This document shows, piece after piece, positions 1 to 64,000 of a stretch of 64,000 nt of DNA. Source of the DNA: Rhodanobacteraceae bacterium (GTDB taxonomy: Bacteria > Acidobacteriota > Terriglobia > Terriglobales > Acidobacteriaceae); the NCBI GenBank assembly GCA_903970285.1, contig CAJCHN010000038.1, positions 1-64,000 of the forward strand, read 5' to 3'. The notes beneath the pieces were generated by a model, which searched no databases, had not been told where the DNA came from, and was given only the letters and a program-made list of their open reading frames with translations. Each line of letters starts with the position of its first letter. Within the stretch, counting starts at the first letter, position 1. The position numbers and the translations under genes were made by a program.

Positions 1-270
1 GAAGGCGGGGGTAAAGCCGGTGGCTTTGATGACGGGAACGTGGCACAGCTCGCACCTCTGGCCGAAGACGGCGTGCGAGGACGAGATGGGGCCAGAGGAA
101 AAGTCGGTATCGCCGCGGGCGATGGTGGTTCCGGCAAACCAGGCGATGGCGCACACGAGAGCGCCGCCGGCGAGATACCACTGCCAGGCGCGAATGGGCG
201 ACTGACGCTTGAAGTAATTCAAGTCGTGGCGGCGGGCGATGAGCTTGGTCGTGCGGTTTCTAATAGACAT
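1..270 (-). CDS. Membrane-anchored c-type cytochrome, N-terminal part (cut by window edge)
   Basis: Only the first 90 residues are visible; the gene continues beyond base 1. A positively charged N-terminus is followed by one hydrophobic segment (about residues 29-50), then a periplasmic part with one CxxCH heme-attachment motif, CELCH at residues 73-77. This resembles the membrane-anchored multiheme or NapC/NrfH-like cytochromes, but the number of hemes cannot be seen. It starts 2 bases after the stop of the upstream membrane-protein gene, so it is probably the fourth gene of the NuoEF/Fe-S operon. A role as periplasmic electron acceptor of that complex is inferred from context only. Confidence 0.8.
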   Translation of the reverse strand, partial: MSIRNRTTKLIARRHDLNYFKRQSPIRAWQWYLAGGALVCAIAWFAGTTIARGDTDFSSGPISSSHAVFGQRCELCHVPVIKATGFTPAF

Positions 271-272
271 CG

Positions 273-1151
273 CTAGTACCTGAGCGCTCCTATCGCGTGG
301 ATGATGGCAAGCAGGATGAGGGCGGCGGAGACGGGAAGGTGGACCAGCAGCCAGGCGTGCAGGAGACGATGAAGACGCGCCTGGTGATCGAGCTGGCGCT
401 TCTCTTCGACGATCTCCTCAATGGCCGAGATCGAAGCCCAGGCGCCTTCGGGAAACTCCCGGCGCAGGTTGTCGAACTGTTGCCGGGAGTACTCGCGATT
501 CTTGAGCGGAGAGTGGTGTCCCTGCTCCTCGTGCAGGTAGGGATCGACGACGGTGGTGAGAAACACCTGGAGCGCCACTGTCTGGGGTTCGAGGTTCTCA
601 ATGTCCAACAGGGTGTCGACCACGGTGGCGCCGGGTCCGGTGGCCGGGGCCAGGCTCTCGGTGACGCTCTTGCTGCGGGTGACTACCTCCGCGGCGAGCT
701 GGGCGCGGATGACCGGGATCTGATCGTAGATGGTTTCGAACGGTACTTCGCGGAACATCCTGGTGGGGATGACGTGTTGCAGCCAGGCGCCGACAATGCC
801 GCTGACCACTACGATGATGGTGAGCCAGAGCAGTACGAAGGCGAGCGCTCCACGAGCGTGGAAGGCGGCGTGAAAGAGCACCATGGGCAGGGCGAGGAAG
901 CCGAGCCAGAGGTGCGCCTTCATCCAGATGCGGGTACGTCCGATGCGCCATATGGGGAAGCGCTTACGGATGCTGAGGGCGGCGGCGAAGAGCATCAGGC
1001 CAAGCGCCAGGCTGCCGAAGGTGAGGCCGATGGCCGTTCCACCGCCCGGCTGAGGCGTGTAGTGGGCGTAGAGCGCGAAGATGCAGGCCCCCACGGCGGT
1101 AGCGGCTACGGTGAAGATCAACCACGGCTTGTGAGTTTCATCGATGCGCAT
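273..1151 (-). CDS. Polytopic membrane protein, probable b-type cytochrome subunit of redox complex
   Basis: This 292-residue protein has about five hydrophobic segments: one near residues 9-30, one near 38-62, two in the middle and one at the C-terminus, with a soluble loop of about 130 residues before the last helix. Histidines lie in or beside the membrane segments (AHLWLGF, FHAAFHARG, LLHAWLLVH, IIHAIG), a pattern expected of a di-heme cytochrome b or ferric-reductase-like electron carrier; heme binding is inferred. The ATG at 1149-1151 overlaps the stop of the Fe-S/cNMP protein gene by one base (TAATG). It likely anchors the complex and passes electrons to quinone or to the cytochrome encoded next. 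Confidence 0.75.
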   Translation of the reverse strand: MRIDETHKPWLIFTVAATAVGACIFALYAHYTPQPGGGTAIGLTFGSLALGLMLFAAALSIRKRFPIWRIGRTRIWMKAHLWLGFLALPMVLFHAAFHARGALAFVLLWLTIIVVVSGIVGAWLQHVIPTRMFREVPFETIYDQIPVIRAQLAAEVVTRSKSVTESLAPATGPGATVVDTLLDIENLEPQTVALQVFLTTVVDPYLHEEQGHHSPLKNREYSRQQFDNLRREFPEGAWASISAIEEIVEEKRQLDHQARLHRLLHAWLLVHLPVSAALILLAIIHAIGALRY

Positions 1152-3403
1152 TAGCGATTCTTGCCGACGAACGCGGCCTCCCCATCGAGATCGACTCCCA
1201 GAACATTGGCAAAGAACTCGTTCGGCTTGACTCGGTGCGCGGCGTCGTGCGGGCAGGCGTAGACGCAACTGGGTTCGGCGAGATCGTGGCAGAGGTCGCA
1301 AGAGGTGGCTTTGCGCACCTTGCCGGTGTTGCTGGCGTCCTTGTCGGTCTGCACGGACTGCAGCGCGGTGGCGTTGCCGGAGCTGTCGAACTCGTGCACG
1401 GTGATGTTGCCGTAGGGGCAGTTGGAGGCGCACAGTCCGCACCCGACGCACCAGTCTTCAATGATGACTTCAAGCGAGTTGCGGCGGCGAATGGAGCCGA
1501 CCGGGCAGCCGATCATGCAGCGTGGGTCGCGGCATTGGCGGCAGGAGGTGGCGACGAGATAGTTTTCGAAGCGGACGCCGTCGCGCAGCAGGCGGGTGAC
1601 GCCATCATGGGCCTCGGCGCAGGCTTTGACGCACTGGTCGCAGCGGGTGCACTTTTCCAGATCGAGGACGAGCAGGCTCTGCGCTTCCATCAGGCCCTGC
1701 TCGAGGAACTGGCCGAGCGGAGCATTTTCGGCGGCCAGCGAGCGGCGGGTCTGGGCGAGATTGTTTTCGCGGGCGCGCTGCTCCGCCATGCGCATGATGT
1801 TTGTGCGCACGTAGGGGTAGCGGTCGAGCATCTCGTGGAAGTCGGGGGCGAGGATGCGAACCACCTCAACGTGATCGAGTGCGACGCAGGTGGCCGTGCG
1901 GACGCCGCCCTGAAGCAGACCCATCTCGCCGAAGTAGCCTCCACGCGGCAGGTAGGCAAGGACCATCTCGTCGCGGCCGCGCTTCTGAGAGACTTTGACA
2001 AAGCCGATGCGGACGAGGAAGAACGCGTCCGCGGGCTCACCTTCTTCGCAGATGACCTGGCCGGGTGCGAAGCGCATCAGGTCGACGCGGTCGCGCAGAT
2101 GATCCACGAAGTCTTCGTCGATCTCGGCGAAGATGGGCACGCTGCGCAGATGAGTGCCCAGCGCGCGCCCGCGGTAGTTGGTCTCGAGCTGCGCCCGGAA
2201 GGTCTTGTTCTTCTGCATCACGTCGAGGACGTTGCGCAGCATCTCGAGCACGATGACGCGGGTCTTCGCGCGCACCGTGGCGGAGCGCGGATAGAAGCTC
2301 ATGCAGGTCATCTCGCCGAAGAGGTCGCCGGGATGAAGCTGCGCGATCGGGTTGTCGTAGGGCAGGTCGACCGGAGCGTCGATGCGGATGTGGGATGGGG
2401 TGGCGCGCTCTTCTTCGCGCGGCTGCTGGGTCTTGGGGCGGAGCAGGCTCACCATCTTGGTGAAGAGGCCGGGTTCGGCGGCCTGGGTGGCGACGTGCTC
2501 GCGCGGGCTGCCGATGTAGACGTCAACGGTGCCGTCGATCATGTAGAAGGCGGTGGATCCGTTTTCGCCTTCGCGGACGATGATCTCGCCGGGCTCGAAG
2601 ATGCGCTTGACCACTGAGCCCGAGTTGAGCTCGAGGAAGGTGCCGGACACGCCCTTGAAGACAGGCAGCGCAAGCAGTTCCTCGGTTTCGACGGAGTAGA
2701 CGTTCGGAGTGTTCTCCGGATACAGACGGCCGGAGCCGAGCGCCTTCTTGTTGGTGAGCGCGCCCGTGGGACAGGAGACCATGCACTCGCCACAGGTGAC
2801 GCAGGTGGAGTTGCCCATGGGCTGGTTGTCGTCAAAGGCGATGGTGGTGAAATATCCCTTGCCCTGGCGGGCGATGACGTAGTTATGGCGGATCTCGGCG
2901 CATCCGCGGATACAGCGATCGCAGAGGATGCAGGCGGAGAAGTCGACGTGGATGGCGGGCGACGAGTCGTCCGGGGCAAGCACGGGAACGGCGCGCTTGA
3001 GGAAGCGAACGTCGTGGACGCCGGCGGCGGCAGCCTGATTTTCGAGCTCGCAGTCGCCGCTCTGCTGTTGGCGGATGCATGGCGACGGGTGGTCGGTGAG
3101 CATGAGCTCGTAGAGCGTCTTGCGGGTGTTGAGGATGGCCTCGGACTGCGTCTTGACGACCATGCCCGGCTCCGCCTTGAAGATGCAGGCGGCCAAGGGC
3201 GGGCGCGGGCGGCCATTGGCCTCCGTGACGTCGACCATGCAGATGCGGCATACGGCGACGGGCGTTTGATTCTGCTGATGGCAAAGTACAGGGATAGGAA
3301 TACCCGCCAGGCGGGCGGCATCGAAGATGGTGGTTCCGTGCGGGACGGAGACCTCCTGGCCGTCGATGGTGAGCGTCATCAACTCGTTGGGGTCGTGGCT
3401 CAT
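1151..3403 (-). CDS. Multidomain iron-sulfur protein: NuoG-like N-terminus, two cyclic-nucleotide-binding domains, HybA/DmsB-like C-terminus
   Basis: The 750 residues hold several modules in order. A [2Fe-2S] domain has Cys41, 52, 55 and 73. A NuoG-type His-Cys region has His105, Cys109 and Cys118 but Gln112 where the family has Cys. Two [4Fe-4S] sites follow (Cys158/161/164/168 and 201/204/207/211). Two cNMP-binding domains lie at about 247-395 and 423-530, each with a phosphate-binding cassette (FGE at 362 and 491, Arg373 and Arg502). A four-cluster ferredoxin region spans 585-717. The gene overlaps NuoEF by ATGA, so it should receive electrons from its FMN subunit. Domain identities are clear; the physiological acceptor and cAMP/cGMP control are inference. 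Confidence 0.88.
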   Translation of the reverse strand: MSHDPNELMTLTIDGQEVSVPHGTTIFDAARLAGIPIPVLCHQQNQTPVAVCRICMVDVTEANGRPRPPLAACIFKAEPGMVVKTQSEAILNTRKTLYELMLTDHPSPCIRQQQSGDCELENQAAAAGVHDVRFLKRAVPVLAPDDSSPAIHVDFSACILCDRCIRGCAEIRHNYVIARQGKGYFTTIAFDDNQPMGNSTCVTCGECMVSCPTGALTNKKALGSGRLYPENTPNVYSVETEELLALPVFKGVSGTFLELNSGSVVKRIFEPGEIIVREGENGSTAFYMIDGTVDVYIGSPREHVATQAAEPGLFTKMVSLLRPKTQQPREEERATPSHIRIDAPVDLPYDNPIAQLHPGDLFGEMTCMSFYPRSATVRAKTRVIVLEMLRNVLDVMQKNKTFRAQLETNYRGRALGTHLRSVPIFAEIDEDFVDHLRDRVDLMRFAPGQVICEEGEPADAFFLVRIGFVKVSQKRGRDEMVLAYLPRGGYFGEMGLLQGGVRTATCVALDHVEVVRILAPDFHEMLDRYPYVRTNIMRMAEQRARENNLAQTRRSLAAENAPLGQFLEQGLMEAQSLLVLDLEKCTRCDQCVKACAEAHDGVTRLLRDGVRFENYLVATSCRQCRDPRCMIGCPVGSIRRRNSLEVIIEDWCVGCGLCASNCPYGNITVHEFDSSGNATALQSVQTDKDASNTGKVRKATSCDLCHDLAEPSCVYACPHDAAHRVKPNEFFANVLGVDLDGEAAFVGKNR

Positions 3404-5160
3404 ACGGTGGCCTTTCCTCCGAAGCAGATGCCGGCGCGGCAGAAGCGATCTTCGAGATGCTCTTTCATAATGTCGGGGAAGTGTTTCATCACCGACTCGA
3501 TGGGTGCGGGAGCGATCTGCCCGAGCCCGCAGATCGAGGCCACTTTGAGCACCTGGGACAGGTCGTTGAGCATGGCCATATCCCCCTTACCCACGTTGCC
3601 GCGGGTCCAGGCTTCCAGCAGATCGACCAGTTTTTGCGTGCCGATGCGGCAGGGCGAGCACTTGCCGCAGGACTCATTGCGATAGAAACGGACAGCGGTG
3701 AGGGCCATGTCGAGCATGCAGGCGGTATCATCGCACACTACCACCGCACCCGACCCCAGCATGGAGCCAAGTTTCTTAACCTTGTCCCAGTCGAGCGCGG
3801 TGTCGAGCATGGAGGCGGGCAGATATCCCGAGGATGGGCCCGAGGGCGCGAAGCCGATGATCTCGCGTCCCGGCGGCGGCCCGCCGGCATACTGCGGCGA
3901 GTAGATGAGCTCGGCGTAGCTGGTTCCCATGGGAACCTCGAAGACGCCCGGACTCACGACGTTACCCGTGACGCCGACGAACTTGATGCCGGGCGATCCG
4001 GGCAGACCGACGTTATGATACCAATCCGGTCCTTTTCCAAGGATGGTGACGGCGAAGGCAAAAGTCTCAACGTTGTTGAGAGCGGTTGGGCATCCCCAGA
4101 GCCCGACGTTGACCGTACGAAAAACTTTGTTGCGGGGCTCGGAGCGATTCCCCTGGATAGCCTCCATGAGGGCGGTCTCTTCGCCGCAGACGTAGCCGCC
4201 GGGGCTGATGAAGACCTCCATGTCGAAGTCGAAGCCGGAACCGAGGATGTTCTTGCCGAGCAGGCCAAGCGCACGGATGCGATCAAGCTCTTCGTTGAGG
4301 ATGTCGGCCTGAAGCTCGTATTCGTGGCGGATGTAGAGGTAGCCGCGCTGAGCGCCGACGATGATGCCCGCGATCATCATCCCCTCGAACACCATGTGGG
4401 CGAGGTACTGCAGGATGAAGCGGTCCTTGATGGTGCCGGGCTCGCTTTCATCGGCGTTGCAGACGACGTATTTTTCCGTGCCCGGCGATTTCTTTGCGCC
4501 GTCCCACTTGATGTACGTCGGGAAGCCGGCGCCGCCCATGCCACGCAACTCGCCGAGTTTCAGGATCGCCAGGGCTTCGTCGAGGTTCTTCTCCTTGATG
4601 AGTTCGCGGAAGATGCCATAGCGGCTCTGCTCGTCGGGGTAGGGGTCGCACTGGATGGTCATGCCGCGCTGGCTGGCGCTGCGGGGCGGCTTGCTGTGCG
4701 GATGGTCGGGGTGTCCGTTGGGGTCGGCGACGGCGATCTCATGATCGATGATCTGGGTCGCGGCAGCCAGCGAGGTGGCTTCGTAATAACGATCGTTGAC
4801 GGTGACGACGGGGGCGTGGTCGCAGCGGCCAACGCAGGAGATGTCGCGGATGCGGACCACATTGGGAAGGTGCGCGTACTTGTTCTCGAGCATGGCCTTG
4901 AGGCCGTGCGCCTGGTGCAGATGGCAGGTCATGTCGTCGCATACGCGGACATCGACCGGAACCGGAGGTTTAAGACGGAAATGGGGATAAAAGCTCGCTA
5001 CCGTATGAACGTCGCGGACGTGAACATTGCGGCGGGCGGCAATGGTCTCGATCTCTTTGGCGGAGACGAAGCCATGCAGGTCCTGAACGTGGCGCAGGTC
5101 CTCGAAGACACCGGTGGGGTGAAGTGGAACCTCGGGTACGGGCGGATGCAGAACGCTCAT
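3400..5160 (-). CDS. NuoE-NuoF fusion: NADH-oxidising flavoprotein subunit
   Basis: This 586-residue protein joins a NuoE-like part and a NuoF-like part. The NuoE part has [2Fe-2S] ligands Cys74, 79, 109 and 113. The NuoF part, from about residue 170, has GMGGAGFP at 207-214 and CNADESEPGT at 234-243 for FMN/NADH, GGYVCGEETAL at 321-331, and [4Fe-4S] ligands in ESCGKCSPC (498, 501, 504) plus Cys544. It should oxidise NADH and pass electrons to the Fe-S protein encoded immediately downstream. No NuoG catalytic domain, hydrogenase or formate dehydrogenase gene is next to it, so it is not ordinary complex I. The start ATG at 5158-5160 has an AAGG-type ribosome site upstream. Confidence 0.9.
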   Translation of the reverse strand: MSVLHPPVPEVPLHPTGVFEDLRHVQDLHGFVSAKEIETIAARRNVHVRDVHTVASFYPHFRLKPPVPVDVRVCDDMTCHLHQAHGLKAMLENKYAHLPNVVRIRDISCVGRCDHAPVVTVNDRYYEATSLAAATQIIDHEIAVADPNGHPDHPHSKPPRSASQRGMTIQCDPYPDEQSRYGIFRELIKEKNLDEALAILKLGELRGMGGAGFPTYIKWDGAKKSPGTEKYVVCNADESEPGTIKDRFILQYLAHMVFEGMMIAGIIVGAQRGYLYIRHEYELQADILNEELDRIRALGLLGKNILGSGFDFDMEVFISPGGYVCGEETALMEAIQGNRSEPRNKVFRTVNVGLWGCPTALNNVETFAFAVTILGKGPDWYHNVGLPGSPGIKFVGVTGNVVSPGVFEVPMGTSYAELIYSPQYAGGPPPGREIIGFAPSGPSSGYLPASMLDTALDWDKVKKLGSMLGSGAVVVCDDTACMLDMALTAVRFYRNESCGKCSPCRIGTQKLVDLLEAWTRGNVGKGDMAMLNDLSQVLKVASICGLGQIAPAPIESVMKHFPDIMKEHLEDRFCRAGICFGGKATV

Positions 5161-5260
5161 CGCTTAGACACCTTCAGAATTTGCCTGGGGAACTCTTGCA
5201 ACACTGTACAACGGGATGGCGAAATACGGTGGAGTGACTTCAACGAATTTGTTTGGTAAA

Positions 5261-5286
5261 AACACGCCGTTGCATTCCGGCGTGTT
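5261..5286. promoter_or_regulatory. Perfect 9-bp inverted repeat between divergent redox genes
   Basis: AACACGCCG at 5261-5269 and its exact complement CGGCGTGTT at 5278-5286 flank an 8-base loop. The right part overlaps the spacer of the predicted plus-strand promoter of the cytochrome gene. Read on the minus strand the hairpin is followed by a short T run (5256-5260), so it could be an operator shared by both genes or an attenuator in the NuoEF leader. The symmetry is seen; the function is inferred. Confidence 0.5.
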
Positions 5287-5298
5287 GCAGAATATAAA
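5270..5298 (+). promoter_or_regulatory. Predicted sigma70-type promoter of the pentaheme cytochrome gene
   Basis: TTGCAT at 5270-5275 and TATAAA at 5293-5298 are separated by 17 bases, and the cytochrome start lies about 40 bases downstream. The assignment rests on motif match only. Confidence 0.5.
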
Positions 5299-5339
5299 CG
5301 CTGCCAGACAAGAAACGAAAATATTTGGGAGGCACGGCG

Positions 5340-6713
5340 TTGGTCTCGACACGGAAGCGGATGAGCTGCGGCTATCTTTTTCTCGCCTTGCTGGCGAGTT
5401 GCGGTTGGGCTTCGGGTCAAACGCCATCGGATGCGCATGTGCACGAGCTGCTGCGTGTTGCGTCGGCGCCCGATGTCCCGGCTATCACGGGCAAGTACGT
5501 GGGTGCCGGATCGTGCAGCGCGAGTGCGTGTCACGGCGGCATTGCGCCGCGGAACACCACCAAGGTGCTGCAGAACGAGTACAGCACGTGGATCACGTCG
5601 GACAAACATGCCCACGCCTATACGGCGCTGACGGAACCCCTGGGACGGCAGATGGGCGTGATCCTGAAGCTTGATCCCACTAAAGCGCAGCGCTGCCTGG
5701 TGTGCCACGCTGTGAGCGTTCCCGAAGCAGAACAGGCGCGTCAGTTCGATATCGCCGACGGGGTGAGCTGCGAGAGCTGCCATGGAGCTTCGTCGCAGTG
5801 GATCGGGCCGCACATCCAGCCGACGGCGCAACATCAGAAGATGGTGGCTCTCGGCCTGATCGACAACAAGAACCTCTCCATTCGATCGGAAAAATGCCTG
5901 ACCTGCCATCTCGGCGCGCCGGGCTTGAACGTCGATCACGAACTGATTGCGGCGGGTCACCCGGACCTGACGTTCGAGCTGGACTCCTTTACCGCTGTGG
6001 AACCGCCGCACTGGGTCGAGAAGGGACCGAATGGCGGCCCGGCCGATCCCCTGTATGGCGTGCGGGCCTGGGCGGTGGGGCAGGCGGTGCAGCTGCAGCA
6101 GAGCATGCTGCGGGTGGCGCGTCATGCCAAGACCGGACCGTGGCCGGAGTTCAGCGAGATGGATTGCATGACCTGCCATCACGCGTTGACCGGACCGCAA
6201 AGCTGGCGCCAGCAGGAAGGCTACAAGGGCCATCGGCCGGGCGATCCGCCGTATAACCTTTCGCGCTACGTGCTGTTCAAGCATTTCGCGGCGGAGGTGA
6301 ATCCAGGATTGAACGATCAACTGGCGGCGCAGGCGGATAAGGTAGCGGCGCTGGTGACGAGCATGAGCCCGGACCGGGCGGCGGTGGAAGCTGCGGCCAC
6401 GCGCGCAGCAGATCTGGCGGGCGAGATGATCGCGCAGGTGCGGGACGCGAGCTACGACCAGGCGCGCACGCAGCGCCTGTTGCGGGCGATCTCAAGCGAC
6501 GCCGACATGATTGCCTACGACGGCGAACGCACCGCGGAGCAGGCGACCATGACCGTGGATTCGCTCTATATCGCCGAGGCGAAGGCGGGCAGTTCCAACG
6601 CGGCCACGCGCCAGGCGATCGACGGTCTGTTCAAGCTGGTGAACAATCCTTCGGCGTATAACGGTCCGATGTATGCGGCGCAGATGAAGAAGGTGCGCAG
6701 CACGCTGCAGTAG
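5340..6713 (+). CDS. Exported pentaheme cytochrome c (cytochrome c554-like)
   Basis: The 457-residue protein has a signal peptide (basic start, hydrophobic YLFLALLAS, end near residue 26) and five heme sites: an unusual CX4CH (Cys59-His65) and four CxxCH motifs at residues 119, 144, 186 and 276. Extra histidines between them could be distal ligands. The C-terminal third has no heme motif and looks helical. I chose the TTG at 5340 because GGGAGG at 5327-5332 lies 7 bases before it; the ATG at 5361 would cut into the signal peptide. It is divergent from the NADH redox operon and may be the periplasmic partner of that complex, which is inference. Confidence 0.85.
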   Translation: MVSTRKRMSCGYLFLALLASCGWASGQTPSDAHVHELLRVASAPDVPAITGKYVGAGSCSASACHGGIAPRNTTKVLQNEYSTWITSDKHAHAYTALTEPLGRQMGVILKLDPTKAQRCLVCHAVSVPEAEQARQFDIADGVSCESCHGASSQWIGPHIQPTAQHQKMVALGLIDNKNLSIRSEKCLTCHLGAPGLNVDHELIAAGHPDLTFELDSFTAVEPPHWVEKGPNGGPADPLYGVRAWAVGQAVQLQQSMLRVARHAKTGPWPEFSEMDCMTCHHALTGPQSWRQQEGYKGHRPGDPPYNLSRYVLFKHFAAEVNPGLNDQLAAQADKVAALVTSMSPDRAAVEAAATRAADLAGEMIAQVRDASYDQARTQRLLRAISSDADMIAYDGERTAEQATMTVDSLYIAEAKAGSSNAATRQAIDGLFKLVNNPSAYNGPMYAAQMKKVRSTLQ

Positions 6714-6737
6714 ACAGGAGTCGTCGCATCCAGGCGA

Positions 6738-6772
6738 AGATGGCGAGGCCTCTGCGGGCTTCGCCATTTTCT
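6738..6772 (+). terminator. Rho-independent terminator after cytochrome gene
   Basis: A hairpin pairs ATGGCGA-GGCC with GGC-TTCGCCAT and ends in TTTT (6740-6770), 25 bases after the cytochrome stop. Confidence 0.7.
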
Positions 6773-6893
6773 CTTGGGGCGAATGTGCCGTCCCCCTCGT
6801 GAGCGACGCGGACGAAGCAGATTGCACTGCACGAGCGTCGTCTGCGAGATGTGGCCCCAATTCTGTCCACGACGTCGAACCGGCATCCGACCC

Positions 6894-6955
6894 ACGCTCC
6901 GGATGGCGGAAGCCGCGCTCCGGATGGCAGAGCCGCGCTCCGGATGGCGGAAGCT
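6894..6955. repeat. Three tandem copies of a roughly 20-bp GC-rich repeat
   Basis: The unit is close to CGCTCCGGATGGCGGAAGC, repeated three times with small changes, in the 390-bp gap between the convergent cytochrome and HbpS-like genes. Apart from the terminator and this repeat I see no gene in the gap. Confidence 0.7.
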
Positions 6956-7106
6956 GCTCTGCAGGTGCGGATGCGCTGATCGTCACCGCCTGAGAGGTCA
7001 GGTTCCCGTGGATGTACAGAGGGCCGTCGCGCCCGGTGCCAGTTTGCGTCAAGGCACCGCGGCGCTAGGCTGTGACTTTCGACTCCACACCAACAGTGAA
7101 TCTGCC

Positions 7107-8735
7107 TTAGTTGGTAGGGTTCTCGGGAAACTTCTGGAACGGCAGCCGGACGCCGCGGATGAAGATCTGGTCGGCGCGGATAGCAGGCGCCGCCATGAAG
7201 CCTGCCGCTCCGCCCGCGGTCGCATAGTCATCCTGATCCACCCCGTCGCCGGAGACGCCCAGACCGCCGGCCAGTTTGCCATTCACGTAGAGCGGAACCG
7301 AACCGGGAAAGAAGACGATGCCGCTTTGGTAGATGCTGGGTGTCTGCGAACCCTGCGTGCAGGGGTTCGCGAGATCCTTCAGGAAGAGCGGGAAAAACGG
7401 GCCGGGAGCGGTTCCGTCGATGCCGCCGGGAAAGAGCGGCTGCCCGCCAAAGTCGATGGTTCGGTTGGTGACGGCGGTATTGGCGGGGACACCGGGCAGG
7501 TCCCCGGTGGCGTTCGGACCGCTCAGGTAGATCACGTTGCGCGACTTGGCGACCGCCACGTCGACCGAAAAGATGGTCGCATCGGGCATGCGGTAGAGCG
7601 CGAGCAACTGCCCGTCAAGGTCCGCGACCGAGATGACGAACCTGGCGCGAACGCCGGGCGGCAGGCGGATGGCGGCGCGGGTCATGTTGCCGGTGGCGAC
7701 CGTGTTCTGCACGATCTGCTGAACCTGTGCGAGCGTCAACCCGTTGGGGAAGCTGGAGCCGTGCTCCTGGATCAGATCGCCTTCCGGAGCAGGTCCGGTG
7801 CTTGCGGTCGGACCCACGGTGAAGGCACCGTCGTCTGCGCCGGCGGCGTACCCGGCTGGCAGCGTGGTCTGGTTGACGAAAGGCAGGGTGATGCCGCCGA
7901 CGACCACGGCGCCCGGAAAGGGAACGATCGGCCCAAACGGTACGCCATTGATGGATCCGATGCCGATGGCACCGGCGACGCCGGCGTACTCCACCACCGC
8001 GTTGTAGTTGGGAGTGGAGGCTGCAGCCACGACGCCCACGCCGCCGGCGACGCGGTTGTTCTTGAAGATGGGGATACCGCCCGGGTTCACCGCGGTGGGA
8101 TCATTGTCGTAAACGTTCGCCTTGCCGGTCTGAATGCCGAGACCGGGACTGTTTGGCGCGTGCAGCAGCCCGCTGGGGGGGAAACTCTGGGCCATGCTGA
8201 GGTATTGGGTGTTGAAGGGGCAGCCGCGGTTGGTGTTTTCAATCCCGTAAAGCGGGGCCGACTCGGTATTCAGGATGCCGGGCGGGAAGTGGATTCCGCT
8301 GATGAAGCGGACGGTGCGCGAACTGAGCGGCGCCTGGTCGTTGGAAAAGAAAGCGGTGGTCCGGGCGAGCGCCGCGGCCTCTTCATCGGCGGGCACAGTG
8401 ATGCCGAAGTTCGACAGTGCAGTGGTCGGTGCGTTGGCCTTGGCGTAGACGCCCAGGATATATCCGCGGCGATCGCTGACCGCGATGACCATCGGAACGT
8501 TGACCGAGGCGGCCGTGGCCAGGATGATCTGCTGCACTTCATTCTGCGTCAGCACATTGTCGGCGGTGTTGGCCGGTACGACCGGAACGGTGTTGGGAAT
8601 CACGCCGTTGCCGCAGCTCACGCAGCTGAAAGCGAGTGTCGCGGCGAACAGCGTGCAGGTCGCGCTGGAGTAAACCCGGCGCGATCCGCTTTGGGAACGG
8701 CCGAAACTTAGCGGGGAAAGAAGCGTAAGTCTCAT
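7107..8735 (-). CDS. Secreted protein with two HbpS/GlcG-like (DUF336) domains
   Basis: The 542-residue protein starts with a basic stretch and hydrophobic segment (about residues 20-42) ending near Cys-Val-Ser-Cys, so it is exported and may be lipid-modified, although the lipobox is not canonical. Two similar halves (about 60-280 and 335-530) each start with a helix like LTQNEVQQII or LTLAQVQQIV and contain patterns such as MVIAVSDRRGYILG and FVISVADLDGQLLALY, typical of the heme-binding HbpS/GlcG family. Each half carries long Gly/Pro-rich loops not usual in the family. Heme or small-ligand binding is a family-level guess. It is transcribed alone, divergent from the cyclase gene. Confidence 0.75.
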   Translation of the reverse strand: MRLTLLSPLSFGRSQSGSRRVYSSATCTLFAATLAFSCVSCGNGVIPNTVPVVPANTADNVLTQNEVQQIILATAASVNVPMVIAVSDRRGYILGVYAKANAPTTALSNFGITVPADEEAAALARTTAFFSNDQAPLSSRTVRFISGIHFPPGILNTESAPLYGIENTNRGCPFNTQYLSMAQSFPPSGLLHAPNSPGLGIQTGKANVYDNDPTAVNPGGIPIFKNNRVAGGVGVVAAASTPNYNAVVEYAGVAGAIGIGSINGVPFGPIVPFPGAVVVGGITLPFVNQTTLPAGYAAGADDGAFTVGPTASTGPAPEGDLIQEHGSSFPNGLTLAQVQQIVQNTVATGNMTRAAIRLPPGVRARFVISVADLDGQLLALYRMPDATIFSVDVAVAKSRNVIYLSGPNATGDLPGVPANTAVTNRTIDFGGQPLFPGGIDGTAPGPFFPLFLKDLANPCTQGSQTPSIYQSGIVFFPGSVPLYVNGKLAGGLGVSGDGVDQDDYATAGGAAGFMAAPAIRADQIFIRGVRLPFQKFPENPTN

Positions 8736-8821
8736 ATGAATCCTGTGCTTCGGTTACGTTGGGGGCCGGCAGGCACGAACAGCCTATCGCAAATGACCCG
8801 CGGATGCTATATCTAATCGCG

Positions 8822-10750
8822 ATGCGATCTTTCCTGAGACGCGCGGGCAAGGGGATTGCGATCGGCTTGATCGCAGTGATCGCGATGATCTTCGCAGAGA
8901 GGTCCACGTCCTTCCAGGACCTCGACCAGCTGGGTTACGATCTGACCGTTGATGATATCGGTCTGAGTTCTCCCTCGCCGGATATCGTGCTGGTGGACTT
9001 CGACGAAGAGACCTTTCAGAGCCAGAAGGTTCGCCAGTACCCGCTCCCCCGCAGCATGTTTACCGACGTCATCCGCCGCGTCAGCGTGGGCAAGCCGCGC
9101 GTGATCGGGCTGGACGTGCTGCTTTCCGAGCCCCGCGATCCGACCGAAGACAAGGAGATGCAGGCAGCGCTGACCGAAGCCGGCAACGTGATCCTGGCCA
9201 GCCAGGCGCCGAACGGAACGCTGCCCTTGACCATGCCTCTGCCGCTGTTCTGTCAGCCCGAGGATCCAACCGCGGCCTCGGGTTTCTGCGTGGAAGGAAA
9301 GCCCGGCGCCGAGGGCTACGGCGCGGTCAATATGCCGATCGACCCGGATGGATTCATCCGCTCAGCCAACCTGTTCATTGCCGGTGCGACTTCATCCGAG
9401 AGCTACCCGCTGCGCATGGCGGAACAGTTTGCGCAGCAAAGCGTGCAGCCGGACGGGCCGGACGCGCTCAGGTTCCTTGGCCATCGGATTCCGTATGCCA
9501 ACAAGGACCTGAAGACCATGCTGATCGGCGTCTGGGGAAGGGAGCCGGCGACCCGGGTTCCGGCCTGGAAGCTGCTTGCGGGAGAGGTGCCGGCAAGCGT
9601 CTTTACCGATAAGCTCGTGCTCATCGGGCAGACCAGCGATGCGTCGCGCGACACCCACTTCACGCCGCTCTTCCGCGTCGCCGGGCCGGATGGTGTGCGC
9701 CTGGAGCTCGGGGGAACGGCCATTCATGCGGCTGCCATCCGCACCCTGCTGGAAGGGCGCGCGGTGACGGTGGCCAGCAAGAATGTGAAGTTCTCCTGCA
9801 TCCTGGTCTGCGCGGCGGCAGCCTCGATGCTGCTGCTCTCGTGCGATCTGAGCATCGGGGTGCTGGGCCTGCTGGGATTGATGGGAACCGTGCTTGGGGG
9901 CTCCCTGCTGATGTTCGCGAAGTGGCGCTTCTGGCTGCCATACCTTCCTATTGAAGAGAGCCTGGCGATCACGCTGCCCATCACCATCAGCATCCGCTTC
10001 CTCGAAGAGCAGCTGTTCCGCAAGCAGGAGAGCAAAGAGCGCGAGCAGATGAAGCGGCTGTTCGGAAGCTACGTGGACAAGAAGGTGGTCGACGTAATCT
10101 GGCAGCGGCGATCGGAGGTGTGCCTGCCAGGCAAGGAGCAGATGGCTACGGTCATGTTTACCGACATCCGCAGCTTCACGGCGATGAGCTCCGGCCAGCC
10201 GGCGGCGGTGGTCTTGAAGTGGCTTAATCGCTATGTGAAAGCCATGGACGAAGTGATCACCGCGCACGGCGGGTTTCTGAACAAGTTCATCGGCGACGGC
10301 CTGATGATTATCTTCGGCCTGCCGCTGGAACATGGAACGCGCGAGGATGCGCGCTCCGCCATGAAGTGCGCGGTGGCCATGCTGGAGCGGGTGGAGAAGC
10401 TCAACGAGCAGGCCGGCGAGAATCCGGACCTGCCGCACCTGCGTATAGGGATTGGGATTCACACCGGAACCCTGGTTGCAGGGAGCATTGGTTCGGCGAG
10501 CCGGCAGGAATATTCTGTCATCGGCGAGACGGTGAACCTCGCCTCGCGCTTAGAAAGCCTGAACAAGAAGTTCGGAACAGAGATCGTGATGAGCGCCGCG
10601 ACTATGGAACTGGTGGAGGAGTTTTTCCCGGAGATTGAGCCCCTGGGCGCGACTCCGGTGGCTGGTTTGAAGGATCCCGTGCCAGTCTTCACGCTGCGGG
10701 TTGGCGTGGGTGCGGTCAAGCAGGTTACAGAATCAGGAGCGATGCGATGA
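8822..10750 (+). CDS. CHASE2-domain class III adenylate/guanylate cyclase
   Basis: The 642-residue membrane enzyme has an N-terminal helix (about 12-26), an extracytoplasmic CHASE2 sensor (about 30-310), three membrane helices (about 320-395) and a cytoplasmic cyclase domain from about 430. The domain has VMFTDIRSFTAMS with the metal Asp, NKFIGDG with the second metal Asp and the purine-selecting Lys, and VIGETVNLASRLE with the transition-state Asn and Arg. These residues indicate an active enzyme making cAMP (cGMP not excluded). The start ATG at 8822 gives a good N-terminal helix; an in-frame ATG at 8804 is possible. It overlaps the next gene by ATGA. Confidence 0.88.
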   Translation: MRSFLRRAGKGIAIGLIAVIAMIFAERSTSFQDLDQLGYDLTVDDIGLSSPSPDIVLVDFDEETFQSQKVRQYPLPRSMFTDVIRRVSVGKPRVIGLDVLLSEPRDPTEDKEMQAALTEAGNVILASQAPNGTLPLTMPLPLFCQPEDPTAASGFCVEGKPGAEGYGAVNMPIDPDGFIRSANLFIAGATSSESYPLRMAEQFAQQSVQPDGPDALRFLGHRIPYANKDLKTMLIGVWGREPATRVPAWKLLAGEVPASVFTDKLVLIGQTSDASRDTHFTPLFRVAGPDGVRLELGGTAIHAAAIRTLLEGRAVTVASKNVKFSCILVCAAAASMLLLSCDLSIGVLGLLGLMGTVLGGSLLMFAKWRFWLPYLPIEESLAITLPITISIRFLEEQLFRKQESKEREQMKRLFGSYVDKKVVDVIWQRRSEVCLPGKEQMATVMFTDIRSFTAMSSGQPAAVVLKWLNRYVKAMDEVITAHGGFLNKFIGDGLMIIFGLPLEHGTREDARSAMKCAVAMLERVEKLNEQAGENPDLPHLRIGIGIHTGTLVAGSIGSASRQEYSVIGETVNLASRLESLNKKFGTEIVMSAATMELVEEFFPEIEPLGATPVAGLKDPVPVFTLRVGVGAVKQVTESGAMR

Positions 10751-11454
10751 GGATGTGGGTTGGATCGGTGTCAATTTGCAGTGCTGTCTTTGCTCTCAGT
10801 CTCGGGCTGACTTCGGCATCGGCACAGAGTCCGGTGAGTTCGGGAACCAAGCCGTCGGCACGGGTGCGCACCAAGCTGGACGGTTTCGAGCTGTCGCCGA
10901 AGTCGGGAAGAAGTGCAAACCAGGTGGGCGGGGCGTCGCGGGACCTCGGCACGCCGAAGCTTTATGCGCCCAACATGGGTAAGGCTTTCACCACCGCGCC
11001 GGAGTTTCACTGGGCGGCAGTGGACGCGGGCGACAAGGTCACCTTCAAACTGATGTCCTCGGATGGAACGCCAATCTGGCAGACGGTCACGAACGAAGAT
11101 CACCTTCGCTATCCCGGGGATGCGCCTGCACTGGTTCCCGGCAGCACCTACAAGTGGACCATTGCGCCGGAGAACGACATCCTGGGCGGGGCGCCGGAGC
11201 CGGTCAGCTTCATCATCGTCTCGGGGCCTGAGCGTGAGGCCATTCAGCAGGAACTGAAGACAGTGTCGGATGCCAGCGCGACCGCGGCTGTCTTCGTCAA
11301 GCATCGCGTCTGGTATGACGCGGTGCAGGACTACACGGATCTCATCCAAAGGCTGCCTGCGGATACCGAAGCAAGGGCGGCACGGGCCGAGTTGTACGAC
11401 CAGCTTCCAGTGACGAAAAGTCTTGCGGACGCGGATTGGCGTATGGTCCACTAA
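10747..11454 (+). CDS. Exported DUF928-like protein coupled to the cyclase
   Basis: The 235-residue protein has a clear signal peptide (to about Ala26, ...SASAQS) and a beta-rich middle region of the style seen in DUF928 proteins, followed by a helical C-terminal part (IQQELKTV... YDAVQDYTDLIQRLPADTEARA) that is repeat-like. DUF928 proteins often accompany CHASE2 proteins. Its start overlaps the cyclase stop (ATGA), with AGGAG at 10736-10740. It probably works in the periplasm with the CHASE2 sensor; that role is inferred and the molecular function is unknown. Confidence 0.7.
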   Translation: MRMWVGSVSICSAVFALSLGLTSASAQSPVSSGTKPSARVRTKLDGFELSPKSGRSANQVGGASRDLGTPKLYAPNMGKAFTTAPEFHWAAVDAGDKVTFKLMSSDGTPIWQTVTNEDHLRYPGDAPALVPGSTYKWTIAPENDILGGAPEPVSFIIVSGPEREAIQQELKTVSDASATAAVFVKHRVWYDAVQDYTDLIQRLPADTEARAARAELYDQLPVTKSLADADWRMVH

Positions 11455-11464
11455 GTTGCCCTTG

Positions 11465-12325
11465 ATGAACCCTCCGGGAAAAGAGATCGCCACACCGTTT
11501 CACCTGCGCTTCTGGGGCGTCCGGGGCTCTATACCCGTCCCCGGAGCGCGCTACGCCGGCGTCGGAGGCAACACGTCCTGTGTTCAGGTGCTGAGCACGG
11601 GCATCGGATCGCCGGGCTCCGGAGAGGTCGTGATCTTCGACGCGGGGAGCGGGATCCGGCAGCTCGGCCGCGACCTGGTTTCGCGCCCCAACCCGCCGGC
11701 CGTGATCCACATCCTGTTCACCCACTTTCATTGGGATCATGTGCAGGGATTGCCGTTTTTCCTGCCTCTCTACAGCCCCAGGACTCGTCTGATTCTCTAC
11801 TCAGCGCACCCCCCCGAAGAGCTGCGTTGCGTCCTCGCGGGGCAGATGCGGTCTCCCTACTTTCCTGTGCTGTTCGAGCAGGTGGGGGCAAAGATTGAGT
11901 TTCGCCAGATCAGCTGCTCCGAGCCCACGCAGTTTGGCGACCTTGAAATCGACGCCTTTCCGCTGCATCATCCCCAGGGCTCGGTGGGGTTTCGCCTCGT
12001 GCATCCGCTGCGGACCGCGGTCTACGCCACCGATCATGAACACGGCGATCCCGGCAGTCAGTGCGGCCTGTTGTTCAAGTCACGCGATGCCGACGTGCTG
12101 ATCTATGACGCCCAGTACACTCCGGCGGAGTATCCCAAGCGCGTGGGCTGGGGTCACAGCACCTGGCTGGAGGCGACCCAGGTCGCCCGGCGAGCGGATG
12201 TGAAGCAGCTGGTCTTGTTCCATCACGACCCCGAACGCGAAGACGACGCCGTGCAATGCATCGAGGACCAGGCACGGGAAGAGTTCGCCGAGACGCTGGC
12301 GGCCTACGAGGGGCTGGTTCTGTAA
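11465..12325 (+). CDS. MBL-fold metallohydrolase
   Basis: The 286-residue protein opens with RFWGVRGSIPVPG, typical of a group of metallo-beta-lactamase-fold hydrolases often linked to signalling genes. It has the zinc motif HFHWDH (THFHWDHVQG), a downstream metal Asp in YATDHEHG, and a final HHDP. The substrate is not known; related proteins include phosphodiesterase-like enzymes, which would fit the neighbouring cyclase, but that is inference. The ATG at 11465 lies 10 bases after the DUF928-like gene, so the three genes form one operon. No clear ribosome site is visible before this start. Confidence 0.82.
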   Translation: MNPPGKEIATPFHLRFWGVRGSIPVPGARYAGVGGNTSCVQVLSTGIGSPGSGEVVIFDAGSGIRQLGRDLVSRPNPPAVIHILFTHFHWDHVQGLPFFLPLYSPRTRLILYSAHPPEELRCVLAGQMRSPYFPVLFEQVGAKIEFRQISCSEPTQFGDLEIDAFPLHHPQGSVGFRLVHPLRTAVYATDHEHGDPGSQCGLLFKSRDADVLIYDAQYTPAEYPKRVGWGHSTWLEATQVARRADVKQLVLFHHDPEREDDAVQCIEDQAREEFAETLAAYEGLVL

Positions 12326-12382
12326 GACCCGGCGGCGAGAGCATCTCTCCTGTGGGTGTACCCCGAACCCATGGGTATGGAC

Positions 12383-12407
12383 GCCGTTTTCCCGCAAAGA
12401 AAACGGC
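12383..12407. terminator. Bidirectional hairpin between convergent genes
   Basis: GCCGTTTTC (12383-12391) and GAAAACGGC (12399-12407) form a perfect 9-bp stem with a 7-base loop between the convergent MBL hydrolase and bamA genes. A T run follows only weakly on either strand. Confidence 0.6.
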
Positions 12408-12454
12408 ACTTGCCAAAGTTTTCCAGTACCCGGCGACAGGAGAAAGAAGCGAGT

Positions 12455-15400
12455 CTAGAAGGTCGTGCTGACCGTGATGCGGAACGTCTTGCGCGGCTCG
12501 CGCAGCACGTAGTTGGCCCCATAGAACTGCACCGCCTGCTCGTACGAGTATTCGCCCGCCCCGTAGTACGGGCTGCCCTGCTCCGGGAAGAAGCTGCGGA
12601 ACGTCTCCGTTCCCGCGGGCCCGGCCAGCGGAACCGCCAGCTTTTGCGGAACGCTCTTGTACAGCCGCAGCGGGTTATACGCGTAGTAGATCCGGAACGG
12701 AGCGTTGACCACCGGCAGGATCACCTGCAACTCCGCACCCGTCGACATGCGCGGCACCAGGTTGGTAAACGGAACCGTCTTCAGGTAAATGTTGTTGAAC
12801 GCCGCCACCGACTGCCCGCCGTAGCAGGTTCCGTTCTCGATGATGGGGCAGCCATAGGATGGAGCCGCCTCCACCGCCGTTCCCGCCACGCTCTGCCGCA
12901 ACTGCGAAGCTTGCGCGTTGAACGTCAGGCCGAAGTCGTTGAAGAAGGCGAACGTGACCTGGTTCACAATCGGAATCCGATACTCCACGTTCGACGTGAA
13001 CTGCGTGTCGCCGCCGATCGAAACCAGCCGGTAGACGGGCAGCGGGATCTGGATATTCCCCAGAGAGGGATTGGTCGGATCGCGCGGCACAGTATTCCCG
13101 TCCGGATTGGTGAGGTTGAAATTCACCCGGGTCGGAATAAACACGTACGGCGAAGAAGCCCGGATATCAAAGCCGCGGACATCCGACTCGCCGCCTCCGT
13201 AGATACGTCCCTGTGGCGGCGCCACCTCTCCGCCAAACCCGGCGGTGTGCGCCAGTTGCAGCCGGTAGCCGAGCACATTGTGACCTTCGCGGTTCACCCG
13301 CAGACCCTTCATCGGGTAGAACTGCCGGTACGCCACGGCCGGCGAATAGTACTTCACGTTGCCGCCAATGCCGGCCACCTGCACCTGCGCATTGAAGTCC
13401 CTGCCATTGTGCGGACCCACCGCGCGATCGAGCGACGAGAAGGTAAACGTCGGCGAAATCAGCGACGTGATGATGCCGTTCAACTGATTCTGTCCCGCCA
13501 CGCCCGATCGGAACGCCAGCGATGAGAACACATTCTGCGTGTTCTGATTGAACGTGGTCACCGACGAACGCGAAAGGGAATAGGACGCGCCCACACGGGT
13601 GACGCCCGTGCGTGAAAACACGTGACGCAGCGGCTCCTGCAGCGAGAGCGTCAGGCCCGTCGTCTGGGTGTTGTAGTTGGTGAACTGCGAGGTCTGCGCG
13701 GCCGACAGATTCGCCGACTGCGCGGCGCCAGTCGCGCTGTACGCCTTGGCCGGATTGTAGTCGTACTTCTGGGTAAACACCTGGAAGCCCAGGGAGATCG
13801 GCTTGTTGCGCAGGTACGGCTCGGTGAACCCGAAGCTCAGATTGCGCGAGAGGTCGCCGATATTCGCCTGCAGAGCCAGCGTCTCGCCCAGGCCGAGGAA
13901 GTTGTTCGTCTGGTAATTCAGCCCGATGAACGTTCCCGACAATCCCGAGATGCCGCCATTCAGGCCGATCGAGTTCTTGCCTTTCTCCTTCAGCTTCAGC
14001 AGCAGGTCGACCGTTCCGTCGTCCGCATTCTGCCGCGACTCTGAATCCTGTTCTGCCTTCAGCGGCTCGAAGTAGTTCAGCTGGTTCAACCGCAGCAGCG
14101 AGAGATCCCACAGCCGCGAGTTATAAACCTGGCCTTCTTCCAGCAGCAGCTCGCGCCGGATCACCTTGTCGCGAGTGATGGTATTGCCCTGAAACTCGAT
14201 CCGGGAGACGTGGAACGCCTTGCCTTCCTGGCAGTCGATGTCCAGGTAGACCAGCTTCTTGGCCTCGTCGATCCGGGGTACCGGTGAACCGACGAAGTTG
14301 ATATAGCCCAGCTCGCCATATGCCTTCTGCAACTGCTGCAGACCCTTGCTGAACGCCGTCGCGTTGAAGTATTCGCCATCTTTCAGCGCAAATTGCGCCC
14401 GCAGCACGCGTGTATTGGTGACCGCCTTGTTGTTCGAGAAGGTAATTCCGCCCAGCCGGTAGCGCGATCCCTCCTCCACCGGAATCAGGATGTCGATCTT
14501 CTTCCCGTGGGTCGGACGCAGCGTGAAGGGATTGATCCCGTTGGTATCCCGCACCTTGGTCTTCGGCTCCGCGGTCAGCGCCTTGAAGTAGCCGCGATCG
14601 CGGTACGCCTGGCGAACCCGCTCCGCGTCCTCATCGAGCTTGGAGGCGTCGAAGGTCCGCGCCAGAAGATTTTCCAGAATGATCGAGTGCGGAATGCCGA
14701 TCGGCTTCAGGTTCACCATCGCATTGCGCAGCGTGCGATCGGGAATGTTCTGGTTGCCGTCGAACAGGATCTTGCCGACCTTTACCGTCGGCCCTTCCTT
14801 GATGTTGAAGGTGATCGCGACCGCCGCCGGCGGAATCGTCTTCACTTCGGTCTTGATCGTCGCAAACTGGTGTCCGTGCTCCGCCAGCAGGTCCTTCAGC
14901 ACCACCTCCGCGCGCTTCACGCGGGTGGGATCGTACTGGCTTTCAACCGTCAGCCCAACCTTCTCTTTCTTGAACCGTTCCGCGATATCGGAGAGCGAAA
15001 CCGCGTTGTTTCCCTTGTAGTTCAGCTCGCGAATGGTCGGCTTTTCCTTGACGTAAACCACCAGCTGCACGCACGCCGGAGTGTCCACTCGCTCAATCCG
15101 CACGTCCTCAAAGTAGCCCGTGTTCCAGAGCGAGTTGAAGTCGCGTTCGACGATCGCCGGGTCGTACAGGTTCCCGGGGCGGGAGAACAGCCGCGACAGC
15201 ACCGACTCCTTGGGGATTCTGCGGTTGCCGATCACCTGTGGGGTGCACAGCGTCTGTGCATTGCCGAATTGAGACTGGTCCGCCGTCTGCGTGGTGCCGG
15301 CGGCATCGGGCGTCTGCGCCGCCGCGGAGGTCATCCCCCACGCGCAGGGAATCAGCGCGGTGACCGCAAGCAACGCGCGCAGCGATGCCGAAGACGACTT

Positions 15401-15517
15401 CGCGGGCTTCGGATGGAGTGTCGGGGCGAGGGCGGATTCGATCCGGCTCCCTGGCGCATTCCCTGCCTGCAGGGACTCAGACCGTTCGTTCACTTGGTTC
15501 TCGGTAAAGATACGCAC
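12455..15517 (-). CDS. bamA: Outer membrane protein assembly factor BamA
   Basis: This 1020-residue protein inserts beta-barrel proteins into the outer membrane. It has an N-terminal extension and signal sequence (hydrophobic LRALLAVTALIPCAWG near residues 45-61), repeated POTRA domains over about residues 95-480 (for example FNIKEGPTVKVGKILFDGN) and a C-terminal barrel containing the VRGF motif of loop 6 and ending in Phe (TVSTTF), the Bam recognition signal. It is longer than Proteobacterial BamA (about 800), mostly through loop insertions. The start is taken as GTG at 15515-15517; a later start is possible because the signal sequence lies deep. It stands alone, convergent with the MBL gene. 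Confidence 0.9.
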   Translation of the reverse strand: MRIFTENQVNERSESLQAGNAPGSRIESALAPTLHPKPAKSSSASLRALLAVTALIPCAWGMTSAAAQTPDAAGTTQTADQSQFGNAQTLCTPQVIGNRRIPKESVLSRLFSRPGNLYDPAIVERDFNSLWNTGYFEDVRIERVDTPACVQLVVYVKEKPTIRELNYKGNNAVSLSDIAERFKKEKVGLTVESQYDPTRVKRAEVVLKDLLAEHGHQFATIKTEVKTIPPAAVAITFNIKEGPTVKVGKILFDGNQNIPDRTLRNAMVNLKPIGIPHSIILENLLARTFDASKLDEDAERVRQAYRDRGYFKALTAEPKTKVRDTNGINPFTLRPTHGKKIDILIPVEEGSRYRLGGITFSNNKAVTNTRVLRAQFALKDGEYFNATAFSKGLQQLQKAYGELGYINFVGSPVPRIDEAKKLVYLDIDCQEGKAFHVSRIEFQGNTITRDKVIRRELLLEEGQVYNSRLWDLSLLRLNQLNYFEPLKAEQDSESRQNADDGTVDLLLKLKEKGKNSIGLNGGISGLSGTFIGLNYQTNNFLGLGETLALQANIGDLSRNLSFGFTEPYLRNKPISLGFQVFTQKYDYNPAKAYSATGAAQSANLSAAQTSQFTNYNTQTTGLTLSLQEPLRHVFSRTGVTRVGASYSLSRSSVTTFNQNTQNVFSSLAFRSGVAGQNQLNGIITSLISPTFTFSSLDRAVGPHNGRDFNAQVQVAGIGGNVKYYSPAVAYRQFYPMKGLRVNREGHNVLGYRLQLAHTAGFGGEVAPPQGRIYGGGESDVRGFDIRASSPYVFIPTRVNFNLTNPDGNTVPRDPTNPSLGNIQIPLPVYRLVSIGGDTQFTSNVEYRIPIVNQVTFAFFNDFGLTFNAQASQLRQSVAGTAVEAAPSYGCPIIENGTCYGGQSVAAFNNIYLKTVPFTNLVPRMSTGAELQVILPVVNAPFRIYYAYNPLRLYKSVPQKLAVPLAGPAGTETFRSFFPEQGSPYYGAGEYSYEQAVQFYGANYVLREPRKTFRITVSTTF

Positions 15518-15689
15518 ACCCTCACTGCCTTTGAAGATTCACATCCCGCGCGAAACCAGGGGGAACCTCGATTATAGGGGAGCAGCCCGCGGGTTGCGAG
15601 TTTCGCCCGCCAGGCCGCACCTCATCCCGCAGCTTTTCCATCTCCCGGCAAGAACACGTTGACGACGCAATGTCGCTTGGACGCGGCCG

Positions 15690-15757
15690 GGCCGGATCTG
15701 TCATCCCGCCGCGCCGTCCATCTCGGCCGGATCTGTCATCCCGCCGCGCCGTCCATC
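15690..15757. repeat. Two tandem copies of a 33-bp sequence
   Basis: The sequence beginning GGCCGGATCTGTCATCCCGC occurs at 15690-15722 and again at 15725-15757 (period 35), upstream of bamA and downstream of the urate oxidase gene. The 334-bp gap between those genes otherwise shows no gene. Confidence 0.8.
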
Positions 15758-15851
15758 CCGGGGCGTGGTCGCGCAGCTTCGCGAGCGCCTCCTCAGCAGT
15801 GGCAGCCGCGCGCCGCAGTGGCAGCCCCGCACCGCGCATTTGCAAGGTGGT

Positions 15852-16706
15852 CTATCGCACCACCCGCGCCGAAATATCGCCGTGCGGCTCATCGGTCGGA
15901 ACAAAGATTTCGTTTGCATTCTCCTGCCCGAAACGCGACAGATCCACCAGCAGGTTGTGCCGGTTGGGCATCGTCAGCGAAATCTCCGCAACCGCCGATT
16001 CCGCGGCCAGCGCATCCTCCGCCATCGCGAACAGCGTCTGCTGCACCGAGCGGCTGTTGTGGCCGGCGAAGCTCTTCAGCAGCGTATGCATCAGGCGAGC
16101 CCGCGGCGTCGCATAATCATCCAGCCAGCGGCCGTAGGTCCAGACAATGGTAGCCTCGGTGCCGAACAGCCGATCCTCCGTCTCCGGCAGCGTGGTCCAG
16201 GCGTCGCGTTTGAAGCCGGTAAACGCCGACTTGCTCGTCTTCAGGATCACCAGCCCCTTGACCCCGGAGGCAATGGTCATCGCACCGGTCCCCGCACGGC
16301 TGCCCGAAGCGTCCGGCGCGAACGAGAGTTCGGTCGTCGCCACCTCCGGCCCGCGCTGCCGAAACGCCGAGTCATCCCCGTCGATCCGCTCCCACGCTTT
16401 CTCCTCGACCGTCACCCGGACATGCGCAACCTGCGGATTGCGCTCCGTCAGCAGCCGCGCCAGATCCTGCGCGTACCCCTCCATGGTCGTCGCAGCCGAC
16501 TCCCGCGCCACCGAGTACACGGTGTTCTTCATGGTGTCGGTCGCCATTAGCCCGGCGTTGTCTCCGGTCGTGAAGCAGGCTTCAAAGTCACCCTTCACAT
16601 ACAACCCCACGTTCCACTCCCGCACCTCGTGCCGCGAGCCGGAACGGGTCACCTTCAACATCCGGACCCTCGTCTTGCCATACTGATTCTCCGCCAGCCT
16701 TGCCAT
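15852..16706 (-). CDS. Urate oxidase (cofactor-free uricase)
   Basis: The 284-residue enzyme oxidises urate with O2 to 5-hydroxyisourate. Family marks are YGKTRVR near the N-terminus (catalytic Lys), ATDTMKNTVY (catalytic Thr and substrate-binding Asp) and MPNRHNLLVDLSRFGQ with the catalytic His, followed by NEIFVPTDEPHG. Both T-fold halves are present and the length is normal. AAGGAG lies four bases before the ATG at 16704-16706. It is the last gene of the purine operon, 87 bases after the hydroxyisourate hydrolase gene. Confidence 0.93.
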   Translation of the reverse strand: MARLAENQYGKTRVRMLKVTRSGSRHEVREWNVGLYVKGDFEACFTTGDNAGLMATDTMKNTVYSVARESAATTMEGYAQDLARLLTERNPQVAHVRVTVEEKAWERIDGDDSAFRQRGPEVATTELSFAPDASGSRAGTGAMTIASGVKGLVILKTSKSAFTGFKRDAWTTLPETEDRLFGTEATIVWTYGRWLDDYATPRARLMHTLLKSFAGHNSRSVQQTLFAMAEDALAAESAVAEISLTMPNRHNLLVDLSRFGQENANEIFVPTDEPHGDISARVVR

Positions 16707-16793
16707 CGCTCTCCTTGCTGATCTCTGTCATTGCGCACCTTCAACTTCTGTCATTCCGCAGCGCAGGGTATCAACCTGCGCCCGCCTTCGTTC

Positions 16794-17123
16794 TCAACTT
16801 CCCCGGTAGGCCGTATAGCCGAATCCGCTCGCCAGCAGCGGCACATGACAGCTCTCACCGTCCCCGGCCAGCACAAATATCACCGCAACTTCGGGAAAAA
16901 AGCTTTGTCCTTCAAAGTACTCCCCCGTCTGAAACCTCAGCCGGTATCGGCCTGCCAGCACCTGCTCCGCCGCCAGCAATTGCCTGCACCGGCCATCCGC
17001 GTCAGTCTCAGCGGATGCACACACCAGCCACGCATCCAGTTCCCAGCGCTCCAGCGTCACGCCCACCCCCGCGGCCGGTCGACCCCGCGCCGTGTCGAGA
17101 ACATGCGTCGATATCCCGCTCAT
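16794..17123 (-). CDS. uraH: 5-hydroxyisourate hydrolase (transthyretin-like)
   Basis: The 109-residue protein hydrolyses 5-hydroxyisourate to OHCU. It has the N-terminal motif STHVLD with the catalytic His, a middle RYRLRF with an active-site Arg, and ends in YRGS, the diagnostic C-terminus of the family. The ATG at 17121-17123 overlaps the uraD stop (ATGA), which fixes the start; an upstream in-frame extension would lie inside uraD. It acts between urate oxidase and UraD, both neighbours. Confidence 0.93.
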   Translation of the reverse strand: MSGISTHVLDTARGRPAAGVGVTLERWELDAWLVCASAETDADGRCRQLLAAEQVLAGRYRLRFQTGEYFEGQSFFPEVAVIFVLAGDGESCHVPLLASGFGYTAYRGS

Positions 17124-17629
17124 ACTTCGAAGTACCTCGTCATCCGCAGCCGAGTGATCTTCCACTGCTGCCGCGCGGCTTCCTGCAACTCCGTCTCCCG
17201 ATCGTGCCCCAGCCGCTCTTCAAGGATCGCGAGCAGCTCCGGCGCGGTTCTTCCGCTGGCGAACACGACATAGCGAAAGCCGAACCTCGCCTCGTACGCG
17301 CGATTGCCAGCCACCAGCGCCGCCGCCACTGCCTCCAGCGTAGCCTGCGCCGAACTCTGCTCGCGCCCCGACCAATCCACAAACTGCGCCGTTGCACCTT
17401 CGCCCGCCTTAAGCTCGCCAATCCTCGGATGGCAGGCGAACGCCGCCAGCCACTCTTCCTCCGGCAGCTCAAACCATACCGCCTCGGCGTCCACCAGCAG
17501 CGCCGCCAGCGATGCATACGGCCGCCGCACGCTCAGCGTTCGCGCCCATGCCTTCGACCCGCAACAAGCCAGCAACACATCTTCCGCCGGCTGCGTCTGA
17601 GCGCTGTTCCATGCTGCAACGCCGTTCAT
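17120..17629 (-). CDS. uraD: OHCU decarboxylase
   Basis: The 169-residue helical enzyme decarboxylates 2-oxo-4-hydroxy-4-carboxy-5-ureidoimidazoline to S-allantoin. The signature HPRIGE (His67) carries the catalytic His and the neighbouring Glu, and FGFRYVVFASGR matches the substrate-binding region. Length is normal for a stand-alone UraD. The start overlaps the FAD-subunit stop by ATGA and the stop overlaps uraH by ATGA, so translation is coupled through this part of the operon. Confidence 0.92.
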   Translation of the reverse strand: MNGVAAWNSAQTQPAEDVLLACCGSKAWARTLSVRRPYASLAALLVDAEAVWFELPEEEWLAAFACHPRIGELKAGEGATAQFVDWSGREQSSAQATLEAVAAALVAGNRAYEARFGFRYVVFASGRTAPELLAILEERLGHDRETELQEAARQQWKITRLRMTRYFEV

Positions 17630-18534
17630 CCGTACCTTTCTTTTTCCATCGACTTACCCGCCGGGTTCGCTCCCTTGCGCAGCTGCCCCAGAAATTCTTC
17701 CAGGAGATTTCCCGCCACCTCCGCGCGGTACCGCCCGGTCGAGCGAAGATCGTCGAGCGGCGCCATCTCCCCCAGCAGGCACGCTCGCGCGTCCTCGACG
17801 AGCGCATTCGTCAGCGGCGCACCCTGCAGCACCTGTTCCGTGCGCACACAGCGCAGCGGAGCGTACGCCACGCTTGCCAGCCCGATCCTCACTCCGGCGA
17901 TCTTCCCCTCCGGCAACGACCCCACCGCTCCCAGCGCCACCTTCGAGATGGCCATCGCATTGCGCGGACCCACCTTGCGCAGATACTCGACACCATGACC
18001 CGCCGAGCGCGGCAGCCACACTCCCTGCACAAGCTCGTCCGGCTGCAGCACCGACGTCTTGTAACCAGTATGAAATTTGTCGTACGCCACCCGCCGCACC
18101 CCACGTCCGCTCACCAGGTCCAGCTCCGCCCCATAGGCCAGCAGCGCCGGAGGCGAATCGGCCGCAGGCGACCCGTTCACCAGGTTCCCGCCCAGCGTCC
18201 CGCGGTTCTGGTTGGCGATGGATCCAGTCCACCCTGCCGCGCGCGCCAGCAGCGGATATCCGCGCCTCACCGCTTCACTGCAGCGAAGCTGGGTATACGT
18301 GGTTCCCGCGCCGATCCACAGGCCGTCCGGCTCTTCTCGGATCGCTTTCAGCTCGGCCAATCCGAAGATGTTCACCAGCTTCCGCGCCCGCAGCCTGCCC
18401 GCCCCGAACTGCACCATCAGTTCGGTGCCGCCGGCCATGGGTGTCCATACCCCCGGCTCCGCGGCCATCAGCTCCAGCACGCCCGCGAGCGTTCCCGGCG
18501 TGACCAGCTCATACTCCGCCGCGCGCGACCTCAA
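17626..18534 (-). CDS. Xanthine dehydrogenase FAD-binding subunit
   Basis: The 302-residue protein belongs to the FAD-binding subunits of molybdenum hydroxylases. It has the N-terminal FAD motif PMAGGTELMVQ, then SIANQNRGTLGGNLVNGSPAAD (the conserved NxRTxGGN region) and a C-terminal CO-dehydrogenase-flavoprotein-like domain. It transfers electrons from the 2Fe-2S subunit to FAD and NAD. The TTG start at 18532-18534 overlaps the stop of the 2Fe-2S subunit gene (TTGA), and its own stop overlaps uraD (ATGA). Confidence 0.9.
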   Translation of the reverse strand: MRSRAAEYELVTPGTLAGVLELMAAEPGVWTPMAGGTELMVQFGAGRLRARKLVNIFGLAELKAIREEPDGLWIGAGTTYTQLRCSEAVRRGYPLLARAAGWTGSIANQNRGTLGGNLVNGSPAADSPPALLAYGAELDLVSGRGVRRVAYDKFHTGYKTSVLQPDELVQGVWLPRSAGHGVEYLRKVGPRNAMAISKVALGAVGSLPEGKIAGVRIGLASVAYAPLRCVRTEQVLQGAPLTNALVEDARACLLGEMAPLDDLRSTGRYRAEVAGNLLEEFLGQLRKGANPAGKSMEKERYG

Positions 18535-18998
18535 CCCGCACCCTCATCGGGGCCATACGCCAGCCGCACCGCCTCGAAGATCCGCATGTAGCCGGTGCAG
18601 CGGCAGAGATTTCCCGATAATCCCTCCCGCACCTCCTGGAGCGATGGATGCTGGTTGTGCTCCAGCAGGCGCACCGCCGCCAGCGTCATGCCCGGGGTGC
18701 AGATGCCGCACTGCGCTCCCCCGTGCTTCAGAAAGCTTGCCTGCACCGGGTGCATCTCGCCAGCAATCGCGAGCCCTTCAATGGTCCGAATGGATGCGCC
18801 CGCCACTTGTCCTACCGGCACCAGGCAACTGTTCACCAGCTCCCCATCGAGCAACACCGAGCAGGCACCGCACTCCCCCTCGCCGCAGCCTTCCTTCGTG
18901 CCCGTCAACCCAAGCTGATGGCGCAGCACATCCAGCAGCCGCTCCATCGGCGGCGCATCCACCGAGCGTTGCTCGCCGTTTACTGTGAACGTCACCAT
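18531..18998 (-). CDS. Xanthine dehydrogenase 2Fe-2S subunit
   Basis: The 155-residue protein has a plant-type [2Fe-2S] domain with GCGEGECGACSVLLDG and Cys in VNSC, then a four-helix second [2Fe-2S] domain with QCGICTPGM and NLCRCTGY. This is the standard small subunit of xanthine dehydrogenase and related hydroxylases. The ATG at 18996-18998 overlaps the stop of the upstream VWFA gene (TGATG); a longer reading frame upstream lies inside that gene and is not used. Confidence 0.92.
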   Translation of the reverse strand: MVTFTVNGEQRSVDAPPMERLLDVLRHQLGLTGTKEGCGEGECGACSVLLDGELVNSCLVPVGQVAGASIRTIEGLAIAGEMHPVQASFLKHGGAQCGICTPGMTLAAVRLLEHNQHPSLQEVREGLSGNLCRCTGYMRIFEAVRLAYGPDEGAG

Positions 18999-20017
18999 CA
19001 ATTCGCCGTCAGGGGTTCGAGCGGTCCGGTCGCGCTCATGAAGTAGGGGGAAAGACCCGCGCCCGACACCTTGACCGCGTGGCTGCTTCCGGGCTGCCAG
19101 GCATCCCTCGGAATGGTGAGGATCAACCGGCTCCTGACGAGCAACAAGATCTCCGCCAACCCACCTTTGCGAAAAAGAGGCATCGACATCAGCGCCACGC
19201 CCCCATCGTTCGCACACAAAAGCTCCAGGCTGTTCGCGTTCCGCGAAGCTACCTCCGGCGTCATGGTCGATCCCGATCCGGAGCCCCGTTGTGTCGAAAG
19301 CGATCCCGGCTCATAGTTGTCGGCCTCCGCCTGCCGTTGATCGCGCAGCGCGAAAATGGCTACACCTTTATCGAAGGCGAACTGACGCACGGTCTCGGCG
19401 TCATATTTGCTGCCCCCATCGGCACCGCTCGTAATGAGCAGCAACACGCGACGGCCGGGTTCCTGCGAGAGCGCCGCGATAGCCGCAGCCGCATCATCCC
19501 ACAGATGCACCGTCTTGCCGCACGCGGAGCTTTGCTTGCCGCCGTGCAGATTCGGATAGCTCATGGCATCGGCGACCGCCTTGCGGAGCACAGCTGCGTC
19601 CGGCACCGCGGCGCGCAACGAACGCGTCATGGTGCAATCGACCGCGTAGACGGTGACGCGGTCCTCCGGCAGCAGTTCCGAGCCGGCGAGATCCGCAACA
19701 TCGCCATCAATCTCGTGCAAGTCGTGCCAGCTGTCGCGGCTGGCATCGATCAGGATCGCAAGCGCGATGGGATCGTCTCCCTCCTTGCGCAAGGCTGTCG
19801 GCGCGAACACCGCTCCGGCGCCAGCCTTCACCTTCAACTGGCCCAGCTGAACATCGTCGACGGGGCGATGCTGATGGTCGACGACGAGGACCGGAAGCTC
19901 CAGCGTTGCGCCCGGCGGCGCGACCCCCTGCGCCACGCCGCAAACGGCCGAGACAAACCCCAGCAGGAAAAGCCTCAGGCGATACAGGCGCCGAAATGTG
20001 CCGAATGGGCGGTGCAT
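18998..20017 (-). CDS. Exported VWFA-related protein inside the xanthine dehydrogenase operon
   Basis: The 339-residue protein has a signal peptide (basic start, hydrophobic LFLLGFVSAVCGVAQG) and a von Willebrand A-like domain with ILIDASRDSWHDL at the metal site, where the usual DxSxS reads DASRD. It matches the style of the VWFA-related family expanded in Acidobacteria. GAGGA precedes the ATG at 20015-20017 by six bases; a longer start at 20047 lacks this. It lies between xdhA and the 2Fe-2S subunit gene and overlaps the latter (TGATG). Its role with xanthine dehydrogenase is unknown; such subunits are cytoplasmic, this protein is exported. Confidence 0.8.
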   Translation of the reverse strand: MHRPFGTFRRLYRLRLFLLGFVSAVCGVAQGVAPPGATLELPVLVVDHQHRPVDDVQLGQLKVKAGAGAVFAPTALRKEGDDPIALAILIDASRDSWHDLHEIDGDVADLAGSELLPEDRVTVYAVDCTMTRSLRAAVPDAAVLRKAVADAMSYPNLHGGKQSSACGKTVHLWDDAAAAIAALSQEPGRRVLLLITSGADGGSKYDAETVRQFAFDKGVAIFALRDQRQAEADNYEPGSLSTQRGSGSGSTMTPEVASRNANSLELLCANDGGVALMSMPLFRKGGLAEILLLVRSRLILTIPRDAWQPGSSHAVKVSGAGLSPYFMSATGPLEPLTAN

Positions 20018-20080
20018 CGGTTCCTCGGGTCGGAGTGCCGTCAGCATAGCACGGCTGAAAGGGGCGCCGGCTCGTCCTCG

Positions 20081-22375
20081 CTAGCTCATGGTCAGAATGA
20101 GCGCGTCCGACTCCCGCGGCTGGCCGGCGCGCGCGTGTACCGCGGCAAATACATCCTCCGGCATCAGCGGAACCTCGTTGAACGCGATCCCCGTCGCATC
20201 TTCAATCGCATTCAGGATGGCCGGAGCGGGTCCGTCCATCGGTAATTCCCCAATGCCCTTAGCTCCGAATGGCCCATGCGCGAACGGCGTCTCCGCAAAA
20301 TGCACGTGAATCTCCGGCAGATCGGCCGAGGTCGGCATGATGTAGTTCGTCATCTGGTTGTTCAGCATGCGGCCTTGTTCGCTGACGACCTCCTCATACA
20401 GTGCATAGCCAATCCCCTGCGCCACGCCGCCCTCAATCTGCCCCGCAGCCAGCACCGGATGCAGTACCCGCCCAACCTCCTGCAGCGCATGGAATTCGGA
20501 CACCGAAGGCGTGTACGTCGTCATGTCCACCGCCACCTCCGCCACGTAGACCGCCCAGGCGTACGTCGGATAAGCGTCGCCCATGTACTTCTGATCGTCC
20601 CAGAAGATGGTTCCCGGGGCCTTGTACCGCTCGTACGCCTTCAACTCGCCGAATCGCTCAACATGTCTTCGCACCGACGCACAGAACTCCGCCGGCGTGT
20701 AGCGCTCGCCCAGCAACTCCGCCAGCCGCAGCGTCTCCACCAGCGCATGACCGGCCCGCTCCACCAGCTTGCCCACAATCATCGCCGTCCGCGAGGCTAC
20801 GGTCGGCCCCGAGTTCGGCACCACGCTGGTGTCCGGCTGCGCCACCTCGATGTCGGCATAGTCCGCGCCCATCGCCTCCGCGGCAATCTGCGACAGAATC
20901 GTGTTCGTCCCCTGGCCGAACTCCGAACTCGAAACCAGCACCCGCACCTTCCCCTCGCGAGTTCCTTCCAATCCCACCAGCGAGTTCAGGTACCGCTCGC
21001 CGCTCCCGGTGAAGCCTGCTCCGTGCATGAACGCGGCAAACCCGATCCCGCGCTTGATGATCGCCGTCGCATTCTCCGCCGCAAACCGCCGCCTCTTCTC
21101 GTGATACCCCGCGGCCGCGAGTGCCTGGTCCAGCAGTCCGCCCATGTCCACCGGATCGCGCAGCAACTGACCGGTGGCCGTGGTGCCGCCCGTCGTCAGG
21201 AAATTCCGGCGCCGTAATTCCTCGGGAGTCAGCCCCACCACCCTGGCAATCTTCTCCATGTGGCGTTCGATCGCAAACAGACTCTGCGGCGCGCCAAATC
21301 CGCGGAACGCTCCGCTCGGCGGCGTGTTGGTCGCCACCGCGCTCGATCGCACCCGCACCGCCGGCCACTGGTACGCACCCGCCGCATGGATGGTCGCGCG
21401 CGAGCATACCGTCGAGGAGAGCGTCGCATACGCTCCCCCATCAATCACCACCTCGATGTCGCACGCCAGCAGCTTGCCCTCCTTGTTCACCGCCGTCCGG
21501 TGGCGGGTGCGCGAAGGATGGCGCTTGGTGGTCGCCGCCATATCCTCGGCGCGGTCGTAGATCATCTTCACCGGCCGGCCGCTCTTGAGCGCCAGCAGCG
21601 CGCAGTGCCCGGCCAGGATTGACGGATAATCCTCCTTGCCGCCGAACGCCCCGCCCGTCTCCGTCTGGATGACCCGCACCGCCTCGTCCCCCAGCCCAAA
21701 CATCGCCTTCAACGCGCGATGCACGTAAAACGGACACTGCATCGAGCCCCACACCGTGACATGCCCGGCATCCGCCTCGGCGATCATCCCGTTGGTCTCG
21801 ATATAAAGCTGCTCCTGCGCGCCGGTGCGATACTCGCCCTCGACGATAAAGTCGGCCTCGGCAAACGCCCGGTCCACCTCGCCCCGCTCCAGGTGAAAAC
21901 GCTTGAAGGTGTTCGCGTTTCCCGACCGGACCGAGCCCCAGATCACTTCCTTCAGCGATTCGCTGTCCTCGATCGAGAACACTCCGGGCTCCGGCTCATA
22001 CTCGATCTCGACCGCCGCAACTGCCTCCGCCAGGCGCTCCCGGTTTGCATGCGCCAGCAGCAGGATCGGCTCTTCCGGATGATTGACACGAGCATCTGGC
22101 CCCACCGGAACCAGCAACGGCTGATCCTCCAGGAACATCGCCACAAAGTTTCGCCCGGGAATGTCCTCCGCCGTCGCGATGGTGAACTCATCCCACGCAA
22201 TCCGCTCTGGGAACCGCACCGACAGAATCTTGCCGCGCGCGATCGACGAACGCACCGTCGCCCCATGCAACATCCCCGGCAGGGTCAGGTCGTCGACATA
22301 CTTCGCCGTCCCGAGCACCTTCGCCGGACCTTCCTTGCGCGGAACATTCGTCCCCACTACCCGTTCGGTCGACAT
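20081..22375 (-). CDS. Xanthine dehydrogenase molybdenum-binding subunit
   Basis: The 764-residue catalytic subunit oxidises hypoxanthine and xanthine to urate at a molybdopterin centre. It has the N-terminal a/b-hammerhead (KVLGTAKYVDDL), GGAFGGKEDYP for the Mo cofactor, GAFRGFGAPQ, and a C-terminal GAKGIGELPM containing the catalytic Glu. Length fits the separate-subunit type. A 108-bp gap upstream could hold its own promoter; GGAG lies before the ATG at 22373-22375. The FAD and Fe-S subunits follow after the VWFA gene. Confidence 0.92.
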   Translation of the reverse strand: MSTERVVGTNVPRKEGPAKVLGTAKYVDDLTLPGMLHGATVRSSIARGKILSVRFPERIAWDEFTIATAEDIPGRNFVAMFLEDQPLLVPVGPDARVNHPEEPILLLAHANRERLAEAVAAVEIEYEPEPGVFSIEDSESLKEVIWGSVRSGNANTFKRFHLERGEVDRAFAEADFIVEGEYRTGAQEQLYIETNGMIAEADAGHVTVWGSMQCPFYVHRALKAMFGLGDEAVRVIQTETGGAFGGKEDYPSILAGHCALLALKSGRPVKMIYDRAEDMAATTKRHPSRTRHRTAVNKEGKLLACDIEVVIDGGAYATLSSTVCSRATIHAAGAYQWPAVRVRSSAVATNTPPSGAFRGFGAPQSLFAIERHMEKIARVVGLTPEELRRRNFLTTGGTTATGQLLRDPVDMGGLLDQALAAAGYHEKRRRFAAENATAIIKRGIGFAAFMHGAGFTGSGERYLNSLVGLEGTREGKVRVLVSSSEFGQGTNTILSQIAAEAMGADYADIEVAQPDTSVVPNSGPTVASRTAMIVGKLVERAGHALVETLRLAELLGERYTPAEFCASVRRHVERFGELKAYERYKAPGTIFWDDQKYMGDAYPTYAWAVYVAEVAVDMTTYTPSVSEFHALQEVGRVLHPVLAAGQIEGGVAQGIGYALYEEVVSEQGRMLNNQMTNYIMPTSADLPEIHVHFAETPFAHGPFGAKGIGELPMDGPAPAILNAIEDATGIAFNEVPLMPEDVFAAVHARAGQPRESDALILTMS

Positions 22376-22483
22376 CGGTGCGTTCTCCGTGAATCTTTGC
22401 TCGCGGTGGAGAATAATCTACACCACCCGGTTACGCCACGATCATCCGGCTCGCGCGAGTCTTGTCACGAGCGTCTCCAAACC

Positions 22484-23767
22484 CTAAACTCTCGAACTCA
22501 ACTCCGCGAGCACCCGCGCCAGCACTCTCACCCCGGCGGCAATCTCCGCCTCCGCAACAAATTCGTCCGGCCGATGGCTCACCCCGCCCAGGCACGGGAC
22601 AAACACCATCCCCACCGGGCAGATTCGCGCCATAAACAGCGTGTCGTGATAAGCCCGGCTCACCATCCGTCGAGCTCGAACACCTTCAGCCGTACACGCC
22701 GATTCCACCGCGGCGATCACCTCTGGCGCACATCCCGAGGGAGCATCCGCGTTCACCCACTCTCGCTTCACCTTCACCCGGCGGCGGCTTGCCACCTCGT
22801 CGCACGCCGCGAAGATCGCCTGCAGCACGCCATCCCGCCGCTCCAGTTCAATGTCCCGCACGTCCAGCGACAGCTCTACCCGCGAAGGCACCGAGTTCAC
22901 CGCGCCCGGAAACACATCGCACATGCCGACAGTTGCCACTGTATCCTGCGCACCCGTAGCCAGCGCCGCGGATTCCACAGCCTGGATGATCTCCGCTGCC
23001 GCGACCAGCGCGTCGCGGCGCACCGGCATCAGCATCGCCCCGGCGTGTCCACCCTCGCCCTCGACCCTCATTCGCAAGGATGCCGGAGCCGCGATTGCCG
23101 TCACCACGCCGATCTGCCTGCCCTCGCGTTCGAGCACCGGACCCTGCTCGATGTGCAGCTCCACAAACCCGGCATAGCTCCCCGGCTTGACCTGCACCTC
23201 GCCCAATTCACCCGCAAACCCGGCCTCTACCCTTAATTCTTCCAGCGACAGACCATCCTGATCCCGCAGCTTCACTGCATCCCACGAGCTCAGCACCCCG
23301 GCCAGCATGCGCGAACCCAGGCACCCGATGCCGAACCGGGTCGGCTCCTCGCTGGTGAACAGGATGACCTCGATCGACCTTCGCGGCTGAAACCCGCTCC
23401 CCTTCAGCGCCCGGACCGCCGCGATCGCACCCAGAACGCCCACGGTGCCGTCGTACATCCCCGCATTGGGAATCGCATCGATGTGCGACCCCGTCGCCAC
23501 CGCTGCCAGTCCTGCCTCCGTTCCCTCCCAGCAGAAAAACGTGTTCCCGACCGCATCGCTGCGCACGCTGAGTCCGGCCTCGCGCGCCAGCTCCTCCACC
23601 ATCCCCCGCGCCGCCCCATCCGCCGGCCCGAACACCACCCGTGTCACCGCCACGCCATCCACAGCCTCGGCGCCAGCCTCTTCCACCCCATCCGAAAACA
23701 TCGCCAGCCGCACCAGCTCCATCACCAGCCGCCGGCTATCCACCTCGAGCCGCCCCAGGACACTCAC
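22484..23767 (-). CDS. M20-family amidohydrolase, probable ureidoglycolate amidohydrolase
   Basis: The 427-residue zinc enzyme belongs to the allantoate/ureidoglycolate amidohydrolase and N-carbamoylase group. It has GSHIDAIPNAGMYDG (metal His/Asp), the EE pair in FTSEEPTRFG, HIEQGPVLE and a C-terminal HDTLFMA. Since a second paralogue and ureidoglycine aminohydrolase are encoded just upstream, hydrolysis of ureidoglycolate to glyoxylate is the likely job; the two paralogues' roles could be swapped. I place the start at the GTG at 23767 because it overlaps the preceding stop (GTGA) and has GGAGG 8 bases upstream. An in-frame TTG at 23818 lies inside the preceding gene's repeat. Confidence 0.82.
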   Translation of the reverse strand: MSVLGRLEVDSRRLVMELVRLAMFSDGVEEAGAEAVDGVAVTRVVFGPADGAARGMVEELAREAGLSVRSDAVGNTFFCWEGTEAGLAAVATGSHIDAIPNAGMYDGTVGVLGAIAAVRALKGSGFQPRRSIEVILFTSEEPTRFGIGCLGSRMLAGVLSSWDAVKLRDQDGLSLEELRVEAGFAGELGEVQVKPGSYAGFVELHIEQGPVLEREGRQIGVVTAIAAPASLRMRVEGEGGHAGAMLMPVRRDALVAAAEIIQAVESAALATGAQDTVATVGMCDVFPGAVNSVPSRVELSLDVRDIELERRDGVLQAIFAACDEVASRRRVKVKREWVNADAPSGCAPEVIAAVESACTAEGVRARRMVSRAYHDTLFMARICPVGMVFVPCLGGVSHRPDEFVAEAEIAAGVRVLARVLAELSSRV

Positions 23768-24543
23768 CACCCCATCCTCCGGTTCCCATCCTTCCAGTTC
23801 CAATCCTTCCGGTTCCAATCCTTATAGATCAGGTACTTGGCCCCATCCCTCCCAGCCTCAAACCATTGCGGACAAAATCCCGCCATCCAGATAAAATCTC
23901 CGCGCTCCACCTCGAACCACTCCGCGCCCAGCCGGTACCGGCCCGCACCCTCCAGCATGACGAGCCCGTGCTCCATGACGTGTACCTCGACCTGGCTCAG
24001 CACCGCGCCCGGCGCGTAGGCCATCGTGTTCACCGCAAAATCGAACTGCATCCCGGCCGGCAACAAACCCCTCACCAACACCTCTTCATCCCCGCCCAGT
24101 GGCACCGCCTCGCACTCGTCCTCATGCCCCACAAACGCCTTCGGCCGCTCCACTCCGGCAAGCGGCTTGTAGCGCCTTTCAATCACCGACACCGACGCTC
24201 GCTCCGCCGACCTGATCTCCGCTGCACAATCCGGCGGCAGATACCCGTAGCCGCCCGCTTGCAACTCCGAGCCCAGCGCATGGACAACGCCCTCGGCCAC
24301 CCACACCAACCGCTCCGTCTCACCCTCGTCCGGCAGCGCCAGCACGCCACCCGCCTCCAGCTCTACCGTGTACTGCGCAAACTCCGCTCCCAGCCGCGGC
24401 GACGCATGGACGATCGCCGCGCCGCCCCGCAACCCGGGCAGCGGCGTCCGCACAAACGCATCCGGCGTATGCAGCAGGAACTCTCCCACCCGCAGCACGC
24501 TGCGCGTCTCGCCCCTGCGCCCATCTACCTCGCGTCCCGTCAA
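23764..24543 (-). CDS. allE: (S)-ureidoglycine aminohydrolase, bicupin
   Basis: The 259-residue protein has two cupin domains. The second shows EVHVMEHGLVMLEG, the Mn-binding cupin motif, and PQWFEAGRDGAKYLIYKD near the end, as in bacterial AllE/YlbA. It releases ammonia from ureidoglycine, giving ureidoglycolate. The normal end is followed by a tail made of a 15-bp DNA repeat read in frame (KDWNR-type units), which overlaps the next gene's ribosome site. The start is a TTG at 24541-24543 overlapping the preceding stop (TTGA). Confidence 0.85.
   Translation of the reverse strand: MTGREVDGRRGETRSVLRVGEFLLHTPDAFVRTPLPGLRGGAAIVHASPRLGAEFAQYTVELEAGGVLALPDEGETERLVWVAEGVVHALGSELQAGGYGYLPPDCAAEIRSAERASVSVIERRYKPLAGVERPKAFVGHEDECEAVPLGGDEEVLVRGLLPAGMQFDFAVNTMAYAPGAVLSQVEVHVMEHGLVMLEGAGRYRLGAEWFEVERGDFIWMAGFCPQWFEAGRDGAKYLIYKDWNRKDWNWKDGNRRMGW
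23766..23826 (-). repeat. In-frame 15-bp direct repeats at the 3' end of allE
   Basis: On the minus strand the unit AAGGATTGGAACCGG is repeated about three to four times with point changes. It is translated in allE as KDWNR-KDWNW-KDGNR. The last unit supplies GGAGG, the ribosome-binding site of the next gene. Confidence 0.8.
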
Positions 24544-25871
24544 CCACTCACCTCCGCCGTCGAACTCTCCAGCCGCTCCATCACGCTCAGCAGCACGCCG
24601 ATCGCCGCCTCCACATCTGCCGCCGCCACTGTTTCATCCGGATGATGGCTCACCCCGCCCGGCGTCCGCACAAACAGCATCGCCGCCGGCACCGCCTTCG
24701 CCAGGATCATCGCGTCGTGTCCCGCGCCCGACACCATCCGGTGCACCGGGAATCCCGCCTCCCCGACCGCCGCGGCCATTCGCTCCACCAGCCCCGTCTC
24801 CATCCGTACTGCCTCCTGCCGGCTCAACTCCCGCGCCGTCACCGTCACCCCGCGCCTTCCGCCCTCGCGTTCCGCCGCCGCCAGCAGATCGCGCATCGCC
24901 GACCTGCGCACCTCATCCAACGCGTGCCGTACGTCCACCGACACCACTGCCGTGCCCGGCACCACGTTGGCCGCGCCCGGACTCACCCGCATCGTCCCCA
25001 CTGTCGCCACCAGTCCGTCCGTCCTCTTCGCCAGAGCTTCCACGCACCCAATCCATGCCGCGGCTGCGGCCAGCGCGTCGTGCCGCAGATGCATCGGCGT
25101 CGTTCCGGCATGGTTTGCCCGCCCACGAAAGATCACCTCCACCTGCATCTGCCCCGCCACGCCGGTCACGACCCCGAGTGGCAGACCCAGAGCCTCCAGC
25201 ACCGGCCCCTGTTCGATATGCACCTCCAGAAACGCGAACGTCCCCGCAGTGATCGCCGCTGCCCCAAGCTCCTCGACATTCAGGCGAAATCGATCGATCG
25301 CCTCAGCCACCGAGACGCCGGCCTCATCCACCCGCGCCAGTTCCTGCACGCCAATCGTTCTCACCAGCGCCCGGCTTCCCAGGTACGGCAGCCGGAACCG
25401 TATCCCTTCTTCCTCGCTGAACGCAATCACCTCGATCGCAAAACGCAGGCGCCGCCGGCCCAGCGCGCGCACGGCAGCCAAAGCGATCGCCACGCCCAGC
25501 ACCCCATCGAACCTCCCGGCATCGGGCACCGTATCCACGTGCGAGCCCGTCAGCAGCACCGGCGCATCCGCGCTTTGCCCCGCATACATGCCGCGCAGGT
25601 TCCCCGCCGCATCCACCCGCACCTGCATCCCCAGAGATTCCATCTCCATGCGTAACAACGCATGAACCTGACGTGTTCCGGCCGAGAGAAACAGCCGCGT
25701 AATCGTCCCTTCCACGTCCGTGCACCGCGCGATGCGCGCGCACAGATCAAGCGCATAGCTCGCGCCCGCACCATCGGCTGCACCATCCATCGCCGCCGCT
25801 GCCGGCGACGTGTAGACCTCCTCGAAGCCGGCCGTTTTCTTCTCCACCGGCAACGATCTCAACCCGTTCAA
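24540..25871 (-). CDS. M20-family amidohydrolase, probable allantoate amidohydrolase
   Basis: The 443-residue zinc enzyme has GSHVDTVPDAGRFDG, the catalytic EE in AFSEEEGIRF, HIEQGPVLE, and HAGTTPM for substrate binding, closing with GAGHDAMILA and GGVSHHPDE. This matches bacterial allantoate amidohydrolase (AllC) and N-carbamoyl-L-amino-acid hydrolases. It follows allantoinase directly, so allantoate is the expected substrate, giving ureidoglycine, CO2 and ammonia. The TTG at 25869-25871 overlaps the allantoinase stop (TTGA). The N-terminal about 35 residues are not conserved in the family, so a later start is possible. Confidence 0.85.
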   Translation of the reverse strand: MNGLRSLPVEKKTAGFEEVYTSPAAAAMDGAADGAGASYALDLCARIARCTDVEGTITRLFLSAGTRQVHALLRMEMESLGMQVRVDAAGNLRGMYAGQSADAPVLLTGSHVDTVPDAGRFDGVLGVAIALAAVRALGRRRLRFAIEVIAFSEEEGIRFRLPYLGSRALVRTIGVQELARVDEAGVSVAEAIDRFRLNVEELGAAAITAGTFAFLEVHIEQGPVLEALGLPLGVVTGVAGQMQVEVIFRGRANHAGTTPMHLRHDALAAAAAWIGCVEALAKRTDGLVATVGTMRVSPGAANVVPGTAVVSVDVRHALDEVRRSAMRDLLAAAEREGGRRGVTVTARELSRQEAVRMETGLVERMAAAVGEAGFPVHRMVSGAGHDAMILAKAVPAAMLFVRTPGGVSHHPDETVAAADVEAAIGVLLSVMERLESSTAEVSG

Positions 25872-27220
25872 ACCCGTACCTCCCGCCCTGCCGCATCCCC
25901 AATCATCGCCCCATCCTCAAACACCGCTGCCCCGCGCAAAAACGTCCGCTTCACCCGGCCACGCAACCGCTCCCCGGTATACGGTGAAACTGGATGCCGG
26001 AACCAGAGATCCGAGTCTGTAACAGTCCATGTCTCTTCCGGGGAAAACACCACCAGATCCGCGTCATATCCAGCGGCGATCCGCCCTTTCCGGCCTTCCA
26101 GCTTCGCCAGCCGGGCCGGTTCAGCCGCCATCCAGCGAGCCACATGCTCCAGTCCAAAACCATGTGTAACAGCCCCTGTCCACATCACCGGCAATCCCAG
26201 CGAAAGCGATGCAATCCCGCCCCAGGCGTCGCGGAATGAGCCGCCAACGCACTTCATCGCCGCCGGGCACGGAGAATGATCGCTCGCCACCAGGTCGATC
26301 GTTCCCTCCCGCAAACCTTGCCAAAGCCGCTCGCGGTTGGCGGCCGAGCGGATCGGGGGAGCGCACTTCTTCAGCGTCTCCCCATCGCGAATCTCTTCCG
26401 CGGCAAAGTAAAGATAGTGCGGGCACGTCTCCACCGTCAGCTTCAGGCCCTCGGCCTTGGCCGCCTGCAGCATCGGCAGCGCCTTTCCGCTCGCCAGATG
26501 CACGATGTGCACATGACACCCGAATTCACGGCACAGCCGGATCATCTTTTCGATCGCCTGCAACTCCGCCGCGTCCGGCCGCGACGCCAGATAGGTGCTG
26601 TAGGCGCGCAAGTCCGCATCTCCCAGTCCCGCAGCCGCCGCCTCGCAGGGCCCCGCCAGCTCCGCATGTACCAGCAGCGGAAGCCCCGTACGCGCGATCA
26701 CCGGCATCGCCCGGCGCAGCTCCGCCTCGTCAATCAGCCCGAACCCGTCACAGCCCGGATAGATCAGGAAGCACTTGTACCCGGGCACGCCAGCCCGCGC
26801 CAGCGCCTCCAGCTCGCCGGAGTTGCCGTGGCCGCCGGAGCCAACCGCTCCGCCCCACGCCCGCCAGTCGACTCTGCATTGGCCCGCCGCAGCCGCCCGC
26901 TTCCAATCGAGCGCCGCCACGTTTGTCGTCTCCGGCAGGCAGTTCAGCGGCATGTCGACGATCGTCGTCACGCCCCCTGCCGCCGCCGCCTGCGTGCCCG
27001 TCGCGAAACCCTCCCACTCCGTCCGCCCGGGTTCATTCAGATGCACGTGGGTGTCAACCAGGCCCGGCAGCAGAGCATCCGCGCCGCAGTCCACGACCGT
27101 CGCTCCGGACGGGGACTCCTCCGCAATCGCCACGATCTTTCCACCGCTTACCAGGACGCACGCCGCCCGCACCCCATCCGCAAACACCACGCGCTGCGAA
27201 ACGAAGGCAGTTAAGCTCAT
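25868..27220 (-). CDS. allB: Allantoinase
   Basis: The 450-residue amidohydrolase opens the hydantoin ring of allantoin to allantoate. It has the metal motif DTHVHLNEPGR, the carboxylated Lys in GYKCFLIY, metal His in LLVHAE and HIVHLAS, and the Asp in LVASDHSPC. The order fits AllB rather than dihydropyrimidinase. A gap of only 40 bases separates it from the VKOR-like gene upstream, so the promoter may be there or further up. It is the first enzyme gene of the purine operon in transcription order. Confidence 0.9.
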   Translation of the reverse strand: MSLTAFVSQRVVFADGVRAACVLVSGGKIVAIAEESPSGATVVDCGADALLPGLVDTHVHLNEPGRTEWEGFATGTQAAAAGGVTTIVDMPLNCLPETTNVAALDWKRAAAAGQCRVDWRAWGGAVGSGGHGNSGELEALARAGVPGYKCFLIYPGCDGFGLIDEAELRRAMPVIARTGLPLLVHAELAGPCEAAAAGLGDADLRAYSTYLASRPDAAELQAIEKMIRLCREFGCHVHIVHLASGKALPMLQAAKAEGLKLTVETCPHYLYFAAEEIRDGETLKKCAPPIRSAANRERLWQGLREGTIDLVASDHSPCPAAMKCVGGSFRDAWGGIASLSLGLPVMWTGAVTHGFGLEHVARWMAAEPARLAKLEGRKGRIAAGYDADLVVFSPEETWTVTDSDLWFRHPVSPYTGERLRGRVKRTFLRGAAVFEDGAMIGDAAGREVRV

Positions 27221-27260
27221 GGGGCTAACTGTAACGTACCCGCGGCGACGGCAGGATTGT

Positions 27261-27725
27261 TCAGCCCGCCACCGCTGTCTCCACCCGTACCTCTTCCAGT
27301 TCCGCTCCTGCCGTCCCCGCGACCACGCCTCGTCCCGCCCACACCATCGCCGCCGTGCACAACGCCGTTCCCGTACACCACGAACAGATCCTGCCGAAGC
27401 TCACCACCTGCCGCACCACGTTGAAGCTGGCCATCGAGCCGTCCGCCAGCAGCTTCGCCGCCAGCAGCTTCCGCGCACTGGCGTGGTTCCGCGCGGCTAT
27501 GGCCAGCCCCAGCGTCACCCCGTAGCTGCCGATGCCCAGCAGCCCGTCAGGAATGCCCAGAGGGTGCGCCGTCTTCGAGCCGGTAATCTCGTCCGAAGCA
27601 AACCATCGCCCGGGAGGATCGGGCAGATGGTCCACCGCGCCAAGCTGATGCGCCGCCACCACGGCCAGCGTTGCCAGCGCCCCCACGTTGGCCGCAATCA
27701 AGGCTCTCCGCTTCGCTTCGGTCAT
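27261..27725 (-). CDS. VKOR-family membrane protein lacking the loop cysteines
   Basis: The 154-residue protein resembles the vitamin K epoxide reductase family. It has four probable membrane helices, the conserved GIPDGLLGIGSYG region, and the active-site CSWC in RICSWCTGTAL. The cysteine pair that normally lies in the loop before GIP is absent (the region reads FASDEITGSKTAHPLGIP), so the usual electron relay to a partner such as DsbA is missing. The start overlaps the dehydrogenase stop (ATGA). A quinone-linked thiol role is a family guess and may not apply. Confidence 0.72.
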   Translation of the reverse strand: MTEAKRRALIAANVGALATLAVVAAHQLGAVDHLPDPPGRWFASDEITGSKTAHPLGIPDGLLGIGSYGVTLGLAIAARNHASARKLLAAKLLADGSMASFNVVRQVVSFGRICSWCTGTALCTAAMVWAGRGVVAGTAGAELEEVRVETAVAG

Positions 27726-28726
27726 GCCGCCTTCTTTCGCAGCAGCACTGCGGCCACGCCCGCCACAGCTAACGCTCCCACCGCAAACCACTCACGATGC
27801 AGCGACACGAACACCTCCGCACTCGTCCGCGCCGAGCGGTCGTCGAACTTCCCGCGCGCACTGTGCACCCCCGGCACATAGGAGTAAAGATCGTTGGGCG
27901 CATTCTCATCCCGCGGTTCATTCTGAATCTGCTGCGATTTGTATCCGGTCTTCCCGAGATATCGGTCGAGAAGCCCGGGAATGATCTTCTGCCCGACGAT
28001 CGCTGCCACCGTCGGCGTTCCCACCCAGTACTCGCGGCGAGGCTTGCGAGCCATCCCGGCCGCGACCACCACCTGCGCCGCGACCTCCGGCTCGAAGATC
28101 GGAGGCACCGGCTGGGTGTTGTGCGGCATCCGGTTCTTCACCCAGTCGAACTGCGTCGTGTTCATGGCCGGCATCTGCACCACCGTCACGTTCACCTTGC
28201 TCTTGTCGTGGTGCAGTTCGCAGCGAAGCGAATCCGTAAACCCGTTGATCGCATGCTTGCATGCGCAGTAAGCCGATTGCAGCGGAATTGACCGGTAAGC
28301 CAGCGCCGACCCAATCTGGATGATGGTTCCCTTGTCGCGCGGCAACATACGCTTCAGCGCGGCAAGCGTACCGTGGACAAAGCCCAGGTAAAGCACGTCC
28401 GTTACCCGCTTGTAGTCGGCCGGCTCCATCTCCTTCACCGGCGAGAACACGCTCACCATCGCGTCATTCACCCACACGTCGATCGGACCCAGCTTCTCCT
28501 CGATCTCGCCCGCAGCCCGGTCCACCGCCACGGCGTCTGAGACATCGGTCGGCACAAAGATCGCGCGCCCGCCAAGCTCTTCGCACTCCCGCTGCGCCGC
28601 CGCCAGCGCTTCCGGATTGCGAGCGATCAAACCGACGCTCGCCCCCTGCTTCGCATACGCATGTGCGATCGCACGTCCCAGCCCAGCGGACGCCCCCGTG
28701 ACCGCCACCACCAACCTCTCGCTCAT
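27722..28726 (-). CDS. Short-chain dehydrogenase/reductase with C-terminal membrane helix
   Basis: The 334-residue protein has the Rossmann motif TGASAGLG at the N-terminus, a DV/ND region, Ser in IQIGSALAY and the active-site YCACK, so it is a classical SDR with NAD(P). After about residue 250 it has an extension ending in a hydrophobic helix (FAVGALAVAGVAAVLLRKKAA), which probably tethers it to the membrane. The substrate is unknown. It is coupled by ATGA to the VKOR-like gene. Confidence 0.85.
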   Translation of the reverse strand: MSERLVVAVTGASAGLGRAIAHAYAKQGASVGLIARNPEALAAAQRECEELGGRAIFVPTDVSDAVAVDRAAGEIEEKLGPIDVWVNDAMVSVFSPVKEMEPADYKRVTDVLYLGFVHGTLAALKRMLPRDKGTIIQIGSALAYRSIPLQSAYCACKHAINGFTDSLRCELHHDKSKVNVTVVQMPAMNTTQFDWVKNRMPHNTQPVPPIFEPEVAAQVVVAAGMARKPRREYWVGTPTVAAIVGQKIIPGLLDRYLGKTGYKSQQIQNEPRDENAPNDLYSYVPGVHSARGKFDDRSARTSAEVFVSLHREWFAVGALAVAGVAAVLLRKKAA

Positions 28727-28910
28727 ACATCCCCCAAGGCAAACCCCACAGACAGCAGTTGACCTGCTGGCTAAGAGTCTCCGCCACGCTCCGCAAGATG
28801 CCTCTTGCCCGCGAAAGCCGTGGTTTGGCCACTTGCCGGCTCTTGCGCCGGGATCGTGATGAGCAGGAGCAGTCCGGCCGCGCCAACCCCAGCTATACTC
28901 AGGGAATACC

Positions 28911-28977
28911 AGATCCTTCAGGCAAGAACAGATCCTTCAGGCAAGAACAGATCACTCAGGAAAGCCCAGATCGCCCC
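28911..28977. repeat. Three and a half tandem copies of a 19-bp repeat
   Basis: AGATCCTTCAGGCAAGAAC occurs at 28911-28929 and 28930-28948, with a diverged third copy at 28949-28967 and a partial fourth. It lies in the 374-bp gap upstream of yggX; no gene is seen in that gap. Confidence 0.85.
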
Positions 28978-29100
28978 GGCCCGTTGCACGACAATTGATG
29001 CAAGCACTCTGCGGGGTTAGACCATATCTGCCCTGTTTTGAATACTTTGCATCATTCTTTCGGGGGTGGGGGAGCAAGTGTACAAAGGAGACAAGTCGCG

Positions 29101-29379
29101 ATGCCGCACATGGTGTTTTGCAGCAAGTACAAAGCCGAGATGGAAGGTCTTGATGAGCCCCCGTTCGATTCCGACTTCGGCCAGAAGATTTACAAGAACG
29201 TCTCCAAGAAGGCCTGGGGAGAATGGGTCGAGCGCCAGAAGATGCTCCTCAACGAGTACCGCCTGCAGCCCTGGACCCGCGAAGCACAGGAGTTCCTGGT
29301 CGAGCAGATGAACGGCTTCTTCTTCGCCGAGGGCGAGGGTGGCGCCCTGCCCAAGGAGTACGTCGCGCCCAGCCACTGA
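29101..29379 (+). CDS. yggX: Fe(2+)-trafficking protein YggX
   Basis: The 92-residue protein matches the small YggX family, which protects Fe-S clusters and moves iron under oxidative stress. Typical blocks are MVFCSKYKAEMEGLDEPPF, GQKIYKNVSKKAWGEW and MLLNEYRL. The single family Cys near the start (Cys7) is present. An AAAGGAG ribosome site lies about 11 bases before the ATG at 29101. It is monocistronic and followed by tRNA-Pro. Confidence 0.92.
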   Translation: MPHMVFCSKYKAEMEGLDEPPFDSDFGQKIYKNVSKKAWGEWVERQKMLLNEYRLQPWTREAQEFLVEQMNGFFFAEGEGGALPKEYVAPSH

Positions 29380-29433
29380 TGTACACTGAGGAGACCCCGC
29401 AGCCGTGCGCCCGCATGGCTGCCCTAACACAGT

Positions 29434-29510
29434 CGGGACGTGGCTCAGCCTGGTAGAGCGCACCCTTGGGGTGGGTGAGGTCGCTAGTTCGAATCTAGTC
29501 GTCCCGACCA
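29434..29510 (+). tRNA. tRNA-Pro (anticodon GGG)
   Basis: A complete 77-base cloverleaf starts CGGGACG and ends CGTCCCG-A-CCA with CCA encoded. The anticodon arm reads CACCC-TTGGGGT-GGGTG, giving GGG at 29467-29469, and the T arm contains TTCGAAT. A T run follows. Confidence 0.95.
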
Positions 29511-29694
29511 TTTTTCCTCCACTCAGACGTTTCACATTCCTGCAATCGCGCCGGCCGGGTTTCCTGTGGCGGGGGCGGTAACGGCAGCAGCCGACAAACG
29601 GCTGAATCCAATTCCTCTTGCCAGTGGTTCGTCGTACCCTGAATGAGGAAATACCTGGGCATTTTCCGACTTTTACATCGGCCAAGGAGCCAAC

Positions 29695-30561
29695 ATGAAG
29701 ACTCCGCAGGCGCTCGCCGCCCTCCCTCTTGTCGCACTCCTCCCCGCAGCCCGCGCAATAGCTCAGGCTGTCGCCCCCAGCGGGCCCGCCGAAGCCACCT
29801 ACAGCTCCTCCAATGCGCCCGCGGCCGAGCGGGACTCCGCGCCGGGTCCAGCATCGTTCCCCGCCGCTGAAGACGCACTGGCGAATCGTCTGGTCGATGC
29901 CGTGTACCGGCCCTTTCACGCCTATGCCCTCGGCTTCCGCATCGGCGATGGCGGCATCGGCGGCGAGATCGCCACACCGCTGACACAGCATCTCGTGCTG
30001 CGCGGCGGCGCCCAGGCCTTCACCTATTCAACGACGTTCACCACCAACGGACTCAACGCCGATGGCACCCTTAAACTTGGCGACGGCTTTATCTCCGTCG
30101 ACTTCTTCCCGTTTCGCAGTGGCTTTCATCTCTCGCCCGGAATTACCGTTCACAACGGGAACAACGTCGCCGCGCATCTCGGTGTGCCGCCCGGCGCCAC
30201 GTTCACGCTGAACAATGTCGACTACACCAGCGAGACGTCCGATCCGATCACCGGAGACGCCAGTCTGAAGTTCGGCAACAAGGTCGCCCCCCGGCTTACG
30301 GTTGGTTTCGGCAACCTGTTTTCCCGCTCCGGCGGACACTTCAGCTTCCCGGCGGAGATCGGCTTCGAGTACATCTCGACCCCGACCGTGGCATTGAACC
30401 TGTCCGGCTCAGCGTGCAGTTCCGATGGATGCGGAAGCATCAACAGCCCGGAAAACCAGGCGAACATCGCGGCACAGCAGCAGATCCTTGCCAACGATAT
30501 CGCTCCCCTGCGCTTCTTTCCCATCCTGTCGTTTGGGGTCGCGTATCGCTTCGGCCACTAA
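29695..30561 (+). CDS. Outer-membrane beta-barrel-like protein
   Basis: The 288-residue protein starts with a signal peptide (to about residue 24, ...RAIAQA). After a Pro/Ala-rich stretch it shows alternating hydrophobic/polar strands (for example LGFRIGDGGIGGEIATPL, FISVDFFPFRSGFHLSPGI) and ends FGVAYRFGH, consistent with an outer-membrane barrel. I do not recognise a specific family. ATG at 29695 has AGGAG 7-10 bases upstream. No operon partner is evident. Confidence 0.7.
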   Translation: MKTPQALAALPLVALLPAARAIAQAVAPSGPAEATYSSSNAPAAERDSAPGPASFPAAEDALANRLVDAVYRPFHAYALGFRIGDGGIGGEIATPLTQHLVLRGGAQAFTYSTTFTTNGLNADGTLKLGDGFISVDFFPFRSGFHLSPGITVHNGNNVAAHLGVPPGATFTLNNVDYTSETSDPITGDASLKFGNKVAPRLTVGFGNLFSRSGGHFSFPAEIGFEYISTPTVALNLSGSACSSDGCGSINSPENQANIAAQQQILANDIAPLRFFPILSFGVAYRFGH

Positions 30562-30625
30562 GGCCGGACTGCGTTCCAGAAGGCCGGCTACCTTCCCTCT
30601 GTTCGCGATTTCGGCTTTGGGTAGA

Positions 30626-31885
30626 ATGAGGCACCTGCACATGTTCTCCCATCGTCGTCTCCAATTCATCCTGCTCGCCAACATGGGACTTCTGGTCGCG
30701 CCGGCTGCGACGGCAGCCGAACCGCGCACCGCACGAGACCCGGAGCCGGAGGTGATCCACACCGCGTCCGGCACCACCGAGGTCGGAACACTGGACACAG
30801 TGCCCTACCGGATCGATATCCCTCCCGCCTGGAATCACGGTCTGGTGGTGTACTTCCATGGCTATTCCGAGGGTCCTTACACGTACCGGGCCTCCGCGCT
30901 GATGAACGAGCAAACGCTGCCCCTGTTTGATCGCGGGTATGCCGTCATTCAATCGGGCTATTCGACCACCGGATGGGCCCTGGCTGAGGCGTATCCGGAG
31001 ACCGAGCAGCTGCGCCAGTACTTCATCCGCCGCTACGCCCAGCCGATCCTGGGAAAGTCCGCGAAGAAGGATGGAAGCATCGAGACGATTGTCGCCGGCG
31101 GATCGATGGGCGGGGCACTGGTGACGGCCGTGCTTGAGCTGAATCCAAAGCCTTATGCGGGCGGCCTCGATCTGTGCGGCTCAGTCGGCCCTACCGACCT
31201 CGCATTCCAGCGTCGCTTCGCGTGGCGCGCCGCGTTCGACTTCTACTTCCCGGGCGTGCTGCCCCCGCTCGATCCCGTTCCGGCGGACTTCCAGGAATCC
31301 CGCATGCTCCGCCACCGTGCCGAGGATGCGCTGCACGCCAATCCCGCCGGCGCAGCAGCCATGCGCAACCTGACCGGCCTGCATACCGACCACGAGGTTG
31401 CCGACGACATGGTCTACTTCACCTACGTTGTGGCCGACATGCAACGGCGGTCGCACGGCAATCCGTTCGATAACCGCAACTTTCTGTATACCGGCTCCGA
31501 TCCGAGCAGTTCGGCGTCGGATAACGCGCTCAACGATGGCGTTCGCCGTTATGCTGCGGACCCCCGCGCGCGGCAGTATCTGCTGCACCATTACACGCCG
31601 AACGGCCAGTTGCACCACCCCATGCTTGCCCTGCACACAACCTACGATCCGCGTATTCCTGCCGGCACGCTTTCGGTGTACGCAGAGCAGGTCGCCATCG
31701 CCGGCTACTCCGACAACCTGGTACAGCAGTATGTGCGTCGCGATGGTCACTGCACGTTTACCCAGGACGAGATCGGGCGCACCTTCGACGAACTCCTGCA
31801 GTGGATTCACACCGGTCGCCGGCCCATTCCGGGAGATCTTCCTGCCGCCAGCAGACCAGGCGAAGCGCTTCCAGGCTCACACTAG
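30626..31885 (+). CDS. Exported alpha/beta hydrolase
   Basis: The 419-residue protein has a signal peptide (hydrophobic FILLANMGLLVAPAATA) and an alpha/beta-hydrolase fold: oxyanion region VVYFHGYSEGP, nucleophile elbow GGSMGG, and a late Asp/His pair with the His in RRDGHCTF. It is probably a secreted esterase or peptidase of unknown substrate. The ATG at 30626 (or 30641) begins the signal sequence; the frame extends further upstream but that part overlaps the preceding gene. Confidence 0.78.
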   Translation: MRHLHMFSHRRLQFILLANMGLLVAPAATAAEPRTARDPEPEVIHTASGTTEVGTLDTVPYRIDIPPAWNHGLVVYFHGYSEGPYTYRASALMNEQTLPLFDRGYAVIQSGYSTTGWALAEAYPETEQLRQYFIRRYAQPILGKSAKKDGSIETIVAGGSMGGALVTAVLELNPKPYAGGLDLCGSVGPTDLAFQRRFAWRAAFDFYFPGVLPPLDPVPADFQESRMLRHRAEDALHANPAGAAAMRNLTGLHTDHEVADDMVYFTYVVADMQRRSHGNPFDNRNFLYTGSDPSSSASDNALNDGVRRYAADPRARQYLLHHYTPNGQLHHPMLALHTTYDPRIPAGTLSVYAEQVAIAGYSDNLVQQYVRRDGHCTFTQDEIGRTFDELLQWIHTGRRPIPGDLPAASRPGEALPGSH

Positions 31886-31943
31886 TATCCCAAGTCAGAA
31901 GTTCATTGCATTTTCTTAAGGCCGAGTGCCGGCGGCATCGCAG

Positions 31944-31961
31944 CCTGGGGGCAGCCCCAGG
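31944..31961. terminator. Hairpin between convergent hydrolase and phosphatase genes
   Basis: CCTGGGG and CCCCAGG form a 7-bp stem with a 4-base loop in the 165-bp convergent gap. No T run follows, so terminator function is uncertain. Confidence 0.4.
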
Positions 31962-32050
31962 AACGGTTTGGCGACCAGTTTGAGGGCTGAAGCCCGACAC
32001 AATCAAGGCATGAACTTCATACCATACCAGCTGGAGAAGAGGGCTTCCAG

Positions 32051-33313
32051 CTAGTGGATGCGAAGCGCGACGATCGTCATATCGTCGTACTGCTCGGCGC
32101 CACCGGCGAATCGGTCGGCGGCGCGGCAGAGCGTCTCCGGCAGGTAAGCGAGCGCTTCGCCAGCGTGTTCGACCAGCGTACGTTCGGCTGCAGGCTCATC
32201 CCAGAACTCTTCCGCCTGGTTGCGCGCTTCCACAATGCCATCGGAGACGAGCACCAGCGTATCCCCGGCCGCGAGCGGCACGGTGAAGTGTTCCCAAGTG
32301 ACGCCGGGCATGATGCCGACCGGCATCCCGGATTCGGCGAGCCGCGTCAGGGTTCCGTCGGCGTGCACCAGGAACGGCGGCACGTCGCCGCCGTTCACGT
32401 ACGTGAGCTTGCGCCGGTCGGCCGAGATGATGCCGACGAACAAGGTGGAATAGCGCTCGGCGGTGGAGCTTCCGTAGAGAGTCTGGTTCAGGTCAGCCAT
32501 CACGGACGAGAGATCCCGGGTGCAGCTTTGTAGCAGGCTGCGCAGCAGGGTTTGAATACTGGCCATCATGACCGCTGCCGGGATCCCCTTGCCGGCAACG
32601 TCACCGAGGGTGAAGGCGAACTGTCCGTCGTCGAGGGGCAGCAGGTCGTAGTAGTCGCCGCCAATGGAGTGTGCAGGCCGGCAGAAGCCCACGCAATCGA
32701 GTCCGGAGACGACCGGGCACTGCGGCAGCAGACGCGCCTGCACCTCGCGGGCGAGCGCAAGCTCGTGCATGGTAAGGCGGGAACGCTCGGCCTCCTGGCG
32801 GAGCCGCTCGGTGTCGATGGCCGAGGCGGCGAACTGGGCGAGCAGCCCGAGCAGGCCGGCATCGGTTTCGGTGAAGCCGGTCGGCTTGTTGAGCAACTGC
32901 ATGGCCCCGATCACCCGGCCTTCGGCTCGCATCGGCACGCAAAGCACCTGGCGGGTACGATAGCCGCTCTTCTGGTCGATGGTGCGAAGCAGGCGCGGAT
33001 CATTCTCCGCGTCGTTGACCAGGAAGACCTGATCCTCCTGGACGCAGCGGCCGACCAGACCAGCACCCACCGGCACGCGGATGGTTTCGATGCCGTGGGC
33101 GAGGCGTGTCCACATCTGCTGCGACGCTTCGTCGATCAGCCACAGACTGCAGCGATCCGCCCCGGCAAGATCACGGGCGAAGTCGGCGTTCAGACGCACC
33201 AGCTCATCGATCTGCTGCTCGCGGCTGATGCGTGCCGCGTGCTCGAAGATAGAGCGGATGAGAAGGTCGTCTTTGCCCGATTCGGCGACCAGAGGCGGTG
33301 TGGCGGAGCTCAT
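32051..33313 (-). CDS. GAF-domain PP2C (SpoIIE/RsbU-type) serine phosphatase
   Basis: The 420-residue signalling protein has a GAF domain (about 20-175, with CSLWLIDEASQ and VPVGAGLVGRCV) and a short coiled linker, then a PPM phosphatase domain from about 200: GGDYYDLLPLDDG and GDVAGKGIPAAVMMA hold the metal Asps, and SDGIVEARN and YDDMTIVAL close the site. Such proteins control anti-sigma factor antagonists. No partner gene (STAS, RsbW-like) lies nearby. The gene is monocistronic. Confidence 0.9.
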   Translation of the reverse strand: MSSATPPLVAESGKDDLLIRSIFEHAARISREQQIDELVRLNADFARDLAGADRCSLWLIDEASQQMWTRLAHGIETIRVPVGAGLVGRCVQEDQVFLVNDAENDPRLLRTIDQKSGYRTRQVLCVPMRAEGRVIGAMQLLNKPTGFTETDAGLLGLLAQFAASAIDTERLRQEAERSRLTMHELALAREVQARLLPQCPVVSGLDCVGFCRPAHSIGGDYYDLLPLDDGQFAFTLGDVAGKGIPAAVMMASIQTLLRSLLQSCTRDLSSVMADLNQTLYGSSTAERYSTLFVGIISADRRKLTYVNGGDVPPFLVHADGTLTRLAESGMPVGIMPGVTWEHFTVPLAAGDTLVLVSDGIVEARNQAEEFWDEPAAERTLVEHAGEALAYLPETLCRAADRFAGGAEQYDDMTIVALRIH

Positions 33314-33503
33314 CGTTGAACCTGTGACCCCATTGGCGGAGCGTGCTGTGCAAGGCGACCCACCGCTCCAGCGCGGAGAGTGAGGCGCGGTCTGGAGGAG
33401 TGTTTACGGTGGAGCACAAAGTTGCGGATGCCAACAAAAGCATACACGCAGACTCGTCCTGCAACCGCAGGGCTGCGCCGATGGTCCCGAGGTGGCTCGG
33501 CTT

Positions 33504-36500
33504 CTAACCCACCCTTGGAACTTCAGCCGGGTTCGCATCGACTTCTGTCGAGGGCTCCGGCTTTTCCGGGCTTGCAAGCTTGATGGGCAGTCCGGTTTCG
33601 GCCTGCGTGACCAGATCCAGGAACTCCGCATACTTGTAGCCGGCATCGGCGAGGTGCTGGCTGAGCCGCGTCGCCGCGGCGAAAAACTCATCCAGCGCCG
33701 CCGGATCCGTGGCAAGCTCCGGGCTGAGCAGGGCAGGCAGCCCCAGCCAGCAGAGGAATTCATCCAGGCACTCCTTGTTGACGTACTCGATCCCCGAATG
33801 GTGGTTCACGCCGGCCAGCCAACGCACATCCGGCTCCCGCCAGAAGCTCTCCGAGCCAAGCTCATCGAGCAGAAATTCTCCAGCGTCTACCAGGATGCGG
33901 ACCTGAGCCGCCGCACGCCACGCTGATTCGCCCGGCAGACCCACCGAAGAGAAGGTCTCCGCCAGCGCGTGCCGCAGATTCAACCCATCGAATACCTCCA
34001 GGCTTCGCAACTCTGGCGGGAGGGCCTGCAGAGCGATCCACGCCATGGCTGGCGCCCACACCTTGGGCGCGTACGCCGCCGGATGCATGCTCGGCAACAC
34101 CACGCGCACCGCCGTTTGCAGGGATGCGGGGTAGCGCGACGTGAGCGCAGCGAGTTTGCTGGCGCGCTCGGTCAACTCGACTCCGAAGGAAGGAGTGTTG
34201 GATACAGAGGCCTGGGCTTCTGGATGGGGTGTGCCGGCGGGCTGGGCATCGCCCTCGTTTCCCTCCGCCTTCCAGGTATCCGCAACCCGATCTGCGAATC
34301 CCGCTGCCTTTTCCTGGAAGTCGAGCAGCCTTGGGTCCAGGGAGGCTGGCGTGGACTTTAGCGCGGAGACAGGTTCAGGTTGATCCGCCTGCACCGTCGG
34401 TTGAGCCGCCTGCACCGTCCGGGTCACGGCCGGTGCTGGCGCGGGAGCGGCTGCAGCCGCAAACGCCTCGATGTGCTCAGTGTTGACTGCCTGGTGCAGC
34501 GCCTCGATCAGCGGCCTCAGGCGAAGCTGCCGCAGGGCGTCCTCGACGCTGTAAACGCCGGAGCCGTTGAGGGCATCGCTTAGCCGATCCCACGGCTGCG
34601 ACGCGGTCGACATCAACTCGCGCCAGTCCAGCAGGGCGACATGCTGATAGCCGCGCAGGGGCAGGGTCAGGCCACGTTCGCGGAAGTCGCTCGATCGGCG
34701 CAGGTATTCGAGCCCGGTCACGGTATCGCGAAACGCAAACACCAGGCCTCCGCGATCCGCAAGCTCCAGCCCGTTCGCCAGGCTGGTCTGCTGCAGCGCT
34801 CCGGTCGATTTCTCGAGGAAGCCGACCGAGTGGTGGATGGTGCCATGGGTCGACTGATAGCTGTTGTTGAACAGGATCACCGCCCGTTCCCCGCCGGAGC
34901 GGTTGGAGTAGGCGAAGACGTTTTCGTCTACCGCTCCGTGATCGTTCCAGAAGTCGTACATGACGAAGTTGCTGCTCTCGGCAAACAGGTGGCGCTTCTT
35001 CAGCAGAGGAGCAATCAATTGCTGGTGCCGCGCGACCAGATCGTCGTTCGGCTTCTCGTCCAGCATCGCCTGCTTGAAGTCCATGCCGTAGCGTTCCGTG
35101 AAGCCCTCCACCTGGCCGTGGCCAAACATGGGCAGCCCGGGCAGAGTGGCCAGCAGCACCGAGGTGCCGAAGTATTTGTCGCCGGAGCCGAACTGGTCGA
35201 TGGCGGTGCGCTCATCCGGATTGCTCATGAAGTTGACGTAGCGCTTGAGGATGTCGGGGTCGAACTCGACTGTCTTCTTCAGGTACGAGCGATACTTGGC
35301 GTTCTCCTCGTCGCGCAGCATGTTCATGAAGGCGCTGTTATAAACGCGGTGCATGCCCAGGGTGCGGACAAAGTAGCCCTCGAGCAGCCAGAAAGCCTCC
35401 GCCAGCAGCAGCGTGCCTGGCACTTCCACGGCGACGCGGTCTACGACCTCGCGCCAGAACTCGGCCGGCATCAAAGCGTCGAAGGCTTCCTGCGACAGCG
35501 CATCCTCAGCGCGCGAGGGGATGGATCCGCCCGCGCCGGGCAGCGGAAACCAGAGCCGCTGCACATGCCGCTTGGCCAGCACCATCGCCGCGTCGAAGCG
35601 GATGATCGGGAACCTGCGGGCAACGTCGAGGATCACCTGGATGACGTGTTCGCGCACGTCCGCCTTCGAATAATCGAGCTGCGCGGTATCGTTCCAGGCG
35701 AAGGTGGTGCCGTCGTTGCCGTGATACATGAAGCGGGTGCTGCCGTCGCGATGATGCCGCACGCGAAAAACCACGGCGGCGTCCGACTGATCGTAATAGT
35801 GGTCTTCCAGCTTGATCTCGATGCGACTGTCGGTGGAGAGGTCCGGGCCTTCGAAGCTGTACGACGGGAACGGGCTCTCCCAACGCGAGATAAACCACTC
35901 CGGATGTTCAATCACCCATTCGGAGTCGATGCCCATGTGGTTCGGAACCATGTCGCTGGCGAGGCGCAGCCCGGCACGCGCGGCGCGATCGCGCAGGTTC
36001 ACATAGGCTTCCTCGCCGCCCAGGTCCTCGGCGATACTGTAGTCCTTCAGCGAATAGGCGGAGGCGACGGCGTCGCTGTTTCCCCGCAGACGCTTGATGG
36101 TTCGGGAGGCGCGGCTCCGCTCCCACAGGCCGATCAGCCACAGGCCCGAGATTCCGCGTTTCGCCAGCAGGTGCAGTTGTTCGTCCGGAATCTGATCCAG
36201 CCGGTGAATATGCCGTCCGTACTGCTTGGAAAGCTGTTCCAGCCACACGTAGGTGTTCTTCGCAATCAGGACGACGTTCGGCATCCACGCCTGGTCGGCG
36301 CTGAAGGCTTCGTACTCCACCAGGGGCGCCTGGTAGTCGGTCGCGTAGCGCCGCCGCCGCACCCCGTCCGGACCCGTGATGAACTCCTCGTCAAAGCCGA
36401 CGAACTCGTCTCCGACAAAGCCTTCGCCGCCGCGGCCGGGCTGTCCATGCCGGTGCCAGTCCGGCCCCGGAGGATGAAACCGCATCCAGATCGCGAGGTC

Positions 36501-37241
36501 TTCCTCACGCAGTACATCGATCGCGAGCAAGATGCGCTTCAGGTCTTCGCCCAGGTAGGGTGCCCATTTTTCCCGAATGAACTCGAGCTGTCCGGTCAGC
36601 GAATCCGGCGACGCGAGCATCGGTGCCTCGAGCGCATCCAGCAGGCTGCCCAGACCGGGCGCGACCGGGGGACGCGTTGAAAAAAAGTCTGGAAGCGCCG
36701 AGGTCACGCTGGGGTACGCCGTCTGCTGACGCAGAGTCTCATCCTCAAACAGGATCTTGAACGGCGAAAAGGCCGGGTTCCGATTGGCCAGCCACAACAG
36801 CATCAATTCTTCGAAGGCCGCTTCCCGGTTGGCGACACCGTCCGTGGTCGCTTCCAGCCACGCCGCCGCGCTCAGTTCGCCGCGAAATACCGCAAGATTA
36901 GGAAACTGCTCGGCGAACTGAAGCAGGAGCCGCTCCACTTTCTCAGGGCCAACCTCGGTTCGAAACCAGCGCAATGCCTCGGCAAGCACCTGGTCATCGA
37001 CCGTTTCCCGATACCGAAGAGCGAGCGCGTGGCTCAACTCGTCGATCAGACCCATGGCGAACAAGGCGGCGGCATGCACCACTCTGGTGGCGTCGCCCTG
37101 GGGATTCTGCAGCTGATTCAGACGCTGAGCCATTCTGCGGCTCGCGGAGACATTGGCAAAAATAACGTTGCCGGAGAAGCCGAACAGCAGATCATCCAGG
37201 TCCAATCGCTCGCGGACGACCTTGGAAATGTGGAATTCCAT
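33504..37241 (-). CDS. Very large GH13-type alpha-amylase-family protein
   Basis: The 1245-residue protein has an N-terminal helical domain (about 1-300) of no recognised family, a GH13 barrel in the middle (DMVPNHMG for region I, IRFDAAMV with the nucleophile Asp, LLAEAFW with the acid Glu, and NFMSNPDE where region IV usually reads NHD), a beta-rich region, a Pro/Ala-rich linker near residues 905-945 and a C-terminal helical domain of about 290 residues. No signal peptide is seen, so it acts in the cytoplasm. Alpha-glucan processing is probable; the exact reaction is unknown. It stands alone. Confidence 0.78.
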   Translation of the reverse strand: MEFHISKVVRERLDLDDLLFGFSGNVIFANVSASRRMAQRLNQLQNPQGDATRVVHAAALFAMGLIDELSHALALRYRETVDDQVLAEALRWFRTEVGPEKVERLLLQFAEQFPNLAVFRGELSAAAWLEATTDGVANREAAFEELMLLWLANRNPAFSPFKILFEDETLRQQTAYPSVTSALPDFFSTRPPVAPGLGSLLDALEAPMLASPDSLTGQLEFIREKWAPYLGEDLKRILLAIDVLREEDLAIWMRFHPPGPDWHRHGQPGRGGEGFVGDEFVGFDEEFITGPDGVRRRRYATDYQAPLVEYEAFSADQAWMPNVVLIAKNTYVWLEQLSKQYGRHIHRLDQIPDEQLHLLAKRGISGLWLIGLWERSRASRTIKRLRGNSDAVASAYSLKDYSIAEDLGGEEAYVNLRDRAARAGLRLASDMVPNHMGIDSEWVIEHPEWFISRWESPFPSYSFEGPDLSTDSRIEIKLEDHYYDQSDAAVVFRVRHHRDGSTRFMYHGNDGTTFAWNDTAQLDYSKADVREHVIQVILDVARRFPIIRFDAAMVLAKRHVQRLWFPLPGAGGSIPSRAEDALSQEAFDALMPAEFWREVVDRVAVEVPGTLLLAEAFWLLEGYFVRTLGMHRVYNSAFMNMLRDEENAKYRSYLKKTVEFDPDILKRYVNFMSNPDERTAIDQFGSGDKYFGTSVLLATLPGLPMFGHGQVEGFTERYGMDFKQAMLDEKPNDDLVARHQQLIAPLLKKRHLFAESSNFVMYDFWNDHGAVDENVFAYSNRSGGERAVILFNNSYQSTHGTIHHSVGFLEKSTGALQQTSLANGLELADRGGLVFAFRDTVTGLEYLRRSSDFRERGLTLPLRGYQHVALLDWRELMSTASQPWDRLSDALNGSGVYSVEDALRQLRLRPLIEALHQAVNTEHIEAFAAAAAPAPAPAVTRTVQAAQPTVQADQPEPVSALKSTPASLDPRLLDFQEKAAGFADRVADTWKAEGNEGDAQPAGTPHPEAQASVSNTPSFGVELTERASKLAALTSRYPASLQTAVRVVLPSMHPAAYAPKVWAPAMAWIALQALPPELRSLEVFDGLNLRHALAETFSSVGLPGESAWRAAAQVRILVDAGEFLLDELGSESFWREPDVRWLAGVNHHSGIEYVNKECLDEFLCWLGLPALLSPELATDPAALDEFFAAATRLSQHLADAGYKYAEFLDLVTQAETGLPIKLASPEKPEPSTEVDANPAEVPRVG

Positions 37242-37628
37242 CCAAATGCTCCTTCGTGCTGCGTTCCCTATGATGTCAGAGTTGGGGATTTCGGAACTTG
37301 ATCAAGACCGCTTCGCTGCTGCCGGCCTCCGTCCCATTTGCGGATGGATCATTCAACCTCCCCCTTGAGTCGAGCGCGGGCTGTGGACGTTTCATTCAAA
37401 AATACTGGGAATCGGGCGGCAGGGCGCGTGCCGGCACAACGGACGGTGACTGGCAGGAGCGTTTGCTGAGAGGGCACGAGTGTCGTCTTAGATACGGATG
37501 CAGGAACTGAGGCAACAGTTTGTTCAAGCTTCGATCGGGTGCCGGCTGCTTCCAGTCACCGCCCGGCGGAACCGCTGCCTTCGGGGCCGAATGTTCTCAC
37601 CGGAAGCCTTACTGTACTGACTCTCATT

Positions 37629-37645
37629 TTAGATATAGTCTAGTT
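37629..37645. promoter_or_regulatory. Possible promoter/operator of fur-katG
   Basis: TTTAGATATAGTCTAG contains the inverted repeat TAGA-N5-TCTA and a -10-like TATAGT (37635-37640). It sits only a few bases before the GTG start. A binding site for the Fur-family regulator itself is a guess. Confidence 0.3.
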
Positions 37646-37647
37646 CC

Positions 37648-40439
<2,792 letters not shown>

Positions 40440-40459
40440 CCTGTACCAACCGCCCACAA

Positions 40460-40512
40460 CGCCGCCTCGCAGGAACCGGTTGAATCCGGACCACCGAGGC
40501 GGCGAACTTTTT
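40460..40512 (+). terminator. Rho-independent terminator of fur-katG
   Basis: CGCCGCCTCG (40460-40469) pairs with CGAGGCGGCG (40495-40504) and is followed by AACTTTTT. Confidence 0.85.
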
Positions 40513-40544
40513 GTAATGCTGAAACTTCCTTTGGAAGGAGAATG

Positions 40545-40617
40545 TGGTGGCCAGAGACGGGATCGAACCGCCGACGCCGGCCTTTTCAGGGCTGCCGGAC
40601 AATTCAGCTAAGTGGCC
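40545..40617 (-). tRNA. Degenerate tRNA-Phe-like gene (GAA), possibly a pseudogene
   Basis: The 3' half is canonical: CTGAAAA anticodon loop (GAA), a T arm with GGCGG-TTCGATC-CCGTC, an acceptor end TGGCC and encoded ACCA. The 5' half fits poorly: the acceptor has two mismatches, and the D stem and anticodon stem compete for the same bases, leaving only three good anticodon-stem pairs. It reads as a decayed or partial copy of tRNA-Phe. Confidence 0.5.
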
Positions 40618-41287
40618 CGGAATAAGCGGATGTTACTGAAAGAAAGGACCTTACGATCAATGAACTTTAGGACTGTCTAGGGCGAATCCTGCCCACATGG
40701 GACACGCATTGTTCGCGTATTGTTCGCGCGTCGCGCTGAGTCGAGCGGCACAGCTTTGAGAAATCAACGGGCACACCGAGAGTTGCTGGGGGCGATGGAA
40801 TCGATTTCAGAGTCTGATCGCACACAGTGGTAAGCGCCACCTGTGGTGCCTCGCATAGCCAACCCTACCGCGGTCGCCATCCATCCGTTCTAGATCGGGT
40901 TAGCCCTCAAGAAGCTATTTCGGTACGAACTTCATAACAGGCCTCAGCGGAAGAGTGGCCGCCATCCCTGACGAAAGCGGCAGACCGCTCCTACGGAACG
41001 GGGTGGACAGATCGTGCAAACACGAACGGTAGCACTGTCAGAATGCAGGGCAAGATGGTGAGGACTCAACCGAATGCGAGATCAAGACAAAGCGTGTTGT
41101 TCATCAATTCGTTACCCAATGCGGCGTAACCGGGGCAAAAAGGAAGGGCGGCTGTGTCGCTCGATTGAGTAGCTGCTGGCCCCACAAAAATGTGAGATTC
41201 GGTCAATCCTTCTCATCTCTGGGCGGAGATTTCGGCGGGTGCATCGCCAGAGACTGAAGAGGTGCAGAGGGGTGCCGTTGATGAGCG
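40618..41287. other. 670-bp stretch with no recognisable gene
   Basis: No reading frame here looks real on either strand. A 10-bp direct repeat ATTGTTCGCG occurs at 40708-40717 and 40719-40728. The stretch separates the tRNA-like gene from the end of the cobalamin cluster and may be the scar of a mobile element. Confidence 0.5.
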
Positions 41288-42046
41288 TCATCCCTTCTTT
41301 GTAAGCAAGTAAGTGTCCATAATCCAGCCATTTCTCGATCTGTGCTGCGCGCGGATAGCTTCAATCTCGTCGGCGAGTTCGTCAAGACTTCCTGAGAGCA
41401 AGACCTCGTTTTCCATCCCCAGATATGCGCCCCAGTAAATATTTAGATCCGTACCAATCATTGCCTTGAAGGAGCATTGGCCGTCCAGCATTACGACTGC
41501 TGTGTCCTCTACCGAAGTCAAGCCGAGGGATAGCTGCCGCCCCGTTGTAATCGTGACCGATTCTCCAAGCCCGTTGAGGCTGATCCTGTGGCTGGCGGCC
41601 AGAGCTTGAATACTGGTGATCCCCGGAATGACCAGCAAGTTGAACCGTATCTGTCGGCGGGCCTTGACCGTGTCGATAATCCTAAGTGTGCTGTCATAGA
41701 GGGATGGGTCTCCCCAAACCAAGAACGCACCGCACTGATTCTCTTCAAGCTCACCGCCGATCAGTTCTTCATAGATAAGGGATCGCTGCTGGTGCCATGC
41801 TTCTACTCGCGTCTTATAGTCTGCGATGTCCGGATCGCGAACGGGATCAACCGTCTCCACAATGCGGTAGGAATGGTCTTCGATATAGCGCTCACAAATC
41901 TCTTTGCGAAGGAGGACCAGATCCTGTTTTGCCTCGCCTTTATCCATGAGGAAAAAGACGTCGACCTGGTTGAGCGCTTTGATTGCCTGCACGGTTACGA
42001 ACTCGGGATTTCCTGCACCGATGCCAATTACATAGACCGTTCTCAT
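41288..42046 (-). CDS. cobF: Precorrin-6A synthase (deacetylating) CobF
   Basis: The 252-residue SAM methyltransferase methylates C-1 of precorrin-5 and removes acetate, a step specific to the aerobic pathway. It has the N-terminal YVIGIGAGNPEFVTVQAI, the GDPSLYD motif in LVWGDPSLYDSTL, and VIPGITSIQALAA, all typical of the CobF type. The start overlaps cobK (ATGA). It is the last gene of the minus-strand cobalamin operon. Confidence 0.92.
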   Translation of the reverse strand: MRTVYVIGIGAGNPEFVTVQAIKALNQVDVFFLMDKGEAKQDLVLLRKEICERYIEDHSYRIVETVDPVRDPDIADYKTRVEAWHQQRSLIYEELIGGELEENQCGAFLVWGDPSLYDSTLRIIDTVKARRQIRFNLLVIPGITSIQALAASHRISLNGLGESVTITTGRQLSLGLTSVEDTAVVMLDGQCSFKAMIGTDLNIYWGAYLGMENEVLLSGSLDELADEIEAIRAQHRSRNGWIMDTYLLTKKG

Positions 42047-42885
42047 AGGCGTTTTATCTCTGGGGAATCAAGCTGCGAAGCCATGTGGCCTCTGAGTAAC
42101 TGTTCGAGTCGGGAGTAAACGTGATCCACCGTGGTGTATGAATTTGACCGAGCAACCGCAGGACGTTCCACCATGATGACTTCAATTCCAAGCTCTCGCG
42201 CTGCTTCAATCTTGGATTGGGTCGCTGTGCCTCCGCTGTTTTTGGAAACAATGTGGGTTATCGCTTCTTGCCGCAGCATCAGGCGCTCTTCGCCAAGCTG
42301 AAAGGGGCCTCGGCTGAGGATGAGTCTAGATCTTTGGGGAAGCGGCGCAGTCGGCTTGTCGATCGTTCGAATGAGAAACCATGCTTTACTGCATTCTGAG
42401 AAAGCATCGAGTTCCTGGCGTCCGATAGAGAGGAACACACGATTTCCCAGCTGGTCAGCAAGCAGAGCCGCACTTTCGAAAGTGGGCACTGGAACCCAGC
42501 GATCTCCCTGTTGTGGTCTCCAGGCTGGCCGTTCCAATGCGATGAGCGGGATGCTTACCCGTCTGCAGGCTAGCTCTGCGTGGCTGCTGATCTTTGCGGC
42601 GAAAGGATGAGTCGCATCGATCACGATGTCGACTCCGTGTGTTACGAGGTATTCGATTAAACTGGCAACGCCACCAAAGCCGCCGATCCGAACCTCGCCT
42701 GCCGGTATTGTGGGCTGATCAACTCGCCCGGCCAGCGATGAGACGACGGCCAAGTCTGACCTTTGGGACAGATGTTCTGCCAGCCGCAATGCCTCACCGG
42801 TTCCACCGAGAATCAGCACGCGATGCGTTCTCTGGAGAGCCGGGTGTGTCGCGGATTGCGTGAATGGGCTCTCTTCGTTCTTCAT
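42043..42885 (-). CDS. cobK: Precorrin-6A reductase CobK
   Basis: The 280-residue NADPH-dependent enzyme reduces precorrin-6A to precorrin-6B. Marks are the N-terminal RVLILGGTGEALRLAEHL, the conserved DATHPFAAKIS, and SKNSGG in ITHIVSKNSGG near the C-terminus. Residues 1-20 before the nucleotide motif are extra and the start could be slightly later. It sits 3 bases after cobM and overlaps cobF. Confidence 0.92.
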   Translation of the reverse strand: MKNEESPFTQSATHPALQRTHRVLILGGTGEALRLAEHLSQRSDLAVVSSLAGRVDQPTIPAGEVRIGGFGGVASLIEYLVTHGVDIVIDATHPFAAKISSHAELACRRVSIPLIALERPAWRPQQGDRWVPVPTFESAALLADQLGNRVFLSIGRQELDAFSECSKAWFLIRTIDKPTAPLPQRSRLILSRGPFQLGEERLMLRQEAITHIVSKNSGGTATQSKIEAARELGIEVIMVERPAVARSNSYTTVDHVYSRLEQLLRGHMASQLDSPEIKRL

Positions 42886-42888
42886 ACA

Positions 42889-43647
42889 TCATCCTTCCGT
42901 ACCGTCACTTCGATCGCGCCCTGGAGAATAGAGATAGCTCTCGCCAAATGTCGGAACGCTAAGCGATCTGCCAACTAGAATCAGCGCATTGCGGTCTACG
43001 CCGGAAGATTTGACGATGCCCCCTATAGTCGAGAGCGTTCCGCGCAGGATACGTTCGTCGGGCCAACTTGCCCTGAACACGACAACCACCGGGCAGTCGG
43101 CGCCGTAAATAGGCGATAGCTCCGATGTGACATATTTGACGTTCATTATGGAGAGGTGGATTGCCAGAGTTGCCCCCGTGCGTCCGAGTGTTGCGAGGTC
43201 CTCTCCCCGAGGCATCGGCGTTGATCGGGTTGAGGTACGAGTGAGAATGACCGTTTGAGCCACGTTCGGCAGTGTCAATTCCTGGCTAAGCGCAGCGGCT
43301 GCGGCCGCGAAGGAGGGTACCCCGGGCGTCACATCGTAAGCAATTCCAAGTTCCTGCAGCCTGCGTGTCTGCTCCGCCATGGTGCTCCAGATGGAGAGGT
43401 CGCCGGAGTGAACGCGAGCTACGTCCAGGTTTTTGGAATGCGCCTCGATGATCTCCTGAAGGATCTGGTCGAGCGTCATCTCGGCGGTGTCGACCACGCG
43501 AGCGCCGGTTGGGGCATGGCAGAGGATCGCCTCCGGTACCAACGAGCCTGCATACAAACAGACCGGTGAGTTGTGGATGTGGTCGCGTCCTCGAAGCGTC
43601 AGTAGGTCGGCGGCGCCAGGACCCGCTCCAATGAAGTGAACGATCAT
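42889..43647 (-). CDS. cobM: Precorrin-4 C11-methyltransferase CobM
   Basis: The 252-residue SAM enzyme has the N-terminal [35 protein letters not shown] for SAM binding and [15 protein letters not shown], all typical of CobM/CbiF. It makes precorrin-5. I use the ATG at 43645-43647, which overlaps the cobE stop (ATGA); an upstream extension would lie inside cobE. Confidence 0.92.
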
Positions 43648-44057
43648 GACGGCACCTCGAGTGAGGTGGCAGCAACAGCACATGTGCAGAAGCGGCCTTG
43701 CGTGCGCGCGATGATCAGGCGGGCTGTAGAACCGAGCGATGCGAGTGCGGCCGCCTCTGCTACGTTATGAGTACCAGTCTTCGCCAGCGCCAGCGGTGAA
43801 TGAGTCGTTGTCCCTTTGATCGCTGAAAGAGTGGTTGCGGAAAAGACAACAAGCCGAATTCCAAGCAACTGCGAAACGATCTCTCCGATCGCGGCGCGAC
43901 AGTCGAGCGTGGCCAGAATACTGTCCCTGGGGATCGGGTCGATAGATGCTTTGATCAGCCGCACGATTTCGTTGCTTTCGGCCAGGGAGGTGCAGCCGAA
44001 GCCAATCGAGAGCCGTTCCTGAGGAGTAATCGAGATCAAGGCTTGGTCACCGTCCAT
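43644..44057 (-). CDS. cobE: CobE / CbiG C-terminal-like cobalamin protein
   Basis: The 137-residue protein matches the CbiG C-terminal/CobE family: [20 protein letters not shown] at the start, [13 protein letters not shown], and a later [17 protein letters not shown]. CobE is needed in the aerobic pathway although its reaction is uncertain. The ATG at 44055-44057 lies 20 bases inside the end of cobL, consistent with coupled translation. An in-frame upstream stretch lies inside cobL and is not used. Confidence 0.85.
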
Positions 44058-45262
44058 TGGGTGATCGGCATCATCGGACGCCATGCGTGGGAGTTCCCGA
44101 CGGGACCTGCGCGAGAGACCAACATGCGCATGAGAGTACCGCCGTGCCTTGCGTGTCGAGACGCCAGGCACGCTTCGCTTTCAATCGTTACGGCATTCGC
44201 AACAAGTCTGCCCCCTGAGGCGAGCGCTTTCCAGCATGCCTGAAAGAGATTCTCATCGGCAACGCCGCCACCGAGGAAGATCGCATTCGGACTCGCAAGC
44301 CCCGCAAATGTTTGGGGTGCATGACCATAGGTGACTCTTAAGCCCGGTACTCCAAGTCGCTCTGCGTTCCTTTGTATCCGCGCGGTTCGATCGTCGTGTC
44401 GCTCAAACGCAATGCACGAGCATGAGGGATGGGCGCGCATCCACTCGATACCCACTGTTCCGGTGCCCGCACCCACATCCCACAGGAGTTCGCCGGGCTT
44501 TGGCGCGAGGTGCGCAAGCGTGACGGCGCGCACCTCACGCTTTGTCATTTGACCGTCTGTCTCGAAGGCCTCATCTGGAAGTCCCGGGACAAGAGACAGC
44601 GACTCGAACACTCCATCTCGAACGCATAAGATCGCGACCACGTTGAGATTGCCGGAGGGAACTTCAGGCCACGTCGCGGCCAGTCCTGTTGTGACACTCT
44701 CGGAAGGCCCTCCCAGGTTGGCAAAGACGTTGATCCTGCTATCGCCAAAACCGGCTTGGGTGAGAAAGATGGCGACTTCAATTGGTGTGCGACCGTCCTC
44801 TGACAAGACGAGGATTCGCTGTCCTGGGTAGATATAACGACGCAATTGACTTATCGGTCGTCTGACTAAAGACACAACGTCCGTTTCGGCAACGGGCCAG
44901 CCAAGTCGCGCGCACGCAAGCGAGAGCGCGGAGACTTGTGGAATGACGCGGAACTCGGACTCGGCGAGATCTCGCGTAAGCGGAACACCAACTCCGTAGA
45001 ACAACGGGTCGCCGCTGGCGAGGACGGTGATTCGTCGATTATTTCGGTGTTCGCTAAGAATCTCCTGCACAGCCGATTTCATGGGTGAAGGCCATGGGAT
45101 GCGAGTTGCGCTGGAACTCTGATCGGGGATCAAGGCGAGGTGTCGACCGCCTCCGTACAGAAAATCAGCGGCTGCTATGGCTTGTCTAGCCTCCAGGTTC
45201 AGGCCATCCCAGCCATCTTCCCCGATTCCTATGACCCAAAGCCAGCGCTCGGCGGAATTCAT
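44036..45262 (-). CDS. cobL: Precorrin-6Y C5,15-methyltransferase (decarboxylating) CobL
   Basis: The 408-residue enzyme has two SAM-dependent halves: an N-terminal CobE/CbiE-like domain with WVIGIGEDGWDGL and VLASGDPLFYGVG, and a C-terminal CbiT-like Rossmann domain with LLWDVGAGTGTVGIEW. It methylates C-5 and C-15 and decarboxylates the C-12 acetate, giving precorrin-8. The ATG at 45260-45262 overlaps the CobIJ stop (ATGA). Confidence 0.93.
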   Translation of the reverse strand: MNSAERWLWVIGIGEDGWDGLNLEARQAIAAADFLYGGGRHLALIPDQSSSATRIPWPSPMKSAVQEILSEHRNNRRITVLASGDPLFYGVGVPLTRDLAESEFRVIPQVSALSLACARLGWPVAETDVVSLVRRPISQLRRYIYPGQRILVLSEDGRTPIEVAIFLTQAGFGDSRINVFANLGGPSESVTTGLAATWPEVPSGNLNVVAILCVRDGVFESLSLVPGLPDEAFETDGQMTKREVRAVTLAHLAPKPGELLWDVGAGTGTVGIEWMRAHPSCSCIAFERHDDRTARIQRNAERLGVPGLRVTYGHAPQTFAGLASPNAIFLGGGVADENLFQACWKALASGGRLVANAVTIESEACLASRHARHGGTLMRMLVSRAGPVGNSHAWRPMMPITQWTVTKP

Positions 45263-46752
45263 CGGCCATAGCTCCGCGGAGTATAGATGAGCTTCCTGCC
45301 ATTCTCCATGCACATCGTTCGCGTGGTGGATGAGCCTATAAGAACGATGCTTTGCATATCGGCTTCCGTGGCGTCAAGATGCTCTAGGTCAGTGATGGTG
45401 ACTCGTTCGTCAGGCCTGCCAACGCTGCGGGCGAGAATCACTGGCGTTTGAGGACCTCTGTGTCTGGCTACGATGGATCTTGCTTCGATGAGTTGCCAGA
45501 GACGTTCCGATGAGACTGGGTTATAAAGGGCGATAGCGAAGTCGGCGCGTGCCGCTGCCTCCAGTCTTTTCACGACGATCTCCCAGGGCTTAAGCCGATC
45601 TGACAAGGAGATGACGCAAAAATCATGTCCAAGTGGAGCGCCCACTCGGGACGCGGCGGCCTGCATGGCGGACAAGCCGGGCAGGATTCGAATATCTAGC
45701 GCGTGCCAGCTCGCTGGTCCTTGTTCGATGCATTCAAGCACTGCGCTTGCCATGGCAAAGATTCCGGGATCTCCCGATGAAACGACGCACACACGATGGC
45801 CCGCTTCTGCAAGAGCCAGGGCATGGCGCGCGCGATCAGCCTCCACTTTGTTGTCTGAGCCAAAGCGCTGCTGGCCGGATCGGACAGGAACACGGTTGAG
45901 ATATGTGTGGTATCCCACTAGATGGGTAGCTTCGTTGAGCGCTTCCTGGGCCTCGGGGGTGAGCCATTCCGCGGCTCCGGGGCCGAGACCCACGACCGAG
46001 ATCCAGCCGGCTCGACCCACGTTCTTCCGCTCCGCACTGCTTGCATCGGGAACAAGAATAAGGGAAAAGTAAGGAACCTGGAGCGGGTCCACATCGGAGA
46101 AAGGGATAATGCGTTCAGCACCCATGGTCGCCCGCTCGATGAAGAGAGCTCTGTTGGCGAGCCCCGTTCTTTCGAGAGCTCGTTGCACCTTCTCGAAGTT
46201 TCGTCCCAGCTTCATGATGGCGAAAGCACCTTCCCGGTTGAGCCTTGAAACGAGGCTTTCTTCGCTCATCGTTCCGGGCAGAACGGTGAACTCGGAATCG
46301 CGACGAACGAGTGGGGTTCCAAGACGTGCTGCAGCCCCCATCACGGATGGGATTCCAGGAACAACCTCGGTGGGAAAGCGGTGCGCGAGTCGGTCGTGGA
46401 GATACATGTAAGACCCGTAGAAGAAGGGGTCTCCTTCGCACAGAATTGCGACATCGCGACCTGCGGAAAGATGCTCGGCAAGCTGTTCGGCCATCGCATC
46501 GTAGAACTCGCAGATGGCTGCTTTGTATCCGCCGGGATGATCGGTTTCTTCGGTCGTGATCGGATACATCATGGGGAGTTCGATCTGGCCATGGGTCAAC
46601 TCCGAACAGACGATCGCACGGGCGTTGCTTTGACCATGCCGGGCACATGGATAGGCAATCACCTGAACCTGCCTGAGCAGGCGGAGCGCCTTCAGAGTGA
46701 TTAACTCGGGATCACCCGGCCCCACGCCCAAACCAAACAGACGTCCGCTCAT
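45259..46752 (-). CDS. CobI-CobJ fusion: precorrin-2 C20- and precorrin-3B C17-methyltransferase
   Basis: The 497-residue protein joins two SAM methyltransferases. The first (to about residue 235) starts LFGLGVGPGDPELITLKAL and contains ILCEGDPFFYGSYMYL, as in CobI. The second begins ISVVGLGPGAAEWLTPEA at about 251 and has CVVSSGDPGIFAMAS and LGHDFCVISLSDRLKPW, as in CobJ. It methylates precorrin-2 at C-20 and precorrin-3B at C-17 before and after CobG acts. It is coupled to cobH and cobL by ATGA overlaps. Confidence 0.94.
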   Translation of the reverse strand: MSGRLFGLGVGPGDPELITLKALRLLRQVQVIAYPCARHGQSNARAIVCSELTHGQIELPMMYPITTEETDHPGGYKAAICEFYDAMAEQLAEHLSAGRDVAILCEGDPFFYGSYMYLHDRLAHRFPTEVVPGIPSVMGAAARLGTPLVRRDSEFTVLPGTMSEESLVSRLNREGAFAIMKLGRNFEKVQRALERTGLANRALFIERATMGAERIIPFSDVDPLQVPYFSLILVPDASSAERKNVGRAGWISVVGLGPGAAEWLTPEAQEALNEATHLVGYHTYLNRVPVRSGQQRFGSDNKVEADRARHALALAEAGHRVCVVSSGDPGIFAMASAVLECIEQGPASWHALDIRILPGLSAMQAAASRVGAPLGHDFCVISLSDRLKPWEIVVKRLEAAARADFAIALYNPVSSERLWQLIEARSIVARHRGPQTPVILARSVGRPDERVTITDLEHLDATEADMQSIVLIGSSTTRTMCMENGRKLIYTPRSYGR

Positions 46753-47372
46753 TCGTCCTCACTCGCTAGGGCATTGACAGCGGCCGCAGCGATTGCGCTT
46801 CCACCACGGCGTCCGTGAACGGTGAGGAAGGGAACTCTGATCTGATTTGCAGCAAGCGCCGCCTTCGACTCGGCTGCGCCGACGAACCCGACGGGGATGC
46901 CGATGATGAGCGCTGGCCTTGGAGCCCCTCGTTCCAGCATGTCCAGCAGATGGAAGAGAGCGGTCGGAGCATTCCCGATCACAACAACAGAGCCCGCAAG
47001 CCTGTCTTTCCAGAGCTCCAGGGCACCCGCACTGCGGGTCGTTTGCAGGGTGGCCGCAAGTTCTGCCGCGCGGGGATCAGCTAGGGTGCAGAGGACGTCG
47101 TTATTTCGTGGAAGCCGAGCCCTCGTGATCCCATTCGCTACCATCGTCGTGTCGCATAATACGGCAGCGCCTGCCAGCAGCGCATGGACGCCAGCTGTGG
47201 CTGCGTCGTGCGATGCCTCAACATCCCGTGGCAGGTCGGTCATGCCGCAGGCATGGATCATACGCACGACGACACGAGCAAGCTCCGTTTCAAATGATGA
47301 GAGGTCTGCCTCGCGCCGAATGATGGAAAAGGATTCCTTGTAGATGGCCGCGCCGTTCTTGATGTAACTCAT
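46749..47372 (-). CDS. cobH: Precorrin-8X methylmutase CobH
   Basis: The 207-residue enzyme moves the methyl group from C-11 to C-12 to give hydrogenobyrinic acid. It has RMIHACGMTD with the catalytic His (His40), CDTTMVANGI, and VVIGNAPTALFHLLDML followed by GIPVGFVGAAESK, all diagnostic. Start and stop overlap cobG and cobIJ by ATGA. Confidence 0.95.
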   Translation of the reverse strand: MSYIKNGAAIYKESFSIIRREADLSSFETELARVVVRMIHACGMTDLPRDVEASHDAATAGVHALLAGAAVLCDTTMVANGITRARLPRNNDVLCTLADPRAAELAATLQTTRSAGALELWKDRLAGSVVVIGNAPTALFHLLDMLERGAPRPALIIGIPVGFVGAAESKAALAANQIRVPFLTVHGRRGGSAIAAAAVNALASEDE

Positions 47373-48646
47373 ACGGTCGCGACCTCAGAGACTCTCAAAG
47401 TATGGAACTTTGCGACGGCTTCGATCGCGGCTTCGGCGGAGCAGTTCTGCTTGATATCTTCTCCGTTGATCTTCAAGAGGTAGCCGGAGTCACTGGCGAT
47501 CAGCTCCGCAGACGCGCCGTGCCGCCTGGCGCACTGCTTGTCGCATCCGGAAAAATTGACCGTCCATCGGGCTGGCGCAAGTTTGCTCGCGAGTCGTTGG
47601 GCGAGCAAACTTGCGTCAGCGCGCACATCGGCCAGCGAAGCGTCGCAGCCGGAGCTGCCAGCACATGCAGTGATACCGTGAAACCCATCTTGTCCATTCC
47701 ATAACAACCCGACGGATTGGAGCACTTCTGCGATCTCCTTCTGTGACTTCACCGGCATAGCGCCCAGAACAACGCCACGCCAAGGTGCCAGTCGCAGATC
47801 ACCGTTCCACTGCTTGACCACCTCAGCGATGGCACTTGCTTGTTGTGAACTGACACGACCGAGCGGGATGGATGGGATGATGTTCACCAGTCCGCTTTGA
47901 GAAGCCGGGAAGACACCCTGAGACACTTCAACAAAGTCAGGCTGACGCGCGGCTGCGGAACAAGGCACCAGCATGGAACTCAGGGAGCCGATGAGTCGAT
48001 TGAAGGCTTCAGGAATGGTGATGATTCGTTTCGCGCGTATGGGAACCTCCGCCGACTTTCCCAATTCAATCAAGCGTCGTGATCCCTCCACGAGGCAGTC
48101 AACCGCGGTTTCGGTCAAGACGCAGCAGTCGGTGTTCACTCCGGCGATTGCAAGCCGCATCAACGAGCCGTTCTTGCATGCTTCGAGCGATAGATCATCG
48201 GGTTCGTGGGTGAATCTCTGATGATCACCATGCAAGCCGAAGCTGAACTTGGGATGAAGCTCAGTAAAGAGGGTCTCCGCCTGAAGTCTTCGATCCAGTT
48301 CACGGACGAGAGGCCGCGTGTCAAGAAGCTCTTTGAGATCTAAACCTGCCAATGGGCTCGTAACGATGTTTCGTATGCGATCGTGCTGCGGTGAAGGGAA
48401 CAACCCCGCGGAGGCAAGTGTATGTTGGATCGTTAGAAGGTCTTCTGCGCGGACCGCACGCAGTTGGAGGTTCGCCCGCGAGGTAATCTCGACGTTGCCA
48501 TCGCCGAAGAGGTGCGAAAGGGAAGCGACGACTTCGAGTTGCGAGGCACTCATAAGTCCGCCCGGAACCCTGATCCGGAGCAACAGCCCATCCTTCGCTT
48601 CTACGGCGTGCATAACGCCAGGACAGAACTTCTCTCCGATTCTCAT
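47369..48646 (-). CDS. cobG: Precorrin-3B synthase CobG (oxygen-dependent)
   Basis: The 425-residue protein is of the sulfite/nitrite-reductase fold. It has two ferredoxin-like halves, VEITSRANLQLR, and a [4Fe-4S] site formed by Cys in TACAGSSGCDAS and NFSGCDKQCARRHG. It uses O2 to form the C-20 hydroxyl and ring-A lactone, which marks the aerobic route. It is the first gene after the minus-strand cobalamin riboswitch and overlaps cobH by ATGA. Confidence 0.93.
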   Translation of the reverse strand: MRIGEKFCPGVMHAVEAKDGLLLRIRVPGGLMSASQLEVVASLSHLFGDGNVEITSRANLQLRAVRAEDLLTIQHTLASAGLFPSPQHDRIRNIVTSPLAGLDLKELLDTRPLVRELDRRLQAETLFTELHPKFSFGLHGDHQRFTHEPDDLSLEACKNGSLMRLAIAGVNTDCCVLTETAVDCLVEGSRRLIELGKSAEVPIRAKRIITIPEAFNRLIGSLSSMLVPCSAAARQPDFVEVSQGVFPASQSGLVNIIPSIPLGRVSSQQASAIAEVVKQWNGDLRLAPWRGVVLGAMPVKSQKEIAEVLQSVGLLWNGQDGFHGITACAGSSGCDASLADVRADASLLAQRLASKLAPARWTVNFSGCDKQCARRHGASAELIASDSGYLLKINGEDIKQNCSAEAAIEAVAKFHTLRVSEVATV

Positions 48647-48784
48647 CGAGAGCCTGCTTCTTGATCGATGCTGGGGAAGATCAACTTCGGTCTAAACAAA
48701 TGCGCCTCACCAGGAGCGGGAAAGAGGCACAAAGCTCAAATAACCGATGAGCGATCGCTTCCCGTTTCCACGCGGGGAGAATCT

Positions 48785-48972
48785 GACTGTTCCAGGTAGG
48801 TCTCCTGACTCTCAGGTGAACTTCAGTCACGAAGCTCCCGACTTTTCCCCTTCCCCGGTCAATCCCGAGTGGCTTGTGAAAAGTCATGTTCCTGATTACA
48901 GTGGCGGGACCGCGCCGGACTCTCACCGGCTTCCCTTTTATGCCCTCGCGGGCACCCGGAATGTTGTTCTAA
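48785..48972 (-). promoter_or_regulatory. Cobalamin riboswitch controlling cobG-cobF operon
   Basis: On the minus strand the segment contains the conserved core GGGAAGCCGGTGAGAGTCCGG then GCGGTCCCGCCACTGTAA, and the B12-box GAGTCAGGAGACCT; outer bases CATTCC and GGAACAG can pair as P1. It ends about 140 bases before the cobG start. B12 should repress the operon. Confidence 0.93.
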
Positions 48973-49013
48973 CCTTACCACGATCGAAACAGTGTGGAAG
49001 ACGTGTGGTAGGT

Positions 49014-49616
49014 CTAAAAATCTTCGCGCTCTGAAGATCGAACAGACCATCCCATTGATCGCAGCGTCCACGCTCTCCCATTGAAACGCAGATCAGTAAC
49101 AGACATGGGCGAGACTTCAATCCGCCAGAAGGAGTCCGGGGGCGCCTCCATTGCGCACAAGACTGCAGCACGAATCACCGCCGGGTGCGTAATTGCGAGT
49201 ACGTGTCCGGCACCCGTCTGACGCTCCATCCATCGCTCGACCCGCGCAATCAGGTGTGCGATAGATTCACCGCCGTGGGGCGTCGCGTTCACGTTTGTCA
49301 GCCACTCGGACAATCCTTCGGGATCGCTCATCTGGATGTCGTCCATTTCCTTGCCGCGCCATGCACCGTAGTTCACGTCCGCGAGGTCGAGTGAGATGGA
49401 CGGCTCGAGACCCAATGCCGATGCAGTCTGTTGTGCCCGCAGCTCCGGGCCACACAAGACCAGTTGAGCTCGGGGAGCCACCCAATAAACCGATGTGATT
49501 CTTTGAGCCTCCCCGTCGATCAGCGGCTCATCTAGCGGAAATGATGCCCGTCTAAGTGACGAGGTGGGCGCATGGCTGAGAAAAGTGATCCGAGTTGGCA
49601 GGGCTTGCAGTTCCAA
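49014..49616 (-). CDS. Histidine-phosphatase-like protein with altered RHG motif, CbtAB-linked
   Basis: The 200-residue protein has the histidine-phosphatase fold, but its first motif reads FLSHAPT instead of RHG-type: the His is kept, the Arg is Ser. It keeps GPELRAQQTA and a second His in ITHPAVIRA. Related proteins sit beside cbtB-cbtA in other bacteria, and their role is not established; a link to alpha-ribazole phosphate or cobalt handling is inference. Start TTG at 49614-49616 has GAGGAA upstream. It is divergent from cbtB. Confidence 0.75.
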   Translation of the reverse strand: MELQALPTRITFLSHAPTSSLRRASFPLDEPLIDGEAQRITSVYWVAPRAQLVLCGPELRAQQTASALGLEPSISLDLADVNYGAWRGKEMDDIQMSDPEGLSEWLTNVNATPHGGESIAHLIARVERWMERQTGAGHVLAITHPAVIRAAVLCAMEAPPDSFWRIEVSPMSVTDLRFNGRAWTLRSMGWSVRSSEREDF

Positions 49617-49657
49617 GATTTCCTCGCGGTCAGAGTATCATCAGCAGGCTGAATGCC

Positions 49658-49686
49658 TTGACACTGAACGCCAGCCTTATTAGGCT
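49658..49686 (+). promoter_or_regulatory. Possible cbtBA promoter
   Basis: TTGACA at 49658-49663 matches the -35 consensus; TAGGCT at 49681-49686 is a weak -10 after 17 bases, 58 bases before cbtB. Confidence 0.35.
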
Positions 49687-49744
49687 CGGGTTCAGTTGGA
49701 TCTTTATTGTCCCTCGCAGGATCCGAAAGCCCAGGAGGCCACGC

Positions 49745-49963
49745 ATGGCGCAGTCGATCGCAGATTCGGTACCGCAGCCAGTACCCATACCAGTTATCCC
49801 GCTGCGCGAGTGGATGCCCTGGGCACTCTTTGGCGGCTTGCTTCTGCTGCTGTTGATCTATTTCGTCGGCGCGGAGCAGGGAGCGACCTCTCTGATCCAT
49901 GGTCGGATGGTGCACGAGTTTGTTCACGACGGGCGCCACCTGCTCGGCTTCCCCTGCCACTAG
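49745..49963 (+). CDS. cbtB: Cobalt transporter subunit CbtB
   Basis: The 72-residue protein has one membrane helix (WALFGGLLLLLLIYFVG, about residues 26-42) and the conserved His-rich C-terminus HEFVHDGRHLLGFPCH, a metal-binding pattern diagnostic of CbtB. It works with CbtA to import cobalt for cobalamin. AGGAGG lies upstream of the ATG at 49745. A longer frame upstream is not supported. Confidence 0.9.
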   Translation: MAQSIADSVPQPVPIPVIPLREWMPWALFGGLLLLLLIYFVGAEQGATSLIHGRMVHEFVHDGRHLLGFPCH

Positions 49964-49968
49964 AGGGA

Positions 49969-50730
49969 ATGTACTTGACTCGTGCGTTACTTCTTCGCGG
50001 AATGCTGGTCGGATTAATCGCCGGGCTGTTTGTGTTTAGCTTTGCTCGGTGGGCCGGAGAGCCGCAAGTGGACAGGGCAATTGCGTTTGAAACCAGCTTG
50101 GACCAAGCCAAAGGCGACCAACCCGAACCGGAGATGGTCAGCCGCGAGATACAAAAGGGATTTGGTCTTCTGACGGGGACAATGCTTTACAGCACAGCAC
50201 TTGGCGGTATCTTTGGGTTGGTATTTGCTGTTGCTCGCGGCCGCATCAGCCAGTCGAGGCCCAGGGTTCTCTCCGCTCTGCTGGCGGCACTTGGGTTCAT
50301 CACGATCGTCCTCATCCCATCCCTGAAATATCCAGCGAACCCTCCTTCTGTCGGCAGTCCAGAAACAATTGGAATTCGCACGGGTGCGTATTTTCTGCTC
50401 ATTCTGATTTCTATCGTGGTTATGAGTCTTGCCCTGAAAGCCAAGAACCATTTGCAGAAGTCGCAGGGCAGCTGGAACGCAACGCTATCCTCCGTCGTGC
50501 TTTACGTTATGGTCGTCAGTGTTTGCAGTCATTTCATGCCCCAGATCGACGAAGTTCCTCTCGGGTTTCCCGCCTCTCTTTTGTGGGGATTTCGCATCGC
50601 GGCCTGGGAGACGCAGTTGGTTCTGTGGACCGCTCTGGGCCTGATTTTCGGATGGCTCACGGAACGTGCGGAAGGCAGCTCCAACACACATGCCCGCCAA
50701 CCGGCCGTTGAAGAAATTCGCTCCTCCTGA
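49969..50730 (+). CDS. cbtA: Cobalt transporter CbtA
   Basis: The 253-residue membrane protein has about five hydrophobic segments, beginning ALLLRGMLVGLIAGLFVFSFARWAGEP, the typical CbtA start, and a conserved SLKYPANPPSVG loop in the middle. It begins 5 bases after the cbtB stop with GAGGG just before the ATG at 49969. Cobalt import is the family role. The gene ends just before the second cobalamin riboswitch. Confidence 0.9.
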   Translation: MYLTRALLLRGMLVGLIAGLFVFSFARWAGEPQVDRAIAFETSLDQAKGDQPEPEMVSREIQKGFGLLTGTMLYSTALGGIFGLVFAVARGRISQSRPRVLSALLAALGFITIVLIPSLKYPANPPSVGSPETIGIRTGAYFLLILISIVVMSLALKAKNHLQKSQGSWNATLSSVVLYVMVVSVCSHFMPQIDEVPLGFPASLLWGFRIAAWETQLVLWTALGLIFGWLTERAEGSSNTHARQPAVEEIRSS

Positions 50731-50744
50731 TGCGGACGCACAAC

Positions 50745-50945
50745 CGTGCGTGATACCTTCGAATCAACCCATGGCGCCCGCAAGGGCTTAAAAGGGAAGT
50801 CCGGTGCAAAACCGGCGCGGTCCCGCCACTGTAGACAGAGATAAGTCGCTGGAAGTACCACTCGGTATGTCACCGGGGAAGGTTAGCGATGGATACGCAA
50901 GTATCGTCTTTGAGCCAGGAGACCTGCCAGGGGTACATAGCACTT
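50745..50945 (+). promoter_or_regulatory. Cobalamin riboswitch controlling the cobN operon
   Basis: The plus strand contains GGGAAGTCCGGTGCAAAACC, GCGGTCCCGCCACTGTAGAC and the B12-box GAGCCAGGAGACCTGCC (50912-50928). It ends about 115 bases before the cobN start and should repress this operon when B12 is present. Confidence 0.95.
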
Positions 50946-51058
50946 TCTGCGGAGAACAGAAACCATGCGCTTGACCTCGGCACCATCAGCCCGTCCCTCT
51001 TCCTTTCCCGGTATCTTCCTCTCTATCTGTTTGAGCGCGCCTGAGACTGGGTATAACC

Positions 51059-54000
51059 GTGGCTGAACTCTTTCGCCAACGTGTTATCCGCGCCGATGGC
51101 CGCGCCTTCAATATCGTTCAACACCGGGCACACCTGACCTACTGCTACACGGGTTGCTGCTGCGGCATTACGGAGCGCGGATATGCCGCGGTGCCGGTTG
51201 ACGTCTATGCCGAAGAGTGGCTAAACCGTAAGATCCGCAACCATGTTCATCTCACGCGCGGAGGATGTCTTGGGCCATGCGCACTGGCGAACGTGGTCAG
51301 TCTGGTCTTTGATGGCCGTTCGGTGTGGTTTCACTCTGTGAACAGTGCCTGGCAGGTGCGGCAGATCTATGACTACATCGACTCCATGCTTGCAGCTGAC
51401 CGCTTTCTGCAGCCGCCCTCTGAGCTAAGCGAGTTCGTCTTCAACTACTACGACTGGGACGTCCGCAAAACAACCGATCTTTTGCCGGCTTCTGGCATAG
51501 AGAAGGCTCCTGCCGGCGCGAACGGCGCGATCATGCTGCTTTCGCATGCGGATACCGATCTGCTCACGCTGATGAAGGCTTCGGAACTGCTGCCGGAGGG
51601 ACTTCGCGTAAGCGCATTCTCGCTGAATGCGCTGCGAAATGAAGACCAGCTGAACGTATTGATCCATGGCGAAATGGCCAGGGCGCGAGTAGTCATTGTG
51701 CGATGCCATGGCCCCCTCAGTTGCATCCCCGGATTTGATCGGCTGCGCGCATCTTGCATTGAACGGGGGCAGTCGCTCGTGCTGGTAAGCGGCTGTGGGG
51801 AGAATAGTTCGGAGTTCGCCGAGACCATCAATATTCCAGCGGATGCGATGCGGACTGCAGCCTCCTATCTCGCGCTTGGTGGCGTGCATAACTTCGCGGA
51901 GCTGTTCCGCTTTTTGTCAGACCGGATCATGCTCACCGGTTACGGCTATGCGCCGGCCGCTCCAATGCCCGAGCATGGCATCTATTTGGCTGAGACCGAT
52001 TCCGCAACCATCCAAGACTGGGAGAGACAAGCTGACCTGTCCCGGCCGACTATTGCTGTGCTCTTCTACCGCGCGCACTCGATGAGTGGCAATACCGGCT
52101 TCATCGATACGATCGCGCGAGCGCTTGACGCCAAGGGCGTCAATGCTCTGTGTGTTTTCACGTCCAGCCTCAAAGCGAAAAAGGATGGAAGGCCGGCAGT
52201 TTTCGAATTGATCGAGGGGCGCGCGGATGTGCTCATTACGACGCTCTCCTTCGCACTTGGCGAGGTGAACACCGGCTCCGTGACGCAGTCGGGTGAGGCG
52301 ATGCTGTCGTTTGAAAAGCTCGGTATTCCGGTGGTGCAGGCGATCGCCTGCCAGATGCCCCAAGGAGCATGGGAGGGATCGCGCCGGGGCTTGAATGCGG
52401 TCGATACGGCCGTCAACGTAGCGATCCCGGAGTTTGATGGGCGCATCATTTCCGTACCTGTCTCCTTTAAGGAGCGCAGTCGCAACGGTGCCGAAAGCCT
52501 GTATGTCGCCAATGAAAACCGGGCCGCACGGGTTGCGGGAATTGCGAGCCGCCTCGCAAGCCTGCGCCACAAGTCCAATAAGGATCGTCGCATCGCATTC
52601 GTTCTCACCAATTCGGCTGCAAAAGCGTCGCAGGTGGGCGGTGCAGTGGGACTCGATACACCTGCAAGTTTGCTGACGACGTTGCATGCGATGCGTTCGC
52701 GCGGCTACAGCATTGCATCACTTCCCGAGACGTCCGACGATCTGATGCAGGATCTGCTTGGACGCGGAAGCTACGACAATAACTATCCGCTGGACCCCGC
52801 GCGAGCGATGCGCTTCGCGCGAGCGAACTACCGTAAGATCTACGCTGAGTTTCCGCAACGTCCCGCGCGTCGGATGCAGGATTTTTGGGGTCAGCCGCAA
52901 GACTTCGGCTCCAGCATAAAACCCGCGAAGAAGACCGATAAGAAGTTGCTGCCGACGATCGCCGGGAAGATCGTCACCATCGACCAGGAGGAGCCTTGGG
53001 GCGATGATCGGGACTACCTGTTTGCCGGGATGGATCTCGGCAACGCGATGATCGCCTTGCAGCCTCCACGCGGCTACGGCATCGACCCAGATGCAATCTA
53101 TCACACGCCTGACCTGCCGCCGACCCATCACTACACTGCATTTTATCGCTGGCTTGGAGCTCCGCGCGCGGAAGGGGGCTGGGGCGCCGACGCAATCGTT
53201 CATATGGGCAAGCACGGAACGCTGGAGTGGCTTCCAGGCAAAGGAATAGGGCTCTCGGAAGAATGTTTTCCCGACCTCCTGCTGGGCGATCTGCCTCTCG
53301 TCTACCCGTTCATCATCAATGACCCGGGAGAGGGCAGCCAGTCTAAGCGGCGGGCACATGCAGTCATCATTGATCACCTGACGCCGCCGATGACTTCCGC
53401 CGAAACCTACGGATCGCTGGCGGAACTCAACCAACTCGTCAACGAGTATTACGCTGTCGAGAAGCTTGATCCCGTGAAGCTCCCCTATTTGCAGCAGCAG
53501 ATCTGGCGCTTGGTCGAGAGCACGAATCTAAAGGCTGATCTTGACTTGAAGACGATGATGACCCGTGAACGCGGCGACCACAGCCACGAGTGGGATGACA
53601 CGCTGACACCCGAGGGAATTCCAACGCAGCTTGCCTCCATGAACGGGAACGAGGTCGCGCATCTGATCGAGGATCTCGATGGATATTTGTGCGAACTGGG
53701 CTTGGCGCAGATCCGAGACGGGCTCCATATCCTCGGCCAGATGCCCCCGCTTCCGGAGATGTTGCGTTCGCTCACACGGCTTGCAAACCCAGGCGTCCCG
53801 AGTTTACAAGCCAGTCTTGCTTCGTCGCTCGGCTTCGATCTGGCGGAGCTCCTGGACAAGCCCGGTGAGCGTATTGCGCCGTATTGCGAGTTGCTGGGCC
53901 AGCCATGCCACACGCACGCCGATGCGCTCGAGATCCTCGACCGCGCCATGCTTGATCTCTATACGATGCTTGAGACCTTTGGCTTCCGCTCAGCAGCGGT

Positions 54001-55441
54001 TCAAGAGGTGGAGCGGGCGGTATTGGGGCTTGAATCGCCCGGTATTACCGCGGCACTCGTCTTCGCATGTGACGAACTGGTTCCGAGACTGGAGCAAGCC
54101 AGCGATGAAATTGAGCATCTGCTTGACGCGCTTGAAGGGAAGTATGTTCCTGCCGGGCCGGCTGGCGCGCCAACTCGAGGTATGGCGCACGTTCTGCCAA
54201 CCGGACGTAACTTCTACGCCGTTGACCCGCGAGCGCTCCCGTCGCAGGCAGCCTGGAATGTGGGCCAGCAGCTTGCCCGCGAAGCTGTCGAACGCTTCCA
54301 CAAAGAAGAAGGGAAATACCCGGAGATGATGGGTCTCAGCGTCTGGGGGACCTCGCAGATGCGGACGCATGGCGACGACATCGCGCAGGCGTTCGCCCTG
54401 CTCGGGGTGCGGCCTGTTTGGAACCCACAATCGCGGCGTCTTGAGGGGGTTGAGGTCATCCCACTCGCGCAGCTTGGCCGCCCTCGGGTCGATGTGACCC
54501 TGCGGATCAGCGGTTTCTTCCGCGATGCTTTCCCCCACCTGATCGACACGTACGACCAGGCAATTTCAATGGTGGTCGAGCTGGATGAACCACTGGATCA
54601 GAACTTTGCACGCAAACACTATCTTGCCGAACTGGAGATGAAGAAAGATATACCGGCGCACGAAGCAGAAGCCCAGGCCCGCTATCGCATCTTCGGGTCA
54701 AAACCCGGCTCCTACGGCGCAGGGATTCTACCGCTCATTGAGTCAGGGAACTGGAAGGGGGATGACGACTTTGCGAGGGCTTTTCTCGCCTGGGGTGGAT
54801 ACGCCTATGGCAAAGGCGCAGACGGAGTCCATGCACAGCCGATCTTCGCTGAGCGCCTGAAGTCAATTGAGGTCGCTTTGCACAACCAGGACAACCGCGA
54901 GCACGACATCTTCGACTCTGACGACTACTTTCAATTTCAAGGTGGCATGATCGCGTCCATTCGTGCGCTCAGCGGGAATCAGCCCAAGGCTTACTTTGGT
55001 GATTCGTCTCGCCCCGAAGCGGCACAAGTCCGAGACTTGCGAGAGGAAGCGCTCCGTGTCTACCGATCGCGTGTAGTGAACCCAAAGTGGATCGAATCAA
55101 TCAAGCGTCACGGCTACAAGGGCGGCCTGGAGCTTGCGGCGACCGTCGATTACATCTTCGGCTTCGATGCCACAGCGCAGATCGCACCGGACTTTATCTA
55201 TGAAGGATTAGCGGAACACTATGCGCTCGACCCTGCGATGCGCGAGTTTCTTGGCGCCTCGAATCCCTGGGCTCTCAATTCCATCGCGGAGAGACTGCTT
55301 GATGCCGCACGGCGTGAACTCTGGGAGAATCCTGCGCCGAGCACGTTGGAAGCCTTGAGAGGCGTCTTGCTCGAAGCCGAGATGCAGCTTGAATCCCGGG
55401 GAGAACAATCTCCCGCGCGCTTGCGTGAGGCCGTCCGATGA
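51059..55441 (+). CDS. cobN: Thioredoxin-like ferredoxin fused to cobaltochelatase subunit CobN
   Basis: The 1460-residue protein has an N-terminal domain of about 120 residues with Cys29, 33-35, 70 and 74, a thioredoxin-like [2Fe-2S] ferredoxin pattern, followed by the full CobN/ChlH-type chelatase (for example [58 protein letters not shown]). CobN inserts cobalt into hydrogenobyrinic acid a,c-diamide using ATP and the AAA partner encoded next. The start is GTG at 51059. Fused ferredoxins are unusual for CobN; a CbiW-like redox role is inferred. Confidence 0.92.
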   Translation: [1460 protein letters not shown]

Positions 55442-57162
55442 GACCCGTCGCCTATCCCTTTTCCGCCATCGTAGGTCAGCCCGAGATGAAGCTTGCCCTG
55501 CTGCTGGCTGCTGTCGATTGGCGCCTTGGTGTTCTACTTCGCGGCGATAAAGGTTCAGGAAAGACTACTGCTGCGCGTGGACTTGCGGCACTCCTGCCGG
55601 CTCAAGCACCATTCATTAACTTGCCCATCGGGACGACCGAAGACCGCCTGCTCGGGGGGCTTCATCTTGAACGGACTTTGCAAGGTGACCCTGTCCTCAA
55701 GCCCGGACTGCTGTCCGAAGCAAACGGTGGGGTGTTGTATGTCGATGAGATCAATCTGCTCCCCGCGCATCTGGGGGATGCTCTGCTCGATGCAGCGGCG
55801 AGCGGAGTTCACGTGGTGGAGCGCGAAGGGATGAGCGCCATGCATCCGGCGGAGTTTGTGCTGCTTGGCAGTATGAACCCGGAAGAAGGCTCGCTGCGTC
55901 CTCAGCTTCTCGACCGCTTCGCGCTCTCCGTCATGGTTCATGCGCCGCTCGATCCCAAGGAACGTCAGGAAGTCATGCAGCGCAGAATCTCGTTCGAACG
56001 GGATCCGAAAGAGTTCACCTCGGAGTGGTCCGATACGCAGGAAGCCCTGCAGGCAAGGATCTCCGCCGCGAGGGATGGACTCCCTGCGATCACGTGTTCC
56101 GACGAACTCATGGCGCACATCAGCTCCGCAGTTTGTGCGCTCGGCATTCGGTCCATGAGAGCCGATCTCGCCGCCCTCCGCGCGGCCAATGCTTGTGCTT
56201 CCCTCAACGGCGACCCATGGGTGACCGTTCAGCATGTTGAGTCCGTGCTTCCTCTGGTACTGGATCATCGAACATCCGAACGCCGGCGCTCGGCGCTCCC
56301 TTCCAGCCATCAGCGACCGCCGCAATCGAACGTGGCGGAGTCAGAGACTGGGGCTGTCGGACAGCCTTCTACCAAGCCTGCAGAAGAGCAGATCTTTGCT
56401 CCACTAGCGTCCAAAGCTCCGTTCTTAGAAACCCTGCTGAGCGGGGATCTCGTCGGAGCGCGCGCGCAGGAGTCGATTTCAAAGTCGAGGCAGGTGACCG
56501 GGAGCCGGCAGTCAGATCTTCCGATCGAGCTCGACCTTCGCGCCACTCTGAGTCATGCACTGCGTGAGACGGGAGAACTGAAGCCGCGCCTTGAAGATCT
56601 TCATACACGCGTGCGCAAACCACGTGCAGGGACGCGCTTCCTCTTCGTAGTCGACTCCAGTGGGTCGCATGCAGCACAACAGCGGATGCGTCTTGTCAAA
56701 GGCGCCATATCGAGCCTGCTGACGCGCTCCTTCAAGCGTGATGATGAAGTCGCGATGATCGTCTTTCGTGGCACTTCGGCGAACGTCATTCTGGAGCCGA
56801 CCCAGATACTTTCCGACGCTCTCGCTACACTCGAATACCTCCCCACGGGAGGTCGTACGCCGCTGGCCGCTGCTCTCCGGCACGCGGAAAGCTATCTCAC
56901 TCCATCGACGCTCCTGGTGTTGCTATCTGATGGCCGTGCCAATATCGCTTCTGAAGGAGGAGACCCCTGGCAGGAGGCTCTTGTCGTCGCTCGGCGGATA
57001 AGTTGCAACGCAATGGTCGTCGATACAGAGATCGGTGAACAGCGCCTGGGCCAATGTGTGGAGCTTGCAGAGACGCTCGGCGCACGCTATGTCTCTCTTG
57101 AGAACCTAGGCGAGATGGAACATCTTTCGATTCACTCTGAACATGAGACACAGGGAGTTTAG
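55438..57162 (+). CDS. ChlI-ChlD-type chelatase ATPase subunit for cobaltochelatase
   Basis: The 574-residue protein has an AAA+ domain (Walker A GDKGSGKT at 37-44, Walker B VLYVDEINLL near 100), a variable linker at about 280-370, and a VWA domain with MIDAS DSSGS near residue 405. It is of the fused magnesium-chelatase I/D type rather than the CobS/CobT pair. Coupled to cobN by ATGA, it most likely powers cobalt insertion by CobN. No CobS or CobT-chelatase genes are visible. Confidence 0.9.
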   Translation: MRPVAYPFSAIVGQPEMKLALLLAAVDWRLGVLLRGDKGSGKTTAARGLAALLPAQAPFINLPIGTTEDRLLGGLHLERTLQGDPVLKPGLLSEANGGVLYVDEINLLPAHLGDALLDAAASGVHVVEREGMSAMHPAEFVLLGSMNPEEGSLRPQLLDRFALSVMVHAPLDPKERQEVMQRRISFERDPKEFTSEWSDTQEALQARISAARDGLPAITCSDELMAHISSAVCALGIRSMRADLAALRAANACASLNGDPWVTVQHVESVLPLVLDHRTSERRRSALPSSHQRPPQSNVAESETGAVGQPSTKPAEEQIFAPLASKAPFLETLLSGDLVGARAQESISKSRQVTGSRQSDLPIELDLRATLSHALRETGELKPRLEDLHTRVRKPRAGTRFLFVVDSSGSHAAQQRMRLVKGAISSLLTRSFKRDDEVAMIVFRGTSANVILEPTQILSDALATLEYLPTGGRTPLAAALRHAESYLTPSTLLVLLSDGRANIASEGGDPWQEALVVARRISCNAMVVDTEIGEQRLGQCVELAETLGARYVSLENLGEMEHLSIHSEHETQGV

Positions 57163-57709
57163 CTTGCAACAGGCTCTAGGCACTTCGATCGTCCTCATAC
57201 TAGGCGGAGTTCGCAGCGGAAAGAGCCGCTACGCACAGCAGCTGGCAGAGAACTCTGCGCGAGTGAAATTTGTTGCCACCGCAGAGGGCCGTGACGATGA
57301 AGAGATGCGCCGCAAGATTGAACGTCACCGCGCAGATCGTCCGGCTCACTGGATAACGGTCGAAGAGCCACTCGCATTGAGCGATGTCATCAACGCAAGC
57401 GAAGACGACTGCGATGCCATCCTCATCGATTGTCTTACCCTGTTCGGCGCAAATTTGATGGAGCGTCATAGGGCTGACGAGAATCGACTCCAAGCCGACG
57501 TCGAAGAGCTCTGTCTCACATTGCGCGCCTCCTCTCGTAGGGTCATCCTTGTCTCGAACGAGGTGGGCAGCGGCGTTGTGCCGGCTTACCAACTCGGTCG
57601 CCGCTTTCGCGATGTTGTCGGTGAAATCAACCAGCGAGTCGCAGTGGTAGCCGATACGGTGCTTCTAATGGTCGCGGGCCTACCGCTATGTCTCAAAGGT
57701 GGTCACTGA
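57143..57709 (+). CDS. cobU: Adenosylcobinamide kinase / guanylyltransferase
   Basis: The 188-residue protein has the P-loop ILGGVRSGKSRYAQQLA and ATAEGRDDEEM, both typical of CobU/CobP, plus ILVSNEVGSGVVP and RFRDVVGEINQRVA. It phosphorylates adenosylcobinamide and attaches GMP. The ATG at 57143 lies inside the previous gene; a TTG at 57164 has GGGAG seven bases upstream and could be the real start (181 residues). The stop overlaps cobB (TGATG). Confidence 0.9.
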   Translation: MRHREFSLQQALGTSIVLILGGVRSGKSRYAQQLAENSARVKFVATAEGRDDEEMRRKIERHRADRPAHWITVEEPLALSDVINASEDDCDAILIDCLTLFGANLMERHRADENRLQADVEELCLTLRASSRRVILVSNEVGSGVVPAYQLGRRFRDVVGEINQRVAVVADTVLLMVAGLPLCLKGGH

Positions 57710-59100
57710 TGACAGGATTTCTCATTGCTGGAACCTCGAGTGGCGTGGGCAAGACCACAGTCAGCCTTGCCGTCATAGCAGCTCTACGCCGTCGAGGTCT
57801 GAGAATCCAGCCATTTAAGGGTGGGCCGGACTTCCTGGACACAGGCCATCACACCCGCATCGCGGGACGCGCGAGTCGCAATCTTGATAGCTGGATGCTC
57901 TCTGCCGATGCGAACCGCGACGTTGTGCGTCATGCATCCCATGATTCGGATGTGCTTCTGGTCGAAGGCATGATGGGACTCTTCGACGGCAAAGACGGTC
58001 AGACGGAAGCGGGAAGCAGCGCAGAGATCGCAAAGCTTCTGGAGCTTCCCATCATCCTGGTTCTGGACGCCAGCAAGACCGCTCGCAGCATCGCAGCGGT
58101 TGTGCTCGGCTTCGAGCTCTTCGATCCGGAACTTAGACTAGCCGGACTCATCCTGAATCGAGTGGCCAGTGAACGGCATTTCCGGATGCTAGAGGCGGCG
58201 ATCAAGTCTTCCTGCAAGACGCCGGTGCTCGGATGGCTGCCACGCTCCGTCAGGATCACCATTCCCGAGAGACATCTCGGTCTGCAGACTGCAGAAGAGA
58301 GCGAAACCGGTGCTGATCTGGACGAACTCATCCGTACCTTCGCGCAGCTTGCTGAGCAGCACATCGACCTTTCTCGTCTTCTCGATCTCGAGTGTGGACT
58401 GAATCTTGCTGATAAATCTTCGCAATTGCGCGAAGAACTCAAGGATGGTGTTCGCATCGGGATTGCCCGAGACCGAGCCTTCTCCTTCTACTACGAGGAT
58501 AATCTTGACCTTTTGCAGGAAAACGGCGCAACGCTAATCCCGTTCAGCCCGATCCATGATTCGGCTCTTCCATCAGGGCTTGATGCTCTGTATTTGGGAG
58601 GAGGATACCCAGAGCTTCACGGTGCCGCGATCAGCCGTAACGCGAGCATGCACTCATCAATTCGCGAGTTCGCCGCGTCGGGTAAGCCGGTCTACGCTGA
58701 ATGCGGAGGGATGATCTTTCTCGCGCAGCAACTCAAGACGCTCGATGGTCTCACTTATCCGATGGCCGGAGTGTTGCCTCTCGAGGTCGAAATGACAGGG
58801 AAGCTTGTTGGCTTCGGATATGTCACCCTGGAACTTACTCAGGACTGCCTACTCGGACGGGCAGGCACAAGCATTCGCGGACACAGCTTTCATTATTCAC
58901 GCATCAGCGCGCAGTCTGAGATTTCGACCAATTACCGCGTCGAATACTCACTATCGGGTCGAGTTGAAGACGAAGGCTACTCAGTCTCCAACGTGCTTGC
59001 CAGCTATGTCCACCTGCACTTCCGAACTCAGCCCGCCATAGCCCAAAACTTTGTCGATGCGGCAATCGTGAGCCGCGACTCGTGCGGGGTGACTCAATGA
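57709..59100 (+). CDS. cobB: Hydrogenobyrinic/cobyrinic acid a,c-diamide synthase CobB
   Basis: The 463-residue glutamine amidotransferase amidates the a- and c-side chains. It has an N-terminal dethiobiotin-synthetase-like P-loop (GTSSGVGKTT) with FKGGPDFLDT and VEGMMGLFDG, and a C-terminal GATase with the catalytic Cys in YAECGGM and a final His in ASYVHLHF. In this aerobic pathway the expected substrate is hydrogenobyrinic acid. The ATG at 57709 overlaps the cobU stop by one base. Confidence 0.93.
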   Translation: MTGFLIAGTSSGVGKTTVSLAVIAALRRRGLRIQPFKGGPDFLDTGHHTRIAGRASRNLDSWMLSADANRDVVRHASHDSDVLLVEGMMGLFDGKDGQTEAGSSAEIAKLLELPIILVLDASKTARSIAAVVLGFELFDPELRLAGLILNRVASERHFRMLEAAIKSSCKTPVLGWLPRSVRITIPERHLGLQTAEESETGADLDELIRTFAQLAEQHIDLSRLLDLECGLNLADKSSQLREELKDGVRIGIARDRAFSFYYEDNLDLLQENGATLIPFSPIHDSALPSGLDALYLGGGYPELHGAAISRNASMHSSIREFAASGKPVYAECGGMIFLAQQLKTLDGLTYPMAGVLPLEVEMTGKLVGFGYVTLELTQDCLLGRAGTSIRGHSFHYSRISAQSEISTNYRVEYSLSGRVEDEGYSVSNVLASYVHLHFRTQPAIAQNFVDAAIVSRDSCGVTQ

Positions 59101-60176
59101 CGCCCCTCAGCGAGAGCGTCGTGCTTGATATCACATACGGGATTGAGGCTCCGGATGAGCTCTGGCGTGCTCGGGCAAGAACGCATCTGGATACACTTAC
59201 AAAGCCTCTCGGCAGCCTGGGCCATCTCGAGGACTTGGTTTCCCAACTGGCCGCGATTTGCCGTGCCAATCCTGTTGTGCCTCTGAGCAAAGCCGTGTAT
59301 GTGTTTGCTGCCGATCACGGCATCACCGTCGAAGGAGTCAGTGCATATCCAAGTGCCGTGACTCTTCAGATGGTGCTCAACTTCCTATCGGGCGGTGCGG
59401 CCATCAGTGTCCTCGCACGCTTGCACGGTGTCGCGCTTCATGTAGTCGATATGGGAGTCGACACGGACTTTCAAGACGTGGCAGGGCTGCACCACCGCAA
59501 GGTACGCAGAGGGACGCGCAACATGCTCCGCGAACCTGCCATGACCGACGGGGAGCTTGCGCAAGCGATACGAGCAGGCGCGGAGCTTGCGCACGAAGCC
59601 GTCGCTGTAGGGCATACAGTTCTGGCGGTCGGCGAAATGGGCATCGGCAATACGACTGCTGCGAGTGCCATCACCTGCGCCCTGACTGGGGCGTCCGCGC
59701 TACATGCAACTGGACGGGGAACTGGTCTCGATGGTCAGGCCCATAAACGCAAAAGATGCGTGGTGGATGCGATCATCAACAAACACTTCACACAACTCCC
59801 GGTACAAAGCCCTCTCGATGTCCTCCGCTGTGTTGGCGGCCTTGAGATTGCGGCGATGACCGGCATGATCCTCGCGGCGGCTCGAAGTCGCACCGCCGTT
59901 ATGATCGATGGATTCATCTCAACCGCCGCCGCGTCTCTTGCGGTCGCAATGGAACCTCGAACCTGCGGCTATCTCATGGCAGGTCACCGCTCGAAAGAGC
60001 CTGGTCATCGCCTTCTTCTTGAGCATCTCGGACTGAATCCGATCCTAGATCTGGAGATGCGCCTCGGGGAAGGAAGTGGCGCCGTGCTGGCGATGCCGAT
60101 TCTGGAATCGACCGTTGCGCTCTATACGCAAATGGCTACCTTCACCTCGGCAGGTGTCAGCGAGGCTTCTGTATGA
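59097..60176 (+). CDS. cobT: Nicotinate-nucleotide-dimethylbenzimidazole phosphoribosyltransferase
   Basis: The 359-residue enzyme makes alpha-ribazole phosphate from dimethylbenzimidazole. Marks: LTKPLGSLGHLEDL, FAADHGITVEGVSAYPSAVT, FLSGGAAISVLA, GEMGIGNTTAASAI and the catalytic Glu in RLGEGSGAVLA. The ATG at 59097 overlaps the cobB stop (ATGA); a slightly longer frame upstream is not needed. bluB further down supplies its base. Confidence 0.94.
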   Translation: MTPLSESVVLDITYGIEAPDELWRARARTHLDTLTKPLGSLGHLEDLVSQLAAICRANPVVPLSKAVYVFAADHGITVEGVSAYPSAVTLQMVLNFLSGGAAISVLARLHGVALHVVDMGVDTDFQDVAGLHHRKVRRGTRNMLREPAMTDGELAQAIRAGAELAHEAVAVGHTVLAVGEMGIGNTTAASAITCALTGASALHATGRGTGLDGQAHKRKRCVVDAIINKHFTQLPVQSPLDVLRCVGGLEIAAMTGMILAAARSRTAVMIDGFISTAAASLAVAMEPRTCGYLMAGHRSKEPGHRLLLEHLGLNPILDLEMRLGEGSGAVLAMPILESTVALYTQMATFTSAGVSEASV

Positions 60177-60952
60177 GCGCAGTCAAATACATACGCGGCG
60201 TGGCGTTAGATTTTCTGGTTGCGATCCAATTTCTGACCCGCTTTCCGGTACCTGATCTGCCGTACGACACATGCTCGCTTTCGCGTGCCGTCAAGTTCTT
60301 TCCGCTTGTTGGTCTGCTGATCGGGAGTGCTGCTTCGTTGGTTCATCTATTGCTCGCGCCGCACTTTTCCAGATTAGTGACCGCCCTTCTCGTCATCGCG
60401 TTCTTGGTGTCAACGACAGGTTGTCTCCACGAAGATGGTCTAGCCGATGCGGCTGACGGCTTCGGCGGTGGTACAAGCCGGGAACGTATCCTTCTCATCC
60501 TCAAAGACAGTCGGATCGGCAGCTATGGGGGCGCAGCTCTTTCACTCAGCCTGCTTGCCCGCGTCTGTCTGCTCGCGGCGCTCCCGTTGCCTCTTGTTCC
60601 CCAGTACCTCATCGCGAGCCATGTACTCTGCCGCTGGACAACTCTCCCTTTGAGCTATTACTTGGCGCCAGCTCGTCATCAAAGTCAAGAGGGTAGAAAT
60701 GGCCAAGGCGCTCGCATTGCCCGGCTCACAACACGCGGAGCACTGGTTGTCGGCTCAGGCTGCACCCTCGCCATCTGTATTTTGGTCCTGCGAACCCACG
60801 CACTCGCTGCAATCGGCGCAACCGTTCTCGTGACTCTGATCACCGCGATCTACTACCAACGCAAACTTGATGGTTTGACGGGCGACTGCTTTGGTGCCAC
60901 AAATCAGCTTGCGGAGATTGCCGTCTATCTCACCGGGGCATGGGTTTTATGA
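60173..60952 (+). CDS. cobS: Adenosylcobinamide-GDP ribazoletransferase CobS
   Basis: The 259-residue integral membrane enzyme joins alpha-ribazole to adenosylcobinamide-GDP. It has FLTRFPVP near the start, HEDGLADAADGFGGGTSRERILLILKDSRIGSYG with the conserved Asp-rich motif, and GDCFGATNQLAE near the end, plus about six membrane helices. It overlaps cobT and cobC by ATGA. Confidence 0.93.
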   Translation: MSAVKYIRGVALDFLVAIQFLTRFPVPDLPYDTCSLSRAVKFFPLVGLLIGSAASLVHLLLAPHFSRLVTALLVIAFLVSTTGCLHEDGLADAADGFGGGTSRERILLILKDSRIGSYGGAALSLSLLARVCLLAALPLPLVPQYLIASHVLCRWTTLPLSYYLAPARHQSQEGRNGQGARIARLTTRGALVVGSGCTLAICILVLRTHALAAIGATVLVTLITAIYYQRKLDGLTGDCFGATNQLAEIAVYLTGAWVL

Positions 60953-61536
60953 AAGAGATCCTCTTCATACGCCACGCCGAAACCGATATGGCAAAGACTT
61001 TCTGCGGCCACTCCGACCCGCCCGTAAACCAAGTAGGTTATACGCAGATCGAACGTCTGGTCATGTCAATGCAAGGGACGCCGATTTCAGCAATTTTCAC
61101 GAGCGATCTCCAGCGTGCATCAAGAACGGCAGCGACCCTTGCTCGCTCCCTCTCTGTTCGCTTGACCACACGCACGGCTTTGCGTGAGATAAACTTCGGC
61201 GTTTGGGAAGGTCTCACCTGGAAGCAGGTTGAGACGCTAAACCCAGCTCTCGCCACTCGATGGATCGATGCTTTTCCGCACTGTACCCCTCCACTCGGCG
61301 AGTCCTTCGAATCGTTCGAAGCAAGGATCATGGGCGAGGTGAGCTACCTGCTCGAACAACCAGACGGCTGTCTGACCGCAGTCGTTACACACGCAGGAGT
61401 CATGCGCGTCGTCCTGCGAAATCTCTGCGGCATCGACGAAAAAGCGGCATGGGCGATCACGACGCCTTACTGTTGCGCTTTCAAGTACGTTCCGGATGCT
61501 CATGACGGGATGTTCCTGCGGGAGGTGCTCGGATGA
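60949..61536 (+). CDS. cobC: Alpha-ribazole phosphatase CobC
   Basis: The 195-residue histidine phosphatase has the normal motif FIRHAETD, later RASRTAATLA, EINFGVWEGLTW and the second His in VVTHAGVMRVVL. It removes the phosphate of alpha-ribazole phosphate (or of adenosylcobalamin phosphate). The ATG at 60949 overlaps the cobS stop. This complete active-site set contrasts with the variant phosphatase at 49014-49616. Confidence 0.9.
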   Translation: MKEILFIRHAETDMAKTFCGHSDPPVNQVGYTQIERLVMSMQGTPISAIFTSDLQRASRTAATLARSLSVRLTTRTALREINFGVWEGLTWKQVETLNPALATRWIDAFPHCTPPLGESFESFEARIMGEVSYLLEQPDGCLTAVVTHAGVMRVVLRNLCGIDEKAAWAITTPYCCAFKYVPDAHDGMFLREVLG

Positions 61537-62372
61537 CAAATCGCCTCGTTGACGCGATCCACACAATAGAGCTCGCCGCATGGAACTTTGACTCTTACGA
61601 ATTTCGCCCAGAGTCTCTGACCCTCAAAATAGCTCGCGATGCGTGCAAGCGTGTTCTTCGCCGTCCGCTGGATTTCTCATTGACCGCAATCTGCGAAGAG
61701 CATACCCAACTCATTCTTCAGGTCCTCGATCTTCAAAGGGATCGCCCTGATCTGCATGCGGAGATGCTCGGCCTTGAGTGGTCAATGGCCGTGGTGGATC
61801 TTCGGCGCCTTCTCGCGTTTCAGCGTCGACTTTCATTTAGCGCGTCGCTGCCAGCTATGAAAGTGCCCGCGCAGGAAGATTGGAACGGCCTCTTCGATAT
61901 CGCCTTTGCGCCTTCACGTTCCGTCGCCTATGACCTAGTCCACGATGAACTCAACAGGACTCTCACGCTGCAGTCAACAAATCCCAATGTGCACCTTCGT
62001 GTAACCCGCAATCCCTCAGCGCCGGTTATCGTTCACGCGGGCAGCCCCTTCTTCGAAGTTGCAGAGTACGCGGGACGCTGGTTTCTTCGCGATGGGTATC
62101 ACCGAGCCTACAACCTGTTACGCGCCAGCGTCTTCCACCTTCCGGCCGTGATCGTCCACGCCCGAACCCTATCAGAGCTCGGCGCCGTGCTCCCCCGGTT
62201 TTTCTCCGAAGACATTCTTCTTTCTGACAATCCTCCTTTCGTCAGCGACTTCCTCGACGAAGCACTGACGATTCAATACGATCGGCCGCAGACGATCAAA
62301 ACGCTCCGTATCGTCATGGAAGAGAGCATCGCACCCAGATCTTGTAACACGCATTCAGGAGAACAAGCATGA
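61533..62372 (+). CDS. Unknown protein with ParB/Srx-like motif inside the cobalamin operon
   Basis: I do not recognise this 279-residue protein. Its only suggestive motif is RWFLRDGYHRAYNLLRASVFHL (centred on residue 187), which looks like the DGxHR loop of ParB/sulfiredoxin-fold proteins; the N-terminal 120 residues are helical and acidic-basic mixed. There is no signal peptide or membrane helix. It is ATGA-coupled on both sides, to cobC and to the adenosyltransferase, so it is transcribed and translated with the B12 genes. A role in cobalamin synthesis or its control is inference. Confidence 0.75.
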   Translation: MTNRLVDAIHTIELAAWNFDSYEFRPESLTLKIARDACKRVLRRPLDFSLTAICEEHTQLILQVLDLQRDRPDLHAEMLGLEWSMAVVDLRRLLAFQRRLSFSASLPAMKVPAQEDWNGLFDIAFAPSRSVAYDLVHDELNRTLTLQSTNPNVHLRVTRNPSAPVIVHAGSPFFEVAEYAGRWFLRDGYHRAYNLLRASVFHLPAVIVHARTLSELGAVLPRFFSEDILLSDNPPFVSDFLDEALTIQYDRPQTIKTLRIVMEESIAPRSCNTHSGEQA

Positions 62373-62944
62373 GCATTTCAACCACACGCGGCGATGGTGG
62401 TCAGACTGGACTCGCAGGCGGCATCCGCGTATCTAAGGCGGACCTTCGCGTCGAATCCTACGGCACGGTAGACGAACTCAACACCTTTCTCGGACTGGCG
62501 CGCAGCAGCTGTCAAGATCCCCAGATTACAGATTGGACAGAGACAATTCAACGCACACTGTTCCGTCTCGGATCCGCACTCGCCACTCCTCCTGAAAGCA
62601 AGAAGCAGCCGCCGGTTATCACTGCCGAAGACGTCGCCATGCTCACTGATCTCGTCCATCGGATGGAAGCCATCGAAGGCATCCTCTCGGATTGGTCGTT
62701 GCCCGGAGCGCATCCGGAGTCGGCTGCGTTTGAGGTGGCACGCACCGTCTGCCGGCGCGCCGAACGTAACGTAATACGATTCGTCGAAAGCGGCGGCGTC
62801 GTCAAACCCGAGATTATTGCCTATCTCAATCGGCTCTCCGATGTCATCTGGCTCTTTGGGCGTCTCATCGAATTCAATGCAGGGGTAGACGCAAGGCTTC
62901 GTGATGATACAAAGATCGGTCCGAAATGGTCGAGGGCATGGTAG
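62369..62944 (+). CDS. ATP:cob(I)alamin adenosyltransferase, PduO type
   Basis: The 191-residue protein has the family pattern TRGDGGQTGLAGGIRVSKADLRVESYGTVDELN, and later ARTVCRRAERNV and YLNRLSDVIWLFGRL, typical of PduO/MMAB. It attaches the adenosyl group to reduced cobalt. A CobA/CobO type enzyme is not seen in the window. The ATG overlaps the preceding stop (ATGA). Confidence 0.93.
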   Translation: MSISTTRGDGGQTGLAGGIRVSKADLRVESYGTVDELNTFLGLARSSCQDPQITDWTETIQRTLFRLGSALATPPESKKQPPVITAEDVAMLTDLVHRMEAIEGILSDWSLPGAHPESAAFEVARTVCRRAERNVIRFVESGGVVKPEIIAYLNRLSDVIWLFGRLIEFNAGVDARLRDDTKIGPKWSRAW

Positions 62945-63618
62945 AGGTGCATTCTGTGTTCAAGACGCAAGAGCGTAACGCCGTGTATCGTGCCATCGCA
63001 ACCCGGCGCGACGTGCGTCGAGGTTTCGTCGACAAGCCGATGCCCGACGAACTCCTGCGTCGCCTGCTCTCTGCAGCGCATTGCGCCCCATCTGTTGGCC
63101 TCATGCAGCCCTCACGCTTCATCGTGATCCGCGACCTGAGTGTTCGCGGTGCCATCCACGAAGCCTTCCTTGAGGCCAATGAACGGGCAACGGCAACCTA
63201 CTCCCGAGGACGGCGAGAGCAGTATGCAAACCTGAAGCTCGAAGGCATCCTCGAAGCTCCTCAGAATCTCTGCATCCTAAGCAATCCGCATAGTGAGCGT
63301 GGTCATCAACTTGGCCGCCACACCATGCCGGAGACGGCAATTTACTCAACTGTCTGCGCCGTTCAAAATCTCTGGCTTGCCGCCCGCGCCGAAGGGGTGG
63401 GCGTGGGTTGGGTTAGTATCCTCGATCCTGATCGTCTGCGCGAAATTCTGCATGTCCCTGAGCGTATCGTTCCGGTTGCCTACCTTTGCCTCGGTTATGT
63501 CGATAGCTTCGCGGCTGAGCCGGAGTTGGAACGCTCCGGCTGGGAGACTCGCATTCCCCTTGAAGAAGTCATCAGCTATGACCAATACACTACGACAGAG
63601 GAGGAAGGCGCGCATTGA
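62926..63618 (+). CDS. bluB: 5,6-dimethylbenzimidazole synthase BluB
   Basis: The protein (230 residues from 62926) is a nitroreductase-fold flavoenzyme. It has [31 protein letters not shown] and [15 protein letters not shown], all typical of BluB, which cuts FMNH2 with O2 to make dimethylbenzimidazole. Possible starts are ATG 62926, ATG 62938 and GTG 62947; the last lies 10 bases after GAGGG. It fits the aerobic pathway and feeds cobT. Confidence 0.92.
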
Positions 63619-64000
63619 AAGCGAGAGCGATCATGGTTCTTGGAACCAGCTCCCATGTGGGTAAGTCGCTGCTGACTGCGGCGCTCTGCCGCATTTTGGC
63701 AGATTGGGGAGTAAGCGTTGCGCCTTTCAAGTCTCAGAATATGTCGCTCAATTCGGCCGCAACAGTAGAAGGTCTCGAAATCGGGCGCGCTCAAGCCCTG
63801 CAGGCCGAGGCCGCGCGAATCCCTGCCTCGGTCCACATGAATCCCATCCTGCTGAAGCCCGCGGGAGACATGAGCTCCCAGATCGTTGTGCGTGGAAGGA
63901 TCTGGGGTAACCTTTCCGCTTCGGAGTACCACCAGCGGCGGGTGGAAGAACTACTCCCGCTCGTTCGGGAGAGTTACGACATCCTCGCCGCAAAACATGA
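63615..64000 (+). CDS. cobQ: Cobyric acid synthase CobQ, N-terminal part (cut by window edge)
   Basis: The first 128 residues are visible. The P-loop [31 protein letters not shown] and [13 protein letters not shown], then MNPILLKP, identify the glutamine amidotransferase that adds four amide groups to adenosylcobyrinic acid a,c-diamide. The TTG at 63615 overlaps the bluB stop (TTGA) and has GAGGA 9 bases upstream; an in-frame ATG at 63633 would drop six residues. It extends beyond the window. Confidence 0.92.

Follow-up and report, generated by a model that had tools for sequence, protein, structure and literature searches.

A conserved gene cluster joining NuoEF, cyclic-nucleotide-binding Fe-S and multiheme cytochrome proteins: a candidate NADH-fed electron-export chain of Acidobacteriota and other soil phyla

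The window analysed here (64,000 nucleotides, positions 1-64000 at the start of contig C38) opens inside a cytochrome c gene, position 1 being the end of the contig. Four genes on the minus strand overlap or nearly abut one another. They encode a 586-residue NuoE-NuoF fusion of the HoxF/HydB type (NuoEF, 3400..5160), a 750-residue protein with both Fe-S and cyclic-nucleotide-binding (CNB) domains, termed CNB-FeS, which is the defining subunit (1151..3403), a 292-residue membrane protein (273..1151), and a membrane-anchored cytochrome c, of which the first 90 residues precede the contig end (1..270). A pentaheme cytochrome gene diverges from them on the plus strand (5325..6713), with a c554-like and probably exported product (PF13435, 4.8e-10). 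The NuoEF stop and CNB-FeS start share ATGA, the CNB-FeS stop and membrane-protein start share TAATG, and a gap of 2 nt separates the membrane-protein gene from the cytochrome c gene. A first-pass annotation of this DNA had described the same five genes, with NuoEF and CNB-FeS translationally coupled; all five lie where it placed them, Pfam recognises domains in NuoEF, CNB-FeS, and the pentaheme cytochrome, and the ATGA overlap bears out the coupling. Linked to the cluster are a gene for a GlcG/HbpS-like putative lipoprotein (7107..8735, minus strand; PF03928, 2.8e-18), whose family, F6, is a frequent neighbour found at 30 loci including this one, and a gene for a CHASE2-class III nucleotide cyclase (8759..10750, plus strand; PF05226 and PF00211), two genes away from the CNB-FeS cluster.

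The NuoEF fusion contains PF01257, PF01512, SLBB, and PF10589 domains, matches the NCBIfam model nuoF_fam at 8.6e-118 and HydB/HoxF in the PDB at about 2e-104, and carries an NADH/FMN site together with an N1a-type [2Fe-2S] and an N3-type [4Fe-4S] cluster, whose ligands (Cys 74/79/109/113 and 498/501/504/544) are invariant in 66-70 sequences. In CNB-FeS, Pfam recovers Fer2_4, NADH-G_4Fe-4S_3, and Fer4, then cNMP_binding in the middle of the protein (2e-36), and finally terminal Fer4 repeats, which is the order of NuoG-like start, two cNMP-binding domains, and HybA-like end reported previously. The N-terminal NuoG/HoxU/HydA-like module (2744..3382, minus strand; FeFe_hydrog_A6 2e-58, HoxU 1e-46, with PDB matches) retains the ligands of one [2Fe-2S] cluster (C41, C52, C55, C73) and of two [4Fe-4S] clusters (C158-168 and C201-211) in 70/70 long forms, the full-length variant of the protein; L077, a short form, is outside this count. 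Its N5-type site is incomplete, with H105, C109, and C118 kept in 70/70 long forms but the middle Cys in 0/70. The C-terminal HydN/HybA/DsrO-like domain (1199..1684, minus strand), assigned from family matches, has four [4Fe-4S] sites formed by 16 Cys that are 96-100% conserved. With the exception of that middle N5 Cys, the features of a diaphorase (HoxEFU/NuoEF) module are all present, namely the NuoE [2Fe-2S] ligands, the NuoF FMN, NADH, and N3 sites, and the HoxU/NuoG-N ligands. For the chain suggested earlier, from NADH through FMN, Fe-S clusters, and heme b to heme c, the required ligands are retained, apart from a single N5-type Cys that is absent throughout.

The CNB-FeS locus does not have the make-up of respiratory complex I. 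In the Pfam scan, CNB-FeS lacks the molybdopterin-fold domain PF00384, unlike the NuoG encoded on contig C80, and no further Nuo family was detected among seven proteins of the window or ten neighbour representatives. A separate complex I is encoded on C80, where NuoG (with PF00384) lies beside NuoD, E, F, and H, which rules out that the NuoEF fusion is the genome's only copy and serves complex I.

Between the two Fe-S regions of CNB-FeS lie CNB domain 1 (approximately residues 245-395; 2219..2671, minus strand), with the phosphate-binding cassette FGEMTCM..YPRSAT, and CNB domain 2 (approximately residues 415-545; 1769..2161, minus strand), with the cassette FGE..LL...RTATC. Both have the Glu and Arg that typify a cyclic-nucleotide receptor of this fold: E364 and R373 of domain 1 occur in 81/81 sequences, and E493 and R502 of domain 2 in 80/81 and 79/81, respectively. 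Judged by these residues, both cassettes look functional. A class III cyclase is encoded within about 10 kb of the locus in 16 of 32 genomes, compared with 0.43 expected under random placement (about 37-fold), an expectation that serves as a guide and carries no significance level since these 32 of the 80 loci were mostly picked for long contigs and are related to one another. Of the 12 genomes that encode just one class III cyclase, 10 have it within about 12.6 kb of the locus, and the linkage takes at least four arrangements. Searching with the window's own cyclase by tblastn gave no match in 59 of the 80 loci, many of them truncated by contig ends. The cyclase of this genome has motifs that we take, presuming their usual meaning, to be of the adenylate-cyclase type. 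We infer that cAMP or cGMP may control the electron path, for which the cyclase linkage offers independent support.

The membrane protein has five hydrophobic segments, with an N-in orientation predicted by the positive-inside rule, and contains two His pairs, H80/H94 and H271/H285, each 14 residues apart. The earlier description of a His-rich membrane protein is made more specific: five transmembrane helices with four His invariant in 61 sequences. In an AlphaFold model (pLDDT 87), the His pairs lie on two helices, which suggests that the protein binds two b hemes and is a transmembrane diheme cytochrome b. Comparison by known families was less informative, with no Pfam match above cut-off for the window's protein, nothing below 0.1 in alignment against PDB sequences, and no Foldseek hit at 0.001 with the model. 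Fold comparison placed STEAP1, b561, NOX5, and b6f at Z 6.8-7.8, ranked below unrelated helical bundles.

The anchored cytochrome (family F1) looks small here because the contig end cuts its gene. The membrane cytochrome c of the first-pass annotation is indeed present at 1-270, as an N-terminus, and relatives that continue beyond this point are decaheme, so that a small cytochrome c is ruled out. Counting CX2CH and CX3-4CH motifs together, 66 of the 72 F1 ORFs have ten; of the other six, five, among them the ORF at the start of the window, are truncated by a gap or the end of a contig, and one (L011) has nine. The five heme motifs of the pentaheme cytochrome are invariant in 66-69 sequences, and its gene is not adjacent to NuoEF in every locus. 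In many relatives, the decaheme gene is followed by genes for an outer-membrane beta-barrel (F7) and a decaheme/LVIVD cytochrome of about 1,250 residues (F5). In this genome, the barrel and F5 stand at the end of another contig, and contig C3 probably continues C38. The model of F7 shows 18 strands that are at least ten residues long, with AlgE as the best PDB fold (Foldseek, 4e-14) and no match to NCBIfam models at 0.001; it adjoins F5, so that a barrel is encoded together with multiheme cytochromes as in porin-cytochrome systems. Ten hemes are found in 26/27 F5 ORFs of 1,180 residues or more, and neither F5 nor F1 matched the PDB at 0.01. None of the matches listed for LVIVD in the open-licence literature was a cytochrome paper. 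Across 297 sampled genomes of the host phylum, F5 occurs in 11/13 genomes with CNB-FeS and in 22/284 genomes where CNB-FeS was not found at 1e-100 (Fisher 4e-10, relatedness ignored); the two carriers without F5 are G047 and G319, the latter 75% complete. Where F5 is missing from the locus itself, 20/21 genomes encode it elsewhere.

The same set of genes has been kept together in Acidobacteriota, Rokubacteria, and Methylomirabilota. Long-form CNB-FeS genes were accompanied by NuoEF in 64/64, by the membrane protein in 66/69, and by the decaheme cytochrome in 63/66 loci, where loci with insufficient flank were dropped, a match anywhere in the locus region was counted, and the long group takes in two loci (L059 and L075) that are contig-cut across the form-defining part. 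The misses are three Planctomycetota, which have NuoEF and CNB-FeS without detectable membrane partners. The conserved neighbourhood of the five proteins that the first-pass annotation had named as a check thus exists, the same genes recurring together in nearly all related loci with room for them, far in excess of chance. Long-form homologues of the Fe-S protein are not consistently found apart from NuoEF and cytochrome genes, and the companion counts rule out unrelated partners for CNB-FeS, the three Planctomycetota excepted. In one Rokubacteria locus (L060), eight genes form a single divergent block, and the named strain Granulicella aggregans M8UP14 (L009) also has the locus. Short-form relatives, which lack both NuoEF and the NuoG/HoxU-like start, still have CNB-FeS, the membrane protein, and the decaheme cytochrome, which suggests that these three are the core and that the NADH module is an added input. 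A quick tree with long-branch warnings, for which we chose seven divergent short forms as the root, would, if that root is right, place the core first, with the NADH arm either added and later lost or else acquired repeatedly.

Based on these observations, we propose, with a probability of roughly 0.58, that the locus encodes a quinone-independent NADH-to-surface electron-export chain across the inner membrane, gated by a cyclic nucleotide. NADH would give up its electrons to the FMN of NuoEF. The N3/N1b-type clusters would relay them, together with two ferredoxin-type clusters in the HoxU-like start; the four clusters in the HybA-like end would follow, and a pair of stacked b hemes inside the five-helix membrane protein would then receive the electrons. 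The membrane-anchored periplasmic decaheme cytochrome would be the next acceptor, from which the pentaheme cytochrome could carry electrons to the outer-membrane barrel and the 1,250-residue decaheme/LVIVD cytochrome, with Fe(III)/humics, an electrode-like partner, or an oxyanion as the possible final extracellular acceptor. The two CNB domains, placed between the NADH-side and exit clusters, may alter the distance or docking of the modules upon binding cAMP (or cGMP) from the neighbouring CHASE2-cyclase. Because outward flow from NADH would conserve no energy and would spend membrane potential, the chain would serve either as a redox overflow or as low-yield respiration and would need a switch. 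The oxidoreductase originally suggested stands in so far as its parts form one conserved unit; the extension of many loci to the barrel and large decaheme cytochrome makes the product likely to be an electron-export conduit instead of a free-standing oxidoreductase.

The gating part of this proposal competes with the somewhat unlikely alternative that the CNB domains serve a structural purpose or recognise some different ligand, with the signal of the linked cyclase going to CNB proteins elsewhere in the cell. CNB folds of other families do bind other ligands, and the genome encodes five other CNB proteins above the Pfam cut-off, which the cyclase may serve instead; the retention of the Arg/Glu cassettes in nearly all sequences, together with the strong cyclase linkage in at least four arrangements, argues against it. 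The membrane protein might alternatively be a diheme protein with a quinone site, making the complex an NADH:menaquinone oxidoreductase or a menaquinol:cytochrome c oxidoreductase, in which b and multiheme c parts like those of a split CbcL carry attached NADH and Fe-S modules. This reading, which draws on the Ni_hydr_CYTB matches of 6/61 membrane proteins (best 2.2e-6), appears unlikely, as the proposed path from clusters through heme b to heme c is already complete without quinone. To our knowledge, a cytoplasmic NADH/Fe-S arm is also foreign to quinol-linked entry families of the CymA/CbcL type. NADH occurs nowhere in the text of PMC6295460.

A dedicated detoxifying or terminal reductase, for instance of selenite/tellurite or nitrogen oxides, is an improbable substitute for general electron export. 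The idea gains from the c554-like character of the pentaheme cytochrome and from the similarity of F5, over about 270 residues (2.1e-29 for this genome's copy), to ExtM of the Geobacter selenite/tellurite cluster, yet the best NCBIfam ExtM scores (102-103 bits) fall far under the cut-off of 800, and F5 does not qualify as ExtM/N/O at equivalog level. The same parts could also work in both directions, and according to the available portions of PMC6295460, homologues of CymA and CbcL/MtrH/MtoC occur in Fe(II) oxidisers as well. However, reduction of NAD+ by an extracellular or periplasmic donor, as a lithotrophic supply of reducing power, seems very improbable, since a donor lying above NADH in potential would have to send electrons inward uphill, with the membrane potential opposing them, and no coupling element was recognised in the gene set.

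If the NADH-fed export chain operates as proposed, it would represent a type of entry different from the known inner-membrane families, established or proposed to be quinone-linked, and an outlet for reducing power in several soil phyla. In Shewanella, cAMP controls the mtr genes via CRP, i.e., at transcription, as described in the available portions of PMC4468914; a gating CNB domain inside an electron carrier would make control immediate and testable in vitro. Since the locus occurs in Granulicella aggregans M8UP14, the proposal is testable in a named strain. The modular history, if the rooting holds, would illustrate how respiratory complexes swap inputs. Tentatively, and at somewhat less than even odds, the locus may encode the first known trans-envelope NADH oxidase under direct control of a second messenger. 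Such an oxidase would give electrons a quinone-free route through the inner membrane into extracellular electron transfer, and cAMP made by a CHASE2-cyclase dedicated to it would open or close that route inside the protein. It would be common to Acidobacteriota, Rokubacteria, and Methylomirabilota, with a short form in Planctomycetota.

Among the matches listed from the open-licence literature, judged by title and the opening of the abstract, no counterpart is described, in agreement with the earlier statement that no named complex is known with this make-up, and a search there for a CNB domain together with multiheme found no paper. The diaphorase modules HoxEFU and NuoEFG-N of bidirectional [NiFe] and [FeFe] hydrogenases and NAD-dependent formate dehydrogenases share the NuoEF fusion, the HoxU-like start, and the FMN and cluster ligands. 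In the present proteins, by contrast, Pfam finds neither a hydrogenase nor a formate dehydrogenase domain, one N5 Cys is absent, and the HoxU-like part continues into two CNB domains and a HybA-like end with four clusters. NADPH oxidases, ferric reductases, and STEAP proteins carry two His pairs on two helices and move electrons outward from cytoplasmic pyridine nucleotide; the membrane protein resembles them in its His pairs and proposed direction, but without a Pfam match over cut-off or a PDB match below 0.1. HybA, DsrO, NrfC, and QrcC modules likewise set a four-cluster Fe-S protein beside an integral membrane subunit and a multiheme cytochrome. Their Fe-S subunits are mostly exported, whereas CNB-FeS, given its NADH-side and CNB modules, is taken as cytoplasmic. 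Porin-cytochrome conduits and the Geobacter extHIJKLMNOPQS genes also combine an outer-membrane barrel with multiheme cytochromes of pentaheme, decaheme, and larger size. A Rieske/cytochrome b pair belongs to ext, and the available portions of PMC5877670 name no NADH or CNB part for it. As far as the available portions of PMC6295460 describe them, CymA, CbcL/MtrH/MtoC, and ImcH likewise pass electrons from the inner membrane to multiheme cytochromes, and CbcL joins a multiheme c to a membrane domain, whereas here b and c are encoded as two distinct proteins. These systems are quinol-linked or proposed to be so, while the feed of the present chain would be a cytoplasmic NADH/Fe-S arm.

The window opens contig C38 of a source genome of 4.13 Mb in 151 contigs, so no sequence precedes base 1. 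On the minus strand, the transcription order is a NuoE-NuoF fusion (NuoEF, 5160-3400), a 750-residue Fe-S protein (3403-1151), a 292-residue membrane protein (1151-273), and a cytochrome c of which the first 90 residues are present (270-1), with a c554-like pentaheme cytochrome diverging on the plus strand (5325-6713). Adjacent genes overlap at their stop and start codons, within ATGA for NuoEF and the Fe-S gene and within TAATG for the Fe-S and membrane-protein genes, and a 2-nt gap separates the membrane-protein gene from the cytochrome c gene. The domain labels of the first-pass annotation are borne out by Pfam and NCBIfam for NuoEF, the Fe-S protein, and the pentaheme cytochrome, but for the membrane protein the sole match, to DUF4405, falls below threshold, and the fragment of cytochrome c has no Pfam or NCBIfam match. 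At its start, the Fe-S protein is nearest to [FeFe]-hydrogenase A6 and HoxU, its middle contains two cyclic-nucleotide-binding (CNB) domains, and its end resembles four-cluster proteins of the HydN/HybA/DsrO type. About three imperfect tandem copies of 20-21 bp (6895-6954) lie between the pentaheme gene and a gene for a GlcG/HbpS-like putative lipoprotein (7107-8735, minus strand), whose family occurs near the locus in 30 loci including the window.

Scanning GTDB genomes with the Fe-S protein returned 98 related stretches, and 80 loci from Acidobacteriota, Rokubacteria, Methylomirabilota, and Planctomycetota were retained from these. The recurrent set comprises NuoEF, the CNB-containing Fe-S protein, the membrane protein, and the cytochrome c, together with the opposite-strand pentaheme. 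Partners were counted in loci with enough contig room, a match anywhere in the locus stretch being accepted. Among long forms, which carry the NuoG/HoxU-like start, NuoEF was found in 64/64, the membrane protein in 66/69 (a total including L059 and L075, whose form is masked by truncation at the contig end), the decaheme in 63/66, and the pentaheme in 58/62. Wherever both occur, the distance between the end of NuoEF and the Fe-S match is at most about 320 nt; in L024, L035, L047, L060, and L079, the pentaheme is several kb distant. The misses are three Planctomycetota loci (L065, L066, and L068), in which the NuoEF/Fe-S pair is present and no membrane protein or decaheme was detected within the locus; the pentaheme is also missing in L030. 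A named strain, Granulicella aggregans M8UP14, is among the carriers of the locus.

Cofactor ligands are highly conserved, with one exception. Cysteines 74/79/109/113 of NuoE and 498/501/504/544 of NuoF are invariant or nearly so (66-70 sequences), and the same holds for all five pentaheme motifs (66-69 sequences). Long forms of the Fe-S protein carry Cys 41/52/55/73, 158-168, and 201-211 in 70/70 cases, and the sixteen C-terminal cysteines are kept in 96-100% of 80-81 sequences. An unusual conserved loss affects residues 105-118 of this protein (gene 1151-3403): its N5-type site retains His105, Cys109, and Cys118, whereas the middle cysteine is found in 0/70 long forms, being replaced by Gln (59), Glu (8), or His (3), unlike the complete HxxxCxxCxxxxxC of the genome's own NuoG.

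Across 61 sequences, the membrane protein has four invariant histidines, 80/94 and 271/285, spaced 14 apart within each pair and located on two helices of a confident predicted model (pLDDT 87). The protein has five hydrophobic segments, and by the positive-inside rule its large loop is cytoplasmic; this arrangement would suit a transmembrane stack of two b hemes. Fold searches did not confirm membership of a heme-b family, and weak Pfam matches at 0.05 among the 61 proteins were to DUF4405 (18), Ferric_reduct (10), and Ni_hydr_CYTB (6).

Two further genes follow the decaheme gene in many loci. They encode F5, a decaheme cytochrome of about 1,250 residues with LVIVD propeller repeats (Pfam), and F7, which has a CarboxypepD_reg start and, in most, an aromatic C-terminal residue. 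The AlphaFold model of F7 (pLDDT 72) has 18 strands of at least 10 residues, with AlgE as top Foldseek PDB match (4e-14), and F7 is thus a predicted outer-membrane barrel. Among the 51 long-form loci whose contigs extend 8.5 kb downstream, 30 contain F5 and 26 F7. In the source genome, both are terminal on contig C3 (C3:3-6173), which, judging from gene order, should abut C38 with the gap inside the decaheme gene; in M8UP14 they are likewise on a different contig. The Rokubacteria locus L060 holds eight genes in a single divergent block (the HbpS-like gene, pentaheme, F5, and F7 against NuoEF, Fe-S protein, b-type candidate, and decaheme). F5 is carried elsewhere by 20/21 genomes that lack it in the locus, a few matches having in-frame stops, and in a 297-genome sample of the phylum 11 of the 13 genomes that encode the Fe-S protein also have F5 (the exceptions being G047 and G319, the latter 75% complete) versus 22/284 of those that do not.

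A short form, in which the Fe-S match begins only at the CNB domains, accounts for 8/80 loci (L070, L072, L073, L076, L077, L078, L080, and L081). Where there is room, NuoEF is missing in 5/5 of these, and the membrane protein (8/8), decaheme (5/5), and pentaheme (5/5) are present. The 13 carriers in the 297-genome sample (E 1e-100) comprise three long and ten short forms, several of the latter very divergent; all ten short forms adjoin a decaheme-matching cytochrome with 9 or 10 CXXCH motifs, and the membrane protein was seen in nine, the tenth (L106) being represented by its two best labels only. At the same threshold, the Fe-S protein was found in 0/14 other sampled species of the window's genus, and its distribution is patchy. 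In a quick tree of the region common to both forms, with the root placed by us on seven divergent short forms, L070, L072, and L073 form a starred short clade nested among long forms, and four changes are required, at least two of them forced by starred branches. These patterns suggest a core of Fe-S protein, membrane protein, and decaheme, with the NADH arm as an accessory input that has been either secondarily lost or acquired repeatedly.

The phosphate-binding cassettes retain their Glu and Arg residues in the first CNB domain (E364/R373, 81/81) and the second (E493, 80/81; R502, 79/81). A CHASE2-class III cyclase, with catalytic motifs consistent with an adenylate cyclase, is encoded at 8759-10750 and is one of three class III matches in the source genome. 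The 32 genomes examined, drawn from the 80 loci mostly for long contigs, have a median of two such cyclases. In 16 of them a cyclase lies inside the locus, taken as about 10 kb on each side, versus 0.43 by random placement (14 placed; L068 and L079 added from tblastn); allowing a further 2.6 kb raises this to 20, versus 0.53. The sole cyclase falls within the wider bound in 10/12 single-cyclase genomes. Depending on the group, the cyclase gene is located upstream, immediately behind the decaheme gene, or past F5/F7, so the linkage does not reflect one inherited arrangement, although the rows are related. Against exclusive pairing, the source genome has five other CNB proteins above cut-off, and tblastn with the window's cyclase found none in 59/80 loci. 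In L022, L029, L032, L037, and L058, a CHASE2-cyclase-family gene follows the decaheme gene and precedes a FecR-domain family (L029 copies scanned), and a pyridine-nucleotide-disulphide-oxidoreductase-like flavoprotein adjoins the pentaheme gene.

In the simplest chain, electrons would pass from NADH through FMN, N3, a [2Fe-2S], two [4Fe-4S], and four [4Fe-4S] clusters to two hemes b, and then via the decaheme and the pentaheme/outer conduit to the outside. They would thereby move from the negative to the positive side while NADH's protons remain inside, so the path itself would conserve no energy. A redox outlet that can be switched would be consistent with this, and a gate formed by the CNB domains, lying between the clusters of entry and exit, would answer the need to close it. 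Alternatively, the chain may be quinone-linked or run in reverse, the CNB domains may be non-sensory, or the unit may act as an oxyanion reductase. The NADH conduit gated by a second messenger is the bolder reading, to which we give a probability of roughly 0.4.

No description of this gene combination was found among the papers listed by searches of open-licence literature. Multiheme cytochromes or porin-cytochrome clusters have been reported in Acidobacteria, and the available excerpts of those reports do not mention a unit of NuoEF and the CNB-containing Fe-S protein (PMC8100337, PMC7399161). In Shewanella, mtr transcription needs cAMP/CRP and adenylate cyclase (PMC4468914). The middle of F5 matches Geobacter ExtM (2.1e-29 for the source-genome copy), far below the equivalog cut-off. 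For extHIJKL, a supporting role in the reduction of Fe(III)/Mn(IV) is reported (PMC6148476), and the Geobacter ext cluster shares the barrel and multiheme cytochromes with the present loci but differs in its Rieske/b pair (PMC5877670).
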